A DNA stretch of 64,000 bases from Hymenobacter sp. J193. Its GTDB lineage: Bacteria; Bacteroidota; Bacteroidia; Cytophagales; Hymenobacteraceae. Where the stretch lies: NCBI RefSeq assembly GCF_024700075.1, contig NZ_JAJONE010000001.1:2818001-2882000 (forward strand). Reading direction: 5' to 3'. The notes under the pieces are model-generated. The model saw only the letters and a list, made by a program, of their open reading frames with translations, was not told the DNA's origin and searched no databases. Shown piece by piece: positions 1 through 64,000 of this stretch (position 1 is the first letter of the stretch; every line of letters starts with the position of its first letter). A program made the translations under genes and the position numbers.

Positions 1-2
1 CC

Positions 3-1639
3 TACAAGCCGATGGGCCGGGCTGTGAAAGCGGCTTTGGGGGAAGACGCGGTTTATGTGCTGGGTACGCTGGCCGGCAGCGGCACCCACGGCTTTGCGGG
101 CATGGGCGGCTATCAGACGGTGCCAGTGCCGGCCGATGGCACGCTGGAAGCCGAGCTGCTGGCGCAAGGTCAGGAGTATGCTTTTGTGAGTCTAAAGCAC
201 GATGCCCTCCGCAAAAACCTGACTACGTACGCTTTCGAATACAAGCCCCAAACCGGCCCGTGGAGCGAAGTTGTGGATGGGTTTCTATACCTGAAATCGG
301 TGAATCCGCCGTATGGGGCTGTTGCTCCGGTAGCGGCTTCTCCAACCGAAGCCCTGGAACAACCTGCCCAAGCCCCCGCTGCTCCCGGCCGGCTGAACCC
401 CGCGTTCAGGCCTACGGGAAGGGTTGGCGCCGCCCTGACGCTTAGTGGCACCGTGCTCGACCGCAAAACCGGCCTGTCGGTGCCATTTGCCACTGTAGCC
501 GTACCCGCCCGGAGTGCTGGCGCCACGGCCAATGCGCAGGGGCAGTTCCGGCTGGAAGTACGCCGGGGGAGATGGTGCAGGTGAGCAGCATTGGCTACGA
601 GCCCATAGCCCTGGCCGCGCAGCCCTCAGCGGGAAAACTCACGCTACGCCTGGCGCCGGCGGCCTTTGCCCTGGCCAACGTGCGCGTAAGTGCCCAGTCG
701 CAGGACCCGAAGCGCATCATGAAAAAGGTAATCCAGGCCGCTGAAACCAACTATGAGCAGGAAGACTATCTGGCGCAGGTGTACTCGCACCGCCGGATCA
801 GCAACTTCGACACCGTGCAAACCGAATTGGAGTATGTAAGCCAGATGCTTGAGCCCGCCGGGTATAGGCACCGGGACGGCGGATTTCTGATGGCCGGTCC
901 CTTAACCAAGCGCCGAGTACAGGAAAAGCATGTTGCCATTCAGCCGGCGGATTCTACCAAGCCAGCCGGTCTGCCCATCGGCAGTGGGGCCGAAACCGCC
1001 GACCCCGTCCGTACGTCTCCACTGTTTAAGTCGGCTACGTTAGGTAAATATGTTTTGCGCCTGGATACTATTCAGCAGTACGCCGGCGTCACAGTGTACG
1101 TCATCAACTTTGCCGTGAAGCGCGCCACGCACCGCAGTACGGGTAATTACTTGGAGAAAAGCTACTCTGGTAAGGTGTATGTGCGCCAGGATGACTACGC
1201 GGTAGTGCGCTATGAGGCGCTGTGGCAGTTCGATACCGTGCGCTACAATTCTGTTTCCCGCAAATACTACGGACGGAACAATCAGATTTCCCGGCTGTAC
1301 ACAGAGGTATTCACCGATAACCGGTCGGCGAATATTGTGCTGTACGAAAAAGGCAGCAATGGGCGCTACCATACGGCGGTCAGCTTATTTCAGAGCCTGG
1401 CTATTGGTCGCAAGCTGGGTGGAAAGCCTTTCTACTACCAGGGCAGCGGCGAAGAGCATTTTACCAGCCTGCCTGTAGGCACCCAACTCCTGCCTGTGAA
1501 TCCTAAGATTGACCCCCGGATTGCCGAGTTCGTGCATGTGCAGCTACAGCATACGCCTTACCGCCCTGAGTTCTGGGGGAGCTACCAGCGCCCGGTGCCC
1601 ACCGAGTCGGCACCGGAGTTGGAAGCTACCAAAAAGTGA
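3..1639 (+). pseudogene. Erythromycin-esterase-like C-terminus fused to carboxypeptidase-regulatory-like domain; frameshifted, 5' end outside window
   Basis: The reading frame is already open at base 3. The first ~100 residues resemble the C-terminal end of the erythromycin esterase (EreA/B-like) family: a KPMG motif, a PVPADGTLE stretch and a VVDGFLYLKSVNPP end. A linker and a CarboxypepD_reg-like beta domain follow (LSGTVLDRKTG...SVPFATV), with a hallmark VSSIGYEP further on. The frame breaks at the G5 run at 565-569: frame 1 stops at 584, and the protein continues one base out of register to 1639. One extra G would restore ...RRG-EMVQVSSIGYEP. The remaining ~330 residues are an unrecognised region typical of Bacteroidota envelope proteins. 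Either a single-base sequence error or a decayed gene; error is favoured because two essential genes here show the same defect. The esterase assignment is moderate. Confidence 0.6.
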
Positions 1640-1731
1640 GCTGTCATTTCGAGTGATAAAGAGTAATCCGGGAGGGTTTTCACTTAAGATTCCCCAGATT
1701 CCTCACCCTGTTCGAAATGACAAATGCTTAA

Positions 1732-1749
1732 GAAGCTGTTTAAGTTAGC
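1732..1749. repeat. IS left terminal inverted repeat (18 bp)
   Basis: Reads GAAGCTGTTTAAGTTAGC and is the exact reverse complement of 2530-2547. It contains the stop codon of orfB (1740-1742 on the minus strand). The preceding TAA (1729-1731) is one half of the probable target-site duplication. Confidence 0.93.
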
Positions 1750-2201
1750 TTGGTGAGTCGTCGGATGTTGGCTAGGTAGAGCCAGGCGTTGGCATGCTGC
1801 GTTTTCCGTTCGTAGTCTTTGGCCAAGCGGCGGTTGTTGCCGGCCCAGGCAATGCTGCGCTCCACCACCCAGCGCTTGGTGTGGATAAAAAAACGGCCTT
1901 TGTCGGCCACTACGCCCTTGGGTACCTGCGCCAGTACACCCCGGCCCGCCAGGTGCTGGCGAAAGCAGCGGCCAAAGCCGCCGTCCACGAACACGATCTG
2001 CAGCCGGTCAAGTAGTTCGTTGTCCAGCGCCAGTGCGTCCCAGAAGCGGGCCGTGCTGGCGCCGTCGTGGCAGTGGGCGGCGACCACGCAGCAGGCGAGC
2101 AGGTTGCCCAGCGTATCCACCAGGAAAAAGCGCTTGCGGCCCTTGATGCATTTGCCCGCGTCGTAGCCCACGCAACGCGTACTGGTGGCCGTGTTTTTCA
2201 C
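1740..2201 (-). CDS. IS5-family transposase, catalytic part (orfB)
   Basis: This is the C-terminal catalytic half of the IS transposase. The DDE residues are visible: the first Asp in an ILDSQSV motif lying just upstream of the listed ATG (reached only by frameshift), the second in IVFVDGGFG, and the Glu in VVERSIAWAGNNRRLAKDYE. The ATG at 2201 is probably not used alone, because the family-conserved sequence continues upstream in this frame (NAQPTEAILDSQSVK). The functional product is most likely an orfA-orfB fusion made by -1 frameshifting at 2239-2246. It is in the minus orientation and ends inside the left inverted repeat. Confidence 0.88.
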   Translation of the reverse strand: MKNTATSTRCVGYDAGKCIKGRKRFFLVDTLGNLLACCVVAAHCHDGASTARFWDALALDNELLDRLQIVFVDGGFGRCFRQHLAGRGVLAQVPKGVVADKGRFFIHTKRWVVERSIAWAGNNRRLAKDYERKTQHANAWLYLANIRRLTKLT

Positions 2202-2521
2202 GCTTTGGCTGTCGAGGATGGCCTCGGTGGGCTGGGCATTTTTTTTGCCCGCTCCCGGGCCTCAATCGTCAAACAAGCACTGACCCGTTGCCAGCTGCCA
2301 TCCGCTGTCCACTTGGTGAAATAGTAGTACACCGTCGGCCAGGGTGGAAAGTCCGCCGGCACGTCGCGCCACACGCAGCCGTTCTTGAGCACGTAGAAAA
2401 TGCCGTTTACTACCGCTCGCAACGGCCACTTGCTCGTGCGCTGCACCACCAGCAACGGCGCCAGCTTTGCCCACTGACGCTCCGTTAGATCCGAACTGTA
2501 ACGCTTTTGCTGCATCCCCAA
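2198..2521 (-). CDS. IS5-family transposase, N-terminal part (orfA)
   Basis: A 107-residue ORF with the IS5-type N-terminal domain (DUF4096-like): LTERQWAKLAPLL, then VVNGIFYVLKNGCVWRDVP and the aromatic WPTVYYYFTKW segment. This half is expected to bind the terminal repeats. It overlaps orfB by four bases, but the biologically relevant link is the A8 run at 2239-2246. The last ~18 residues after the slip site (MPSPPRPSST...) look like out-of-frame tail rather than conserved protein. Confidence 0.88.
   Translation of the reverse strand: MGMQQKRYSSDLTERQWAKLAPLLVVQRTSKWPLRAVVNGIFYVLKNGCVWRDVPADFPPWPTVYYYFTKWTADGSWQRVSACLTIEARERAKKMPSPPRPSSTAKA
2239..2246 (-). promoter_or_regulatory. A8 slippery site for -1 programmed ribosomal frameshift
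   Basis: On the minus strand orfA reads GCA AAA AAA ATG CCC. Re-reading one A gives GCA AAA AAA AAT GCC, which continues as NAQPTEAILDSQSVK, the conserved start of the DDE domain. This is the layout known for IS427-group IS5 elements. A slip here yields a continuous transposase. Confidence 0.82.
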
Positions 2522-2529
2522 AGCTACTC

Positions 2530-2547
2530 GCTAACTTAAACAGCTTC
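2530..2547. repeat. IS right terminal inverted repeat (18 bp)
   Basis: Exact reverse complement of 1732-1749, lying just upstream of orfA. It is followed by TAA (2548-2550). Base 2547 is also the last base of the flippase-like gene's stop codon. Confidence 0.93.
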
Positions 2548-3626
2548 TAAGAAACCTGGGTTGCGGCTTCGGGGCGCCGCCCGAACACGCGCGTAATCCA
2601 GCGCGGCAGGAAGATGGCGCCCAGCACCAGGTACAGGTAGTACGTGACGATGCGGTACAGCAGCACGATGAAGTTCGTCATGGTAGGCGTGCCGATGAAC
2701 TTGCCGAAGAACGTGGGAAATGCGCCCTCTGCAATGCCCGCACCACCCGGCGTAATGGCTACCAGCAGAATCACTTTGTAGGTGATGTTACGGGCAAACA
2801 TCATCGTAAACTCACTGGGCGTGGTGGGCACGAAGGCCGCAATCAGGCAGCCAATGACGAGGTAGCGCGCCGTCCACACAAATACGGTGCTGAGCACGGC
2901 GCGCAGCCAGTAGCCTGCGCCATTGCCCCGGATCTGAGTGGAGGCCCATACCATCTCGTTGGCATGCTGGTAGGCTTTGGAGCGCCAGCGCCGCAGCACC
3001 CGCCACGAAAACAGCCGCACCAGTACCCGCTTCACCGACAGCGGGTTGATGAACAGCGCATACAGCATCAGGGCGGAGTAGGCCGATACCATCACGTAGC
3101 TTAGCCCAAACGCCACTTTCAGCGTGGTCATAAAGCCGCTGTTCAGGTTCTCGTCCGGGTAGAGGCCCTCGTGCGCCAGCCACACTACCAGCGGCACCAT
3201 CACCACGTAGTAGAGGTTGTCGAGCAGGGCCGTCACCATCACGTAGGCCAGGGACTTACCCAGCGTGATGCCCTCCTTGTTGAGCAGAAACGGCGCTACC
3301 GACGTGCCACCCACCGCCGAGGGCAGAATGCACGACGAAAACTCCCAGATCATAATCACATCCAGCGAGGCCCGCCAGCTGAGCACCCGCTCCGAAATAT
3401 GGCGGATGCGGTACACGTAGCCGGCGTCGCGGGCTACCAGCACCAGCAGGGAAACCAGCAGCCAGAGCGGGCTGGCATTGGCAAGCGGGGCCAGGTCGCC
3501 CGGCTTGTAGCTGCGCCAGAACATAAAGCCCACCACGCTCAGCCCCAGCAGTACCGGCAGCACAATGCGCGAAGGCCGGAGCTTGTCGAGCAGTTGCTGT
3601 TCCTGGGTGGGCTGCGTCACGGGCAT
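2547..3626 (-). CDS. Flippase-like / lysylphosphatidylglycerol synthase TM-domain family membrane protein
   Basis: A 359-residue polytopic membrane protein of the YbhN/UPF0104-AglD2 type (LPG_synthase_TM). Visible signs are several long hydrophobic helices and the family motif region SCILPSAVGGTSVAPFLL, where a conserved Gly-Gly segment follows the second or third helix, plus a late GGAGIAEGAFPTFF motif, also typical. Family members are thought to move lipid-linked or lipid substrates; the substrate cannot be told. I start at the ATG at 3624-3626 (MPVTQPTQEQQ) rather than the longer frame to 3782, because the extension is low-complexity and runs into the dxs promoter. The stop codon TAG (2547-2549) overlaps the IS end; without the IS the stop would be TAA. 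Confidence 0.85.
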   Translation of the reverse strand: MPVTQPTQEQQLLDKLRPSRIVLPVLLGLSVVGFMFWRSYKPGDLAPLANASPLWLLVSLLVLVARDAGYVYRIRHISERVLSWRASLDVIMIWEFSSCILPSAVGGTSVAPFLLNKEGITLGKSLAYVMVTALLDNLYYVVMVPLVVWLAHEGLYPDENLNSGFMTTLKVAFGLSYVMVSAYSALMLYALFINPLSVKRVLVRLFSWRVLRRWRSKAYQHANEMVWASTQIRGNGAGYWLRAVLSTVFVWTARYLVIGCLIAAFVPTTPSEFTMMFARNITYKVILLVAITPGGAGIAEGAFPTFFGKFIGTPTMTNFIVLLYRIVTYYLYLVLGAIFLPRWITRVFGRRPEAATQVS

Positions 3627-3648
3627 AAGCGAAGCGAAGGGTGATACA

Positions 3649-3656
3649 CAAAGGTA
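3649..3656 (-). promoter_or_regulatory. Bacteroidota -7 promoter element of the flippase-like gene
   Basis: Minus-strand TACCTTTG matches the TAnnTTTG consensus and lies 23 bases upstream of the chosen ATG. No clear -33 element was found, so this is a partial match. Confidence 0.55.
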
Positions 3657-3738
3657 GCCATTAAAAAGGCTGTGGGCAGATAGGCTTACGGGCTGGCTGT
3701 AATGTCGTTTAGCCTCAACCGGTAGCTCGGAAAACTCG

Positions 3739-3746
3739 TACCTTTG
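3739..3746 (+). promoter_or_regulatory. Bacteroidota -7 promoter element upstream of dxs
   Basis: TACCTTTG fits TAnnTTTG and lies 94 bases before the dxs ATG, back to back with the minus-strand element at 3649-3656. It supports translation starting at 3840 rather than 3744, which would lie inside the promoter. Confidence 0.55.
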
Positions 3747-3839
3747 CCAGCTACCGGAGCGTGCGGCGCAAGGCCGTGCCAACCTTTTGGGCTAACTCCC
3801 TGTTGCTTCGTTAGTTTCGCTTTATTTATTTTCCTGCAG

Positions 3840-5783
3840 ATGATTGTTGAACCTGGTGCCCTGCTGGCGGCTATCAACTCGCCCGACGACCTGAAAAAGC
3901 TGAGCCCCGACCAATTGGTGCAGGTAAGCCAGGAGCTGCGGCAGTTCATCATCGATTCGGTTTCCATTTACGGCGGCCACTTCGGCGCCTCCCTGGGCGT
4001 TGTGGAGCTGACGGTAGCCTTGCACTACGTCTTCAATACGCCCTACGACCAACTGGTGTGGGATGTGGGCCACCAGGCCTACGGGCACAAAATCCTGACC
4101 GGCCGCCGCGACAAATTCCCCACCAACCGCCGCTACCACGGCATGTCGGGTTTCCCGAAGCGCAGCGAAAGTCCGTACGATGCCTTTGGCGTGGGCCACA
4201 GCTCCACCAGCATCGGCGCGGCGCTGGGTATGGCGGTGGCTTCCGATTATAAAAAAGAGTTCAACCGCCAGCACATTGCCGTAATCGGTGACGGCGCCAT
4301 GACGGCCGGTATGGCCTTCGAGGCCCTCAACCATGCCGGAGTGGAGAAATCCAACCTGCTGGTTATTCTCAACGACAACTGCATGAGCATCGACCCCAAC
4401 GTGGGCGCGCTCAAAGAATACCTCACCGACATCACCACCTCCCGCACCTACAACAAGGTGCGCGACGAGCTCTGGAACGTGCTGGGCAAGCTCAGCAAGT
4501 TCGGCCCCAACCCCCAGCAGATTGCCAAGCGCGTGGAGCAGGCCATGAAGGCTACGCTGCTCAAGCAGGGCAACCTGTTTGAGGCGCTAAACTTCCGCTA
4601 CTTCGGCCCCGTGGATGGCCACGACGTGCAGCACTTGGCCACCATCCTGGCCGACCTCAAGCACATTCCCGGCCCTAAGCTGCTGCACTGCGTCACAGTG
4701 AAGGGCAAAGGCTACGCTCTGGCCGAAAAGGACCAGACCCTGTGGCACGCACCGGGCTTGTTTGACAAAGTAACCGGCGAAATCCACAAGAAAACCCATA
4801 CCACACCCCAAGCCCCCAAGTACCAGGATGTATTCGGGCACACGCTGGTGGAGCTGGCTGAGCAGAACGACAAAATCATGGGCGTGACGCCGGCTATGCC
4901 CTCGGGCTCGTCGCTGAACATCATGATGAAGCAGATGCCTGACCGCGCCTTCGACGTGGGTATTGCCGAGCAGCACGCCGTCACGTTCTCGGCCGGCTTG
5001 GCTACGCAGGGCCTGGTGCCGTTCTGCAATATCTACTCCTCCTTCATGCAGCGCGCCTACGACCAGGTGGTGCATGATGTGGCCCTGCAGAACCTGCACG
5101 TAGTCTTCTGCCTCGACCGTGCCGGTTTCGCCGGTGCCGATGGGCCCACTCACCACGGCTGCTACGACCTGGCTTTCATGCGCTGCATCCCCAACATGGT
5201 GGTATCGGCGCCCATGAACGAGGAGGAGCTGCGCAACCTAATGTATACGGCGACCCTGCCCGAAAACGCGGGGCCGTTCAGTATCCGCTACCCGCGCGGC
5301 GAGGGGGTGATGCCCGAGTGGCGCAAGCCGCTCCGTAAAATCACGGTAGGCACGGGCCGCGTAGTGCGCGAGGGCGAAGGCGTGGCGGTGCTCAGCATCG
5401 GCCACATCGGCAACTACGCCGTGAAGGCTACCCGGCAGCTGCTGGCCGAAGGCCTCAACCCCGGCCACTACGACATGCGCTTCTGCAAGCCCCTGGACGA
5501 GGAAATGCTCCACCACATCTGCCGGCAGTACAAGGCCCTGGTGACGGTGGAAGATGGCTGCCTGCCCGGCGGCTTCGGCGCGGCGGTGCTGGAGTTTATG
5601 GCCGACCACGGCTACTCCCTGCCCCTGCAGCGCCTCGGCATCCCCGACCGGATAGTGGAGCACGGCACCCAGGATGAGCTCTACAAGGAATGCGGCTTCG
5701 ACGCCGACGGCATTGCTGCTGCCCTGCGAGCTATGGCCGGCAAAGTAGCCGCCTCTGCACCAAAAGAAACGGTGCTGCTTTAA
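3840..5783 (+). CDS. dxs: 1-deoxy-D-xylulose-5-phosphate synthase
   Basis: Catalyses the thiamine-diphosphate-dependent condensation of pyruvate and glyceraldehyde 3-phosphate, the first step of the MEP isoprenoid pathway. The 647-residue length is normal. The TPP-binding motif GDGAMT begins at residue 150 and closes with NDN at 178-180. The transketolase-type catalytic Glu is E377 in GIAEQHAVTFSAG. The C-terminal transketolase domain is present (RYPRGEG, VEDGCLPGGFG). The ATG at 3840 (MIVEPGALLAAI) is chosen because the upstream extension is unlike the family and overlaps a promoter. A hairpin terminator follows, so it is probably monocistronic. Confidence 0.97.
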   Translation: MIVEPGALLAAINSPDDLKKLSPDQLVQVSQELRQFIIDSVSIYGGHFGASLGVVELTVALHYVFNTPYDQLVWDVGHQAYGHKILTGRRDKFPTNRRYHGMSGFPKRSESPYDAFGVGHSSTSIGAALGMAVASDYKKEFNRQHIAVIGDGAMTAGMAFEALNHAGVEKSNLLVILNDNCMSIDPNVGALKEYLTDITTSRTYNKVRDELWNVLGKLSKFGPNPQQIAKRVEQAMKATLLKQGNLFEALNFRYFGPVDGHDVQHLATILADLKHIPGPKLLHCVTVKGKGYALAEKDQTLWHAPGLFDKVTGEIHKKTHTTPQAPKYQDVFGHTLVELAEQNDKIMGVTPAMPSGSSLNIMMKQMPDRAFDVGIAEQHAVTFSAGLATQGLVPFCNIYSSFMQRAYDQVVHDVALQNLHVVFCLDRAGFAGADGPTHHGCYDLAFMRCIPNMVVSAPMNEEELRNLMYTATLPENAGPFSIRYPRGEGVMPEWRKPLRKITVGTGRVVREGEGVAVLSIGHIGNYAVKATRQLLAEGLNPGHYDMRFCKPLDEEMLHHICRQYKALVTVEDGCLPGGFGAAVLEFMADHGYSLPLQRLGIPDRIVEHGTQDELYKECGFDADGIAAALRAMAGKVAASAPKETVLL

Positions 5784-5800
5784 GGTGATTATCAGAGTAG

Positions 5801-5835
5801 AAAAGCCCCGCCAGATTCGTCTGGCGGGGCTTTTT
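5801..5835. terminator. Bidirectional intrinsic terminator
   Basis: AAAAGCCCCGCCAG and CTGGCGGGGCTTTTT flank a six-base loop (ATTCGT). T/A runs on both sides allow it to end dxs and the convergent nuclease-like gene, which stops at 5840. Confidence 0.88.
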
Positions 5836-5839
5836 ACTT

Positions 5840-6403
5840 TCAGGAAAAAGTGATTGAGTCTGTAACCAGCAACTCAACTACTATGTCAGCATCTACAAGG
5901 ATGTTGAGTTGTACAAGACGTGCTTCAAGCTGAGCCGAACGGGGTGGAAATTCTTCCTGGAACCCAACGCAGGCAATGGCTAAGACTATGGATTTCGGCG
6001 CGATAATGCCAGCCTTAAAGTAATCATTAATAGTAGCCGCCAACTGGGGAATACAGTCCTTGACCCGCTCGGAGCGGCGTGTTTTAGTGCCGTGCTTAAA
6101 CTCCACAAACCGAATGTCCTGCTCGCGAACCAACGCGCAGTCACAGCGCGTAGCATCATCGGACAGGTAGCTGCAACAGTCAATAGCCACCAAGTGAATC
6201 GTGTGCGCCTGCGGGTTGCTGACTTTTAAATCATTTGCTGCAGGTTCGCCGATGCGACGGGCACAGGGTTGCCTTTTTATGGGCATACCTTCTACTGCCT
6301 CGGGCAAAGGTGGGTCGTAGACGTGAAACACGGTATCGGTGTGGCTGCTGATGCAGGACGCGGCTATCCGCGACGGGAATTTCTCCTGAATCAGGGCTAT
6401 CAT
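5840..6403 (-). CDS. Small PD-(D/E)XK-nuclease-like protein paired with ATPase (candidate defence effector)
   Basis: A 187-residue protein with no family I can name. In its middle it shows a plausible restriction-endonuclease-fold signature: D88 in RCDCALV, then E101-x-K103 in FVEFKHG after a beta-strand-like segment, and Q120 in the following helix (IPQLAATINDYF). This is the order D...ExK...Q seen in many PD-(D/E)XK nucleases. The region before residue 70 is not recognised. The ATG overlaps the TGA of the upstream ATPase (ATGA, 6400-6403), so the two are co-translated. Pairing of an ABC/SMC-like ATPase with a small nuclease is typical of phage-defence modules; that function is inference. 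It could instead be a Card1/VRR-like house nuclease or a dead fold. Confidence 0.6.
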   Translation of the reverse strand: MIALIQEKFPSRIAASCISSHTDTVFHVYDPPLPEAVEGMPIKRQPCARRIGEPAANDLKVSNPQAHTIHLVAIDCCSYLSDDATRCDCALVREQDIRFVEFKHGTKTRRSERVKDCIPQLAATINDYFKAGIIAPKSIVLAIACVGFQEEFPPRSAQLEARLVQLNILVDADIVVELLVTDSITFS

Positions 6404-7629
6404 CGAACGGCTACTCCTTTGGATAAGCGAATCAGGTTATCGAAGGCATCGGCGGCATCACCAGATAGCGCATCCAGCTCATTGTTGTCGATCAAACCTA
6501 GCTCTGCATTTACCAACGACTGCACGCCGCCATTCTCCACCTGGTAGCACGCAAACTCCTGAGGGTTTATCCAGCTGGCCCGCGGTACAATCTTCGCCAC
6601 ATCCTCTGCGCGGTCGGGATGCTTTTCGGCTACCTGATAGGCGTAGAGCAGGAGGTTGAGATGGGAGAGAATGTAGGGGCTGTGCGTGGTGATGGTTAAA
6701 TCATTTTCGCCGGTGGTGCATTTCTCCACCAGCCAGTTCAACAAGCCTTGTTGCGCGGTAGGGTAGAGGTTTAATTCGGGCTCTTCAATGATGAAGCTTT
6801 GTGCCTGCTCCGTGTTGCGGCTCAGATGCTCCAGCAACACCAGCAGCGGCGTAACTGATTGAATGCCGCTAGCTGCTTCGTATAAGTGGATAGCAGATTC
6901 TTCATTTGAGTAGCTTATATAATCTTTTTTATCATGTCTAAAATATTGTACGCCCAGAAAAGGGATTGAAATATCATTTATTTTATCTCGTGCTTGAAAA
7001 AAAATATTTGAAAATTTAAGAAGTGTCTTGGGTAATCCAATGTCGTCACGCATGAGACCGGGCCAAGACGACATAATGGATGCGACAAACGAGCGGTCAG
7101 ATGGCGCATACAATACGGAAATATTATAACCTTTTTCCATTATATCTTTTCGAGTAAAGCTATGATTATCTTCAGCTCGCTTTATTAAGTCCTCAACTTG
7201 GTCCAAAAGCGCCTTTCTTCTAATTTCGTCGTCTTCTATTTTAGCTTTATCTAATAAAGACTTTGTTGTTTTGATAATAGATGAAGCTTCATATATTTTG
7301 CTTTTATGCACACTATAAATTTTGTCGGATAGTGAGACGAGAACAGAGCCTTGCTCGAAGGACAAAATTTTGAGTTGATCCTGATCTTTATAAAATACTT
7401 CGGAGTCTATTTTTTTGTGACTATTTAATAGATAGTCATTAAAGCAAGCATCCCTAATAGAAGAATTCGTGACTTGGCTAGAGTATGAAGAATCCCGAAA
7501 CACCGCCGCCAGCTTCGCCAGCGTACTTTTCCCCCCACCTGTCGGGCCAATAAATACCGTCACTTTCTTGAAGTCCACGGTGGCGTCTTTGATGGGGCCG
7601 AAGTTTTTGACGCTTAGTTGCTCGTTCAT
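6400..7629 (-). CDS. AAA_15/AAA_21-type (OLD/SMC-like) ATPase, first gene of a two-gene cassette
   Basis: A 409-residue P-loop ATPase. Walker A is GPTGGGKST at 28-36. A long, partly coiled-coil-like insertion rich in K, E and D lies at about 100-165. The ABC-type signature-like ASGIQS is at 253-258, Walker B IIEEPE at 280-285, and the H-loop TTHSPYI at 314-320. These motifs in this order define the AAA_15/AAA_21 group that includes OLD, GajA, PtuA and AriA. No TOPRIM domain follows, so it is not a full OLD nuclease. The start is the ATG at 7627-7629 (MNEQLSVKNFGPIKD). Bases about 6880-7480 are much more AT-rich than the surroundings, which suggests recent transfer. It overlaps the downstream nuclease-like gene by four bases. 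Confidence 0.85.
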   Translation of the reverse strand: MNEQLSVKNFGPIKDATVDFKKVTVFIGPTGGGKSTLAKLAAVFRDSSYSSQVTNSSIRDACFNDYLLNSHKKIDSEVFYKDQDQLKILSFEQGSVLVSLSDKIYSVHKSKIYEASSIIKTTKSLLDKAKIEDDEIRRKALLDQVEDLIKRAEDNHSFTRKDIMEKGYNISVLYAPSDRSFVASIMSSWPGLMRDDIGLPKTLLKFSNIFFQARDKINDISIPFLGVQYFRHDKKDYISYSNEESAIHLYEAASGIQSVTPLLVLLEHLSRNTEQAQSFIIEEPELNLYPTAQQGLLNWLVEKCTTGENDLTITTHSPYILSHLNLLLYAYQVAEKHPDRAEDVAKIVPRASWINPQEFACYQVENGGVQSLVNAELGLIDNNELDALSGDAADAFDNLIRLSKGVAVR

Positions 7630-7665
7630 AGCTATGCGAAGTCTGACCGCCAAACGGGCGGGAAA

Positions 7666-7673
7666 CAAAGGTA
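7666..7673 (-). promoter_or_regulatory. -7 promoter element of the ATPase/nuclease cassette
   Basis: Minus-strand TACCTTTG matches TAnnTTTG and lies 37 bases before the ATPase ATG, inside the 81-base gap to the histidine kinase gene. It indicates that the cassette has its own promoter. No clear -33 element. Confidence 0.55.
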
Positions 7674-7710
7674 CTATTCTACGCTAACGGCTGCTGAAGC
7701 GTCGGCTCGC

Positions 7711-10700
7711 TTATTCCTCTTCCAGCTCCGCCCGCAAAGCGCGCAGCTCCCGCGTCATGTGGGTTATCAACTCTTCCAGGCCTGCCACAGTCTCCGCAAT
7801 CCGGGGCAGCAGCAAGGCCGCGTCGAAGGGCTGGCGCCACACGTCGAGGGCCTGCACGGTGGGCAGCAGGCGGTATACCTCCAAGTGCTCCAGGCTGGGC
7901 TTGAGCTTGTGGGTGGCGGCGCGCATTTCATCGGAGCTTTGGGCAACAGCGGCGGCCTGCAATTCCGTAATGGCCTCCTGGCAGCTTTCGATGAAGGACT
8001 CCAGCATCAGTACCGTAAACGAGGCGTCGCCCTGCCCGATCTGGTGCACAATGCTCAGGTTATAGAGCGGCGGCTCGACCGGGGACGGGGCGGGCGCTTC
8101 CACGGCCACAGCGGTTTCCAGCGTGTCGTCGCCCAGGGTCCAGAGGCAGAGCAGCTTCAGCAGCTCATCTTCCTGGAAGGGCTTGGCTAGGTAGTCGTTC
8201 ATGCCCGCCTTCAGGCACTTTTCCCGCTCCCCCTTGATGGCGTTGGCCGTGAGGGCAATGATGGGGGTGACGAGGCCCAGCTGCTGGCGCAGGTAGCTGG
8301 TGGCTTCCAGCCCGTTCATAATGGGCATCTGCACGTCCATCAGAATGGCGTCGAACACCTGCGTGCGGGCCAGCTCCACGGCGGCGGCTCCGTTTTCGGC
8401 TTCCACCACCTCCAGGCCCGCGTTCTGCAGAAAGCCTTTGGCAATCTGGCGGTTGAAGTGGTTGTCTTCCACCAGCAGGATGTGCTGGCCGCGCAGCTTC
8501 TCGCGGGTAGCTGAGGTGATAAAGGCCTTCTGCGGCAGATCGGCGGCTGAGCCCACGGGCAGGCGCAACGTAAACTGGCTGCGGGTGCCCACGTGCTTGA
8601 GGCTGTCGATTTCGATCTGCCCGCCCATGAGCGTCACCAGCCGCCGGCTGATGCTTAGCCCCAGCCCGGTGCCCCCGAATTTACGCGTCACAGAGGAGTC
8701 TTCCTGGCTGAACTCCTTGAAAATATCCACCAGGTAGTCGGCGTCGATACCAATGCCGGTGTCGGCCACCTCAAAGCGCAGCAGCACGTCTTCGGCGGTG
8801 GCTTCCAGCAGCTCGCAGGTAATGGCCACGGCGCCTTTCTCGGTGAATTTGATGGCGTTGTTGGCCAGATTCAGCAGCACCTGGGTGATGCGGTAAGGGT
8901 CGCCGAGCAGCACGGCGGGCAGCCGCTCATCGGGTACTACGCCAAAGCTGAGGCCCTTTTCCTCGGCCCGGAAGTGGAGGCTTTTTTCCACCTGCTTCAG
9001 CAGCGTTGTCACGCTGAAGCCAATGCGCTCAATCAGCAGCTGGCTGGCCCCGATCTTGGAGAGGTCGAGGATGTCGTTGAGAATCACCAGCAGGTTTTCG
9101 CCGGAGGTGGCAATGGCGCGCAGGTAGTTCTGCTGCTCGGCGTTCAGGGGCGTTTTGGCCAGCAGCTGCCCCATGCCCAGAATGGCGTTCATGGGTGTGC
9201 GGATTTCGTGGCTCATGTTGGCCAGAAACAGCTCCTTGGCCCGTGCCGACTCCTCGGCCTGCTCCTTGGCGGCCCGCAGGTGGTTTTCCAGGCGCTTCTG
9301 GGGCGTAATGTCGAGGGTGATGCCGATGGTGCCGTGCACGCGCCGGTGGTCGTCGTAGAGCGGGGCGGCGCTTACCAGCAGCCACTTTACTTCGCCCGAT
9401 TTGCTGGTAATAGCCAGCTCGTACGTTTCTGACTCGCCTTCCTGCCGGCGCTGGTCTTTCTCCCGCATCAGAGCCAGGTCCGTGGGGCTGAGCATGTACG
9501 ACATCACGGGCTGGGCATCGAACTCCTCCCGGGAGTACTCGGCAATGTCGCAGAACGCCTGGTTTACGTACGTCACGCGCAGGTCCAGGTCCATTTCCAC
9601 CAAACCCAGGTTCATGTTCTCGATGATGCCCCGGTATTTTTCTTCCCGTCGGCGCAGGGAATCCTCGCTGGTTTTGCGCGCCGTAATGTCCTGAAACTTC
9701 CAGAGGTGGCCGATGTAGCGGTTCTCCACGAAAATCGGGGCAAAGTCGCACTGCAGGGTGCGGCCGTCTGCCAGCACAAACAGCTCCCCTGTTACCGGCT
9801 GCCGGGCATTCACAATAGCGTGGTAGCGCTGCAGAAACTCCTGCGGATGCCGGAACCGGTGCTCAATATCCTGGCCCAGCTGGCTGGTATCGTAGCCGAC
9901 GAGCTGCTCGGCCGTGGCCGCGAGCTGGAAAATCCGGCACACGGCCTCGTTGGCCAGCACCACACGGTGCTGCTCGTCTTCCAGCAGAATACCCTCCTGA
10001 AAGTTGGAGATGGTGGTGTACAGGCGCAGGGTGCTGGCTTCCAGATCGGCCGTGGCCTGCTTCACCGCCGAAATATCGGTGTGAATCCCCGTCATGATGA
10101 GCGGCTGGCCCTGCTCGTCGCGCGTAGTGACGAGGCCCCGGGTAAGCACCCACTTGTGGCTGCCGTCCTTGCAGAGCAGGCGGCGCTCCACGGTGTAGAG
10201 GGGCGTACGGCCCGCCAGGTAGGCATCGGAGGCTTGTATGCTGAGCGGCTGGTCGTCGGGGTGTACGTGTTGCTGCCAGGTGGGCAGCAGGGCAAATTCC
10301 TCCTCACTATAGCCCAGCATGGTGCGGTAGGTTTCGGAGAAGTACTCCTCGCCCGTCTGGTAGTTGAATTCCCAGGCTCCGTCGCCAAACCGCTCAATGG
10401 CCGAGCGCCAGCGGTGCTCGTTGGCCTGCACGGTTTCCTCGGCCTTTTTCAGCGCCGATATATCCAGCAGAATGCCACTGTACAGCCGGCCGCTGGCATT
10501 CGAAACCGAGCAGGCCGCCGTGCCCCGGCACCAGCGCAATGGTTGGCCAGGCACCTGCAGGCGGCCTTCAAACGACCACGAGCCCCCGGCTTTGCGGGCC
10601 TGACGCAGGGCCGTAAACCACAGCGGCCGGTCGTCGGGGTGCACAAAATCGGCCAGATGGAGGGCCTGCTCCGGCGTCAGGCCGAAGATACTGTGCAATT

Positions 10701-11187
10701 GGGGTCCGATGTAGCTGACTCCCGAAGTGCCGTCATCATTGGCCCGCCATTGAAACAGCACACCCGGGATATGCTCGGTGAGGTAGCGCATCTGCTCCTC
10801 GCGCTCCAGCAGCGTCTGCTTCCACTCGCTGATATCCTCCAGCAGCCCGATAAAGGCGGCTTCGGCGGTAGGCGCGGCCAGCGGCTGCAGCTTCAGGCGC
10901 ATCCAGCGCAAAGAGCCATCGGCCCGCTGAAAAGGAACTTCAGCGCGCACAGGCCGGCTGGCTTGCAGTTGCTGCCGGAAGTCGGCCAGCCCGGCGCCCG
11001 CCAGCGCGCTGACAAGTAAATCCGGCACCTGCCGGAAGCTGCCAAAGCCGAAAACGTTAGCAAATCCGGCGTTTGCCCACGTAAGCTGCCCTTCCTGGTT
11101 CAGGAGCACTACGGCGTCGAAGACCTCTTCTAAAAGAGCAAAATCCCGTTGCCAGGACTCAGAAGACAGGAGGGGAGGGGCATTCAC
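7711..11187 (-). CDS. Hybrid histidine kinase: five PAS, HisKA, HATPase, receiver, HPt
   Basis: An 1158-residue multi-step phosphorelay sensor. PAS domains lie at about 13-120, 133-245, 257-375, 388-505 and 515-630; PAS2 and PAS3 carry the PAC-type HPDD turns (HVHPDD). The dimerisation helix has the phospho-accepting H660 in SHEIRTPMN. The ATPase has the N box (N777), G1 (DTGIGID, 809-815) and G2 (GTGLGLS, 839-845). The receiver at about 902-1015 has phospho-acceptor D951 and K1002. The C-terminal HPt has H1093 in ATHKLKPS. No transmembrane helix is seen, so it is probably cytoplasmic and senses a small ligand or redox state. The start is a GTG at 11187. No response regulator gene is adjacent, so the final output partner is unknown. 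Confidence 0.93.
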   Translation of the reverse strand: MNAPPLLSSESWQRDFALLEEVFDAVVLLNQEGQLTWANAGFANVFGFGSFRQVPDLLVSALAGAGLADFRQQLQASRPVRAEVPFQRADGSLRWMRLKLQPLAAPTAEAAFIGLLEDISEWKQTLLEREEQMRYLTEHIPGVLFQWRANDDGTSGVSYIGPQLHSIFGLTPEQALHLADFVHPDDRPLWFTALRQARKAGGSWSFEGRLQVPGQPLRWCRGTAACSVSNASGRLYSGILLDISALKKAEETVQANEHRWRSAIERFGDGAWEFNYQTGEEYFSETYRTMLGYSEEEFALLPTWQQHVHPDDQPLSIQASDAYLAGRTPLYTVERRLLCKDGSHKWVLTRGLVTTRDEQGQPLIMTGIHTDISAVKQATADLEASTLRLYTTISNFQEGILLEDEQHRVVLANEAVCRIFQLAATAEQLVGYDTSQLGQDIEHRFRHPQEFLQRYHAIVNARQPVTGELFVLADGRTLQCDFAPIFVENRYIGHLWKFQDITARKTSEDSLRRREEKYRGIIENMNLGLVEMDLDLRVTYVNQAFCDIAEYSREEFDAQPVMSYMLSPTDLALMREKDQRRQEGESETYELAITSKSGEVKWLLVSAAPLYDDHRRVHGTIGITLDITPQKRLENHLRAAKEQAEESARAKELFLANMSHEIRTPMNAILGMGQLLAKTPLNAEQQNYLRAIATSGENLLVILNDILDLSKIGASQLLIERIGFSVTTLLKQVEKSLHFRAEEKGLSFGVVPDERLPAVLLGDPYRITQVLLNLANNAIKFTEKGAVAITCELLEATAEDVLLRFEVADTGIGIDADYLVDIFKEFSQEDSSVTRKFGGTGLGLSISRRLVTLMGGQIEIDSLKHVGTRSQFTLRLPVGSAADLPQKAFITSATREKLRGQHILLVEDNHFNRQIAKGFLQNAGLEVVEAENGAAAVELARTQVFDAILMDVQMPIMNGLEATSYLRQQLGLVTPIIALTANAIKGEREKCLKAGMNDYLAKPFQEDELLKLLCLWTLGDDTLETAVAVEAPAPSPVEPPLYNLSIVHQIGQGDASFTVLMLESFIESCQEAITELQAAAVAQSSDEMRAATHKLKPSLEHLEVYRLLPTVQALDVWRQPFDAALLLPRIAETVAGLEELITHMTRELRALRAELEEE

Positions 11188-11332
11188 GAGGCAACAGGGC
11201 AGGCAGTGAGCGGGGCAAGACGAGCGGGTAGTAAGAAGTAAGGTACTACTTGCCGGGCTATTTATGCGCTGGCTGAAGAAAGAAGCCGGAAAAAATCGGA
11301 ATGCGTGTGGTAAGGTACCGGGCTCGTAACTG

Positions 11333-11346
11333 TAAGAAGCTGTTTA
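11333..11346 (+). repeat. Possible relict IS end
   Basis: The 14 bases TAAGAAGCTGTTTA are identical to 1729-1742, the TAA plus outer end of the IS. The match then breaks (TGCGTTAG against AGTTAGC). No second end or transposase remnant is nearby. Confidence 0.4.
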
Positions 11347-11392
11347 TGCGTTAGAAGGAAGTTGAAAAATAATATTAAACTAATTTGTGTAG

Positions 11393-11426
11393 GTACATGT
11401 ATGTATGTACATAAGTTGTATATTTG
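11393..11426 (+). promoter_or_regulatory. Promoter and operator-like inverted repeat of the YceI gene
   Basis: TATATTTG at 11419-11426 is a perfect TAnnTTTG -7 box. Directly upstream, GTACAT (11393-11398) and ATGTAC (11405-11410) form an inverted repeat around six bases, placed in the spacer where a repressor could block RNA polymerase. Confidence 0.5.
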
Positions 11427-11502
11427 CCTCGTCAATCAGGCAGCGCCTTTGCAGCTTACCACTCGTAGTCTTTCATTTCTTCTCCTTTTCACTTCCAGCA
11501 CC

Positions 11503-12036
11503 ATGGCTACCACTAAATGGGTTCTTGACCCCACGCACTCCGAAGTTCAGTTCAAAGTGAAGCACCTTGTTATTTCAACCGTAACGGGCTCGTTCAAGCA
11601 GTTTGCCGGGGAGGTAGAAACCGAAGACGACAACTTTGAAACGGCGAAGGTGCATTTCACAGCTGATATCAGCAGCATCGACACAAACCAGGAGCAGCGC
11701 GACCAACACCTGAAGTCAGGCGACTTCTTCGACGCCGAAGCGTACCCGCAGCTCGTTTTTGACTCGACCTCGATGCAGAAAACCGGTGAAGGCGAGTACA
11801 AGCTGCATGGTACTCTGACGCTGCGCGGCAACGCCAAGCCCGTAACGCTGAACGTGGAGTACGGTGGGGTAGCAACCGATTTCTACGGCAACCAAAAGGC
11901 CGGTTTTGAGGTGAGCGGCAAGATCAGCCGCAAGGAGTTTGGCCTTACCTGGGATGGTATTACCGAAGCCGGCGCCATTGTGGTAAGCGACGAAGTGAAG
12001 CTGCTGGCCAGCGTACAGTTTGCCAAGCAGGCCTAG
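11503..12036 (+). CDS. YceI family protein
   Basis: A 177-residue YceI domain protein: WVLDPTHSEVQFKVKHLVISTV at the N-terminus, then KVHFTADISSIDTNQEQRDQHLKSGDFFDAE, the most conserved YceI motif, and a closing ISRKEFGLTW. The family is a lipocalin-like beta-barrel that binds polyisoprenoids; the cellular role is often stress-related and not certain here. Start at the ATG at 11503 (MATTKW): no signal peptide is seen from this ATG, and the longer frame to 11362 runs through the promoter. Monocistronic, with its own promoter and a very strong terminator. Confidence 0.92.
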   Translation: MATTKWVLDPTHSEVQFKVKHLVISTVTGSFKQFAGEVETEDDNFETAKVHFTADISSIDTNQEQRDQHLKSGDFFDAEAYPQLVFDSTSMQKTGEGEYKLHGTLTLRGNAKPVTLNVEYGGVATDFYGNQKAGFEVSGKISRKEFGLTWDGITEAGAIVVSDEVKLLASVQFAKQA

Positions 12037-12045
12037 TACGGTACT

Positions 12046-12112
12046 GGCTCAGTACACCAACAAAAAAGCTGCTCCCTACTACGGGGCAGCTTTTTTGTTG
12101 GTGTACTGAGCC
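12046..12112. terminator. Intrinsic terminator with 30-bp stem
   Basis: Left arm 12046-12075 and right arm 12083-12112 pair over 30 bases with one mismatch around a seven-base loop. The stem includes the A6 and T6 runs, so it can act on both strands, although only the YceI gene ends here. Confidence 0.88.
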
Positions 12113-12225
12113 ATAAAGTCAAGGCTTTTGCGTAAAAAGCATGGTACTAATCCGCGGCTATAGGAGTTATTAAAGTATTTTATTTAAATTAATAATTGAT
12201 ATTATGCAATAATATATTTACTATA

Positions 12226-12233
12226 TATATTTG
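12226..12233 (+). promoter_or_regulatory. -7 promoter element of the T9SS surface protein gene
   Basis: TATATTTG matches TAnnTTTG at the end of a very AT-rich stretch (12170-12232), 46 bases before the chosen ATG. Confidence 0.5.
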
Positions 12234-12278
12234 GTAGCAAGGGAATTGCCATTGTCCACCCTCAACCGCTACCGAGTT

Positions 12279-13985
12279 ATGAAACACACCTACTTTCTGA
12301 TTTTCAGTCTTGTACTGCTGTTGCCTGTTCTGGCACACGGGCAATGCAACAATGCATCAACGATAAGTTACCCTGGTGGAACGGTGACGGGGACCAATGG
12401 TAACAGCAACACTGTTTCCACCTGCCCTACCGGTAGCACTTTTCAAATCCAGGGCACGTCCACTACCGTAGGAGCGGTACTTACCTGGACTATGAAGGTT
12501 GGGACCGGGACCGCGCAGGCTGTTACAGGCACCAACTCAATTGATACAGGTGGTTTATCTGTCAGTACCTTACAGATTAATCCAGCCCAGCAGACAACTT
12601 ACACGCTGACGAGCGTTGTCACGACGGGTCAAAACGGCGCTACCTGCCCCAACAAAACAACTTTGGCCGTTATTGTCATCAACCCAGCCCTCAAAGTTTC
12701 AGCAACCAACAACATCACCACTATCTGCTCTGGCAGTTCGACAACGTTGACTGCTACCGGGGCTACGTCTCCTTCCTATACCTGGTCGGCACCGGGAATG
12801 ACTACCGTAACCAACGCGGGCACCCTGCTTGTGTCGCCTACGGCTACCACCACCTATACCGTAACGGCCAACACCGGCACCACCTGCGGCGTAAGCAGCC
12901 AGAGCATTACCATCACAGTGCCTACGCTTAGCGTTTCCCCCGCTGCTAATACCATCTGCCCAGGTACGCCCATCACCATGACGGCAACTTCCAATCTGCC
13001 AGGGGGCACGTATAAGTGGTACACGGTAAGCGGCAGCACGACTACCCAAATTTCGGGCGCAACCAGTCCAACTCTGACCAGGAACCCCAGCGTGTCGACA
13101 ACCTACCGGGTGACTTGCACCAATCCGACCGGCTGCACTACGTCGGCGGATGCTGTGGTGACGGCGGCGGCCCAAACGCTGGCTGTTTCGCCCACGGCTA
13201 GTACCATCACACCCAACCAGAGCATCACGCTAACGGCTACCTCCAACCTGACCAACGCCGACTACACCTGGCATACCGGCGGCATGACTGGACCGGTAAT
13301 TGGCACTACTGCCAGCCTGGCGGTAGCCCCGGCTACCACTACCACTTACACCATAGTAAGCTCGTCCGGGAGTTGCACCAATGCGCAGGGGGTTACTGTA
13401 ACGGTAAGCCAGTTTTTGCCGGTGGAGCTAACCAAGTTCGCCGCCACCTGGACCGAGGCCGGCACGCAACTGCTCTGGGTTACAGCTTCGGAAAGCAATA
13501 GCAAGGAATACAGTATTGAGCGCAGCCTGGATGGCAGGCAGTTTCAGATAATTGGGGCCCGCAAGGCCGCAGGCAGCTCAACGGCCGAAAGCCGCTATAG
13601 CTACACCGATGCCGGCGCCCGGTCGCTGAGCCAGAACACCATCTACTACCGCCTCAGGCAAGCCGACTTCTCGGGTGCGGTAAAGTATTCTGAAGTAGCC
13701 AAAGTAACCCCGGCCATCCGGAGTGCCGCGCTGCGGGCAGTGGCTTTCCCGAATCCGTTTGAGCAGACGCTCACGCTGACGCTCATTGGGCAGCGCGCGG
13801 GCGGCCTCACGGTTACCGTGCAGGATATGCTGGGCCGCACCGTGGCAACGCGCCAGGCTACCGCTGCCAGCGGGGAAGCTATGGAGGTGAGCGTACCGGA
13901 AGCTGCCGCGCTACGGGCCGGGGTGTACTACCTTACCGTGCGCCAGGGCAACGAACAGCAGATACTAAAAATCAACCGACGTTAA
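12279..13985 (+). CDS. Secreted Ig/PKD-like repeat protein with T9SS type A sorting domain
   Basis: A 568-residue surface or secreted protein. Signal peptide is MKHTYFLIFSLVLLLPVLAHGQ. Residues about 25-385 are Ser/Thr-rich beta repeats with recurring motifs (CPG or CSG, then (T)LTATS, TYTWH or KWYT, TTTYT), resembling bacterial Ig/PKD modules used in adhesins. A fibronectin-like module follows (LPVELTKFAATW...YYRLRQADFSG). The final ~80 residues are a Por-secretion C-terminal domain: FPNPFEQTLTL, VTVQDMLGRTV, LRAGVYYLTV and terminal KINRR. Export is by Sec and then T9SS, with the C-terminal domain as signal. The ATG at 12279 is chosen because it begins the signal peptide. Ligand unknown. Confidence 0.87.
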   Translation: MKHTYFLIFSLVLLLPVLAHGQCNNASTISYPGGTVTGTNGNSNTVSTCPTGSTFQIQGTSTTVGAVLTWTMKVGTGTAQAVTGTNSIDTGGLSVSTLQINPAQQTTYTLTSVVTTGQNGATCPNKTTLAVIVINPALKVSATNNITTICSGSSTTLTATGATSPSYTWSAPGMTTVTNAGTLLVSPTATTTYTVTANTGTTCGVSSQSITITVPTLSVSPAANTICPGTPITMTATSNLPGGTYKWYTVSGSTTTQISGATSPTLTRNPSVSTTYRVTCTNPTGCTTSADAVVTAAAQTLAVSPTASTITPNQSITLTATSNLTNADYTWHTGGMTGPVIGTTASLAVAPATTTTYTIVSSSGSCTNAQGVTVTVSQFLPVELTKFAATWTEAGTQLLWVTASESNSKEYSIERSLDGRQFQIIGARKAAGSSTAESRYSYTDAGARSLSQNTIYYRLRQADFSGAVKYSEVAKVTPAIRSAALRAVAFPNPFEQTLTLTLIGQRAGGLTVTVQDMLGRTVATRQATAASGEAMEVSVPEAAALRAGVYYLTVRQGNEQQILKINRR

Positions 13986-14050
13986 GAGCTTGAGCCCTCT
14001 TTATTGGCAGACCCGGCTGCTATGCGTGGCCTGGCCTGCGGTTTGCCCTC

Positions 14051-14058
14051 TATATTTG
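14051..14058 (+). promoter_or_regulatory. -7 promoter element of the alpha/beta hydrolase gene
   Basis: TATATTTG fits TAnnTTTG and lies 49 bases before the ATG at 14107. No -33 element is evident. Confidence 0.45.
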
Positions 14059-14106
14059 GCGGCCGCCGGGGCCTGAAACTGATTAGGCCTGGTGTTGCCT
14101 CTGCTT

Positions 14107-14865
14107 ATGCCTTCTTCGCATCCGGTTATTGTATTTCTGCACGGCTTCGCCGAATCTCGCGAAATCTGGACAGACTTCACACGCGGCGTTCCGACTCACT
14201 ACCGCTTACTCACGCTCAATCTGCCCGGCCACGGTACCAACGTACACGCCATCCGAGACTACTCAATGGAAGCCCAGGCCCGCTACGTGGCCGAGCAGCT
14301 GCGGCAAAAGCAGGTGGAAAAGGCGCTGCTGGTGTGCCACAGCATGGGCGGCTACGTGGCTCTGGCCTTCGCGGAGCGCTACCCCGATATGGTAGCGGGC
14401 CTCGTGCTTTTCCACTCCACTGCTCTGCCGGATACCGACGAGAAGAAAGCCAACCGCGACAAAAACATGGACTTTGTGCGCCGGCACGGGGTAGATAAAT
14501 TCATGGAGTCGTTTATCCGGCCCTTGTTTGCGCCGGCCAACCGGGAGCGAATGCTGGAGCAGCGCCAGTTGCTGGAGGATATTGGCCGCGCCACCCCCGA
14601 AACCACGGTGCTGGGTGCCCTGGAAGCCATGAAAACCCGCCCCGACCGCACCAACGTGCTCAAAGAGGCTGCGTTTCCGGTTTTATTCATTGCCGGCAAA
14701 GACGACGTGGCCGTTACGCTGGAAAGTCTGCTGCCTCAATTGGCGCTGCCGGCCCAAAGCCACGCGCTGCTCCTGGATAGCGTAGGCCACCTCGGCTACT
14801 TCGAGGAGCCGGAGCTGACGCGCCGTGCCGTGGTGGATTTTGCGAATGGGGTGTTTGGGGTGTAG
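14107..14865 (+). CDS. Alpha/beta-fold hydrolase
   Basis: A 252-residue soluble hydrolase of the alpha/beta superfamily. The oxyanion region is FLHGFAESREIW near the N-terminus. The nucleophile elbow is CHSMGGYVAL (Ser in GxSxG-like HSMGG). The acid is probably Asp in FIAGKDDVAV, and the catalytic His is in DSVGHLGYFEEPE. Similar proteins include carboxylesterases and MhpC- or BioH-like enzymes; the substrate cannot be told. ATG 14107 (MPSSHPVIVFLHG) is used rather than the GTG at 14092, because the conserved first strand starts right after it. Neighbours are unrelated, and no terminator is obvious before the convergent TonB-like gene. Confidence 0.88.
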   Translation: MPSSHPVIVFLHGFAESREIWTDFTRGVPTHYRLLTLNLPGHGTNVHAIRDYSMEAQARYVAEQLRQKQVEKALLVCHSMGGYVALAFAERYPDMVAGLVLFHSTALPDTDEKKANRDKNMDFVRRHGVDKFMESFIRPLFAPANRERMLEQRQLLEDIGRATPETTVLGALEAMKTRPDRTNVLKEAAFPVLFIAGKDDVAVTLESLLPQLALPAQSHALLLDSVGHLGYFEEPELTRRAVVDFANGVFGV

Positions 14866-14922
14866 GTGCGCCTACCGATCCTACTCTGTTCAGACTGCAC
14901 CTTGCCTGAAACCCGAGGCAGG

Positions 14923-16032
14923 TTACATCATCTTAAATGTGAGTGGTACAGTGAAAAACACACGAACCGGCTTACCCTGATGCCGGGCTGGCTTATAGTT
15001 GGGGAAGTCGGTGCGAAACACCCGTAGCGCTTCCGCATCAATTTCCGGCGACACGGAGCGGATGATTTCTGAATTTTCCAGGCGGCCATCCTCGGCTACC
15101 TCGTAATACACCAGTACGGTCCCTTGCGTCTTGTTATGCAAAGCCGCTATCGGGTAGCGGATCCGACGGCCGGTAAAGCTCAGCACATCCCCCGGTAGCG
15201 GAAAAACCGGTAGCTGGTCGGCATACGAAAGTGCCGGACCCGCCGGGCCGAAAGTAACTGGCACGGTGTGTTGCGTGCTGACATGCTTACCATAAAGCAT
15301 AGCTGGCTCCCAGGCCGGCATAGCGCTGACGTGGGCCACAGCAGCGGCGAGCAGCGCTGCATCGGGAGCGGGTATGGCAGAGCGCTGGCGACGGCGGATT
15401 TCAGCGGGCTGCTGCACAGCTTCTATTTTCGAAATAGCGCCGGTACTATCTACCACGAATGATACAAACACGCGGGGCGGATGAGTAGCATTTGGTAGCG
15501 CGTTGTAGCCCGTCGGGAGAGGGAGGTTGCTCAGATAGGCACTCAGTGCCTCAGGCCCACCGCTGAAACGGGCTAACTCCGTTTTGGTATCGGTACCAGC
15601 GGCGCGGGCCGCCAGTACTTCCTTCACGTTTGGGGGCAGCCGGAATTTGATAGGCAAAGTAAAAGACACCGGCACCGGTTTGCCTACCTGACGACCGGGT
15701 GTAAATGCGGGTAACTTTTCTACGGCTCGCACAGCTTCGGCATCCAGCAGCGGATGCGTGCCTTTGCTCACCTTCACGTCCTCAACGCTGCCTGACGTGC
15801 CTACTATAAACTGCACAAACACCTGGCCTTCGATGCCCTGCTCCAGGGCGGCCGTGGGATAGTAAATGGTCTGGCCAAGTGTTTCAAGCAAGCCGGCCTG
15901 CCCACCCGGAAATACCGGCATTTGCTCCACATAGGTGTAGACGGGCAAATGGGCGGGCTGAGCGGTGGTTTGCGCCTGGACAGTTGTGGCGCTGCATAAG
16001 GCTACGAATACCAGCCAACGAAAATGATACAT
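14923..16032 (-). CDS. Secreted protein with three TonB C-terminal-like domains
   Basis: A 369-residue protein. Residues 1-20 are a cleavable-looking signal peptide ending VQAQ. Three TonB_C-like repeats follow. Repeat 1, about 55-132, is YYPTAALEQGIEGQVFVQFIV...DAEAVRAVEKLPAFTPG...VPVSFTLPIKF. Repeat 2, about 180-260, is degenerate but keeps RVFVSFVVDSTG, MPAWEPA and VPVTF. Repeat 3, about 288-368, is IRYPIAALHNKTQGTVLVYYEV...FFTVPLTFKMM. Unlike a true TonB it has no N-terminal membrane anchor or Pro-rich periplasm-spanning linker, so it probably does not transduce energy itself. It may act as a periplasmic decoy, scaffold or partner of TonB-dependent receptors. Start at the ATG at 16030-16032. 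Confidence 0.82.
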   Translation of the reverse strand: MYHFRWLVFVALCSATTVQAQTTAQPAHLPVYTYVEQMPVFPGGQAGLLETLGQTIYYPTAALEQGIEGQVFVQFIVGTSGSVEDVKVSKGTHPLLDAEAVRAVEKLPAFTPGRQVGKPVPVSFTLPIKFRLPPNVKEVLAARAAGTDTKTELARFSGGPEALSAYLSNLPLPTGYNALPNATHPPRVFVSFVVDSTGAISKIEAVQQPAEIRRRQRSAIPAPDAALLAAAVAHVSAMPAWEPAMLYGKHVSTQHTVPVTFGPAGPALSYADQLPVFPLPGDVLSFTGRRIRYPIAALHNKTQGTVLVYYEVAEDGRLENSEIIRSVSPEIDAEALRVFRTDFPNYKPARHQGKPVRVFFTVPLTFKMM

Positions 16033-16091
16033 TACAGAATAGAGAGTGAGGTGATAAGGCCAGCAAAGATGCCGGAATTGGCACAAAGACA

Positions 16092-16122
16092 CAAAAAAGC
16101 CCCGGAGCAGCTGCCCCGGGGC
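16092..16122 (-). terminator. Intrinsic terminator of asd
   Basis: GCCCCGG (16099-16105) pairs with CCGGGGC (16116-16122). On the minus strand the hairpin is followed by a U run (16093-16098), just after the asd stop. Confidence 0.82.
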
Positions 16123-16146
16123 CTATAAAGCGGAGCCAGGTAATTT

Positions 16147-17142
16147 CTACCCCAGCAGCCCCATGGCCTGCATCTTTTCGGCAATCTGCACGGCATTGGT
16201 AGCGGCGCCTTTGCGCAGGTTGTCGGCCACCACCCACATGTTGAGGGTGCGGGGCTGGGTTTCGTCGCGGCGCAGGCGGCCCACCAGCACGGCGTCCTTG
16301 CCGTGGGCATCCTTGGGCATGGGGTATACGTTGTTTTTCACATCGTCCACCACTTCCACGCCTTCAGTTTCGCGCAGGATGCGCACCACGTCTTCCAGCT
16401 CAAATTCCCGCTCAAACTCCACGTTCACCGACTCCGAGTGGCCGCCCATCACGGGAATGCGCACCGTGGTGGCCGTCACCCGGATGTTGTCGTCGCCGAG
16501 GATTTTCTTGGTTTCCTTCACCATCTTCATTTCCTCCTTGGTGTAGCCGTTTTCCTCGAACACGTCGATGTGGGGCAGCACGTTCAGGTCGATGCGGTGA
16601 GGGTAGGCGGGGTTGCTGGCCGTCTGACCGGCGCGCTCTTCCATAAGCTGATCCACGGCCTTTTTGCCGGTGCCCGTTACGCTCTGGTAGGTGCTCACCA
16701 CAATGCGCTGCACTTTGTAGGTGTCGTGCAGCTTGTTGAGGGCCACCACCATCTGAATGGTGGAACAGTTGGGATTGGCAATGATTTTATCTTCGGGCGT
16801 GAGGTCCTTGGCGTTGATTTCAGGCACCACCAGCTTTTTGGTAGGATCCATGCGCCAGGCCGAGGAGTTGTCGATAACCACGGTGCCCACGGCCGCAAAG
16901 CGCGGGGCGTGCTCCTTGGAAGTGGAGCCGCCGGCCGAGAAAATGGCCACAGCCGGCCGGGCCGCAATGGCGTCGTCCATGCTTACCACCTTGTATTTCT
17001 TGCCCAGAAACTCAATTTCCTGGCCCACCGATTTTTCGGAAGCCACCGGAATCAATTCCGTGACGGGGAACTGGCGCTCTGCCAGTACTTTCAGCATTTC
17101 ACCCCCGACCAGGCCGGTGGCACCAACGACAGCTACTTTCAT
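16147..17142 (-). CDS. asd: Aspartate-semialdehyde dehydrogenase
   Basis: Reduces L-aspartyl phosphate to aspartate semialdehyde with NADPH, feeding lysine/diaminopimelate, threonine and methionine synthesis. The 331-residue length is normal. The N-terminal nucleotide-binding motif is VGATGLVGGEML (6-17). The catalytic Cys is C126 in NPNCSTIQ, with R228 (VRIPV) and H235 (GGHSESV) as substrate and acid-base residues. ATG at 17140-17142. It is transcribed away from the lamin-tail protein gene, with about 116 bases of shared upstream sequence, and has its own terminator. Confidence 0.97.
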   Translation of the reverse strand: MKVAVVGATGLVGGEMLKVLAERQFPVTELIPVASEKSVGQEIEFLGKKYKVVSMDDAIAARPAVAIFSAGGSTSKEHAPRFAAVGTVVIDNSSAWRMDPTKKLVVPEINAKDLTPEDKIIANPNCSTIQMVVALNKLHDTYKVQRIVVSTYQSVTGTGKKAVDQLMEERAGQTASNPAYPHRIDLNVLPHIDVFEENGYTKEEMKMVKETKKILGDDNIRVTATTVRIPVMGGHSESVNVEFEREFELEDVVRILRETEGVEVVDDVKNNVYPMPKDAHGKDAVLVGRLRRDETQPRTLNMWVVADNLRKGAATNAVQIAEKMQAMGLLG

Positions 17143-17258
17143 AAGAGTTACAAGGTTTGTCGGCCGTAAATGTACACTAGCATCAGGATTGATTTCTCGG
17201 TATATTTCTCCCGTTTCCGATTTCTAACGACGCATCCGCTACCCTTAACTGCCGTCCC

Positions 17259-19862
17259 GTGCGCATCTTTATCTGTTGCCTGCTCACACTTCTGGCGCTG
17301 CCCGCCGCTGCTCAGCTCACCGAAACCTTCGCCGACGGCAACTTCACCCAAAACCCCGCCTGGACGGGCGACGCGGCCGGCTTTGAAGTAAACGCGCAGC
17401 TCCAGCTCCAGACCAACGGGCCCGCCACCACCGGCACCGTGCTGCAGCTGGCTACGGCCAGCACCGCCGCCAACGGCGCCACCTGGGAGTTCTATGCAAA
17501 TCTGAAGCTGGCCACCAGTTCCGGCAACTACGCCGACGTGTGGCTGCTCTCGGAGCAGGCTGATTTGAAAGGCGCCGGTAACCGCGGCTACTTCGTGCGC
17601 CTGGGCGGCACCCCCGACGAGGTAAGTCTGTTCCGGAAAGATGCCACCGGCAGTCCCGTGTATGTGGTAAATGGCCGCGACCAAAGCCTGAGTTCCACCA
17701 CCAATAACCTGGCCCACGTGCGCGTGACCCGCTCCCTGGCCGATGGCTGGACCCTGGAGGTAGACTACACCGGCACCGGCCAAAGCTACCAGCTCGAAGG
17801 CATCGGCGAAGACAACACGTACCTGCAAAGCAGCTATCTGGGCGTCATCGTCACGTACTCGTCCAGCAACAACCGCAGCTTTCTGTTTGATGATTTCAAA
17901 GTGACGGACCAACAGGCGCCCGGTCTGGTGCTGGCCACGCCCACTGCTGCCCGCCAGCTGAATGTGGTGTTCGATGAGGCCGTGAGCGAAACCCAGGCCG
18001 TGGGCAGCTACCAGCTCAGCGGCGGCCCGGCCATCATCAGCGCTACCCGCGACGCGCAAAACCAGAACGTAGTGCACCTCACGCTGGCCGCCGATTTGCC
18101 CACGGGCGCCAACACGCTGGTCATCCGCTCGGTGGCCGACGTTTTTGGCAACGTGCTGACGGGGCCGTTCAACCTGGGCTTTACCAACAGCGGCTTTGCT
18201 ATTTCGCCCGGCGTCAACCAACTGCTCATCACCGAAATTCTGGCCGATGAAACGCCGGTGATTGGCCTGCCAGCCTCGGAGTACCTGGAAATCTACAACC
18301 CCACGACCAACATTCTGAATTTGGGCGGCGTCCGGCTGCTTAAGCCCGGCAGCAGCGGCAACCCGGCGGTATTTCCGGCCACGGCCACATTATTGCCCGG
18401 GGAGTACGCCGTAGTGTGCGGTAGCACGCGGGTAGAGTTGTTTGCCGGCGTGAACAAAGTCTTCGGGGTGAGCAACTTTCCCAGCCTCAGCAACGGCGGC
18501 GACCAGCTGGTGCTGCGCGCGCCTGCCGGCCAGACGCTCTACGAAATCCGCTACTCGGATACGTGGTACAAAGACGCCGAGAAAAAGGAAGGAGGCTGGT
18601 CCCTGGAAATGATTGACCCGGCCAACCCCTGCGGCGGCATCGAAAACTGGACGGCCAGCGCCGACCCCAGCGGCGGCACACCCGGGCGTGCCAACGCCGT
18701 GCGCACTGCCAACGCTGACAGTCGGCCCCCGGCCCTGCAACGGGCGTTGGCGCTAAGTGCTACGTTGGTACGTCTGTATTTCAGCGAGAAGCTCGACAGT
18801 GTGGCCGCCAGCAGCTCCGCGCTTTACACCATTGCGGGCAACACCATCACGCGGGTAGCTGCCGTCAGCCCCGATTTTCGGGTGGTGGATCTGACGCTGG
18901 GAACGGCCCTGCAGCCCAGCCAGCCAGTGACCGTGAGCGTGCAGCGCGCCACCGACTGCGTAGGCAATGCCACCGGCGCGGCGGCTACCGCTACGGTAGC
19001 ACTGCCGTCGGTGGCCGTGAGCGGGGATGTAGTCGTCAACGAAATCCTGTTCAACCCCCGCACCGGCGGCTACGATTTTGTGGAGCTGCTCAACCGCTCC
19101 GCCAAGTACATCAACCTGCAGGGCTGGCAGATCGGCAACGAAAAGCCCGATGGCAGCGTGGATGCGGCTTCTATCAGCAGTGAGGCGTACGTGCTGGCTC
19201 CCGGCCAGTTGGTGGCACTCACGGAGCGGCCCGATGTGGTGCAGGCCCAATATCCGACCAGTTCGGAGCCAGCTGCCTTCCTGGAGCTAGCCGACCTGCC
19301 CACTTTCCCCGATGACGCTGGTATTGTAACACTATATGACCGAACCGGGGCCCCGTTGGAGCGTGTTCCGTACAGTGCCAAGCAACACTTGGCGTTGCTC
19401 GATGATGTGAACGGCGTGTCGCTGGAGCGGATTCGGGCCGCGGGCGGCAACGAGGCCAGCAATTTTCACTCGGCAGCGGGCAGCGTAGGCTACGCCACGC
19501 CGGGTCGCCGCAACTCCCAGCTGCAGGAAGACCCCACCGGCACCAAGCTCTTCAGCCTGGAGCCCGAAGTCTTCACGCCCGATGCCGATGGCCAGCAGGA
19601 TTTTACCACTCTCAACTATACCCTCGACCAAACCGGCTACGCCGCCAGCGTGACCATTTACGACGCGCAGGGCCGCCCCGTGCGCAAGCTGGTGCGCAAC
19701 CAAACGCTGGCCACCAGCGGCTTTGTGCAGTGGGACGGCCTCACCGACCAGGGCCGCAAAGCCGGCGTGGGCGTGTACGTGCTGCACATCGAGCTGTTCC
19801 GGCCCAGCGGCGGCGACAAGCGCGAGTACAAGCGCACGGTGGTAGTGGGGGCGCGGTTTTAA
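17259..19862 (+). CDS. Secreted lamin-tail-domain protein with FlgD-like C-terminal module
   Basis: An 867-residue exported protein starting with a GTG (MRIFICCLLTLLALPAAAQ signal peptide). Residues about 20-215 look like a concanavalin-type beta-sandwich (WEFYANLKL, GNRGYFVRLGG, FLFDDFKV). An Ig-like module follows. Lamin tail domain 1 begins LLITEILADE and has EYLEIYNPT; after another Ig-like module, domain 2 begins VVVNEILFNP with FVELLNRS. The last ~90 residues (YTLDQTGYAASVTIYDAQG...VQWDGLTDQGRKAGVGVYV...KRTVVV) are a FlgD/gliding-motility-type module that often serves as the T9SS (type B-like) export signal. Probably surface-associated; exact role unknown. Confidence 0.83.
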   Translation: MRIFICCLLTLLALPAAAQLTETFADGNFTQNPAWTGDAAGFEVNAQLQLQTNGPATTGTVLQLATASTAANGATWEFYANLKLATSSGNYADVWLLSEQADLKGAGNRGYFVRLGGTPDEVSLFRKDATGSPVYVVNGRDQSLSSTTNNLAHVRVTRSLADGWTLEVDYTGTGQSYQLEGIGEDNTYLQSSYLGVIVTYSSSNNRSFLFDDFKVTDQQAPGLVLATPTAARQLNVVFDEAVSETQAVGSYQLSGGPAIISATRDAQNQNVVHLTLAADLPTGANTLVIRSVADVFGNVLTGPFNLGFTNSGFAISPGVNQLLITEILADETPVIGLPASEYLEIYNPTTNILNLGGVRLLKPGSSGNPAVFPATATLLPGEYAVVCGSTRVELFAGVNKVFGVSNFPSLSNGGDQLVLRAPAGQTLYEIRYSDTWYKDAEKKEGGWSLEMIDPANPCGGIENWTASADPSGGTPGRANAVRTANADSRPPALQRALALSATLVRLYFSEKLDSVAASSSALYTIAGNTITRVAAVSPDFRVVDLTLGTALQPSQPVTVSVQRATDCVGNATGAAATATVALPSVAVSGDVVVNEILFNPRTGGYDFVELLNRSAKYINLQGWQIGNEKPDGSVDAASISSEAYVLAPGQLVALTERPDVVQAQYPTSSEPAAFLELADLPTFPDDAGIVTLYDRTGAPLERVPYSAKQHLALLDDVNGVSLERIRAAGGNEASNFHSAAGSVGYATPGRRNSQLQEDPTGTKLFSLEPEVFTPDADGQQDFTTLNYTLDQTGYAASVTIYDAQGRPVRKLVRNQTLATSGFVQWDGLTDQGRKAGVGVYVLHIELFRPSGGDKREYKRTVVVGARF

Positions 19863-19899
19863 GATAACCTCCTGCTTCGTCAAGCTCAGGTTCGCTACC

Positions 19900-20724
19900 C
19901 TAATGCTGCACGAGCAAACGCAACGTACGGCCGGGCTTAGATGAGTTCATCGAAGTAATGCGTACCAGATAAGTTGCCGCGGGTAGCTCTGCTACGGGCA
20001 ACACAAAGAGGCTGGCCTTAACGGAATAAGTTTTTATCAGCCCGCCCTGAGTTGTGTATACCTGCACCTCACGGTCAGCAGCAGTGCCGAAATCCAGCGT
20101 GGCTTGCCGGGAAGCAGGGTTGGGATAGAGGCTGATGCTAGTGTCGGGCGCGGTGGTGTGAGGCTGCGTTACCAATGCCCGTTGAGCCGTACTCTGCGGC
20201 TGCACCCGGTATATGGGGAAGATACCGGGCTGGCCGGCGTAAAACTTGCGTAACACGCGGCGGTCAAAGCGCAGGCGGAAACTGTCCCGGGCAGCGCTGT
20301 GGTAGCGTACCAGTTCGGGCCAAGCGTTCTGCTTAACCAAGGAGGTCAGGCTGTCCATTTGCCAATAACCGGTGTTCAGGCCCTGCACCTGCCCGCGCTC
20401 AATACGCACTGCGTGCACCCAGCAGCTGGAGTCCCCTAAGCTCTCGACGAAGTAGTAAAGCCCCCTGAAACGAAAGACATCAGCGGTCAGCATAGTATCG
20501 GTAGCGCCTTGCCGCAGCGTGTTCAGGCCCGTATGCGGGTCGAAGGTGATTTCCAGAGCCAGCGTGTCCTGCGGGCTGATGAGCGTAACCCTGGAGCCCA
20601 GCAACCGCGTTAGATTTTGCGGCCGACTGATAGGAAAGGCATCAAAGCGCGCGGTGGGCATTGTGCCGTCGCAGCTGCTCAGCAACGCAAGCGTTGACAG
20701 GCCAAGAAGTGCTGATAATTGCAT
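19900..20724 (-). CDS. Putative lipoprotein with T9SS type A C-terminal domain
   Basis: A 274-residue protein. The N-terminus has a lipoprotein signal (LSTLALLSSC, predicted acylated Cys at about residue 18). The middle, about 25-185, is not recognised; it looks like a beta-rich domain with LGSRVTLISPQDTLALEI and FRGLYYFVESLGDSSCWVHAVRI. The C-terminus, about 195-274, has the hallmarks of a Por-secretion sorting domain: SLYPNPASRQATLDF, VQVYTTQGGLI, LPAATYLVRI. A lipid anchor together with a T9SS tail is unusual, since the two normally specify different destinations. Diverges from the glycosyltransferase operon. No function assigned. Confidence 0.68.
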   Translation of the reverse strand: MQLSALLGLSTLALLSSCDGTMPTARFDAFPISRPQNLTRLLGSRVTLISPQDTLALEITFDPHTGLNTLRQGATDTMLTADVFRFRGLYYFVESLGDSSCWVHAVRIERGQVQGLNTGYWQMDSLTSLVKQNAWPELVRYHSAARDSFRLRFDRRVLRKFYAGQPGIFPIYRVQPQSTAQRALVTQPHTTAPDTSISLYPNPASRQATLDFGTAADREVQVYTTQGGLIKTYSVKASLFVLPVAELPAATYLVRITSMNSSKPGRTLRLLVQH

Positions 20725-20834
20725 AGAGCTAAGCAGGCTAGGTGAAACACTAAGGGCTTATCCTGAATGCACCCAACTGGCCAAACGTAACCCAGTATGG
20801 TGCGGCGCGCCAAAATGCGGATATTTGCCCCGCT

Positions 20835-21605
20835 ATGCCGTCCGTTCCGCTGTCCGTCGTCATCATCACTTTCAACGAAGAAGCCAACATTGCCCGCTGC
20901 CTGGAAGCAGTGCGCGGTGTGGCCGATGATGTGGTGGTAGTCGATAGTTTTTCGACAGACCAGACGGTGGCTATCAGCCAGGCAATGGGCGCCCGGGTCG
21001 TGCAGCACGCTTTTGAGGGCTACGTGCAGCAAAAGAACTTTGCCACGGCGCAGGCCCGGCATCCGCACGTGCTGCAGCTGGATGCCGACGAAGTACTCAC
21101 GGCAGCGCTGCAGCAGAGCCTGCTCCAAGCCAAAGCCAACTGGCAGGGTGGTGGGTACACGCTGGCCCGCCTCACCAACTACTGCGGCCACTGGGTGCGC
21201 CACGGCGGCTGGTACCCCGACCGAAAGCTTCGGCTTTACGACCGACGCCTGGGCCAGTGGCAGGGTGAGCTGCTGCACGAGCGGTACGAGTTAGCACCCG
21301 GCCAGCCCACGCCGCTGCCTTTGGCCGGCGACCTGCTGCATTATTCTTACCCCTCTGTCGAAAGCCACGTGCACCAGCTCAACCGCTTCACTACTATTGG
21401 CGCGCAGGAACTAGCAAACAAAGGCCGCAATGCTAAGTGGTGGCACCTCACGCTGAAACCGGTTGGCAAGTTCTGGCACCTGTACTTGCTGCGGGGAGCT
21501 TGGCAGGATGGCTTTGCCGGCTTGTGCATCGCCGCGTTATCGGCCTGGGGCGTATTTTTGAAATACGCCAAGCTGCGGGCACTCAACAAAAATCTGTCGG
21601 CATGA
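20835..21605 (+). CDS. Family 2 glycosyltransferase (LPS-core WaaE/KdtX-like)
   Basis: A 256-residue GT-A enzyme. The N-terminal nucleotide-sugar motif is SVVIITFNEEANIARCLEAV, then DDVVVVDSFSTDQTV, and the metal-binding LDADEVLT sits where GT2 enzymes place DxD. The spacing and HGGWYPDRKLRLYDRR motif match the small LPS-core beta-1,4-glucosyltransferase group. A short C-terminal hydrophobic segment could tether it to the inner membrane. It is first in a three-gene operon; its TGA overlaps the next ATG (ATGA, 21602-21605). Donor and acceptor are not known. Confidence 0.87.
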   Translation: MPSVPLSVVIITFNEEANIARCLEAVRGVADDVVVVDSFSTDQTVAISQAMGARVVQHAFEGYVQQKNFATAQARHPHVLQLDADEVLTAALQQSLLQAKANWQGGGYTLARLTNYCGHWVRHGGWYPDRKLRLYDRRLGQWQGELLHERYELAPGQPTPLPLAGDLLHYSYPSVESHVHQLNRFTTIGAQELANKGRNAKWWHLTLKPVGKFWHLYLLRGAWQDGFAGLCIAALSAWGVFLKYAKLRALNKNLSA

Positions 21606-22657
21606 AGACTTTTCTGATCAGCCGCACTGATGCCATCGGCGACCTAGTGTTGACGCTGCCTATGGCCGGCTGGCTAAAGCAACAGTTCCCGGGCTGCCGA
21701 GTGGTGGTATTGGGCCGCAACTACACCCGGGAAGTAGCTACCGCCAGTCCTTTTGTCGATGGTTTTCTGAGTGACGACGACCTGATGGTGCTGCCCAGCC
21801 AAGCTCAGGAAGCCCGCATGCAGGCAGTCAAGGCCGATGTTATTCTGCACGTATTTCCCAGTCGAAGGCTGGCCCGGCTAGCCAAGGAGGTTGAAATACC
21901 CGTCCGGATAGGAACCCGTAACCGATGGTTTCACTGGCTCACGTGCAACCGACTGGTGAGCCTGAGCCGCCGCCACTCGCCCTGGCACGAAGCGCAGCTC
22001 AACATGCTGCTGCTGCGCCCATTGGGTTTGCAGGCTGTGCCAGCCCTGGAAGAACTGGTGCCCCTGGGAAAACTGCAGGCTTCCGAAGCGTTAGCAGTAT
22101 CTGTGATGGAGCAGCTACAGCGGAAACCGGCCGGTAAGCTCAACATCATTCTGCACCCCCGTTCCCGCGGCCACGGCCGCGAATGGGGCCTGGCGCATTT
22201 CGGTACGTTAGCCCGACTCCTGCACGCGCAGGGGCATCAGGTGTTCGTCACGGGCACGGCCGCCGAGGCTGATACCATGCGGGAGTGGCTGCAGGCCCAC
22301 GCCGGCCTGCTGACGGACCTCACGGGGCAGCTGTCCTTACCGCAGTTCCTGGCCTTCATTGCCGCCACCGATGGGATGGTAGCGGCTGGCACGGGGCCGT
22401 TGCATCTGGCCGCCGCGCTGGGCCGGCAGGCGCTGGGCTTGTTTCCACCTATTCACCCGGTGCATTCGGGGCGCTGGGCTCCGCTAGGCCCGCACGCCGA
22501 GTATCTGGTATTTGATAAGCCTGATTGTTCGGAGTGCCGGCAAAATCCGGTGGGCTGCTCCTGCATGCTAGCCATTGAACCAGTGGAGGTAGCAGCCCAC
22601 ATTGCCAGGTGGCAGCCACTGACGCCGGGCAATGCCTCACGTGGCATGTCTGCCTGA
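21602..22657 (+). CDS. Family 9 glycosyltransferase (heptosyltransferase-like)
   Basis: A 351-residue GT-B enzyme of the ADP-heptose:LPS heptosyltransferase family. The N-terminus MKTFLISRTDAIGDLVLTLPMAGWLK is the classic acceptor-side motif with the conserved Asp. The C-terminal donor site has HPRSRGHGREWGLAHFG and later MVAAGTGPLHLAAALGRQALGLF. A Cys cluster (CSECRQNPVGCSC) near the C-terminus is common in this family. The ATG at 21602 overlaps the upstream stop, which points to translational coupling. It likely adds a heptose or related sugar to the lipid A core or a surface glycan; substrate unproven. Confidence 0.9.
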   Translation: MKTFLISRTDAIGDLVLTLPMAGWLKQQFPGCRVVVLGRNYTREVATASPFVDGFLSDDDLMVLPSQAQEARMQAVKADVILHVFPSRRLARLAKEVEIPVRIGTRNRWFHWLTCNRLVSLSRRHSPWHEAQLNMLLLRPLGLQAVPALEELVPLGKLQASEALAVSVMEQLQRKPAGKLNIILHPRSRGHGREWGLAHFGTLARLLHAQGHQVFVTGTAAEADTMREWLQAHAGLLTDLTGQLSLPQFLAFIAATDGMVAAGTGPLHLAAALGRQALGLFPPIHPVHSGRWAPLGPHAEYLVFDKPDCSECRQNPVGCSCMLAIEPVEVAAHIARWQPLTPGNASRGMSA

Positions 22658-22659
22658 AG

Positions 22660-23943
22660 ATGATGAACAGGCAGCTTCTCCGGATATCCCGGCTGTATGG
22701 GCGCGGCCAGCTTTCCCAGTACTTGCTGCTGCTGGCCTGCGTGGCAGGCGTGGCGGGCTTGCTGGCGTCGCGGGCTTTGGTGGCTATTAGTCCGCTGGTA
22801 GGCATTGCGGCCGTGCTGGCCAATCCGGGGCTACGACAGGCGTGGAGATGTTACTGGCGCTTGCGTACTGTGTGGTTTCCTGCGCTACTTTATCTGTTCT
22901 GGTGGGTTAGTGCCCTCTATACCTCCGACTGGCCGGTGTGGCGCCACGAAGTGTACCGCCAGCTGCCCTTGCTGGCGCTGCCGCTGGCCTTTGGGCTAAG
23001 TGTGCCGCTCAGTGGGCGGCAGCGCTACGGGGTGGGGGTGTTATTCACAGTGAGCACGGCGCTGGTGGCACTGGGCACGCTTGGGCAGTATTTTCGGCAG
23101 TATGCGCACGCCAACGAGCTGTTTGCGCTGGGGCAGAACCTGCCTTCCATTACGGGTATTTTTCACATTCACTTCAGCGTTATGCTCGCGCTGGCCGCAT
23201 TTTTCGGCTGGCTGCTGGGGCAGCAAACCCAAGCAGCCAGTTGGCAGCGGTGGTTGGCAGTCGGCAGTGCGGCAGTATGCGTGCTGGTCCTTCACATGCT
23301 GGCCTACCGCACCGGGCTGTTTGTTTTCTACGCTACACTTTTGCTGAGGGCCGGAGTGCTGGTGGCCCGGCGGCGCTGGCTGCTGGGGGCTGGGCTGCTG
23401 GTGCTGCTGGTGCTGGGCCCCATTGTAGCATACCACACCTTGCTACCCGTGCGCAACCGGGTGGCGGCTTCCCTGTACGACCTAGAGCAGTTCACGCTTC
23501 GGCACGATATCAACGACTACTCCCTTTCCAAGCGACTGGCTGCCTGGCACACGGCGCTGGCCGTTAGCCGGCAGCATCCGTGGGTGGGCGCTGCCCCCGC
23601 CGATGTCCGCCAGGCTATGCAGGCACAGTATGCCCGCCAGAGTTTCGGCTTGCGGCCCGTCAATCAGGTGATGGTGCACAACCAGTACCTGCATCAGCTG
23701 GTAGGCGGTGGCATAGTTGGGCTGGCTTTATGGCTGCTGATGCTCTTTGGGCCAATGGTGCAACCCGGGCAGTGGCAAAACGCGTACGTGTATCATTTCC
23801 TGACTCTGCACGCCGTGGCCATGCTGACGGACTCGCTGCTGGAGCTTCAGATAAGTTTTAACCTGTTTATATTTTGTTACGGATTTCTGCTGGTAGCTGC
23901 CGAAAGGAGGCTGCTGACGGCTTCTGCGGCTGATTCTGCTTGA
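22660..23943 (+). CDS. O-antigen ligase/polymerase-family membrane protein (copy 1)
   Basis: A 427-residue polytopic protein of the Wzy/WaaL type: about ten hydrophobic segments with a large periplasmic loop late in the protein. The loop carries the family motif region AAWHTALAVSRQHPWVGAAPADVRQAM followed by VMVHNQYLHQLVGGGIVGL, where Arg and His residues normally act on undecaprenyl-linked glycan. The ATG at 22660 is two bases after the GT9 stop, so it is the third gene of the glycan operon and probably ligates or polymerises the product. A second, distantly similar gene lies at 49697-50977. Confidence 0.85.
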   Translation: MMNRQLLRISRLYGRGQLSQYLLLLACVAGVAGLLASRALVAISPLVGIAAVLANPGLRQAWRCYWRLRTVWFPALLYLFWWVSALYTSDWPVWRHEVYRQLPLLALPLAFGLSVPLSGRQRYGVGVLFTVSTALVALGTLGQYFRQYAHANELFALGQNLPSITGIFHIHFSVMLALAAFFGWLLGQQTQAASWQRWLAVGSAAVCVLVLHMLAYRTGLFVFYATLLLRAGVLVARRRWLLGAGLLVLLVLGPIVAYHTLLPVRNRVAASLYDLEQFTLRHDINDYSLSKRLAAWHTALAVSRQHPWVGAAPADVRQAMQAQYARQSFGLRPVNQVMVHNQYLHQLVGGGIVGLALWLLMLFGPMVQPGQWQNAYVYHFLTLHAVAMLTDSLLELQISFNLFIFCYGFLLVAAERRLLTASAADSA

Positions 23944-24025
23944 AGGACTCGTCATAATCCGTACATTTAGCTGCTGCCTACGCGGGTGTTTTTCCATCCG
24001 CTACCGCGTAACTCCCTAGCACCCC

Positions 24026-24664
24026 ATGAGCGATTCTCCCGAACGGGTTTCCAAATTATCCAAAGAAGAGAAGGACCGCCGGTTCCAGGCTGAACTGATG
24101 CCGGTAATCGACTCTTTGTACAACTTTGCTTACCGGCTTACGCTGGATGAGGACGATGCCAATGATCTGGTGCAGGAGACGTATCTGAAGGCCTACCGCT
24201 TCTTCGAATACTTCGAGCCGGGAACCAACGCCAAGGCTTGGCTGTTTCGCATCCTGAAAAACTCATTCATCAACGACTTCCGTAAAAAAAGTAAACAGCC
24301 TGCCAAAGTCGACTACAGCGAAATTGAAGGCTATTACAATACGGAGGATGTGGAGGCTGAGGGCGATGCGGGAAGCACATCGTCTGACTTGCGGCAGCAA
24401 TCCGTGCGTGACCTCATCGGCGACGAAGTGGCCAGCGCGCTGAACTCGCTGCCGGTGGATTTTCGCACCGTGATTATCCTCTGCGACTTGGAAGGCTTCA
24501 CCTATGAGGAAATGGCCAAAGTACTGGACATCCCCATTGGTACTGTTCGCTCAAGGCTGCACCGGGCACGTAACTTTTTGAAAGACAAACTTGAAAAATA
24601 CGCAAAATCAATCGGCTACGGTGGCAACCCCGAGGCCGATGAGGATGCGGAAGACCACGAATAA
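24026..24664 (+). CDS. ECF-type sigma-70 family RNA polymerase sigma factor
   Basis: A 212-residue extracytoplasmic-function sigma factor. Region 2 is LYNFAYRLTLDEDDANDLVQETYLKAYRFF with the downstream AWLFRILKNSFINDFRKKSK (promoter melting and -10 recognition). Region 4 is LNSLPVDFRTVIILCDLEGFTYEEMAKVLDIPIGTVRSRLHRARNFLKDKL (-35 helix-turn-helix). An acidic linker lies between and the C-terminus is acidic (DEDAEDHE). It precedes by 20 bases a small protein with a zinc anti-sigma-like motif, so the two probably form a regulatory pair. Regulon unknown. A weak promoter-like TACATTTA lies upstream near 23963. Confidence 0.93.
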   Translation: MSDSPERVSKLSKEEKDRRFQAELMPVIDSLYNFAYRLTLDEDDANDLVQETYLKAYRFFEYFEPGTNAKAWLFRILKNSFINDFRKKSKQPAKVDYSEIEGYYNTEDVEAEGDAGSTSSDLRQQSVRDLIGDEVASALNSLPVDFRTVIILCDLEGFTYEEMAKVLDIPIGTVRSRLHRARNFLKDKLEKYAKSIGYGGNPEADEDAEDHE

Positions 24665-24684
24665 CCCTCTCTTCCCTAAAGACT

Positions 24685-24969
24685 ATGGATGTTACCTCTA
24701 CAAAACAAGACCAACCGGCTGCCGACGCTAACGGTACCGACTGTGAACGAGTGAATACAATTCTGGATCAAATCGTTGAAGGCCGTTCTCCCAGTGAGGA
24801 GGACGAAGATTACTTCATAAATCATGCCGAGGATTGCTCTCCGTGCTTCGACACCATTGAGAAACAGCAGGTGTTTATTCACTTCCTGGGCCAGCATGTA
24901 GGTCGTAAAGGAGCACCTTCTTCGCTGTCGGAAAGCATCATGGCACGGTTAAATGTAGAAATGGCCTAA
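24685..24969 (+). CDS. Putative small zinc-binding anti-sigma-like protein
   Basis: A 94-residue acidic protein. H47-x3-C51-x2-C54 (NHAEDCSPCFD) matches the HxxxCxxC part of the zinc anti-sigma (ZAS) motif, and C20 could be the fourth ligand. Position directly after an ECF sigma gene supports an anti-sigma role, as does the lack of a membrane helix, which would make it a soluble, redox-type partner. Too short and divergent to be certain. It ends nine bases before gmk, so it may be cotranscribed with gmk-nadD. Confidence 0.65.
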   Translation: MDVTSTKQDQPAADANGTDCERVNTILDQIVEGRSPSEEDEDYFINHAEDCSPCFDTIEKQQVFIHFLGQHVGRKGAPSSLSESIMARLNVEMA

Positions 24970-24978
24970 TTTTGCCCC

Positions 24979-25563
24979 ATGCAGGGGAAAATCATTGCCT
25001 TTTCCGCTCCCTCCGGAGCCGGTAAAACCACCATTGTTCACCGGATGCTGGAGCGCATTCCGGAGCTAAGCTTTTCTATCTCGGCGTGTACGCGCGACCG
25101 GCGCGGCCGGAGCGAAACCAACGGGCAGGACTACTATTTCATCTCCGTCCAGGAATTCCAGGACAAGATTCGTCACGAAGAATTCGTGGAGTGGGAGGAA
25201 GTCTACGAAGGTGCTTTCTACGGCACGCTGAAATCGGAAATTGAGCGCATCTGGGCCAGCGGCAAACACGCCGTGCTGGATGTGGACGTGAAAGGCGGTC
25301 TAAGTATCAAGGAGTTTTACAAGGACCGGGCCCTGGCTGTTTTCGTGAAGCCGCCTTCCATGCAGGTGCTGGAACAGCGCCTGCGCGCCCGTGCTACCGA
25401 TTCAGCGGCCAGTATCTCATCACGCCTCTACAAAGCCGGGTTTGAGCTGACATTCGAGGACCGTTTCGATGAGGTTGTCATCAATGATGACCTAGACGCC
25501 GCTACGGCCCAGGCTGAAAAGCTGGTGCGAGAGTTTATCACGGCCGAGCCAGCTATTCTGTGA
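24979..25563 (+). CDS. gmk: Guanylate kinase
   Basis: Phosphorylates GMP to GDP with ATP, an essential purine salvage and synthesis step. 194 residues, normal length. The P-loop is APSGAGKTT (10-18). The GMP-binding section is SISACTRDRRGRSETNGQDYYFISVQEF followed by FVEWEEVYEGAFYGT, and the lid region is VKPPSMQVLEQRLRARATDS. ATG at 24979. Its TGA overlaps the GTG start of nadD (GTGA, 25560-25563). Confidence 0.96.
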   Translation: MQGKIIAFSAPSGAGKTTIVHRMLERIPELSFSISACTRDRRGRSETNGQDYYFISVQEFQDKIRHEEFVEWEEVYEGAFYGTLKSEIERIWASGKHAVLDVDVKGGLSIKEFYKDRALAVFVKPPSMQVLEQRLRARATDSAASISSRLYKAGFELTFEDRFDEVVINDDLDAATAQAEKLVREFITAEPAIL

Positions 25564-26138
25564 GTCAGGCTAGAGTAGGCCTGCTTTTCGGCTCCTTCAA
25601 TCCTATACATACCGGCCACCTCATCCTGGCCGAATTTATGGCCACGCATACCGATCTGGATGCCGTATGGCTGGTGGTTTCGCCGCAGAGCCCGTTTAAA
25701 GTAGGAGAGGAGCTGTTGCCTGAAACTGAGCGCTACGCCTTAGTGCAGGCGGCTATTTCGGATAATACCCGGTTGCGGGTGCTGGATATTGAGTTTGGAA
25801 TGCCCAAACCCAATTACACCATTCACACGCTGGATGCCTTGCGGCAGCAATACCCTTTACAAGAATTTGTGCTGCTGATGGGGGGCGACAATCTGCCGGG
25901 TCTGCCCCGCTGGAAAGAAGCCAGCCGGATTATGGCCGAGTATAATATTTACGTGTATCCCCGGCCCGGAACGCCTATAGCCGAAGTGACAGCACAAGTA
26001 CGAATAGTAGAGGCGCCGCTACTGGATATTTCCGCCACCTTTATTCGTGGGTGTGTGCGCGCTGGCCGCTCTATCCGGTATATGGTACCGGCCGCCGTCG
26101 ATGAGCTTATCAAACGCAACAAGTACTGGCAAGCGTAG
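25560..26138 (+). CDS. nadD: Nicotinate-nucleotide adenylyltransferase
   Basis: Joins nicotinate mononucleotide and ATP into deamido-NAD in NAD synthesis. 192 residues. The nucleotidyltransferase signature GSFNPIHTGH is at 11-20, and the second ATP motif ISATFIRGCVRAGRSIRYMVP near the C-terminus. The substrate motif MGGDNLPGLPRWKEASRI is also typical. Starts with GTG coupled to the gmk stop. The long terminator at 26151-26206 ends the operon. Confidence 0.95.
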   Translation: MSQARVGLLFGSFNPIHTGHLILAEFMATHTDLDAVWLVVSPQSPFKVGEELLPETERYALVQAAISDNTRLRVLDIEFGMPKPNYTIHTLDALRQQYPLQEFVLLMGGDNLPGLPRWKEASRIMAEYNIYVYPRPGTPIAEVTAQVRIVEAPLLDISATFIRGCVRAGRSIRYMVPAAVDELIKRNKYWQA

Positions 26139-26150
26139 TGTCTTGCTACA

Positions 26151-26206
26151 GTCCCCATAGAAAAAGCCCCTGCCATTTGCTTGACAGGGGCTTTTTCTAT
26201 GGGGAC
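26151..26206. terminator. Bidirectional terminator with 22-bp perfect stem
   Basis: Bases 26151-26172 and 26185-26206 are perfectly complementary around a 12-base loop. The stem contains the A5 and T5 tracts, so it serves the convergent nadD and frr genes. Confidence 0.92.
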
Positions 26207-26215
26207 TGGCTGACC

Positions 26216-26779
26216 TCAGATGGTCATGATTTCAGCTTCCTTCTTGCTGACGAGGTCATCTATCTTGACGATGTAGCTGTCGGTGGCTTTCTGCACTTTG
26301 GCTTCGGCGTCTTTCACGGCATCTTCCGAAGCGCCTTCTTTCAGCAGCTTGCGTAGGGAGTCGTTCACATCTTTACGGATGCCGCGGATGCGCACTTTGC
26401 CGCTCTCCGATTCAGTTTTCACCTGCTTCACCAGGTCACGGCGACGCTCCTCCGTCATGGGTGGAATATTCAGGCGCACACCTTCCGCGTCCGACTGCGG
26501 GTTGAGGCCCAGGTCGCTGTTCTTGATGGCTTTCACAATTTCGCCTACCATGTTCTTTTCCCAGGGCTTGATGAAGAGCGTGCGGGCATCGGGGGCAGCA
26601 ATGTTGGCTACCTGGCTCACGGGCGTAGGCGTGCCGTAATAATCGACGCGCAGGCCTTCCAGCATGGCTGGCGAGGCTTTGCCGGCGCGGATACGGCTCA
26701 GCTCCGTGCCCGTGTGCTGGAGCGACTTGCTCATTGATTCTTCCGCTTCGTCCAGGTAGAATTTAATTTCTTCGTCCAT
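26216..26779 (-). CDS. frr: Ribosome recycling factor
   Basis: Splits post-termination ribosomes together with EF-G. 187 residues, family-typical. Helical domain I has SRIRAGKASPAMLEGLRVDYYGTPTPVSQVANI, and the C-terminal helix has the conserved RRDLVKQVKTESESGKVRIRGIRKD. ATG at 26777-26779. It follows pyrH on the same strand across a 108-base gap with an unusual pair of competing hairpins. Confidence 0.97.
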   Translation of the reverse strand: MDEEIKFYLDEAEESMSKSLQHTGTELSRIRAGKASPAMLEGLRVDYYGTPTPVSQVANIAAPDARTLFIKPWEKNMVGEIVKAIKNSDLGLNPQSDAEGVRLNIPPMTEERRRDLVKQVKTESESGKVRIRGIRKDVNDSLRKLLKEGASEDAVKDAEAKVQKATDSYIVKIDDLVSKKEAEIMTI

Positions 26780-26787
26780 TGTATGTA

Positions 26788-26878
26788 GGCTGAATGGTTA
26801 AATGGCTGAGTGAGGAAAGTGGTTGAGGTTCTGAGAAAAGTGCTGCACGGCAACCATTTAACCATTCAGCCGTGCAGC
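26788..26878. repeat. Intergenic quasi-palindrome with two mutually exclusive stems (pyrH-frr)
   Basis: An 18-bp perfect inverted repeat (26788-26805 with 26854-26871) encloses a 48-base loop. A second, 10-bp perfect stem (26842-26851 with 26869-26878) shares bases 26869-26871 with the first and interleaves with its right arm, so the two compete. No U tract follows on either strand. It is transcribed in the pyrH-frr message. Confidence 0.7.
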
Positions 26879-26887
26879 GGAAGTATA

Positions 26888-27655
26888 CTATGCCTTGTGA
26901 GCAGCCGGTTGCAGGCCGCTGGGCTCAGGTGCCTGCACCGGGGCGTTGTTTATTTTTACCAGCGTACCTACGGTTTCGCCGGCCAGCAGGCGCTGCAGGT
27001 TCCCGTGCTTGTTCATATCGAACACGATAATGGGCAGATTATTTTCCTTGCACAGCGTGAAGGCCGTCATGTCCATCACGTTCAGGTTTTTGGCCATTAC
27101 CTCATCAAAGGTGATTTCGGGGTACCGCACCGCCGACGGATCCTTCTCGGGGTCCGCCGTATAGATGCCATCCACGCGCGTGCCCTTCAGTACCACATCG
27201 GCCTCAATTTCAATGGCGCGCAACGACGCGGCCGAATCGGTAGTGAAGTAGGGAGAGCCAATACCGGCGCCGAAGATAACCACGCGGCCTTTCTCCAGGT
27301 GCCGCAGGGCGCGCCGCCGGATATACGGCTCGCACACCCGCTGGATCGTCACGCCCGACAGCAGGCGGGTGTTCACGTTCAGCTTCTCAAGGGCGCTTTG
27401 CAGGGCCATAGAGTTGATGACCGTAGCCAGCATCCCCATATAATCACCCTGCACCCGGTCGAGCCCGAAGGCTTCGGCCTGCACGCCCCGGAAGATGTTG
27501 CCCCCGCCGATAACGACGGCCACTTGGGTACCGGTAGCGGCGGCAACCTTGATTTCTTCGGCGTATTGCATCAGGCGCTCAGCATCGATGCCGTATTGCT
27601 GGTTGCCCATCAGGGCCTCACCGCTGAGCTTGAGCAGGATTCGGGTATATTTCAA
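26888..27655 (-). CDS. pyrH: UMP kinase
   Basis: Phosphorylates UMP to UDP (amino-acid-kinase fold, hexameric, GTP-regulated). 255 residues. Motifs: [66 protein letters not shown] and the late [26 protein letters not shown]. It begins with a TTG codon at 27653-27655, because the conserved [14 protein letters not shown] has no upstream ATG. Upstream of frr on the same strand, the usual pyrH-frr pair. Confidence 0.96.
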
Positions 27656-27709
27656 AACGGAGAAAATTAGCGTGAGAAAAGAAGCGGAGCCAACCAGCCA
27701 GGGCCGGGT

Positions 27710-28210
27710 TTAGCCGAATTGAATAAGAATCTGCCCTTTGGTGACGTTGTCGCGCATACGCACTTTGACGTCTGAGATAGTGCCGTCGGCCGGGGCTTTC
27801 AGAATGTTTTCCATTTTCATGGCTTCCAGCACCAGCAGCGCGTCACCTTTCTGCACAGTCTGGCCCGGCTCTACCCGAACGTCCACGATGAGGCCCGGCA
27901 TGGGCGCTTTCAACTGGTTTACTTTCTGGGTGGCAGCGGCGCCCAGCCCCATTTTATCCAAGAGCAGATCGAAGCGGTCCTTGCCCGTCAGTTCCATCTG
28001 CTGGCCGTTGATTTTCAGCTGGACCGTTTTGCCGGGGCGGTCTACCTGAACAACCTCGACTGAAAAAGACCGTCCTTCGTGCACCACATGATACCGCTCG
28101 TTGCCCAAGGGCATAATGTCCCAGTTAAAGGGCTGATCTTGAACCGTAATAGAACCGGGGCGAAAATCTACCTCCCAAACCTTGTCGGAACCGGTGGTAA
28201 CTTGGAGCAT
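27710..28210 (-). CDS. Biotin/lipoyl-attachment domain protein (biotin carboxyl carrier-like)
   Basis: A 166-residue protein. The C-terminal half is a biotinyl domain with the acceptor Lys in EAMKMEN, after KAPMPGLIVDVRVEPGQTVQKGDALLVL. The N-terminal half is a beta domain of the type preceding the biotinyl domain in propionyl- or acyl-CoA and oxaloacetate decarboxylase gamma/alpha-like carriers (FDLLLDKMGLGAAA). I start at ATG 28210 (MLQVTTGSDKVWEVD). The matching carboxylase and carboxyltransferase genes are not adjacent, so the partner is unknown. Confidence 0.85.
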   Translation of the reverse strand: MLQVTTGSDKVWEVDFRPGSITVQDQPFNWDIMPLGNERYHVVHEGRSFSVEVVQVDRPGKTVQLKINGQQMELTGKDRFDLLLDKMGLGAAATQKVNQLKAPMPGLIVDVRVEPGQTVQKGDALLVLEAMKMENILKAPADGTISDVKVRMRDNVTKGQILIQFG

Positions 28211-28242
28211 CTGAGCGGGGATAAGGTGGGCGGAAAAGGGCC

Positions 28243-28250
28243 TAAAGATA
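28243..28250 (-). promoter_or_regulatory. Candidate -7 element of the biotinyl carrier gene
   Basis: Minus-strand TATCTTTA differs from TAnnTTTG at the last base only and lies 33 bases before the chosen ATG. It sits in the divergent gap shared with the M1 aminopeptidase gene. Confidence 0.4.
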
Positions 28251-28306
28251 GGCCAAATCTCAAACTTATTTCGGAAATTGAGCCACATTACCCTATTGCC
28301 ACCCGC

Positions 28307-30889
28307 ATGAAATACCCGGTTCTCGGCACCCTTAGTTTAGTACTCGTACTGCATGTGGTAGCACTGGCCCAGAACGTCAGACCAAATCAAGAGACGGTAC
28401 CCAAAGCTAGTACGCGCAAAAAAGCCCAGCCCGCCGAAGCTGTTTCTACCACCGAAACAGCCACGGTCATTATCCCCTCGTGGCTGCCCTCGTCGGGTTC
28501 CACGCAGCCCGCCGCTACAATCCTCAGTGACCTGCAGCATACCGCGCTGGACTTGCGCTTCGACTGGGCCAAGCAGCAGGTTATCGGCTCGGCTACCCTG
28601 ACGGTGCGGCCGCATTTTCATCCGCAGAACCAGCTGGTGCTGGATGCAAAAGGGTTTGATATCCGGAATATCCGGCTGCTGACGGGCAACGGCAAGGAAA
28701 AGGCCCTGACTTACGGCTACGACAGGCGGCAACTCACCGTCAACCTCGACCGCACGTATGCCCGCACCGAAACCTACCAGGTACGCATTGCCTACATAGC
28801 CAAGCCCAACGAGCTGCCCGCCAGCGGCTCCGATGCCATTACTAGCAATAAAGGATTGTTCTTCATCAACCCCCTGGGTACGGAGAAGGGCAAGCCCCGC
28901 CAGATCTGGACGCAGGGCGAGATGGAAAACAACTCCAACTGGTTTCCGACCATCGACAAGCCCAACCAGCGGATGACGCAGGAAATCACCCTGACGGTGG
29001 ATGGGCAGTACAAAACTCTGTCGAACGGTTTGCTGGTAACCTCCAAAAAGAATGCCGACGGCACCCGCACGGATACTTGGAAGCAGGTGCAGCCCGCCGC
29101 GCCCTACCTGGCCATGATTGCGGTGGGCGACTTTGCCGTGGTGAATGACACCTGGCGCGGCAAAGCCGTCGACTATTACGTAGAGCCAAAGTTTGCCGGC
29201 ACCGCCAAAGCAGTTTTCGGGAACACGCCCCAGATGCTGGACTTTTTCTCGAAGAAATTCGGGGTAGAGTTTCCTTGGGAAAAATACGCCCAGATTGCCG
29301 TGCGCGACTACGTTTCGGGTGCCATGGAAAATACCACGGCCGTGGTGCATGGGGAAGGCATTCAGGCCACCCGCCGGGAACTGCTGGATCAGAACTTCGA
29401 CTGGGTAATTGCGCACGAGCTGGTACACCACTGGTTTGGCAACTACGTCACCTGCGAGTCTTGGGCTAACCTGCCGCTCAACGAGTCCTTCGCGGACTAC
29501 GGCGAGTTACTCTGGACGGAGTACAAGTACGGCGCCGATGCGGCCTCAATGGTGCAGGCAACGGCCCTGAACCACTATCTGCAGGAAGCCGAAGACAAGC
29601 GCGTGCCGCTTATCCGGTATCAGTACCGGGAAAAGGAAGACATGTTTGATCGGCACTCCTACCAGAAAGGCGGCCGCGTACTGCACATGCTGCGTAAGCA
29701 CGTGGGGGATGAGGCCTTCTTCTTGGCGCTCAATCAGTATCTCACCCGCTACAAGTTCTCGGCAGTAGAAATAGATGAGCTACGGATGACCTTTGAGGAA
29801 GTGACCGGCGAAGATCTGCACTGGTTTTTCGACCAGTGGTTTTTGCAGCGTGGCCACCCCGAGCTACGCATCACTCATAGCTACACCAACGGACAGGTAA
29901 GTCTGCGCGTGCAGCAAACCCAGGATTCCACGTTCACGCCTATCTATCGTCTGCCCGTTACGGTAGCCATTTGGGGAAACAATAATCAGTCGGCCACGCA
30001 CCGTATTACCGTTACCAAAGCCGATCAGACCTTCCTGCTGCCTTCGTCGCAGCGCCCCAGTCTGGTAAAGTTTGATGATGAGTCCCAGTTGCTGGCGAAA
30101 ATAGAGGAGGAGCTTTCCCAGGATGAGTTGGTATACCTGCTTCAGCACGCCCGCAACTATCAGCAAAAGCAACAGGCCATTGAAGGGCTGCGCCCTAAAG
30201 TAGCAGACCTTGCTGTTTCGGCTACCTTGCGAAACGCTCTTAATGATAAATTCTGGGGTGTGCGCGTGGCCGCCGCTGAAGCGCTGCGGCGCTACAAAGG
30301 CCCCGAAGGCGGCGCAGTACGGAAAGAGCTGCAGCGCGTAGCTACCACCGATACCCGGAGCGACGTACGAGCCGCCGCCATTACTACGCTGAACTCCTTC
30401 AGCAACGAAGACTTTGGCCAGGTCTACGACACGGCGCTGAACGACAGCTCGTATACAGTGGTAAGTGCGGCGCTGGCTGCTCTTACCCGTAATCCTACCG
30501 TAGCATCGCAGCCGAAAATTGCCACTCTGCAGGAAACCCCCAGCAGCCGGGTAATTACCGCTTTGGGCGGCTATTACGCACTAAATGGGCATTTAGACCA
30601 ATACGAATGGTTTTTGCGCCACCTGGAAACACTCCAGGATGCCGATTTATATACCTTCCTGCCCAACTTCGGGCAGTTCATGCAGCGTATGCCGCCGATC
30701 GAGCGGGAAAAAGGCATCAAACGGCTGGAGGTACTAGCCCGCAACAACCCTTCCTATCTGGTACGGCTAGGCGCCTACAAAGGGTTGAGTGCTGTAGCCG
30801 AACGCAGCCAGGAGTTAAAAACGATACTCCAGGATATCCGTGCCAAGGAAAAGGATGAAGGGCTGAAAGGGATGTATAATCTGCTGTAA
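28307..30889 (+). CDS. Secreted M1-family zinc aminopeptidase with C-terminal HEAT-like repeats
   Basis: An 860-residue exported protein with signal peptide MKYPVLGTLSLVLVLHVVALAQ. The N-terminal beta domain is followed by the exopeptidase motif GAMEN (338-342) and the zinc site H370-E371-L-V-H374, with the third ligand E393 in NESFADYGE. The Tyr in RHSYQKGGRVLHML supports transition-state binding. The C-terminus (about 650-860) carries HEAT-like helical repeats (KFWGVRVAAAEALRRYKG, TRSDVRAAAITTLNSF). It removes N-terminal amino acids from peptides in the periplasm or outside. ATG 28307 is used because it begins the signal peptide; the longer frame to 28079 overlaps the divergent gene. Confidence 0.93.
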   Translation: MKYPVLGTLSLVLVLHVVALAQNVRPNQETVPKASTRKKAQPAEAVSTTETATVIIPSWLPSSGSTQPAATILSDLQHTALDLRFDWAKQQVIGSATLTVRPHFHPQNQLVLDAKGFDIRNIRLLTGNGKEKALTYGYDRRQLTVNLDRTYARTETYQVRIAYIAKPNELPASGSDAITSNKGLFFINPLGTEKGKPRQIWTQGEMENNSNWFPTIDKPNQRMTQEITLTVDGQYKTLSNGLLVTSKKNADGTRTDTWKQVQPAAPYLAMIAVGDFAVVNDTWRGKAVDYYVEPKFAGTAKAVFGNTPQMLDFFSKKFGVEFPWEKYAQIAVRDYVSGAMENTTAVVHGEGIQATRRELLDQNFDWVIAHELVHHWFGNYVTCESWANLPLNESFADYGELLWTEYKYGADAASMVQATALNHYLQEAEDKRVPLIRYQYREKEDMFDRHSYQKGGRVLHMLRKHVGDEAFFLALNQYLTRYKFSAVEIDELRMTFEEVTGEDLHWFFDQWFLQRGHPELRITHSYTNGQVSLRVQQTQDSTFTPIYRLPVTVAIWGNNNQSATHRITVTKADQTFLLPSSQRPSLVKFDDESQLLAKIEEELSQDELVYLLQHARNYQQKQQAIEGLRPKVADLAVSATLRNALNDKFWGVRVAAAEALRRYKGPEGGAVRKELQRVATTDTRSDVRAAAITTLNSFSNEDFGQVYDTALNDSSYTVVSAALAALTRNPTVASQPKIATLQETPSSRVITALGGYYALNGHLDQYEWFLRHLETLQDADLYTFLPNFGQFMQRMPPIEREKGIKRLEVLARNNPSYLVRLGAYKGLSAVAERSQELKTILQDIRAKEKDEGLKGMYNLL

Positions 30890-31008
30890 CTGATTTGCGA
30901 GGAATAATTCTGCCTGAAAACCGGGCCAGTAAGCTGCTGAAGTAGAATCGGATATCCAAGCATGAGGCTAAACCGATGAAAAAATATTGCAGTAATTAAG
31001 CTCAATAG

Positions 31009-31039
31009 CTTGACTTGCGTCTGAAAGCGGCTAATTTTG
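31009..31039 (+). promoter_or_regulatory. Promoter of the tRNA-Tyr-tuf operon
   Basis: TAATTTTG at 31032-31039 matches TAnnTTTG, and CTTG at 31009-31012 lies 19 bases upstream as a -33 element. The first tRNA begins 83 bases downstream. The 232-base gap from 30890 to 31121 holds nothing else recognisable. Confidence 0.7.
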
Positions 31040-31121
31040 CAACTCCTTTAGCAATCGGCCTTCTACCGAGGGCGGTTTAAGAGGAGCAAGTTCAGTGCAA
31101 ACGGTGCTGATAAAACTAACT

Positions 31122-31201
31122 GGGGGTATCGCATAGCGGCAATTGCGGGTGACTGTAACTCACCTCCTTCGGGTTCATAGGTTCGAGTCCTGTTACCCCC
31201 A
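31122..31201 (+). tRNA. tRNA-Tyr (GTA)
   Basis: Acceptor stem GGGGGTA pairs with TACCCCC. The anticodon arm is GGTGA-CTGTAAC-TCACC with anticodon GTA. A long variable arm (type II tRNA) precedes the T arm (GGTTCGAGTCC). First gene of the Tyr-Gly-Thr-tuf cluster. Confidence 0.95.
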
Positions 31202-31215
31202 CAGTTCAGTAAGTA

Positions 31216-31254
31216 GTGAAATGGTGAGTTGTTGAGTTGAGCTCACCATTTCAC
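31216..31254. repeat. Intergenic inverted repeat between tRNA-Tyr and tRNA-Gly
   Basis: GTGAAATGGTGAG (31216-31228) and CTCACCATTTCAC (31242-31254) are perfect complements around a 13-base loop. The word CTCACCATT recurs just after (31258-31265). No T run follows, so it is unlikely to terminate; it may be a processing site. Confidence 0.65.
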
Positions 31255-31266
31255 CGCTCACCATTC

Positions 31267-31339
31267 GCGGGAGTAGCTCAGTTGGTAGAGCGGCAGCCTT
31301 CCAAGCTGCAGGTCGCGGGTTCGAACCTCGTCTCCCGCT
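31267..31339 (+). tRNA. tRNA-Gly (TCC)
   Basis: A 73-base cloverleaf: acceptor GCGGGAG/CTCCCGC, D arm GTAGCTCAGTTGGTAGAGC, anticodon loop CTTCCAA (TCC), T arm GGGTTCGAACC. The mature CCA end is not encoded. Confidence 0.97.
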
Positions 31340-31393
31340 CTCTTAATAGTCAGCAGCCATTGGCTAGCTAGCTATTACCTCAAAGAAGAATAA

Positions 31394-31465
<72 letters not shown>

Positions 31466-31632
31466 CACAATTACGGTTGTCAACGGAGCAGCGCGACTGC
31501 CCCGTTCGGAGCTGTCAGCTAAGTAAAGCGACGTGCAGTTGTTGCCACTCAGTGGAGCTGCGTTTCGCTTTCTTGCGGTATAGTCAAGTCGCGTTTTCTC
31601 TTCTTTCTAAAATTCCTCTTAATCTCTTTACA

Positions 31633-32820
31633 ATGGCCAAAGAAAATTTTGATCGTTCCAAGCCGCACGTGAACATCGGTACGATCGGGCACGTCGACCA
31701 CGGCAAAACCACCCTGACTGCTGCTATCACCACGGTACTGGCGAACAAAGGTTTGGCTGCGAAGCGTGACTTCTCGTCTATCGACAACGCTCCGGAAGAA
31801 AAAGAGCGTGGTATCACCATCAACACCGCGCACGTAGAGTACTCGACCGTAAACCGTCACTATGCTCACGTTGACTGCCCTGGTCACGCTGACTATGTGA
31901 AGAACATGGTAACGGGTGCTGCCCAAATGGACGGTGCTATCCTCGTGGTAGCTGCTACCGACGGCCCGATGCCCCAGACGCGTGAGCACATCCTGCTCGC
32001 TCGCCAGGTAGGTGTTCCTCAGCTGGTGGTGTTCATGAACAAAGTAGACATGGTAGATGACCCCGAGCTCCTCGAGCTGGTGGAAATGGAAATCCGTGAG
32101 CTGCTGTCGTTCTACGACTTCGACGGTGACAACATCCCCGTAATCCAAGGTTCGGCTCTGGGTGGCCTGAACGGCGACGCCAACTGGGTTCCCAAGATCG
32201 AGGAGCTGATGGACGCTGTTGACAGCTACATTCCGATTCCTGCCCGTCTGACTGACCTGCCCTTCCTGATGCCCGTAGAGGACGTATTCTCTATCACGGG
32301 TCGTGGTACGGTAGCAACTGGTCGTATCGAGCGTGGTATCATCAACTCGGGTGAGCAGGTTGACATCCTCGGCATGGGTGCTGAAGGTCTGAAGTCGACC
32401 GTTACTGGTGTTGAGATGTTCCGCAAGATCCTCGACCGTGGCGAAGCTGGCGACAACGTAGGTCTGCTGCTCCGTGGCATTGAAAAAGAAGCCATCCGTC
32501 GCGGTATGGTTATCTGCAAGCCCGGCTCGGTAACGCCTCACAAAAAGTTCAAGGCTGAGGTGTACGTACTGTCGAAAGAAGAAGGTGGCCGTCACACGCC
32601 GTTCTTCAACAACTACCGTCCCCAGTTCTACCTGCGCACCACCGACGTAACGGGTATCATCACCCTGCCCGAAGGTGTTGAAATGGTAATGCCTGGCGAC
32701 AACATCACCATCACGGTGGAGCTGATCAACAAAGTAGCTATGGAAAAGGGCCTGCGTTTCGCTATCCGCGAAGGTGGTCGTACCGTAGGTGCTGGTCAGG
32801 TTACCGAAATCCTCGACTAG
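31633..32820 (+). CDS. tuf: Elongation factor Tu
   Basis: GTPase that delivers aminoacyl-tRNA to the ribosome. 395 residues. G1 is GHVDHGKT (19-26), G3 DCPGHAD, and G4 NKVD in [14 protein letters not shown] 31633 ([25 protein letters not shown]) is used; the longer frame to 31408 runs back through tRNA-Thr. Codon use is the strongly biased, highly expressed type. Classical position between tRNA-Thr and tRNA-Trp. Confidence 0.98.
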
Positions 32821-32937
32821 TTTCCACTAGATCAATGCAATCCGCCCTCGATTTTTTCGGGGGCGGATTTGTTTTGTCCAAGCAGTTCAGTACATTTGCA
32901 GTCCCAATCCGGCCCCAGGCTGTTTTGAGACGCATCC

Positions 32938-33011
32938 ACGGGCGTAGTTCAAGGGTAGAATAGAGGTCTCCAAAACCTTTGATGGGAGTTCGAATCTCTC
33001 CGCCCGTGCCA
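32938..33011 (+). tRNA. tRNA-Trp (CCA)
   Basis: Acceptor ACGGGCG pairs with CGCCCGT. The anticodon arm is GAGGT-CTCCAAA-ACCTT (anticodon CCA), with T arm GGGAGTTCGAATCTC. The discriminator G is followed by an encoded CCA (33009-33011), unlike the three tRNAs upstream. Sits between tuf and secE. Confidence 0.96.
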
Positions 33012-33058
33012 TTACAGCTGCTCCGGCAGCAGGTACCACCAGCCAAATCGGCGACACC

Positions 33059-33253
33059 ATGAGCAAGCTGACCAACTATTTCCGCGAAACGACCGAGGAG
33101 ATGCGCTACAAAGTAACGTGGCCATCCTTTGAAGAGCTACAGAAGAGCGCTGGCTTGGTGCTTATTGGCTCGCTCGTGTTTGCGATTATCGTTGGCGTGA
33201 TGGACTTGGTTTTCAAAACGGGGCTGGAAGCGTTCTACAACTCCTTCCGCTAA
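33059..33253 (+). CDS. secE: Preprotein translocase subunit SecE
   Basis: A 64-residue single-span inner-membrane protein. The amphipathic N-terminal helix (LTNYFRETTEEMRYKVTWPSFEELQKS) is followed by one transmembrane segment (LVLIGSLVFAIIVGVMDLVF). This is the short form found outside enterobacteria. It clamps SecY in the translocon. Immediately precedes nusG, the universal order. Confidence 0.96.
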   Translation: MSKLTNYFRETTEEMRYKVTWPSFEELQKSAGLVLIGSLVFAIIVGVMDLVFKTGLEAFYNSFR

Positions 33254-33266
33254 GCGTTACTGACTA

Positions 33267-33833
33267 ATGGGAGAGTTGAAATGGTACGTTGTCCGTTCGG
33301 TCAGCGGGCAGGAGAAAAAGGCTAAGACCTACCTCGAAACCGAGATAGGGCGTCACGGCCTTTCTGACTTAGTGCCGCAGGTGCTGATTCCGGTAGAGAA
33401 GGTATTCGAGATGCGTAACGGCAAGAAGCGCGTGCGTGAGCGGAACCTGTATCCCGGCTACATCATCATCCACGCCGACCTGACCCACGGCGAAGTTGAC
33501 CACATCATCACCAGCACTCCGGGCGTTATCGGCTTTCTGAGTGATAAGGAAGGCAAAGCAGCCAATCAGAATACCAAGCCGGTTCCGCTGCACATTTCGG
33601 AAGTAAACCGCATTCTCGGGATTGTGGACGAAGCCGAAGAACAGACGGCCACGCTGGAGACGCCTTTCGTTGCTGGTGAGTTGGTGAAGATTGTAGATGG
33701 TGGTTTCGCCGGTATGTCGGGCACTGTTTCGGAGGTTTTCGAAGAGCGCAAGAAATTGAACGTCATTGTCAAAATTTTTGGGCGTAGCACTCCTATGGAG
33801 CTCAGCTACACCCAGGTCGAGAAAGAGTCATAA
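33267..33833 (+). CDS. nusG: Transcription termination/antitermination factor NusG
   Basis: A 188-residue NusG. The N-terminal NGN domain is LKWYVVRSVSGQEKKAKTYLE...PVEKVFEMRNGKKRVRERNLYPGYIIIH, and the C-terminal KOW domain is AGELVKIVDGGFAGMSGTVSEVFEERKKLNVIVKIFGRSTPMEL. Binds RNA polymerase, couples transcription to translation and partners Rho. Lies between secE and the rplKAJL-rpoBC genes. Confidence 0.97.
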   Translation: MGELKWYVVRSVSGQEKKAKTYLETEIGRHGLSDLVPQVLIPVEKVFEMRNGKKRVRERNLYPGYIIIHADLTHGEVDHIITSTPGVIGFLSDKEGKAANQNTKPVPLHISEVNRILGIVDEAEEQTATLETPFVAGELVKIVDGGFAGMSGTVSEVFEERKKLNVIVKIFGRSTPMELSYTQVEKES

Positions 33834-33849
33834 CAGAGCTTAGATCAGG

Positions 33850-33893
33850 AGAGCTTAGAACTTAGCCGCCAACGCATCTAAGTTCTAAGCTCT
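33850..33893. repeat. Intergenic quasi-palindrome between nusG and rplK
   Basis: A 16-bp perfect inverted repeat (33850-33865 with 33878-33893) around a 12-base loop. The arms are made of variants of one word, AGAGCTTAGA, which also occurs at 33836-33845, and TCTAAGTTCTCT occurs again at 33898-33909. No T run follows. It lies in the 191-base leader of rplK, where L1 or other autogenous control sites might also be; no consensus was recognised. Confidence 0.65.
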
Positions 33894-34024
33894 GATTTCT
33901 AAGTTCTCTTTCAATATCGTCGCAGGCCATTCGCTCCGGGCCGGCGGTGCTTCCACCAGGAGCAAATACATTCATCTGAGGAGGATGCGAGTTACGTCGT
34001 GTCGTCCGCAGCCTTTCAATCCAA

Positions 34025-34467
34025 ATGGCCAAGGAAATTAGAGGTTATCTGAAGCTTCAGATAAAGGGAGGCGCCGCGAACCCCGCGCCGCCGGTTGGAC
34101 CTGCACTTGGTAGCAAAGGCCTTAACATCATGGAGTTCTGCAAGCAGTTTAACGCGCGCACCCAGGATAAGGCCGGCCAAGTTTGTCCTGTTCTCATCAC
34201 CATGTACACCGACAAGTCGTTCGACTTCGTGGTGAAGACCCCCCAGCACCGGTAATGCTGAAGGAAGCCGCTAAAATTCAGAGCGGTTCCAAAGAGCCTA
34301 ACCGGAACAAGGTAGGGTCGGTAACGTGGGACCAGATCCGCACTATTGCCGAAGTGAAAATGCCTGATTTGAACGCGTTCAAAATCGAATCGGCCATGAA
34401 GCTGGTAGCTGGTACGGCCCGCAGCATGGGTATCACCATCAAGGGAGATTCTCCTTTCGCTGAATAA
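34025..34467 (+). CDS. rplK: 50S ribosomal protein L11, frameshifted in this sequence
   Basis: Part of the GTPase-associated centre. The N-terminal domain ([44 protein letters not shown]...) reads to VVKTP at about residue 72. The frame is then lost at the C6 run at 34239-34244 and stops at 34255, while the C-terminal domain ([27 protein letters not shown]...[18 protein letters not shown]) continues in another frame to 34467. One more C would give the universal TPPAPVML and a normal ~147-residue protein. Loss of L11 is unlikely to be tolerated well, so a single-base deletion error is the likely cause. Followed by rplA with a 20-base gap. Confidence 0.93.
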
Positions 34468-34487
34468 TCTTAACGGAGAAGAATCAG

Positions 34488-35183
34488 ATGGCACAAGTAA
34501 GCAAAAAGCGCAAGGAAGCCCTTGCCAAGCACGATCTGACCCAGGTGCGCAACCTCGTAGAGGCTGCTACCGTGGTGAAGGACATCACCTATACCAAGTT
34601 CGACGCCTCGGTTGATATCGACGTTCGTTTGGGTGTAGACCCCCGCAAAGCCGACCAGATGGTACGTGGCGTAGCAACGCTGCCCCACGGTACTGGCAAA
34701 ACGGTACGCGTTCTGGCCCTCGTTACGCCCGACAAAGAAGCCGAAGCTACCGCTGCTGGTGCTGACTTTGTTGGTCTGGACGACTACATCTCGAAAATCG
34801 AGAAAGGCTGGACGGATATCGATGTAATCATCACGATGCCGGCTGTAATGGCTAAGGTAGGCCGTCTGGGTCGCGTACTAGGTCCTCGTGGCCTGATGCC
34901 GAACCCCAAGTCGGGCACCGTAACCACCGACGTAGCCAAGGCTGTGCAGGAAGTGAAAGCAGGTAAAATCGACTTCAAAGTCGACAAAACCGGCATCATC
35001 CACTGCTCGGTTGGTAAAGTGTCGTTCGACCCGCAAAAGCTGGCCGAAAACGCCATCGAAGTAATTCAGACCCTGAACCGTCTGAAGCCTTCGTCGGCTA
35101 AAGGAACGTACATCCGCAGCATCACGCTTTCGAGCACGATGTCGCCCGCCGTTCCGGTTGACACCACGGTAACTTCCGCATAA
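34488..35183 (+). CDS. rplA: 50S ribosomal protein L1
   Basis: A 231-residue L1. Binds 23S rRNA at the L1 stalk, which escorts tRNA out of the E site, and commonly represses its own L11-L1 message. Motifs: [45 protein letters not shown] and [18 protein letters not shown]. Position after rplK is canonical. Confidence 0.97.
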
Positions 35184-35202
35184 CTAAAATCAACACGACG
35201 AT

Positions 35203-35757
35203 ATGATCCGGGAAGAAAAACAAGCCCTCGTCGACGAGTTGAGCGAGAAGTTTCAATCGCACAACGCGTTCTACATCACCGATGCGTCGGGGATGTCAGT
35301 GGCGAAAATCAACGAATTCCGTCGCCTGTGCTTTAACCGCGGCCTGGAGTTCAAAGTCTACAAAAACACGTTCATCCGCAAAGCCCTCGACACCCTCGAT
35401 GGCAACACGGCGGAAATGGACGAGGCGCTGAAAGGCCAGTCGGGCGTGCTGTTCTCGAAAGAGTCGGGCAATGCTCCTGCCAAGCTGCTGAAAGACTTCT
35501 ACAAGGCGCAGAACTACGGCCGCGGCGTTGAGCCCAAGCCCGTTCTGAAAGGCGCTTACATCGATGCCAGCATCTACCTGGGTTCTACCCAGCTTGAAAC
35601 GCTGAGCACGCTGAAAGGCAAAAACGAGCTTATCGGTGATGTTATCGGTCTGCTTCAGTCGCCTGCTAAGAATGTTATTTCTGCTCTGACGAGCGGCGGT
35701 AGCAAGCTGGCTGGTATCCTCAAAACACTTTCCGAAAAAGAAGAGGTTGCAGGCTAA
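35203..35757 (+). CDS. rplJ: 50S ribosomal protein L10
   Basis: A 184-residue L10. Forms the base of the L7/L12 stalk. The N-terminal LVDELSEKFQSHNAFYITDASGMSVAKINEFRRLC and the KNTFIRKALD segment are typical, and the C-terminal helix that binds L12 dimers (LTSGGSKLAGILKTLSEKEE) is present. The 19-base gap after rplA is too short for an L10-type leader structure. Confidence 0.97.
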   Translation: MIREEKQALVDELSEKFQSHNAFYITDASGMSVAKINEFRRLCFNRGLEFKVYKNTFIRKALDTLDGNTAEMDEALKGQSGVLFSKESGNAPAKLLKDFYKAQNYGRGVEPKPVLKGAYIDASIYLGSTQLETLSTLKGKNELIGDVIGLLQSPAKNVISALTSGGSKLAGILKTLSEKEEVAG

Positions 35758-35821
35758 CCGCTGCTCATCTTTTTCCCTTTCAATTTCCTTCAACAACCCC
35801 CCTTTTTAACAATCTACAGAA

Positions 35822-36196
35822 ATGGCAGATTTGAAAGCATTCGCCGAGCAGCTCGTTAGCCTGACGGTAAAAGAAGTAAACGAACTGGCTGGTATCCTGA
35901 AAGACGAGTATGGCATCGAGCCGGCTGCTGCTGCAGTTGTGGCTGGTCCTGCTGGTCCTGCTGCTACCGAAGCTCCTGAGGAGAAGACCTCGTTCGACGT
36001 GATCCTGAAGTCGGCTGGCGCTGCCAAACTGGCTGTGGTGAAACTGGTGAAAGACCTGACCGGTCTGGGCCTGAAAGAAGCCAAAGAACTGGTTGACGGT
36101 GCTCCCAAGGCCCTGAAAGAAGGCGTAACCAAGGACGAGGCTGAAGGCCTGAAGAAGCAACTGGAAGAAGCCGGCGCTGAAGTAGAAGTTAAGTAA
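35822..36196 (+). CDS. rplL: 50S ribosomal protein L7/L12
   Basis: A 124-residue acidic stalk protein. The N-terminal dimerisation region has [21 protein letters not shown] flexible Ala/Pro/Gly hinge with AGPAGPAA follows, and the C-terminal factor-binding domain has [10 protein letters not shown]...[22 protein letters not shown]. Very strong codon bias. A hairpin terminator follows at once. Confidence 0.98.
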
Positions 36197-36493
36197 TTTC
36201 TGCTGCCTGCTCTAACACCAGCAAATAGGGAGAGGCCTGGCAACTAAGCCAGGTCTTTTCCTGTTTGTAGGCAACAACTAGAACGGAAGTTCGTTTGCAC
36301 GCCGCTTTGCGGCTTTTCGTGCCTACGGTGAGTACGGCGCAAGGTTCTGCCTTGCGCTTTCGTGCGCCCGCCAGGCTACCCGGTCAGAAAAAATCTGAGG
36401 GGGCAACGGGCTTTCGGCTGATTCCCAAGGTAGCGGTTTTGCCGTTACGCTGGGCTGGATTCTCTCAGTGTCCATTTCCTAACCCCACATACA
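36197..36493. other. 297-base gap between rplL and rpoB
   Basis: Holds the attenuator-like terminator at 36235-36260 and small GC-rich hairpins such as GCAAGG...CCTTGC at 36342-36357. No TAnnTTTG promoter match was seen, so rpoB may depend on readthrough. The ORF at 36295-36543 overlaps the rpoB start and looks like chance. Confidence 0.55.
36235..36260 (+). terminator. Attenuator-like terminator between rplL and rpoB
   Basis: CCTGGC (36236-36241) pairs with GCCAGG (36248-36253), followed by TCTTTTCC. The short stem fits partial termination, which would let L7/L12 be made in excess of RNA polymerase subunits. Confidence 0.65.
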
Positions 36494-40396
<3,903 letters not shown>

Positions 40397-40743
40397 GGCT
40401 TGAAACAGGTGGCTGCTGGTGCTTAGGTATCGGCAGCCACTTTTCAGGTCTTTCTATAATAAAGAGTACGCGGTTCGGGAAACCGATAACACCTGCCGCC
40501 GGCGCCGTTCCGAGATATGGTCAGCACGGCATCAACCTCTGGCAGCAAGTGGCCGCACATATGCTCGGGTTTGCCCAAGCCCGAGCCAGTACCTAATCAG
40601 ACCTAGCAAAACCTACTGCGCGGCGTACCTATCCGACCCGCAGAGCACTTTTCGCAGAGTCGAACTGTTCGATTCTTTCCGACTTGTCTTAAGACCGGCG
40701 GAACCAATCAACAGCCACAAGCCAACAGCTAACAGCTTATTAC
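40397..40743. other. 347-base gap between rpoB and rpoC
   Basis: rpoB and rpoC are usually only tens of bases apart, so this gap is long. It holds the hairpin at 40409-40445 and, just before rpoC, a run of related words (AACAGCCACA, AGCCAACAGCTAACAGC) at 40708-40738. No TAnnTTTG promoter was found. ORF 40419-40841 overlaps rpoC out of frame and has no recognisable content. Confidence 0.55.
40409..40445 (+). terminator. Hairpin with T run between rpoB and rpoC
   Basis: GTGGCTGC (40409-40416) pairs with GCAGCCAC (40433-40440) around a 16-base loop, followed directly by TTTT. An intrinsic-terminator-like element inside what is normally one transcript. Confidence 0.65.
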
Positions 40744-45090
<4,347 letters not shown>

Positions 45091-45108
45091 GCATTAAGGT
45101 ATTGGTAA

Positions 45109-45148
45109 TCAAAATCCCCGACTGGCTTACGTCAGTCGGGGATTTTGA
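45109..45148. terminator. Bidirectional-type terminator after rpoC
   Basis: Bases 45109-45124 and 45133-45148 form a 16-bp perfect stem around the loop GCTTACGT, with A4 and T4 tracts inside the stem. Confidence 0.9.
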
Positions 45149-45162
45149 TTTTATTTACCTGC

Positions 45163-45450
45163 ATGAAACAGCTGCTTTCGTTTAGAAGAACGTTTTACGA
45201 GTATTATCAGAAACTACCTGAAGTAATACGGTTTATACTACACTTATGCCTGCACATATCAGGATTGGTTTTGATGGTTAAATTGTCGCAAAAGCTATGG
45301 CAGTTCGCCAGTCGCTTTGTGATAGTCCAGCAAATAGAGCCCTATTTTAATAAGTTAATTTTTCTAGCATTAGCAGTTACAGTAGCGGCCTTGTTTATCA
45401 TACCCTTTGTCCGAATCATTCAGCTTTTGAGAGAAGATGCAACCAACTGA
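45163..45450 (+). CDS. Small two-helix membrane protein, unknown
   Basis: A 95-residue ORF with two hydrophobic stretches (FILHLCLHISGLVLMVKL and LIFLALAVTVAALFIIPFV). Start ATG 45163 (MKQLLSFRRTF); the longer frame to 45145 lies inside the terminator. Base composition is clearly more AT-rich than the neighbouring rpoC and DUF3467 genes, so it may be a recent arrival or a fast-evolving lineage gene. It overlaps the DUF3467 gene by 14 bases in another frame. Not recognised; the ORF could be spurious, but its length and the membrane pattern argue for a gene. Confidence 0.5.
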   Translation: MKQLLSFRRTFYEYYQKLPEVIRFILHLCLHISGLVLMVKLSQKLWQFASRFVIVQQIEPYFNKLIFLALAVTVAALFIIPFVRIIQLLREDATN

Positions 45451-45766
45451 CCCCAACATACCCCAGGACCCGAACGCCATCAACATTGAGCTGTCGGAAG
45501 CCATTGCCGAGGGCGAGTACGCCAACCTGGCCATGATTGCGCACAGTAGCAGCGAGTTCGTCATCGACTTTATCCGGCTGATGCCGGGACTACCGAAAGC
45601 CAAGGTGAAGTCCCGCGTTATCCTCACGCCGGAGCACGCCAAGCGGCTGCTGTCGGCGCTGCAGGAGAATATTGAGCGGTTCGAGCAGACGTTCGGGCCG
45701 GTGAAGGTGCAGAACGATACGCCGAGCTACCCCATGGGCTTTGGCGGCACGATGGGGGAGGCGTAG
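45437..45766 (+). CDS. DUF3467 domain protein
   Basis: A 109-residue DUF3467 protein: INIELSEAIAEGEYANLAMIAHSSSEFVIDFIRLMPGLPKAKVKSRVILTPEHAKRLLSALQENIERFEQTFG covers the whole conserved domain. Function unknown. The position between rpoC and rpsL is common in Bacteroidota and suggests a role connected with transcription or translation, which is inference from context. Overlaps the small membrane ORF by 14 bases; a terminator follows. Confidence 0.93.
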   Translation: MQPTDPNIPQDPNAINIELSEAIAEGEYANLAMIAHSSSEFVIDFIRLMPGLPKAKVKSRVILTPEHAKRLLSALQENIERFEQTFGPVKVQNDTPSYPMGFGGTMGEA

Positions 45767-45787
45767 CCTACCCTCCGCTCTAGGAAA

Positions 45788-45816
45788 GGCTTCTGCACCC
45801 AGCAGGAGCCTTTTTT
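45788..45816 (+). terminator. Intrinsic terminator after DUF3467
   Basis: GGCTTCTG (45788-45795) pairs with CAGGAGCC (45803-45810), including one G-U pair, followed by T6 at 45811-45816. Confidence 0.85.
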
Positions 45817-45900
45817 GTTGGCGCCTACCTGTAGCTGTCGGCCGATTTTCGGGCAGGAGCTGGGCTGTGCCGAATTCCTAAAATTAACTATTTCAACCTG

Positions 45901-45932
45901 TTTGCTATTTCAAAAGCAAGTAGATACCTTTG
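45901..45932 (+). promoter_or_regulatory. Full Bacteroidota promoter of the str operon
   Basis: TTTG at 45901-45904 (-33) is followed after 20 bases by TACCTTTG at 45925-45932 (-7), a complete match to the primary-sigma consensus of Bacteroidota. It leaves a leader of about 45 bases to the rpsL ATG. Confidence 0.8.
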
Positions 45933-45982
45933 CAAGCCTAATTTTTTGGGAGTGAACCCCCCCTAGACAAACCATTCCGTAA

Positions 45983-46411
45983 ATGCCTACCATCAACCAG
46001 TTAGTACGAAAAGGCCGCGAGAAGCTGACGACCAAGTCGAAGTCGCCGGCTCTTGATTCGTGCCCGCAGCGCCGTGGCGTTTGCACCCGTGTGTACACCA
46101 CCACGCCTAAGAAGCCGAACTCGGCTATGCGCAAAGTGGCCCGCGTGCGCCTCACCAACGGCAAAGAAGTGAATGCCTACATCCCTGGTGAAGGCCACAA
46201 CCTGCAGGAGCACAGCATCGTGCTGATTCGTGGCGGCCGTGTGAAAGACCTTCCCGGCGTACGCTACCACATCATCCGGGGCGCCCTGGACACCGCCGGC
46301 GTAAACGGCCGTCTGCAGCGTCGCTCGAAATACGGCGCCAAGCGTCCGAAGCCCGGTCAGCCCGTGGCTACCGGCAAAGGCGGCAAACCCGCACCCGGCA
46401 AGAAAAAGTAA
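45983..46411 (+). CDS. rpsL: 30S ribosomal protein S12 with C-terminal extension
   Basis: Decoding-centre protein. The core [99 protein letters not shown] is standard; the streptomycin-related Lys residues in TPKKPNS and the GRVKDLPG loop are the sensitive type. At 142 residues it is about 18 longer than the usual 124: the tail after KYGAKR is basic and Gly/Pro-rich ([20 protein letters not shown]). First gene of the str operon. Confidence 0.97.
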
Positions 46412-46496
46412 TTGATACGAGTGTGGTAGCCTCCCGTGCTGGATAGCATATGGTTCTTATCCCACTCCCGGCTACCGCCTACTCCCATCTGAACCC

Positions 46497-46964
46497 ATGA
46501 GAAAGTCAAAACCGAAAAAGCGCATCCTCCTGCCCGACCCCAAGTTTAAGGAGACGCTGGTTACCCGTTTCGTCAATTATATGATGTATGACGGGAAGAA
46601 AAACCTGGCCTACGGAATTTTCTACGATGCCTGCGAACTGGTTGAGCAGCGCACGAAGGAAAGCGGCCTGGAAATGTGGCGCAAAGCCCTCAACAACGTG
46701 ATGCCGACCGTAGAAGTGAAGAGCCGCCGCGTAGGTGGTGCTACCTTCCAGGTGCCGATCGAAGTTCGCGCCGACCGTCGTATCGCCGTTGGCTCGAAGT
46801 GGCTGATTCAATATGCTCGTCGTCGTGGTGAGAAAACCATGAAAGACAAGCTGGCCGGCGAAATCATTGCCGCCGCCAAAGGTGAAGGTGCCGCCGTGAA
46901 GAAAAAGGACGACACGCACCGGATGGCCGAAGCCAACAAGGCCTTCTCGCACTTCCGCTTCTAA
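46497..46964 (+). CDS. rpsG: 30S ribosomal protein S7
   Basis: A 155-residue S7. Primary binder of the 16S rRNA 3' major domain and organiser of the head near the E site. Motifs: [55 protein letters not shown] and [20 protein letters not shown]. Normal length. A quasi-palindrome separates it from fusA. Confidence 0.97.
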
Positions 46965-46970
46965 TCAGTT

Positions 46971-47066
46971 GTTGGGGTCTTAGGGTCTTGGGGTCTTGGT
47001 TTACGCTCTAGAATGATTTAGAGCGATAACCAAGACCCTAAGACCCTAAGACCCTAAGACCCCAAC
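46971..47066. repeat. Quasi-palindrome of tandem TTRGGGTC octamers between rpsG and fusA
   Basis: The left arm holds three octamers of form TTRGGGTC (46972-46995) followed by TTGG; the right arm holds the complement of about four. Bases at the outer ends (GTTGGGG...CCCCAAC) pair. The centre is a separate hairpin, CGCTCTA (47004-47010) with TAGAGCG (47019-47025). No T run follows, and the right arm ends eight bases before the fusA ATG. A related element is at 62875-62974. Confidence 0.8.
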
Positions 47067-47073
47067 AAAAATC

Positions 47074-49218
47074 ATGGCTGTTAATAAAGACCTGCAATAC
47101 CTCCGGAACATCGGGATTATGGCGCACATCGACGCCGGTAAGACCACGACTTCGGAGCGCATTCTCTACTACACCGGTAAGACCCACAAAATCGGGGAAG
47201 TGCACGAAGGTGCTGCCACGATGGACTGGATGGAGCAGGAGCAGGAGCGTGGTATCACCATCACTTCGGCTGCTACGACCACCTTCTGGAACTACCCGAC
47301 CGACGCCCAAGGCGACCCGACCCCGGACACCAAGCAGTACAAGATCAACCTTATCGATACCCCCGGCCACGTTGACTTCACGGTAGAAGTTGAACGCTCG
47401 CTGCGTGTACTCGACGGTGCCGTTGCTTTGTTCTGCGCCGTATCGGGCGTAGAGCCTCAGTCGGAAACCGTATGGCGTCAGGCTGACAAGTACAAGGTGC
47501 CCCGCATCTGCTTCGTCAACAAGATGGACCGCGCCGGTGCTGACTTCTTCAAGGCCGTAGCTGAGATTAAGGATAAATTGGGCGCTAACCCCGTGCCGCT
47601 GCAGATTCCGATTGGCGCCGAAGACACCTTCAAGGGTGTTGTCGACCTGCTGACCGGTAAGGCAATTGTGTGGGATGATGCTACCCAAGGCAAATCGTAC
47701 CACGAAATCCCGGTTCCCGAGGATCTGGTGGAAACTGTTGCTGAATGGCGTCAGAAACTGGTAGAAAGCGTTGCCGAGTACGACGACGCGCTGCTGGAGA
47801 AATTTTTCGACGATCCGGACTCCATCACCCGCGAGGAAATGATGGTCGTAATCCGCCAAGCGGTTATCGACATGAAGTTCTCGCCCGTAATGTGCGGCTC
47901 GGCCTTCAAAAACAAAGGTGTGCAGTCGATGCTGGACGGCGTAATGGCTTACTTGCCTTCGCCGCTGGATATGCCTGCCATTATCGGTACCAACCCCGAT
48001 ACCGGTGAGTCAATCGAGCGTCACCCCGACAACTCGGAGCCCTTCACCGCGCTGGCGTTCAAAATTGCCACTGACCCCTTCGTTGGTCGTCTGTGCTTCT
48101 TCCGCTGCTACAGCGGCGTGCTCGATGCTGGCTCGTACGTGCACAACAACCGCACGAACAAGAAGGAGCGTATCTCGCGCCTGATGCAGATGCACTCCAA
48201 CAAGCAAAACCCCATCGACAAAATCCAGGCTGGAGACATTGCTGCCGGCGTGGGTTTCAAAGACATTAAAACCGGTGACACGCTGACCGACGAGAAGTCA
48301 CGCGTGGTACTGGAGTCGATGAGCTTCCCTGAGCCCGTAATCGGCTACGCCATTGAGCCCAAAACGCAGGCTGACGTGGACAAGATGGGTATGGCTATTG
48401 CCAAACTCGTGGAAGAAGACCCCACGCTGGTGGTGCAAACCGACCCCGAAACCGGCCAGACCGTGTTGAAAGGTATGGGTGAGCTTCACCTGGAAATCAT
48501 CATCGACCGGATGCGTCGGGAGTTCAAGGTAGAAATCAACCAGGGTGCTCCGCAGGTTGCCTACAAGGAAATCCTGACGAAGTCGGTTGAACACCGCGAA
48601 ACCTACAAGAAGCAGACGGGTGGTCGTGGTAAATTCGGTGATATCGTATTCGAACTCGGTCCGAAACTGACGGATCCGGAGAAACCCGGTCTGGAGTTCG
48701 TAAACGACATCACGGGTGGTGTTATCCCCCGCGAATTCATTGCACCGGTTCAGAAAGGTTTCGAAGAAGCCATGAAGAACGGTCCGCTGGCGGGCTTCCC
48801 CATCGAAGGCATGCGCGTGCGCCTGTTCTACGGTTCCTACCACGACGTTGACTCGGACGCTCTGTCGTTCGAACTCGCGGCCCGCGGTGGTTTCCGGGAA
48901 GCTGGCAAGCAGGCTGGCCCGAAACTGCTCGAGCCCATCATGGCGGTAGAGGTAGTTTCGCCGGACGAATACACCGGCTCGGTAACGGGTGACCTGAACC
49001 GTCGTCGGGGTATCATGAAAGGGATGGACACGAAAGGTGGTGCCAACGTTATCAAGGCGGATGTTCCGCTGTCGGAGCTGTTTGGCTACGTAACTACGTT
49101 GCGCACGATTTCTTCGGGCCGTGCTTCAGCTTCGCTCACGTTCTCGCACTACGACCAGGTGCCTTCCAACCTGGCAGAAGCCATCATCGCCAAGCAAAAG
49201 GGTAACGCCATTCGCTAA
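47074..49218 (+). CDS. fusA: Elongation factor G
   Basis: A 714-residue translocase GTPase. G1 is AHIDAGKTT with [11 protein letters not shown]3 [10 protein letters not shown], and G4 NKMD. Domain IV has the [54 protein letters not shown] sequence. Together with Frr it also splits ribosomes. Starts at ATG 47074 immediately after the octamer palindrome. Third in the str operon. Confidence 0.98.
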
Positions 49219-49239
49219 CACCGCTTTCATTCAAAAGAC

Positions 49240-49545
49240 ATGAACCAGAAAATTCGCATCAAACTCAAATCCTACGACCACAACCTGGTGGACAAATCGT
49301 CGGAGAAGATCGTGAAGGCGGTGAAGGCTACGGGCGCTATCGTAAGCGGTCCGATTCCATTGCCGACCATCAAGGAGAAGTTCACCGTTCTTCGCTCGCC
49401 CCACGTGAACAAGAAGAGCCGGGAGCAGTTCCAACTCTGCACCTACAAGCGCCTCGTGGACATCTACTCGACTTCGTCGAAGACCGTAGATGCCCTGATG
49501 AAGCTTGAGCTGCCCAGCGGCGTAGACGTTGAAATCAAAGTCTGA
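49240..49545 (+). CDS. rpsJ: 30S ribosomal protein S10
   Basis: A 101-residue S10 (NusE). Motifs: [39 protein letters not shown] and [47 protein letters not shown]. It also joins antitermination complexes. Here it ends the str operon, and a strong terminator cuts it off from rplC, which follows 1.7 kb later rather than directly. Confidence 0.97.
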
Positions 49546-49570
49546 GGACCTGACTTCTTCCGCTAGCTAA

Positions 49571-49615
49571 GAAAACACCCCGTAGATGGATACATCTGCG
49601 GGGTGTTTTCTTTTT
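49571..49615. terminator. Strong terminator after rpsJ
   Basis: Bases 49571-49588 and 49593-49610 form an 18-bp stem (one G-U) with a four-base loop, followed by T5. Separates the str operon from the next gene. Confidence 0.92.
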
Positions 49616-49696
49616 ATCCGCCAACTTAGCAGTTCGTTTGCCGCTTATCAGGCCCCATGCAACGCCTGACCGGTAGCAAGCCTCTTACCGACATCT

Positions 49697-50977
49697 ATGC
49701 GTTTTCTGCCAGCTTTTCTTCAAGACCCTCTTCTTCTGCAGCGGCTGGCCGCGCTGAGTTGTGGCGTCATCATGGCTGGCTTATTCACGTTTGAGTTTTT
49801 GCGCATCCTGCCCAGCATTGGCATCATCGGGTTGCTGATAGCAGCCGGGTGCTACCGGGCCAGTCAGCCCCGGTCATCGTCCAGTCGTTTTCCGGTGGTA
49901 TACTATAGTCTGATGGGCGTATTCGCGCTGAATCTGGCATCCGGTCTGCAAACGCAGGCCGGCTACGGCGCCGAGTTCTGGCGCGGGGTAGTGCTGCAGC
50001 TGCCTTTCCTGGTGCTGCCGCTGGCTTTTCTCTGGCTGCCGGGTTTGCCAGGGAAGTATCTGGTACGACTGAACCTGCTCTTTATTGGCTTGGTGCTGGT
50101 ATCGGCGCTGGGCAGTACAGGCTACTACCTCCTGCACTTCGACCACATAAATCAACTGTATCTGCAGTCACAGATTATGCCTACAGCGCCGGATCATATC
50201 CGGTTCAGCTTGATGGTGACCTACGCGGTAGCTGCTGCTGTGGTGCTGGTAAGTCGTCGGGTACTGCCGGTACGCTGGCACGGGGTGCTGTGGCTGACGA
50301 TGCTGTTCCTGGTACTGTATCAGCATATGCTGGCAGTACGTAGCGGCTTGCTCACGCTGTATGCCCTGGCTGGAGTGGCTATCATCTGGCTGGTATTCTG
50401 GCGGCGCAACTACAAGGTGGCGGCTATTATTGCAGCGGCTATGCTGGCTGTCCCATCCTTAAGCTACGTGACGTTTCCGACGTTCCGCAACAAGTTTCTC
50501 AACACGCAAGAGGACATGGGCCGGGTAGAGCAAACTACCTCGGCCAACAATTATTCGCTCGTGGGCCGGGTGTATTCCTATAGAGTGGCCTTGGAGATTA
50601 TCGAAGAACATCCTTTGCTGGGAGTAGGACGGGCCAATATCCGGCCCGCGGTAGCGCGCCAGTACCAGCGCCAGTTTCCGGCCATTGAGGAGGATGCCTA
50701 TATTCTGCCGCATAACCAGTTTCTGTTTTATTTGGTAGCATACGGCGGTATTGGGGTGTTGCTGTTTGTGGTGTGCTTCTATTTTCCAGGTATCCGGATC
50801 TGGCCGCATTACGCCCCTTTGCTGCTGGCGCAGTACATTATTGTTACGCTCTCCTTCCTGGTTGAATACACCTTGGAAATGCAGGTGGGCTTGACGTTTT
50901 CCCTGCTTTTTCTGCTGCTGGCGCTTAATGGGCAGGAAAAACCCCTAGTGCCCGAGCAGCAGTGGCGCCCTCGGTAG
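49697..50977 (+). CDS. O-antigen ligase/polymerase-family membrane protein (copy 2)
   Basis: A 426-residue polytopic protein with about ten transmembrane segments and a late periplasmic loop: RVYSYRVALEIIEEHPLLGVGRANIRPAV, then YILPHNQFLFYLVAYGGIGVLLF. This mirrors the loop of the gene at 22660-23943 (AAWHTALAVSRQHPWVGAAPADVRQAM...MVHNQYLHQLVGGGIVGL), so the two are probably distant paralogues. No glycosyltransferase neighbour; it stands alone between ribosomal genes, after a terminator and before the rplC promoter. Its substrate is unknown, and its promoter was not recognised. Confidence 0.8.
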   Translation: MRFLPAFLQDPLLLQRLAALSCGVIMAGLFTFEFLRILPSIGIIGLLIAAGCYRASQPRSSSSRFPVVYYSLMGVFALNLASGLQTQAGYGAEFWRGVVLQLPFLVLPLAFLWLPGLPGKYLVRLNLLFIGLVLVSALGSTGYYLLHFDHINQLYLQSQIMPTAPDHIRFSLMVTYAVAAAVVLVSRRVLPVRWHGVLWLTMLFLVLYQHMLAVRSGLLTLYALAGVAIIWLVFWRRNYKVAAIIAAAMLAVPSLSYVTFPTFRNKFLNTQEDMGRVEQTTSANNYSLVGRVYSYRVALEIIEEHPLLGVGRANIRPAVARQYQRQFPAIEEDAYILPHNQFLFYLVAYGGIGVLLFVVCFYFPGIRIWPHYAPLLLAQYIIVTLSFLVEYTLEMQVGLTFSLLFLLLALNGQEKPLVPEQQWRPR

Positions 50978-51147
50978 CTGTTGCACTTGGATTGTATTAT
51001 GTCGGGGCTCGACAGGTACCCAAAAAGCCAACACTGGCAGATACAAAGCCAGAACTGCCGGCAGCAGCTGGAATAAAGCAGCTGAGGCTGAACAACAACG
51101 CCGACTGCAAACCAGCCCGTAACTCCCTGAAAATATTTTAGAAAGGG

Positions 51148-51180
51148 GTTGGAAAATGCGCCAACAATTTCCTAGCTTTG
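51148..51180 (+). promoter_or_regulatory. Promoter of the S10/spc series upstream of rplC
   Basis: TAGCTTTG at 51173-51180 matches TAnnTTTG, with TTG at 51149-51151 about 21 bases upstream. The rplC ATG is 63 bases further. The preceding bases 50978-51147 hold nothing recognised. Confidence 0.68.
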
Positions 51181-51243
51181 CACTCCCATTCCGAAAACGC
51201 CGTTCGGGCGTTTTCGCTGTGTCATTTTCTAAACCCCAAACGA

Positions 51244-51858
51244 ATGCCTGGCATCATCGGTAAAAAAATCGGTATGACAAGCCTCTTCACTCCGGACGGG
51301 AAAAACATTCCCTGCACGCTCATCGAAGCGGGTCCGTGCGTAGTGACGCAGGTTAAGACCATCGAAACGGACGGCTATGCAGCCATCCAACTCGGCTACG
51401 GCGAGAAAAAAGCCAAGAACACTAATAAGCCCTTGGCTGGCCACTTTGCTAAAGCGGGCACTACGCCCAAACACAAACTCGTTGAGTTTCGCACCGACGA
51501 GGTGTACACTGCTGGCAGCGAAATCAACGCTACCCTCTTCGAGGAAGGCGAATTCGTTGACGTAGTAGGTACCTCTAAAGGCAAAGGTTTTCAGGGCGTT
51601 GTGAAGCGTTACAACTTCGCAGGTGTAGGCGGGCAGACCCACGGTCAGCATAACCGTCTGCGTCACCCTGGTTCTATCGGTGCTTGCTCCTGGCCCTCGC
51701 GTGTGTTCAAAGGAATGCGCATGGCAGGCCGTATGGGCGGCGACCGGGTGAAAATCCAGAACCTGAAAGTGCTGCGCGTGGTAGCCGACAAAAACCTAAT
51801 CGTAGTAAGCGGTTCGGTTCCCGGTTCCCGGAACTCTTACGTGGTACTTGAAAAATAA
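51244..51858 (+). CDS. rplC: 50S ribosomal protein L3
   Basis: A 204-residue L3. Starts [39 protein letters not shown] and contains the long extension loop near the peptidyl transferase centre ([50 protein letters not shown]). ATG 51244 is used; the longer frame to 51178 begins inside the promoter. First gene of the large ribosomal series. Confidence 0.97.
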
Positions 51859-51867
51859 CCCCGAGAG

Positions 51868-52506
51868 ATGGAACTGTCAGTATTAAACATCAAGGGTGAA
51901 GACACCGGCCGTAAGGTAACGCTGTCGGACGCTATTTTCGGCCTCCAGCCCAACGAGCACGTAATGTACCTCGACGTGAAGCAGTACTTGGCCAACCAGC
52001 GCCAGGGCACGCACAAGTCGAAGGAGCGTAATGAAGTAAGCGGCACGACCAAGAAGCTGAAAAAGCAGAAAGGTACGGGCGGCGCCCGCGCAGGTAGCAT
52101 GAAGTCACCGGTGTTCATCGGTGGTGGTCGTGTGTTCGGCCCCGAGCCCCGCGACTATGGCTTCAAGCTAAACAAAAAGACCAAGCGTCTGGCTCGCCTC
52201 TCGGCGCTGTCGTCGCTGGCACAGGACGGCAAAATCGCGCTGGTAGAAAATATCAGCCTGAGCGCCCCCAAAACCAAAGACTTCCTCAACATCCTGTCGG
52301 GCCTGAAGCTGAACAACGGCAAAAAGACCCTGCTGGTAACCGGCGAAGTAGACAAAAACGTCGTGCTGTCGGCCCGCAACGTGCAGAAAGTGAAAGTAGC
52401 TACACCCGTAGCGCTAAACACGCACGATCTGCTGAACACCGATACGCTGCTGCTGTCGGAAGCTGGTCTCACGGCTCTGGAACAACTCTACACCTCCGCT
52501 GAATAA
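51868..52506 (+). CDS. rplD: 50S ribosomal protein L4
   Basis: A 212-residue L4. Lines the exit tunnel with its extended loop (GTTKKLKKQKGTGGARAGSMKSPVFIGGGRVFGPEPRDYGFKLNKKTKRLARLSALS). In many bacteria L4 represses its operon; no such leader was recognised here. Its TAA overlaps the rplW ATG by one base. Confidence 0.97.
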   Translation: MELSVLNIKGEDTGRKVTLSDAIFGLQPNEHVMYLDVKQYLANQRQGTHKSKERNEVSGTTKKLKKQKGTGGARAGSMKSPVFIGGGRVFGPEPRDYGFKLNKKTKRLARLSALSSLAQDGKIALVENISLSAPKTKDFLNILSGLKLNNGKKTLLVTGEVDKNVVLSARNVQKVKVATPVALNTHDLLNTDTLLLSEAGLTALEQLYTSAE

Positions 52507-52793
52507 TGAGCACGCTGAAAAAACCCATCGTGACCGAGAAGGCCACGGGCCTGAACGAGAAAGGTCAGTACGTTTTCCAAGTGGAGCGTACCGCCAACAA
52601 GGTTCAGATCAAAAAGGACATCGAGCAGTTGTACGGCGTGACGGTAACGGGCATCAGCACGATCCGCACCAACGGTAAGCTCAAGTCCAAGTTCACGAAG
52701 ACTGGCGCCGTAGCCGGCCGTCGGGCACATGGCAAAAAAGCCATTGTAACCGTGAAGGAAGGCGACGTTATCGACTTCTACAACGGCATCTAA
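52506..52793 (+). CDS. rplW: 50S ribosomal protein L23
   Basis: A 95-residue L23 with LKKPIVTEKATGLNEKGQYVFQVERTANKVQIKKDIEQLYGVTVTGISTIRTNGKLKSKF. It sits at the tunnel exit and docks trigger factor and SRP. Coupled to rplD through the overlapping TAATG. Confidence 0.96.
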   Translation: MSTLKKPIVTEKATGLNEKGQYVFQVERTANKVQIKKDIEQLYGVTVTGISTIRTNGKLKSKFTKTGAVAGRRAHGKKAIVTVKEGDVIDFYNGI

Positions 52794-52834
52794 GGCTTGG
52801 CCTTCCTGCAATAGAGCATTTCTAAGCTAGCGTA

Positions 52835-53662
52835 ATGGCACTCAAAAAACTAAGACCAACATCACCGGGTCAGCGCTTCCGCATCGCCCCGGCCTTCGAC
52901 GAGATTACGACGTCGGAGCCGGAGAAGTCGCTGTTGGCACCCCTGAAAAAATCCGGTGGCCGCAATGCAGCGGGTAAAATGTCCAACCGTTACATCGGTG
53001 GTGGACACAAGCAAAAGTATCGTGTTGTTGACTTCAAGCGTGACAAAGCCGGTGTTCCGGCCACGGTGAAGACAATTGAATACGATCCAAACCGCACGGC
53101 GCGTATCGCCCTGCTCAACTACGCCGATGGCGAGAAGCGCTACATCGTAGCGCCCGCTGGCATCGAGGTAGGAGCCACGGTGGTATCGGGTACGGGTGTA
53201 GCCCCAGAAGTAGGTAATGCTCTTCCGCTGCGCGAAATCCCCCTGGGTACTATCGTTCACAACATCGAGCTGCACCCCGGCAACGGCGCCGCTATGGCCC
53301 GCTCGGCTGGTACGTACGCTCAGTTGGTAGCCCGCGAAGACCGCTACGCTACCCTGAAGCTGCCTTCCGGCGAGATGCGCATGGTACTCGTTACCTGCAT
53401 GGCTACGGTTGGTACCGTTTCGAATGGCGACCATATGAACGTACGTCTCGGCAAGGCTGGTCGTAACCGTTGGTTGGGCCGTCGTCCGCGCGTACGTGGT
53501 GTGGCTATGAACCCTGTAGATCACCCCATGGGTGGTGGTGAAGGTCGTTCGTCGGGTGGTCACCCCCGCAGCCGTAACGGCATCTTCGCTAAGGGTCAGA
53601 AGACGCGCAACAAGAACAAGTACTCTGAGCAGCTCATCGTTAACCGTAAAGGCAAGAAGTAA
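52835..53662 (+). CDS. rplB: 50S ribosomal protein L2
   Basis: A 275-residue L2, needed for subunit joining and peptidyl transferase structure. Motifs: [68 protein letters not shown] and the catalytic-region [38 protein letters not shown] with the conserved His. Confidence 0.98.
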
Positions 53663-53665
53663 GCA

Positions 53666-53944
53666 ATGGCACGTTCGCTAAAAAAAGGGCCGTACATTGA
53701 CTTCCGGCTCGAGAAGAAAGTTTCGGCAATGGAAGACTCCGGCAAAAAGTCGGTGGTGAAGACCTGGTCTCGCCGCTCGATGATTTCGCCAGACTTCGTA
53801 GGCCACACCTTCGCCGTTCACAACGGCAATAAGTTCATTCCGGTGTATGTGACGGAAAACATGGTTGGCCATAAGCTCGGTGAGTTTGCCCCCACCCGTA
53901 ACTTCCGTGGCCACATCGCCAAGAAAGATAAAGGCAAGCGCTAA
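53666..53944 (+). CDS. rpsS: 30S ribosomal protein S19
   Basis: A 92-residue S19 of the 30S head: [20 protein letters not shown], then [52 protein letters not shown]. Normal length, four bases after rplB. Confidence 0.97.
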
Positions 53945-53945
53945 G

Positions 53946-54425
53946 ATGGAAGCAGTAGCTAAACTCCGTAATGTGCCCACCTCGCCGCGCAAAATGCGCT
54001 TGGTGGCCAACCTGGTACGCGGTCAGAAAGTGACCCGTGCTCTGGGCTTGCTGAAATTCGAGGCAAACTCCGGTGCCGCCCGCGTTGAAAAACTGCTCCT
54101 GTCGGCTCTGGCCAACTGGCAGCAGAAGAACGAGGACGAGCGTATCGAAGACGCGAACCTCTACATCAAAGAGATTTTCGTGGATGAAGGCCGCCAGTTG
54201 AAGCGTCTGCGCCCCGCCCCCCAAGGCCGTGGCCACCGCATCCGCAAGCGCAGCAACCACGTGACGCTGATCCTGGATTCGAAGGTAGAACCGCTCGGTA
54301 GCAAAGCTGCCGCCCAGCAAGCTTCCGAAACTACGTCTGCCGATAACGCCGCCGCTCCGAAGAAAACCACTCGTCGCAGCTCGGCTAAGAAATCCACCGA
54401 AACCAAGGCAGAAGCCTCCGCATAA
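53946..54425 (+). CDS. rplV: 50S ribosomal protein L22 with long C-terminal extension
   Basis: The core L22 ([52 protein letters not shown]...[27 protein letters not shown]) is normal and includes the tunnel hairpin. At 159 residues it is well over the usual ~110-115: the last ~45 residues are Ala/Ser/Thr/Lys-rich ([25 protein letters not shown]) and probably disordered on the solvent side. ATG 53946 lies one base after the rpsS stop. Confidence 0.96.
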
Positions 54426-54430
54426 GCACT

Positions 54431-55318
54431 ATGGGACAGAAAGTAAATCCGGTTGGCTTCCGTCTGGGCGTCATCAAAGGATGGGACTCGAACTGGTACG
54501 GCGGCAAGGACTTTGCCGACAAACTGGTGGAGGACGAAAAGATCCGCAAGTATATCATGGCTCGTATCCCGAAAGGTGGCATTAGCCGCATCGTGATTGA
54601 GCGTACCCTGAAGCGTATCACCATCACCATCAACACGGCCCGTCCGGGCGTGGTAATCGGTAAAGGTGGCGCTGAGGTGGATAAGATCAAGGACGAGCTG
54701 AAGCAGATTACCGGCAAAGACGTTCAGATCAACATCTTCGAAATTAAGCGTCCGGAACTCGACGCCAAGCTGGTAGGGGAGAGCATTGCCCAGCAGCTGC
54801 AGGCGCGTATCTCGTTCCGTCGCGCCATGAAGATGTCTATCCAGGCTGCTATCCGCGTTGGTGCCGAAGGCATCAAAATCCAGTGCGGTGGCCGTTTGGG
54901 TGGTGCTGAAATTGCCCGCTCCGAGCAGTACAAGGAAGGTCGTACGCCGTTACACACACTGCGCGCCGATATCGACTACGCCCTGTCGGAAGCTCAGACC
55001 GTGTATGGCAAGATCGGCATCAAGGTGTGGATCATGCGCGGTGAGGTATTCGGCAAGCCCGACCTGTCGCCCAACCAGGTTCCTGCCAACCAAGGCAACG
55101 ACACCCGTGGTGGCAATGACCGTGGCCCACGCGGTGAGCGTGGTGACCGTGGTGGTGACCGTGGCCCGCGTCGCGACCGGAATGACCGGGGTGGCGACAA
55201 TCGTGGCGGTGACAACCGCGGCGGTGGTCAGGGTGCTGGTGGTGGCGCTCCTCGCCGTAGCGGTGGAGGTCCCGGTGGTCAGAACCGTGGTGGTCAGGGT
55301 GGCGGCCCCCGCCGCTAG
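54431..55318 (+). CDS. rpsC: 30S ribosomal protein S3 with C-terminal RGG tail
   Basis: The core S3 (residues 1 to about 215) is standard: [25 protein letters not shown] domain with [23 protein letters not shown], and [32 protein letters not shown]. At 295 residues it exceeds the usual ~210-240. Residues about 222-295 form a tail made almost wholly of G, R, N and D, with repeated [10 protein letters not shown] and RGDRGGDRG motifs. S3 lines the mRNA entry channel. A similar tail is on the N-terminus of S5 (59303). The tail is probably unstructured and RNA-binding; that role is inference. Confidence 0.96.
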
Positions 55319-55358
55319 TCCTTTTCCTTTCTCTCGAATCTCAATTCAAGAATAACTC

Positions 55359-55781
55359 ATGTTACAGCCGAAAAGGACCAAGTATCGCAAGATGCAAAAG
55401 GGTCGCGTGCATGGCCTAGCCTACCGCGGCAGCTCCATTGACTTCGGTTCGTTTGCTATCAAGTCGCTCGAAACGGCTTGGATTACGGCACGACAGATCG
55501 AAGCGGCCCGTATCGCCATGACCCGCGCTATGAAGCGTGAAGGCCAGGTGTGGATCCGAATTTTCCCCGACAAGCCAATTACCAAGAAGCCAGCCGAAGT
55601 GCGGATGGGTAAGGGTAAAGGTTCGCCCGAGTACTGGGTAGCCGTTGTGAAGCCTGGTACCATCATGTTCGAGTCGGACGGGGTAACCCTGGAAGTAGCG
55701 CAGGAGTCGCTGCGTCTGGCCGCGCAGAAACTGCCGGTTCGTACGCAATTCATTGTTCGTCGCGACTATCAAGAAGCATAA
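55359..55781 (+). CDS. rplP: 50S ribosomal protein L16
   Basis: A 140-residue L16. Contacts A-site tRNA and is placed late in 50S assembly. Motifs: [38 protein letters not shown], then [38 protein letters not shown] with the conserved Arg-Met-Gly-Lys-Gly-Lys-Gly loop. Normal length. Confidence 0.97.
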
Positions 55782-55784
55782 ACC

Positions 55785-55997
55785 ATGAAGAACGCCGATA
55801 TCCGCGCCCTCTCCCTAGAGGACCTCAAAAACCAGATCAAGACCGAGCAAGCCAATGGCCAGAGCCTGCGTTTCGCGCACGCTATTTCGCCCCTGGAAAA
55901 CCCGCTCCGCCTGAACCAAAGCCGCAAGAATGTCGCCCGTCTGCTGACCGAGCTCAAGCGTCGCGAGAACGAGCAGGCAACTAACACTGCTAACTAA
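55785..55997 (+). CDS. rpmC: 50S ribosomal protein L29
   Basis: A 70-residue two-helix protein beside the tunnel exit: [58 protein letters not shown]. Three bases after rplP and two before rpsQ. Confidence 0.95.
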
Positions 55998-55999
55998 CG

Positions 56000-56290
56000 A
56001 TGGCAAGCAACGAAGCACAGCAGGCCCCTGCCGCCGAAGAGCGGAACCTGCGCAAAGAAATCATCGGGCGCGTTTCCTCCTCCAAAATGGACAAGTCCAT
56101 TACGGTGATTGTGGAAAGCAAAATGAAGCACCCGATCTACGGTAAGTTCGTTACCAAGTCGACCAAGTTCATGGCCCACGACGAGAATAACGAATGCGGC
56201 GAAGGTGATACCGTGCGTATCATGTCGACCCGTCCGCTGAGCAAGAACAAACGCTGGAGACTGGTAGAAATCGTAGAACGCGCCAAGTAA
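56000..56290 (+). CDS. rpsQ: 30S ribosomal protein S17
   Basis: A 96-residue OB-fold protein binding 16S helix 11. Core: [80 protein letters not shown]. The N-terminus ([14 protein letters not shown]) is a short extra segment. One base separates it from rplN. Confidence 0.96.
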
Positions 56291-56291
56291 G

Positions 56292-56659
56292 ATGATACAG
56301 CAAGAATCCCGTCTGACCGTCGCTGATAACAGCGGCGCCAAAGAAGTTCTCTGCATCCGTGTCCTCGGTGGCACGGGCAAGAAATACGCCAGCGTAGGCG
56401 ACAAGATCGTAGTAGCCATCAAATCGGCTATTCCGTCCGGCAACGCCAAAAAGGCGCTGTATCCAAAGCCGTGGTAGTTCGCACGAAGAAGGAAATCCGC
56501 CGCAAGGACGGTTCCTATATCCGCTTCGACGACAACGCGGCCGTACTGCTCAACAACAACGACGAGCCCCGCGGCACGCGTATCTTCGGCCCCGTGGCCC
56601 GCGAACTGCGCGAAAAGCAGTTCATGAAGATTGTTTCGCTGGCTCCTGAAGTTCTCTAA
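56292..56659 (+). CDS. rplN: 50S ribosomal protein L14, frameshifted in this sequence
   Basis: Binds 23S rRNA at the subunit interface. The N-terminal half ([54 protein letters not shown]) reads correctly to residue 54, then derails (ALYPKPW, stop at 56477). The rest ([62 protein letters not shown]) is one base out. At 56448-56454 the sequence is AAAAAGG; one more G gives the universal [17 protein letters not shown] and a 122-residue protein. L14 is essential, so a base-deletion error in the sequence is by far the likeliest cause. Confidence 0.94.
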
Positions 56660-56662
56660 GCA

Positions 56663-56926
56663 ATGGCAACGAAAACGAAAGCAACGCCCGCGAAACTGCA
56701 CGTAAAAACTGGTGATACCGTATTGGTAATTGCCGGCGACGAGAAAGGCAAAACCGGTGTTATCAAATCGGTGAACCGCTCGACGCAGCGTGTTATCGTG
56801 GAAGGCCTGAACCTGGCAACCAAGCACAACAAACCCAGTGCGAAGAACCCCCAGGGCGGCATCACGAAGATTGAAGCCGGCATTCACGTGAGCAACGTGA
56901 AGGCGGTGGAATCGACCACCCGCTAA
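56663..56926 (+). CDS. rplX: 50S ribosomal protein L24
   Basis: An 87-residue KOW-domain assembly initiator: [72 protein letters not shown]. It ends at the shortened C-terminus common in this phylum, without the later part of the E. coli protein. Three bases after rplN. Confidence 0.94.
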
Positions 56927-56940
56927 CCTGCCCTACCACA

Positions 56941-57501
56941 ATGGCTCGACTCAAAGAGAAATATCAAAAAGAAGTAGTACCGGCGCTCCAGGAGAAATTC
57001 CAGTTCAAGAGCATCATGCAGGTACCACGCATCACCAAGATCTGCATCAACCGCGGCATTGGCGCGGCGGTAGCCGACAAGAAGCTGGTGGACAACGGTG
57101 TGGATGAACTGACGACCATAACTGGTCAGAAGGCTGTTCCTACCATTGCCAAGCGTTCGGTGTCGAACTTCAAACTGCGTGAAGGTATGCCAATCGGTGC
57201 CCGCGTTACCCTGCGTGGCAATCAGATGTACGAGTTTCTCGACCGTCTGCTGACCGTAGCGCTGCCCCGCGTGCGTGACTTCAAAGGCATCAACGACAAA
57301 GGCTTCGATGGCCGCGGTAATTATACCCTGGGCATCAAAGAGCAAATCATCTTCCCGGAAATTTCGATTGACAAGATCAAGTCGATTGCCGGTATGGATA
57401 TCACCTTCGTAACGACGGCCGAAAACGACGAACAGAGCTACGAGCTGCTGCGCGCCTTCGGTATGCCATTCGCTAACGCCAAGAAACAAAACAATGGCTA
57501 A
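56941..57501 (+). CDS. rplE: 50S ribosomal protein L5
   Basis: A 186-residue L5 of the central protuberance, contacting 5S rRNA and P-site t[117 protein letters not shown]. Overlaps rpsN by eight bases. Confidence 0.97.
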
Positions 57502-57763
57502 GGAATCGATGAAAGCCCGGGAGCGGAAGCGCATTGCTGTCGTTGCCCGCTACGCCGAGAAGCGCAAAGCCCTGAAAGCGGCCGGCGACTACGAAGGCCT
57601 GGACAAACTGCCCCGCAATGCCTCGCCCGTGCGTTTGCACAACCGCGACAAAATTGACGGCCGCCCCCGTGGATACATGCGCAAGTTCGGCATCAGCCGG
57701 GTGCGTTTCCGCGAAATGGCCCTCGCCGGCAAAATTCCCGGCGTGACCAAGTCCAGCTGGTAG
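57494..57763 (+). CDS. rpsN: 30S ribosomal protein S14, zinc-independent form
   Basis: An 89-residue S14 without any Cys, the longer C-minus type rather than the ~61-residue zinc-ribbon type: [32 protein letters not shown] and [43 protein letters not shown]. The start overlaps the end of rplE in another frame. Confidence 0.96.
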
Positions 57764-57877
57764 TACCACTGCTATTGTCTTAAAGCAGTTCGCCTGCGCA
57801 AGACAATGATACATGGCAGGTTGCCAAAAGAAACCATTGGCCGAGCCTTAACAAGCCGAGCCGAGTAGTCTTAACTG

Positions 57878-57914
57878 AAAATTTCGTCGCCGCTTTCCGT
57901 GGCGGCGAAATTTT
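57878..57914 (+). terminator. Hairpin ending in T run between rpsN and rpsH
   Basis: AAAATTTCG (57878-57886) pairs with CGAAATTTT (57906-57914), with an inner CCGC/GCGG stem. A terminator-like structure directly before, and partly overlapping, the next promoter. Confidence 0.62.
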
Positions 57915-57924
57915 CCTATCTTTG
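57894..57924 (+). promoter_or_regulatory. Internal promoter before rpsH
   Basis: TATCTTTG at 57917-57924 matches TAnnTTTG, with TTTC at 57894-57897, 19 bases upstream, as a weak -33 element. The 199-base gap (57764-57962) contains this and the hairpin. Confidence 0.65.
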
Positions 57925-57962
57925 CGGCCCCTAGAATTAGGAGCTTCTTTTCTACATTCTCA

Positions 57963-58361
57963 ATGAATACAGATCCAATTGCCGACTACCTGACCCGGGT
58001 ACGCAATGCCATCAAGGCAAACCACCGGGTAGTAGAGATTCCGGCCAGCAACATCAAAAAGGAAATCACGAAAGTGCTCTACAAGAAAGGGTACATTCAG
58101 AGCTACCGCTTTGATGATGCAGCAGTACAAGGCACGATCAAAATCGCGCTGAAGTACAACCCAACCACGAAGGCTCCTGCCATCACCAAGCTGGAGCGCA
58201 TCAGCTCGCCTGGTCTGCGTACGTATGCTCACGTGGAGAACCTGCCCCGCGTATTGAGCGGTCTGGGTATTGCAATTCTGTCGACGTCGAAAGGCGTGAT
58301 GACGGAGAAAGAGGCAAAAGCCGAAAACGTGGGCGGCGAAGTGCTGTGCTACGTCTACTAA
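57963..58361 (+). CDS. rpsH: 30S ribosomal protein S8
   Basis: A 132-residue S8, a primary 16S rRNA binder: DPIADYLTRVRNAIKANHRVVEIPASNIKKEITKVLYKKGYI and LPRVLSGLGIAILSTSKGVMTEKEAKAENVGGEVLCYVY. In enterobacteria S8 represses spc; no S8 operator was recognised here. First gene after the internal promoter. Confidence 0.97.
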   Translation: MNTDPIADYLTRVRNAIKANHRVVEIPASNIKKEITKVLYKKGYIQSYRFDDAAVQGTIKIALKYNPTTKAPAITKLERISSPGLRTYAHVENLPRVLSGLGIAILSTSKGVMTEKEAKAENVGGEVLCYVY

Positions 58362-58381
58362 TCTGAAAGGAAAACGAGACT

Positions 58382-58936
58382 ATGTCACGCATTGGTAAAC
58401 TGCCCATCAGCCTGCCCGCCAACGTGCAGGTTGAAGTGAGCAACGAAAATACGGTAACCGTAAAGGGCCCAAAAGGCACGCTGGTTGTTCCGGTAGACCG
58501 CGACATCATCGTGGCGCAGGAAGACGGCCAGCTGGTGGTAACCCGCCCTACGGAGCAGAAGCGTCACAAAGCTATGCACGGCCTCTACCGCTCTTTGCTG
58601 AACAACGCGGTAAGCGGTGTTAGCAACGGTCTGGAAGAGAAACTGGAGTTGGTAGGTGTAGGTTACAAAGCCTCCATGGCTGGTACCACCTTGGAGCTGG
58701 CTCTGGGCTACTCGCACAATATCTTCCTGGCGCTGCCGAAGGAAGTAACGGCTACTGCTGTTACCGAAAAAGGCAAGAACCCCATCGTAACCCTCACCAG
58801 CATTGATAAGCAGTTGCTGGGACAGGTAGCCGCCAAAATTCGTTCGCTGCGTAAAGTTGAGCCCTACAAAGGCAAAGGCGTACGCTTCGTGGGCGAGCAG
58901 ATTCGTCGTAAGGCTGGTAAAACGGCTTCGAAATAA
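58382..58936 (+). CDS. rplF: 50S ribosomal protein L6
   Basis: A 184-residue two-domain protein near the sarcin-ricin loop: MSRIGKLPISLPANVQVEVSNENTVTVKGPKGTL, and late LTSIDKQLLGQVAAKIRSLRKVEPYKGKGVRFVGEQIRRKAGKTASK. Normal length. Confidence 0.97.
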   Translation: MSRIGKLPISLPANVQVEVSNENTVTVKGPKGTLVVPVDRDIIVAQEDGQLVVTRPTEQKRHKAMHGLYRSLLNNAVSGVSNGLEEKLELVGVGYKASMAGTTLELALGYSHNIFLALPKEVTATAVTEKGKNPIVTLTSIDKQLLGQVAAKIRSLRKVEPYKGKGVRFVGEQIRRKAGKTASK

Positions 58937-58945
58937 CATCACACC

Positions 58946-59296
58946 ATGGCTTTCGATAAAGCAACTAGAAGAAAACGGATCCAGCGCATCATCCGCACTA
59001 AGGTGGCTGGCACGTCCGAGCGCCCGCGTCTGTCGGTGTTTCGCAGCAATACGGGCATTTATGCCCAGATTATTGACGACACCATTGGCCGCACGCTGGC
59101 AGCTGCTTCCTCGAAGCACGTTTCGGTGGAAGGGGGCAACGGAGTCGCCCTCGCCGCCGCAGTCGGCAAAGAGCTTGCCGCCCGTGCTCAGGAAAAAGGC
59201 ATTACGAAAGTGGTATTTGACCGTTCGGGTTACCTCTACCACGGCCGTGTAAAATCATTGGCAGAAGGAGCCCGCGAAGGCGGCCTTAATTTCTAA
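58946..59296 (+). CDS. rplR: 50S ribosomal protein L18
   Basis: A 116-residue 5S-rRNA-binding protein: [109 protein letters not shown]. Starts nine bases after rplF. Confidence 0.97.
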
Positions 59297-59302
59297 CGCA
59301 TC

Positions 59303-59896
59303 ATGGCAGAATTCAACAACAACCGTGGTGGCGGTAATGACCGGGGCGGCAATGACCGTCGTGGTGGTGGAAACGACCGAGGCGGTAACCGTGACCAGGC
59401 TCCCCGCGCGGCCGAGTCCGACCTGAAAGAAAAAGTGGTTGCCATCAACCGCGTAGCGAAAGTGGTAAAAGGCGGTCGTCGCTTCAGCTTCTCTGCTATC
59501 GTGGTAGTAGGCGACGGCAACGGCACCGTAGGCTACGGCCTTGGCAAAGCCAACGAAGTAACTGACGCCATTGCCAAAGGCATTGACGACGCCAAGAAAA
59601 ACCTGGTGAAGGTGCCGCTGTACAAGCACACCGTTCCTCACGTAATGGAAGGCAAGTACTCCGGTGGCTTCGTACTAGTTCAGCCAGCTGCTGCTGGTAC
59701 CGGTGTAATTGCTGGTGGTGCTATGCGTGCCGTATTCGAAAGCGCCGGTATTAAAGACGTACTGGCTAAGTCGAAAGGCTCGTCGAACCCCCACAACGTG
59801 GTAAAGGCAACTTTCGATGCGCTGCTGAAAATGCGTGACCCGATGCAGATTGCTCAGGCCCGCGGTATCACACTCGCCCAAGTATTTAACGGTTAA
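59303..59896 (+). CDS. rpsE: 30S ribosomal protein S5 with N-terminal RGG extension
   Basis: Core S5 from about residue 40 is normal: [66 protein letters not shown] and [36 protein letters not shown]. The 197-residue total exceeds the usual ~165-170 because residues about 5-40 are an extension of N, R, G and D with repeated NDRGG and NDRRGGG motifs, then [12 protein letters not shown]. The same style of sequence forms the tail of S3. S3 and S5 together form the mRNA-unwinding entry site, so both tails should project near incoming mRNA. Confidence 0.96.
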
Positions 59897-59903
59897 GAGT
59901 CAG

Positions 59904-60083
59904 ATGGCGCAGATCCAAATTAAACTCGTGAAAAGCGTTATCGACCGCCCAGAGCGTCAGAAACGCACGGTGAAGGCCCTTGGCCTCGGCAAAATGGGTA
60001 GCACCAAAAGCGTGGAAAATACGCCTCAGGTTGCTGGCATGGTAAACGCCGTGAAACACCTGTTGGAAGTAACCGAACTGTAG
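59904..60083 (+). CDS. rpmD: 50S ribosomal protein L30
   Basis: A 59-residue L30: MAQIQIKLVKSVIDRPERQKRTVKALGLGKMGSTKSVENTPQVAGMVNAVKHLLEVTEL, with the usual VKSxI...RQKxTLxxLGL pattern. ATG 59904 follows the rpsE stop by seven bases; the longer frame to 59835 overlaps rpsE. Confidence 0.95.
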   Translation: MAQIQIKLVKSVIDRPERQKRTVKALGLGKMGSTKSVENTPQVAGMVNAVKHLLEVTEL

Positions 60084-60097
60084 GAAGTATCTCGATT

Positions 60098-60541
60098 ATG
60101 AATCTCAGCAATCTCAAACCCGCCATTGGTGCTACCCGCAATGAAAAGCGCGTAGGTCGTGGTACGGGTTCCGGCCGTGGCGGCACGTCAACGCGCGGTC
60201 ATAAAGGTGCCAAGTCCCGTTCGGGCTACTCCAAAAAGTCGGGCTTCGAAGGTGGCCAGATGCCCCTGCAGCGCCGTGTACCTAAGTTCGGCTTTAAGAG
60301 CCTGAACCGCGTGGAGTACAAAGCCATCAACTTAGATGTGCTGGCTGGCCTCGCCGAAGGTGGTGCTACCACCCTGGACTCCGCTTTCTTTGTAAACGCT
60401 GGTCTGGCTTCGAAAAGCGCCAAGATTAAAATCCTCGGCCGCGGCGAAATTGCCACCGCCTTGGAAGTTCATGCCCACGCTTTCTCGAAATCGGCTGTTG
60501 AAGCTATTGAGAAGGCCGGCGGTAAAGCAGTGACGCTGTAA
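60098..60541 (+). CDS. rplO: 50S ribosomal protein L15
   Basis: A 147-residue L15: MNLSNLKPAIGATRNEKRVGRGTGSGRGGTSTRGHKGAKSRSGYSKKSGFEGGQMPLQRRVPKFGFKSLNR, and later IKILGRGEIATALEVHAHAFSKSAVEAIEKAGGKAVTL. The Gly/Arg-rich N-terminal loop is the normal L15 feature and not an extra tail. Confidence 0.97.
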   Translation: MNLSNLKPAIGATRNEKRVGRGTGSGRGGTSTRGHKGAKSRSGYSKKSGFEGGQMPLQRRVPKFGFKSLNRVEYKAINLDVLAGLAEGGATTLDSAFFVNAGLASKSAKIKILGRGEIATALEVHAHAFSKSAVEAIEKAGGKAVTL

Positions 60542-60554
60542 CGTCTTTTCGGCG

Positions 60555-61871
60555 ATGAAAAAGTTTATCGAAACGATAAAGAACATTTTTGCGATTGAAG
60601 ATCTGCGTACGCGGATCTTCAATACGCTTTTTTTCATTGCCATCTATCGGCTAGGCTCCTTTGTGGTGCTGCCCGGTGTTGATGCTACTCGTCTGAAAGA
60701 TGGCGCCGCAGGCATCTTCGGCATCTTGGATACGCTGCTTGGTGGTGCTTTCAGCAACGCTTCGATCTTCGCCCTGGGCATCATGCCCTATATCTCGGCT
60801 TCTATTGTACTGCAACTGCTGACAATTGCAGTACCGTACTTTCAGAAGCTGCAGAAGGAAGGCGAATCTGGCCGGAAGAAGATCAACCAATACACCCGTT
60901 TCCTTACCATTCCAATTGTACTGGCGCAGTCGGTAGGCTTTATTGCTACCATCAACGCTGACGCTATTGTCAACCCAGGGGCGCTGTTCACCGTGTCATC
61001 GATGATAATCATCACGGCTGGCACGCTGTTCTGCATGTGGCTGGGGGAGAAGATTACGGACAAGGGTATTGGCAATGGCATTTCCATGATCATCATGATC
61101 GGGATTGTGTCGCGTTTCCCCGGTGCTATTATCGGCGAAGCAGCAGCTAAAGGCCTGAACGGAGCGTTAATATTCCTGCTGGAGCTGGTGGTGCTGTTCT
61201 TCGTGGTAATGGCCGTAATCGTGCTAACCCAGGCAGTACGTCAGATTCCGGTGCAGTATGCCAAGCAGATTGGTGGTACGGCGCAGTTGAACTCGCAGCG
61301 GCAGTTTATCCCTATGAAGGTGAATGCCGCCGGGGTAATGCCTATCATCTTCGCGCAGTCGCTTATGTTCGTGCCTGCTATTGTAGCGTCGGTATGGCAG
61401 AGCGAAAGCGACCTGGCAAATACCATCGGTGTGAAGTTCTCGGACTATACCTCGTGGGAATATAATCTGGTGTTTGGGACGCTCATTCTGCTGTTCACGT
61501 ATTTCTACACGGCCATCAGCGTGAACCCCAACCAGATTGCCGACGACCTAAAACGGAGCGGTGGTTTCGTGCCGGGTGTAAAGCCCGGAGCTGATACCTC
61601 GGAGTACATCGACGAAGTACTGACCCGAATTACCCTACCGGGTGCGCTGGCCCTGGCCCTGATTGCCATCTTCCCAGCTATTGCTCTACTGTTTGGGGTG
61701 ACGCGTCCGTTCTCAGCCTTCTACGGCGGAACTTCGCTTATCATCATGGTAGGTGTGGTGCTGGATACGCTCAACCAGATTCAGAGCTATCTGCTGATGC
61801 GTCATTACGATGGCATGATGAAATCAGGTAAAGTGCGCGGTCGGTCGACGCCTATTGCCTTGGCATCCTAA
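60555..61871 (+). CDS. secY: Preprotein translocase channel subunit SecY
   Basis: A 438-residue ten-helix channel. Motifs: DLRTRIFNTLFFIAIYRLGSFVVLPG, the plug-side and TM2 region with FALGIMPYISASIVLQLL, TVSSMIIITAGTLFCMWLGEKITDKGIGNGISMIIMIGIVSRFP, IPMKVNAAGVMPIIFAQSLMFVPA and TYFYTAISVNPNQIADDLKRSGGFVPGVKPG. Works with SecE (33059) at the inner membrane. Follows rplO as in all spc operons. Confidence 0.97.
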   Translation: MKKFIETIKNIFAIEDLRTRIFNTLFFIAIYRLGSFVVLPGVDATRLKDGAAGIFGILDTLLGGAFSNASIFALGIMPYISASIVLQLLTIAVPYFQKLQKEGESGRKKINQYTRFLTIPIVLAQSVGFIATINADAIVNPGALFTVSSMIIITAGTLFCMWLGEKITDKGIGNGISMIIMIGIVSRFPGAIIGEAAAKGLNGALIFLLELVVLFFVVMAVIVLTQAVRQIPVQYAKQIGGTAQLNSQRQFIPMKVNAAGVMPIIFAQSLMFVPAIVASVWQSESDLANTIGVKFSDYTSWEYNLVFGTLILLFTYFYTAISVNPNQIADDLKRSGGFVPGVKPGADTSEYIDEVLTRITLPGALALALIAIFPAIALLFGVTRPFSAFYGGTSLIIMVGVVLDTLNQIQSYLLMRHYDGMMKSGKVRGRSTPIALAS

Positions 61872-61879
61872 ATTCGGTC

Positions 61880-62650
61880 ATGATCTTCTACAAGACCGAA
61901 GAAGAAATAGAACTGATCCGGGCCAGCGCGCGAGTGCTGGCTCAGGCCCACGGAGAGGTTGCGGGCATGATTCGAGAAGGAATTACAACGCGGGAACTAG
62001 ACCGTCGCGCGGAGGAGTTCATCAAGGATCATGGCGGGAAGCCTTCGTTCAAGGGCTATAGGGACTTTCCCTTCAGCCTATGCATCTCTCCTAACTCGGT
62101 AGTGGTGCATGGTTTTCCGAGTGACGTAGTGCTGAAAAGTGGCGATATTATCTCGGTAGACTGTGGAGTAGAGCTCAATGGTTACCATGCTGACAGTGCC
62201 TATACCTACCCAGTAGGGGAAGTGGCGCCGGAAGTGCTGGAGTTGCTGGCTGAAACCAAAAAGTCGCTGTATCTCGGCATCGAGCAGGCAGTGGCTGGCA
62301 ACCGAATGGGCGACGTGGGCTACGCTATCCAGAATCACGTGGAAAAGCGTGGCTACGGGGTCGTTCGGGAACTAGTTGGTCATGGTATTGGCCAAAAGCT
62401 GCACGAGCGGCCGGATGTGCCGAACTACGGAAAGCGTGGTTCGGGGCTGAAGCTGCAGACGGGCCTGGTGCTGGCCATCGAGCCGATGGTAAATCTCGGT
62501 ACCAAGAGTGTGGTTCAGGAGAAAGATGGCTGGACCATCCGAACCAAGGACCTTAAGCCTTCGGCGCACTTTGAGCATACAGTAGTAGTCAGAAAAGACA
62601 AGGCGGAAATCCTTACCTCCTTCGAATACATAGAAAAAGCCTTACAGTAG
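61880..62650 (+). CDS. map: Methionine aminopeptidase
   Basis: A 256-residue type I enzyme. Metal ligands are in [17 protein letters not shown] (two Asp), [18 protein letters not shown] (His), AIEPMVNLG (Glu) and FEHTVVV (Glu), the standard five. Removes N-terminal Met as proteins leave the ribosome. Nine bases after secY. Confidence 0.97.
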
Positions 62651-62654
62651 CCTT

Positions 62655-62873
62655 ATGGCCAAACAAACTTCCATTGAGCAGGACGGAGTCATCCTGGAAG
62701 CCCTTTCCAACGCCATGTTCCGCGTGGAGCTGGAGAACGGTCACCAACTGATTGCCCACATTTCGGGCAAGATGCGGATGCACTACATCAAGATTCTGCC
62801 GGGAGATAAGGTAAAACTGGAAATGTCGCCCTACGACTTGTCGAAGGGACGAATTGTGTACCGTTACAAGTAG
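62655..62873 (+). CDS. infA: Translation initiation factor IF-1
   Basis: A 72-residue OB-fold protein: [70 protein letters not shown]. Blocks the A site with IF-2 and IF-3. Four bases after map. Confidence 0.98.
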
Positions 62874-62874
62874 C

Positions 62875-62974
62875 GGGTCTTAGGGACTTGGGGTCTTAGA
62901 GTCTTGGTTGAAACTCAGCCGGACAATCAGACTTCGGTTCCTTAGCCAAGACCCCAAGACCCTAAGCTCCTAAC
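62875..62974. repeat. Degenerate TTRGGGTC-type quasi-palindrome between infA and rpmJ
   Basis: The left arm (GGGTCTTAGGGACTTGGGGTC at 62875 onward) and the right arm (62945-62974) are degenerate tandem copies of the octamer TTRGGGTC and its complement, enclosing about 37 unrelated bases. It is the same word as at 46971-47066, though less regular. No T run follows. Confidence 0.72.
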
Positions 62975-62986
62975 AATTCCATTCCC

Positions 62987-63103
62987 ATGAAAGTCAAAGC
63001 GTCCGTTAAGAAGCGCAGCGCCGACTGTAAGGTAATTCGCCGCAAAGGCAAGCTTTACGTCATCAACAAAAAGAACCCCCGCTACAAACAGCGTCAGGGG
63101 TAG
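62987..63103 (+). CDS. rpmJ: 50S ribosomal protein L36, zinc-less form
   Basis: A 38-residue L36: [19 protein letters not shown] then [19 protein letters not shown]. The usual C-x2-C...C...H zinc site is reduced to C14; the other ligand positions are Ser, Asn and Tyr. It is therefore the zinc-independent type. It lies 13 bases after the octamer palindrome and before rpsM. Confidence 0.93.
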
Positions 63104-63129
63104 TAGCACCAGACTTTTTAAAAAAGCAC

Positions 63130-63507
63130 ATGGCTCGTATTGCAGGGGTAGATATCCCAGACAACAAGCGCGGTGAAATCGCGCTGACCTACATTTTCGG
63201 CATTGGTCGTCCTTCGGCCCAGCAGATCCTTACCAAAGCAGGCATCGACCTGAACAAGAAGGTGAAAGACTGGACGGAAGCAGAGGCCGGTGAAATTCGT
63301 AGCATCATTGCTGCTGAGTTCAAAACCGAAGGTGTGCTGCGCTCAGAAGTGCAGCTGAACATTAAGCGCCTGATGGACATCGGTTGCTACCGGGGTCTGC
63401 GTCACCGCAAAGGTCTGCCGGTTCGTGGTCAGCGTACCAAGAACAACTCGCGTACCCGCAAGGGCAAGCGTAAGACCGTTGCTGGCAAGAAGAAGGCTAC
63501 TAAATAA
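63130..63507 (+). CDS. rpsM: 30S ribosomal protein S13
   Basis: A 125-residue S13 of the head-to-50S bridge: [39 protein letters not shown] and [45 protein letters not shown]. Basic tail of usual length. Confidence 0.97.
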
Positions 63508-63588
63508 TCTGTAGCGGGAATCGAAGCACAGGCTTTCCAAATTGGCTAGCCGGTTTCAACACCTTCCGCAGTTTTTCGCGATAACCAA

Positions 63589-63981
63589 ATGGCACAAAAG
63601 AGAAAAGACAAAGCCAAGAAGCGCGTTGTTGTTGTTGAGCCCGTAGGCCAGGTACACATCAAAGCCTCGTTCAACAACATCATCATCTCCATCACCAACA
63701 ACAATGGTCAGGTTATTTCCTGGGCGTCGGCTGGTAAGATGGGCTTCCGGGGTTCTAAAAAGAACACCCCCTACGCAGCTCAGATGGCTGCCACGGATTG
63801 CGGCAAAGTAGCCCACGATCTGGGCATGCGCAAAGCCGAGGTGTTCGTAAAGGGTCCGGGTGCTGGCCGTGAGTCGGCTATCCGCACGCTGGGTAACGTG
63901 GGTATTGAGGTAACGACCATCAAGGACGTGACGCCGCTGCCCCACAACGGCTGCCGTCCTCCCAAACGTCGTCGCGTTTGA
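63589..63981 (+). CDS. rpsK: 30S ribosomal protein S11
   Basis: A 130-residue S11 of the platform: [112 protein letters not shown]. Complete; rpsD and rpoA normally follow, beyond the window. Confidence 0.97.
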
Positions 63982-64000
63982 TTTAGCGAACTGGCCTTTA

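What the first reader, a model, noticed from the sequence alone, without database searches (positions are those of the whole stretch)
54431..59896. RGG/NDRGG tails on both S3 and S5, neighbours at the mRNA entry channel
S3 carries about 74 extra C-terminal residues and S5 about 35 extra N-terminal residues, both built from repeated [10 protein letters not shown] and RGG motifs. Such motifs bind RNA in eukaryotic and cold-shock RNA-binding proteins. S3 and S5 touch each other where mRNA enters and is unwound. Two separate genes with the same tail style at one ribosomal site suggests coordinated function, for example mRNA capture, helicase support, cold adaptation or ribosome clustering.
Basis: partly seen in the sequence, partly recalled or inferred. 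Interest (0 to 1): 0.78.

Follow-up and report, generated by a model that had tools for sequence, protein, structure and literature searches.

The report
RGG tails on ribosomal S3 and S5
A Hymenobacter-like bacterium carries arginine-glycine tails on two neighbouring ribosomal proteins near where messenger RNA enters; the S3 tail is old and common in its phylum, while the S5 tail is a newer addition that resembles tails found on S5 in eukaryotes and in acne bacteria.

Summary
S3 (54431-55318, 295 aa) ends in an 85-residue Arg/Gly/Asn/Asp tail with 6 RGG; S5 (59303-59896, 197 aa) begins with a 36-residue tail with 4 RGG, more than composition gives. Both tails are under purifying selection (pN/pS 0.13-0.15 against 0.77 in neutral simulation). 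They did not arise together: S3 tails with an RGG occur in 164 of 249 loci, including 75 of 140 outside the family, while S5 tails with two or more RGG were seen only in Hymenobacter (32 of 229). The H. gummosus group has richer S3 tails and a bare S5. Correlation corrected for ancestry is weak or absent, though one Hymenobacter clade is RGG-poor in both. The site has precedent: cryo-EM places uS5 N-terminal extensions of Mycobacterium smegmatis and Cutibacterium at the mRNA entry; the Cutibacterium one is RGG/NDR-like. Eukaryotic uS5 also has an RG-rich N-terminal extension. Most likely a convergent, mRNA-contacting arm on S5 added to an older S3 arm; RNA binding is inferred. A new variant of a known kind of ribosomal-protein extension.

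The parts
54431..55318 (+). rpsC, ribosomal protein uS3, 295 aa
   Evidence: ORF list; family PF00189 in the own genome at this place; nearest solved chain 7jil_h
55061..55315 (+). C-terminal tail of S3 (aa 211-295): 30 G, 17 R, 9 D, 8 N, 6 RGG, net charge +7, no aromatic, no Lys
   Evidence: pN/pS 0.134 over 9 pairs
59303..59896 (+). rpsE, ribosomal protein uS5, 197 aa
   Evidence: ORF list; nearest solved chain 7jil_j aligned from aa 39 on
59303..59410 (+). N-terminal tail of S5 (aa 1-36): 10 G, 7 R, 7 N, 4 D, 4 RGG, net charge +2
   Evidence: pN/pS 0.146 over 9 pairs; S5 tails with 2 or more RGG seen only in the window's genus
59330..59358 (+). 15-bp tandem repeat (about 1.9 copies, 92% match) inside the S5 tail, over NDR(G)GG units
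   Evidence: Tandem Repeats Finder
55185..55226 (+). 15-bp tandem repeat (about 2.8 copies, 77% match) inside the S3 tail, over RGG units
   Evidence: Tandem Repeats Finder

Best explanation
Two flexible, Arg/Gly-rich arms sit at the mRNA entry of the 30S subunit. The S3 arm is an old Bacteroidota feature; in Hymenobacter a second arm of the same chemistry grew at the N-terminus of S5, perhaps by expansion of short in-frame repeats, and was then kept by selection on its amino acids. The arms most likely make weak, sequence-independent contacts with RNA phosphates on the downstream side of the mRNA (or with nearby 16S rRNA), helping mRNA loading and retention in ribosomes that do not use Shine-Dalgarno pairing, and possibly occupying the empty channel. 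Shown here: presence, distribution, selection, difference in age. Inferred: position (from uS5 extensions in other bacteria), disorder, RNA binding, effect on loading, origin by repeat expansion.
For: Motif enrichment. Purifying selection: pN/pS 0.146 (S5 tail) and 0.134 (S3 tail) over 9 pairs, against a neutral simulation mean of 0.77 for each, lowest of 300 runs 0.52 and 0.67. S3 open frames of 287-332 codons in all 60 matching genomes of 61 searched in the genus. The uS5 N-terminal extension extends into the entry channel in M. smegmatis, and density in the entry was attributed to it in C. acnes; the extension of 8crx_E aligns with the window tail as an RGG/NDR-rich stretch. Bacteroidia ribosomes fail to recognise SD sequences (start of the abstract of PMC9976891).
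Against: No direct evidence of RNA binding, or of position in a ribosome with this S5 tail. The S5 tail appears shortened or RGG-poor in parts of the genus, so it is dispensable over evolution. Most other Bacteroidota sampled have a short S5 start (median 11 aa over 203 rows). Net charge is modest (+7 and +2). The AlphaFold model was poor over the whole protein (mean pLDDT 45.8) and says nothing on disorder. The ancestry-corrected link between the tails is weak.
Confidence: 0.45

Rival explanations
1. Gate or plug: the S5 tail occupies the mRNA entry of idle ribosomes and must be displaced, regulating initiation or hibernation, as proposed for C. acnes uS5.
For: The C. [quoted passage not shown] similar composition.
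Against: The assignment is an attribution to otherwise unmodelled residues, and the authors say the M. smegmatis map lacks that density. No data in Bacteroidota.
Confidence: 0.2
2. Ribosome assembly or rRNA chaperone tails: the arms help S3 and S5 fold onto 16S rRNA, with no role on mRNA.
For: RG-rich motifs are associated with RNA and protein binding, and the eukaryotic uS5 N-terminal region is needed for binding its chaperone Tsr4 in yeast (passages). That many r-protein extensions bind rRNA is recalled.
Against: The window's S5 tail has one Phe and no FG motif of the kind described for PDCD2. No chaperone was searched for here.
Confidence: 0.15
3. Mostly drift: in-frame expansion of GC-rich 15-bp units gives tolerated low-complexity tails of no particular function.
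For: 15-bp tandem repeats in both tails; variable length between species; short or RGG-poor S5 tails in some lineages.
Against: pN/pS 0.13-0.15 in both tails against 0.77 in a neutral simulation; repeat units use varied synonymous codons in the window; S3 frames stay long across the genus.
Confidence: 0.12
4. Coupling or clustering: the arms contact RNA polymerase, the next ribosome in a polysome or RNA helicases rather than mRNA itself.
For: The mRNA entry faces the polymerase in coupled complexes (recalled); the own genome has DEAD-box helicases with RGG-bearing ends (L289 and L294).
Confidence: 0.08

Closest known systems
N-terminal extension of uS5 in Actinobacteria (chains 8crx_E, 215 aa, and 5v93_e, 220 aa; recalled as C. 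acnes and M. tuberculosis)
   Same: Same protein, same end, Arg/Gly/Asn/Asp-rich; 8crx_E shows RGG and NDR runs, 5v93_e is Arg/Asp-rich (alignments). S3 of the same structures is also long (269 and 274 aa).
   Different: The C. acnes and M. smegmatis uS5 also have a C-terminal helical extension; the window's S5 ends with the core. Relatives of Hymenobacter lack the S5 tail, so it is taken as convergent.
RG-rich N-terminal extension of eukaryotic uS5 (RPS2), substrate of PRMT3 or Hmt1
   Same: Same protein, same end, RG-rich, unmodelled in the structure cited (PMC10216425, passages).
   Different: The eukaryotic tail has FG-type motifs linked to PDCD2 and is methylated; the review calls the extension unique to eukaryotes and absent in E. 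coli. The Hymenobacter tail has Asn/Asp spacers and no FG; methylation unknown.
C-terminal tail of uS3 in other Bacteroidota (7jil_h, 252 aa, recalled as F. johnsoniae)
   Same: Same place, Gly/Arg/Lys-containing, begins with a DLSP linker.
   Different: Hymenobacter tails are longer (70-94 aa in 48 loci) and, apart from the frameshifted L021/L210, hold no Lys.
Disordered r-protein extensions of Mycoplasma pneumoniae
   Same: S3 (273 aa) and S5 (219 aa) are both long in 7ooc (species recalled); such extensions are called common throughout bacteria (PMC9534751, passages).
   Different: Composition was not compared here; by that paper S3 there has only 17 residues beyond the E. coli end.

Membership tests
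RGG/RG-motif RNA-binding tail | Clusters of several RGG/RG repeats beyond composition | tested here: met
   6 RGG in the S3 tail, 4 in the S5 tail; shuffle means 2.06 and 0.49
RGG/RG-motif RNA-binding tail | Disordered | tested here: inconclusive
   S5 model poor throughout: residues 1-38 under pLDDT 50, but 133 of 197 residues are too; S3 not modelled
RGG/RG-motif RNA-binding tail | Binds RNA; Arg methylation | not testable with these tools
   needs biochemistry and mass spectrometry
uS5 N-terminal extension of actinobacterial type | Arg/Gly/Asn/Asp-rich N-terminal extension ahead of the conserved uS5 core | tested here: met
   phmmer alignment runs into the extensions of 8crx_E and 5v93_e
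uS5 N-terminal extension of actinobacterial type | C-terminal helical extension of uS5 | tested here: not met
   window S5 ends at residue 197 with the core; the chains of 215 and 220 aa run on past the match
uS5 N-terminal extension of actinobacterial type | Lies in the mRNA entry | not testable with these tools
   no structure at hand of a ribosome with this tail; precedent only
Eukaryotic uS5 RG-rich N-terminal extension | RG-rich extension at the N-terminus of uS5 | tested here: met
   sequence against the description in PMC10216425
Eukaryotic uS5 RG-rich N-terminal extension | FG or FxxxFG motif for PDCD2/Tsr4 | tested here: not met
   one Phe in the window's tail, followed by Asn
Coordinated S3+S5 tail pair | Tails gained and lost together | tested here: not met
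   S3 tail much wider than S5 tail; 202 contrasts: RGG r 0.145 (p 0.18), RG r 0.169 (p 0.18), length r 0.122 (p 0.03), Arg r 0.17 (p 0.025), Arg+Lys r 0.026 (p 0.75); within Hymenobacter s.s. RGG r 0.22, p 0.14

The most novel reading that the evidence does not exclude
S3 and S5 RGG arms act as one flexible clamp at the mRNA entry of a lineage that does not use Shine-Dalgarno pairing, and uS5 N-terminal RG arms at this site have evolved at least three times (eukaryotes, Actinobacteria, Hymenobacter) as a general solution for holding or gating mRNA. The joint RGG poverty of both proteins in the H. nivis-H. arizonensis clade would be the trace of this partnership.
Probability: 0.25. Interest if true: 0.7.

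Novelty: new variant of a known kind. Interest (0 to 1): 0.42.

Why it matters
If the arms hold or gate mRNA, one genus offers a natural series of S5 with full, reduced and no tail for asking what r-protein extensions at the mRNA entry do, a question that the structural papers seen here leave open. RG-rich arms on the same end of uS5 in unrelated lineages would point to a shared need at that site.

Tried and rejected
Gained and lost together: rejected as a general rule, kept as possible for one clade. Independent pairs (means of 200 random pairings): in 5 pairs differing in Arg-rich S5 starts, S3 RG content went the same way in 2.0, the other way in none, no difference in 3.0; in 16 pairs differing in S3 RG content, Arg-rich S5 went the same way in 2.6, the other way in a few pairings only, no difference in 13.4; too few to test. 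Cold adaptation: names fall on both sides; growth temperatures were not looked up. A genome-wide RGG style: the period-5 RGG pattern in the own genome gave 25 matches, fewer than its reversed control (10+15 against 16+19); by reading the frames I kept S3 and two DEAD-box helicases (L282/L289 and L284/L294), but did not check each other frame against annotation, and the pattern misses other spacings, S5 included. A third helicase frame (L291) holds 2 RGG. RRM: no match in the own genome. S1 domains: 10 matches in 5 frames, of which I looked at two (L309, L312), without RGG. The S3 tail against the own genome found only itself, 6 candidates scored. Tails alone against PDB sequences: no match. 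AlphaFold of S5: poor, not used. In print: searches listed no paper on RGG tails of bacterial S3 or S5; the library is open access only and most listed papers were not opened. A first check of rplN used too strict a motif and was replaced.

Counts over all loci are therefore not frequencies. Of 261 loci, S3 was found in 249 (L181 with no tail at all, which the scripts dropped from their count of 248 and from the trees) and S5 in 229; 32 lack S5 and 12 lack S3, because the operon is split, the contig ends or the stretch was short; the gene order of 9 of the 32 was looked at. Rows L021 and L210 (frameshifted) were left out of the trees; 214 loci had both genes, 203 after merging identical cores; L002 has the window's cores and stands for it. 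S5 starts were taken as the most upstream ATG, doubtful in L019 and L165. Of 10 pairs named for pN/pS, L205-L209 contributed nothing (9 used); the pairs are not all independent. The neutral simulation has no insertions or deletions and ran at pS 0.30 and 0.47 against 0.217 and 0.37 observed.
Full report
What is there. The window lies in a Hymenobacter-like genome (S3 matches in 60 of 61 genomes searched in its genus; best named S5 matches H. lucidus and H. elongatus). S3 and S5 lie 4 kb apart on the same strand in a run of ribosomal protein genes. S3 ends in an 85-residue tail and S5 starts with a 36-residue tail, both dominated by Gly, Arg, Asn and Asp. Motif counts exceed those of shuffled tails. 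Both tails contain short 15-bp tandem repeats, whose units use varied synonymous codons.

Selection. In 9 pairs of related Hymenobacter loci pN/pS is 0.146 in the S5 tail (344 codons) and 0.134 in the S3 tail (691 codons), against 0.026 and 0.016 in the cores. Because aligning repeats can hide changes, I simulated neutral change and realigned: mean 0.77 for each, lowest of 300 runs 0.52 (S5) and 0.67 (S3). The tails are therefore protein under selection, though looser than the cores. Length varies: 55 S3 and 11 S5 residues stayed unaligned.

Distribution. Among 261 loci, 164 of 249 S3 have at least one RGG in the tail. Outside the window's family the share is 75 of 140: 46 of 80 in the order, 15 of 26 in the class, 14 of 34 in the phylum (sampling groups). 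Only 32 of 229 S5 have two or more RGG; all 32 are in the window's genus or bear a Hymenobacter title (15 and 17). After merging identical cores, 22 of 203 rows have such an S5, and all 22 have 4-7 RGG in S3. Among the 20 genus loci taken plus the window, 18 hold S5 and 15 of these have two or more RGG. A search with the S5 tail region over 5.8 billion proteins returned 67 of 469 candidates, all with S5 domains; the S3 tail region returned 99 of 3733, all with S3 domains; every organism named in these lists is a Hymenobacter. These searches need shared exact words and similar length, so unrelated RGG tails elsewhere would be missed.

History. On a tree of nine ribosomal proteins for 71 rows, S5 RGG state (two or more) needs 4 changes and S3 state (three or more) also 4. 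The group around H. gummosus has S3 tails with 7-8 RGG and an 11-residue S5 start. Within Hymenobacter s.s., L013, L016 and L019 have a reduced S5 tail and 4-5 RGG in S3, while the clade of H. nivis, properus, frigidus, artigasi, ruricola, rubidus and arizonensis has 0-1 RGG in S5 and 0-2 in S3. Contrasts along the phylum tree: RGG r 0.145 (sign-flip p 0.18), RG 0.169 (0.18), length 0.122 (0.03), Arg 0.17 (0.025), Arg plus Lys 0.026 (0.75) (202 contrasts); within Hymenobacter none is significant. Raw correlations (Spearman 0.25-0.51) thus mostly reflect ancestry. An Arg-rich S5 start usually comes with an RG-rich S3 (40 of 45 rows), the reverse less often (40 of 101). So the S3 arm is the older one and the S5 arm was added. 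A separate long S5 start, rich in Asn, Arg and Gly but without RGG, occurs in L145, again with an RGG-bearing S3 tail.

Precedent, from passages only. In M. [quoted passage not shown] In C. [quoted passage not shown] the alignment shows RGG and NDR runs in the extension of 8crx_E. In eukaryotes the uS5 N-terminal extension is RG-rich, unmodelled and methylated (PMC10216425). Extensions are described as common in bacteria, and their disruption as affecting fitness in M. pneumoniae (PMC9534751). In some searches, which list the best 60 of 173 and of 92 sequences, the bacterial series with S5 over 200 aa that I could match (8crx, 5v93/7kgb, 32nj, 7ooc) go with S3 of 269-275 aa. Against this, S5 of 198 aa in 8yp6 goes with an S3 of 210 aa, and chloroplast S5 chains of 253 and 308 aa with an S3 of 218 aa. 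Three of the four series are Actinobacteria by recalled species names, so these are few independent cases.

Reading. I favour a weak RNA-holding arm on S5 joined to an older arm on S3, in ribosomes that do not recognise Shine-Dalgarno sequences (start of the abstract of PMC9976891). A channel plug is the main rival. A structure and tail deletions would decide.

Noticed in passing
window 56292-56659: rplN (L14) is split into two overlapping frames near 56470 in the window (61-aa ORF, then a second ORF); among 183 loci where its start was seen, 182 have a frame of 120-122 aa and only the window is broken, so a sequence error is likely.
   Followed up: partly
L018, L020, L062, L065, L112: After S14 no S8, L6, L18 or S5 is found within the 8-kb stretch, also in two genomes of the window's genus (L018, L020), so the operon appears split there; in L042, L047 and L096 only S3 of the twelve genes sought was found.
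   Followed up: no
L021 and L210 (Hymenobacter sp. BRD67): The S3 tail changes frame, and in L021 S8 and L5 match in two pieces, which looks like assembly error.
   Followed up: no
L289:294-2306; L294: DEAD-box helicases of the own genome with RGG-bearing C-terminal ends: a long SYGGNRGG-type tail in L289, and a short RFRGGNSRGG-type end in L294.
   Followed up: partly
L145: An S5 from another family of the same class starts with an independent 38-residue Asn/Arg/Gly/Ser-rich extension.
   Followed up: no
window 53865-54425: L22 has a long Ala/Thr/Lys-rich C-terminal tail, another apparently extended ribosomal protein next to S3.
   Followed up: no
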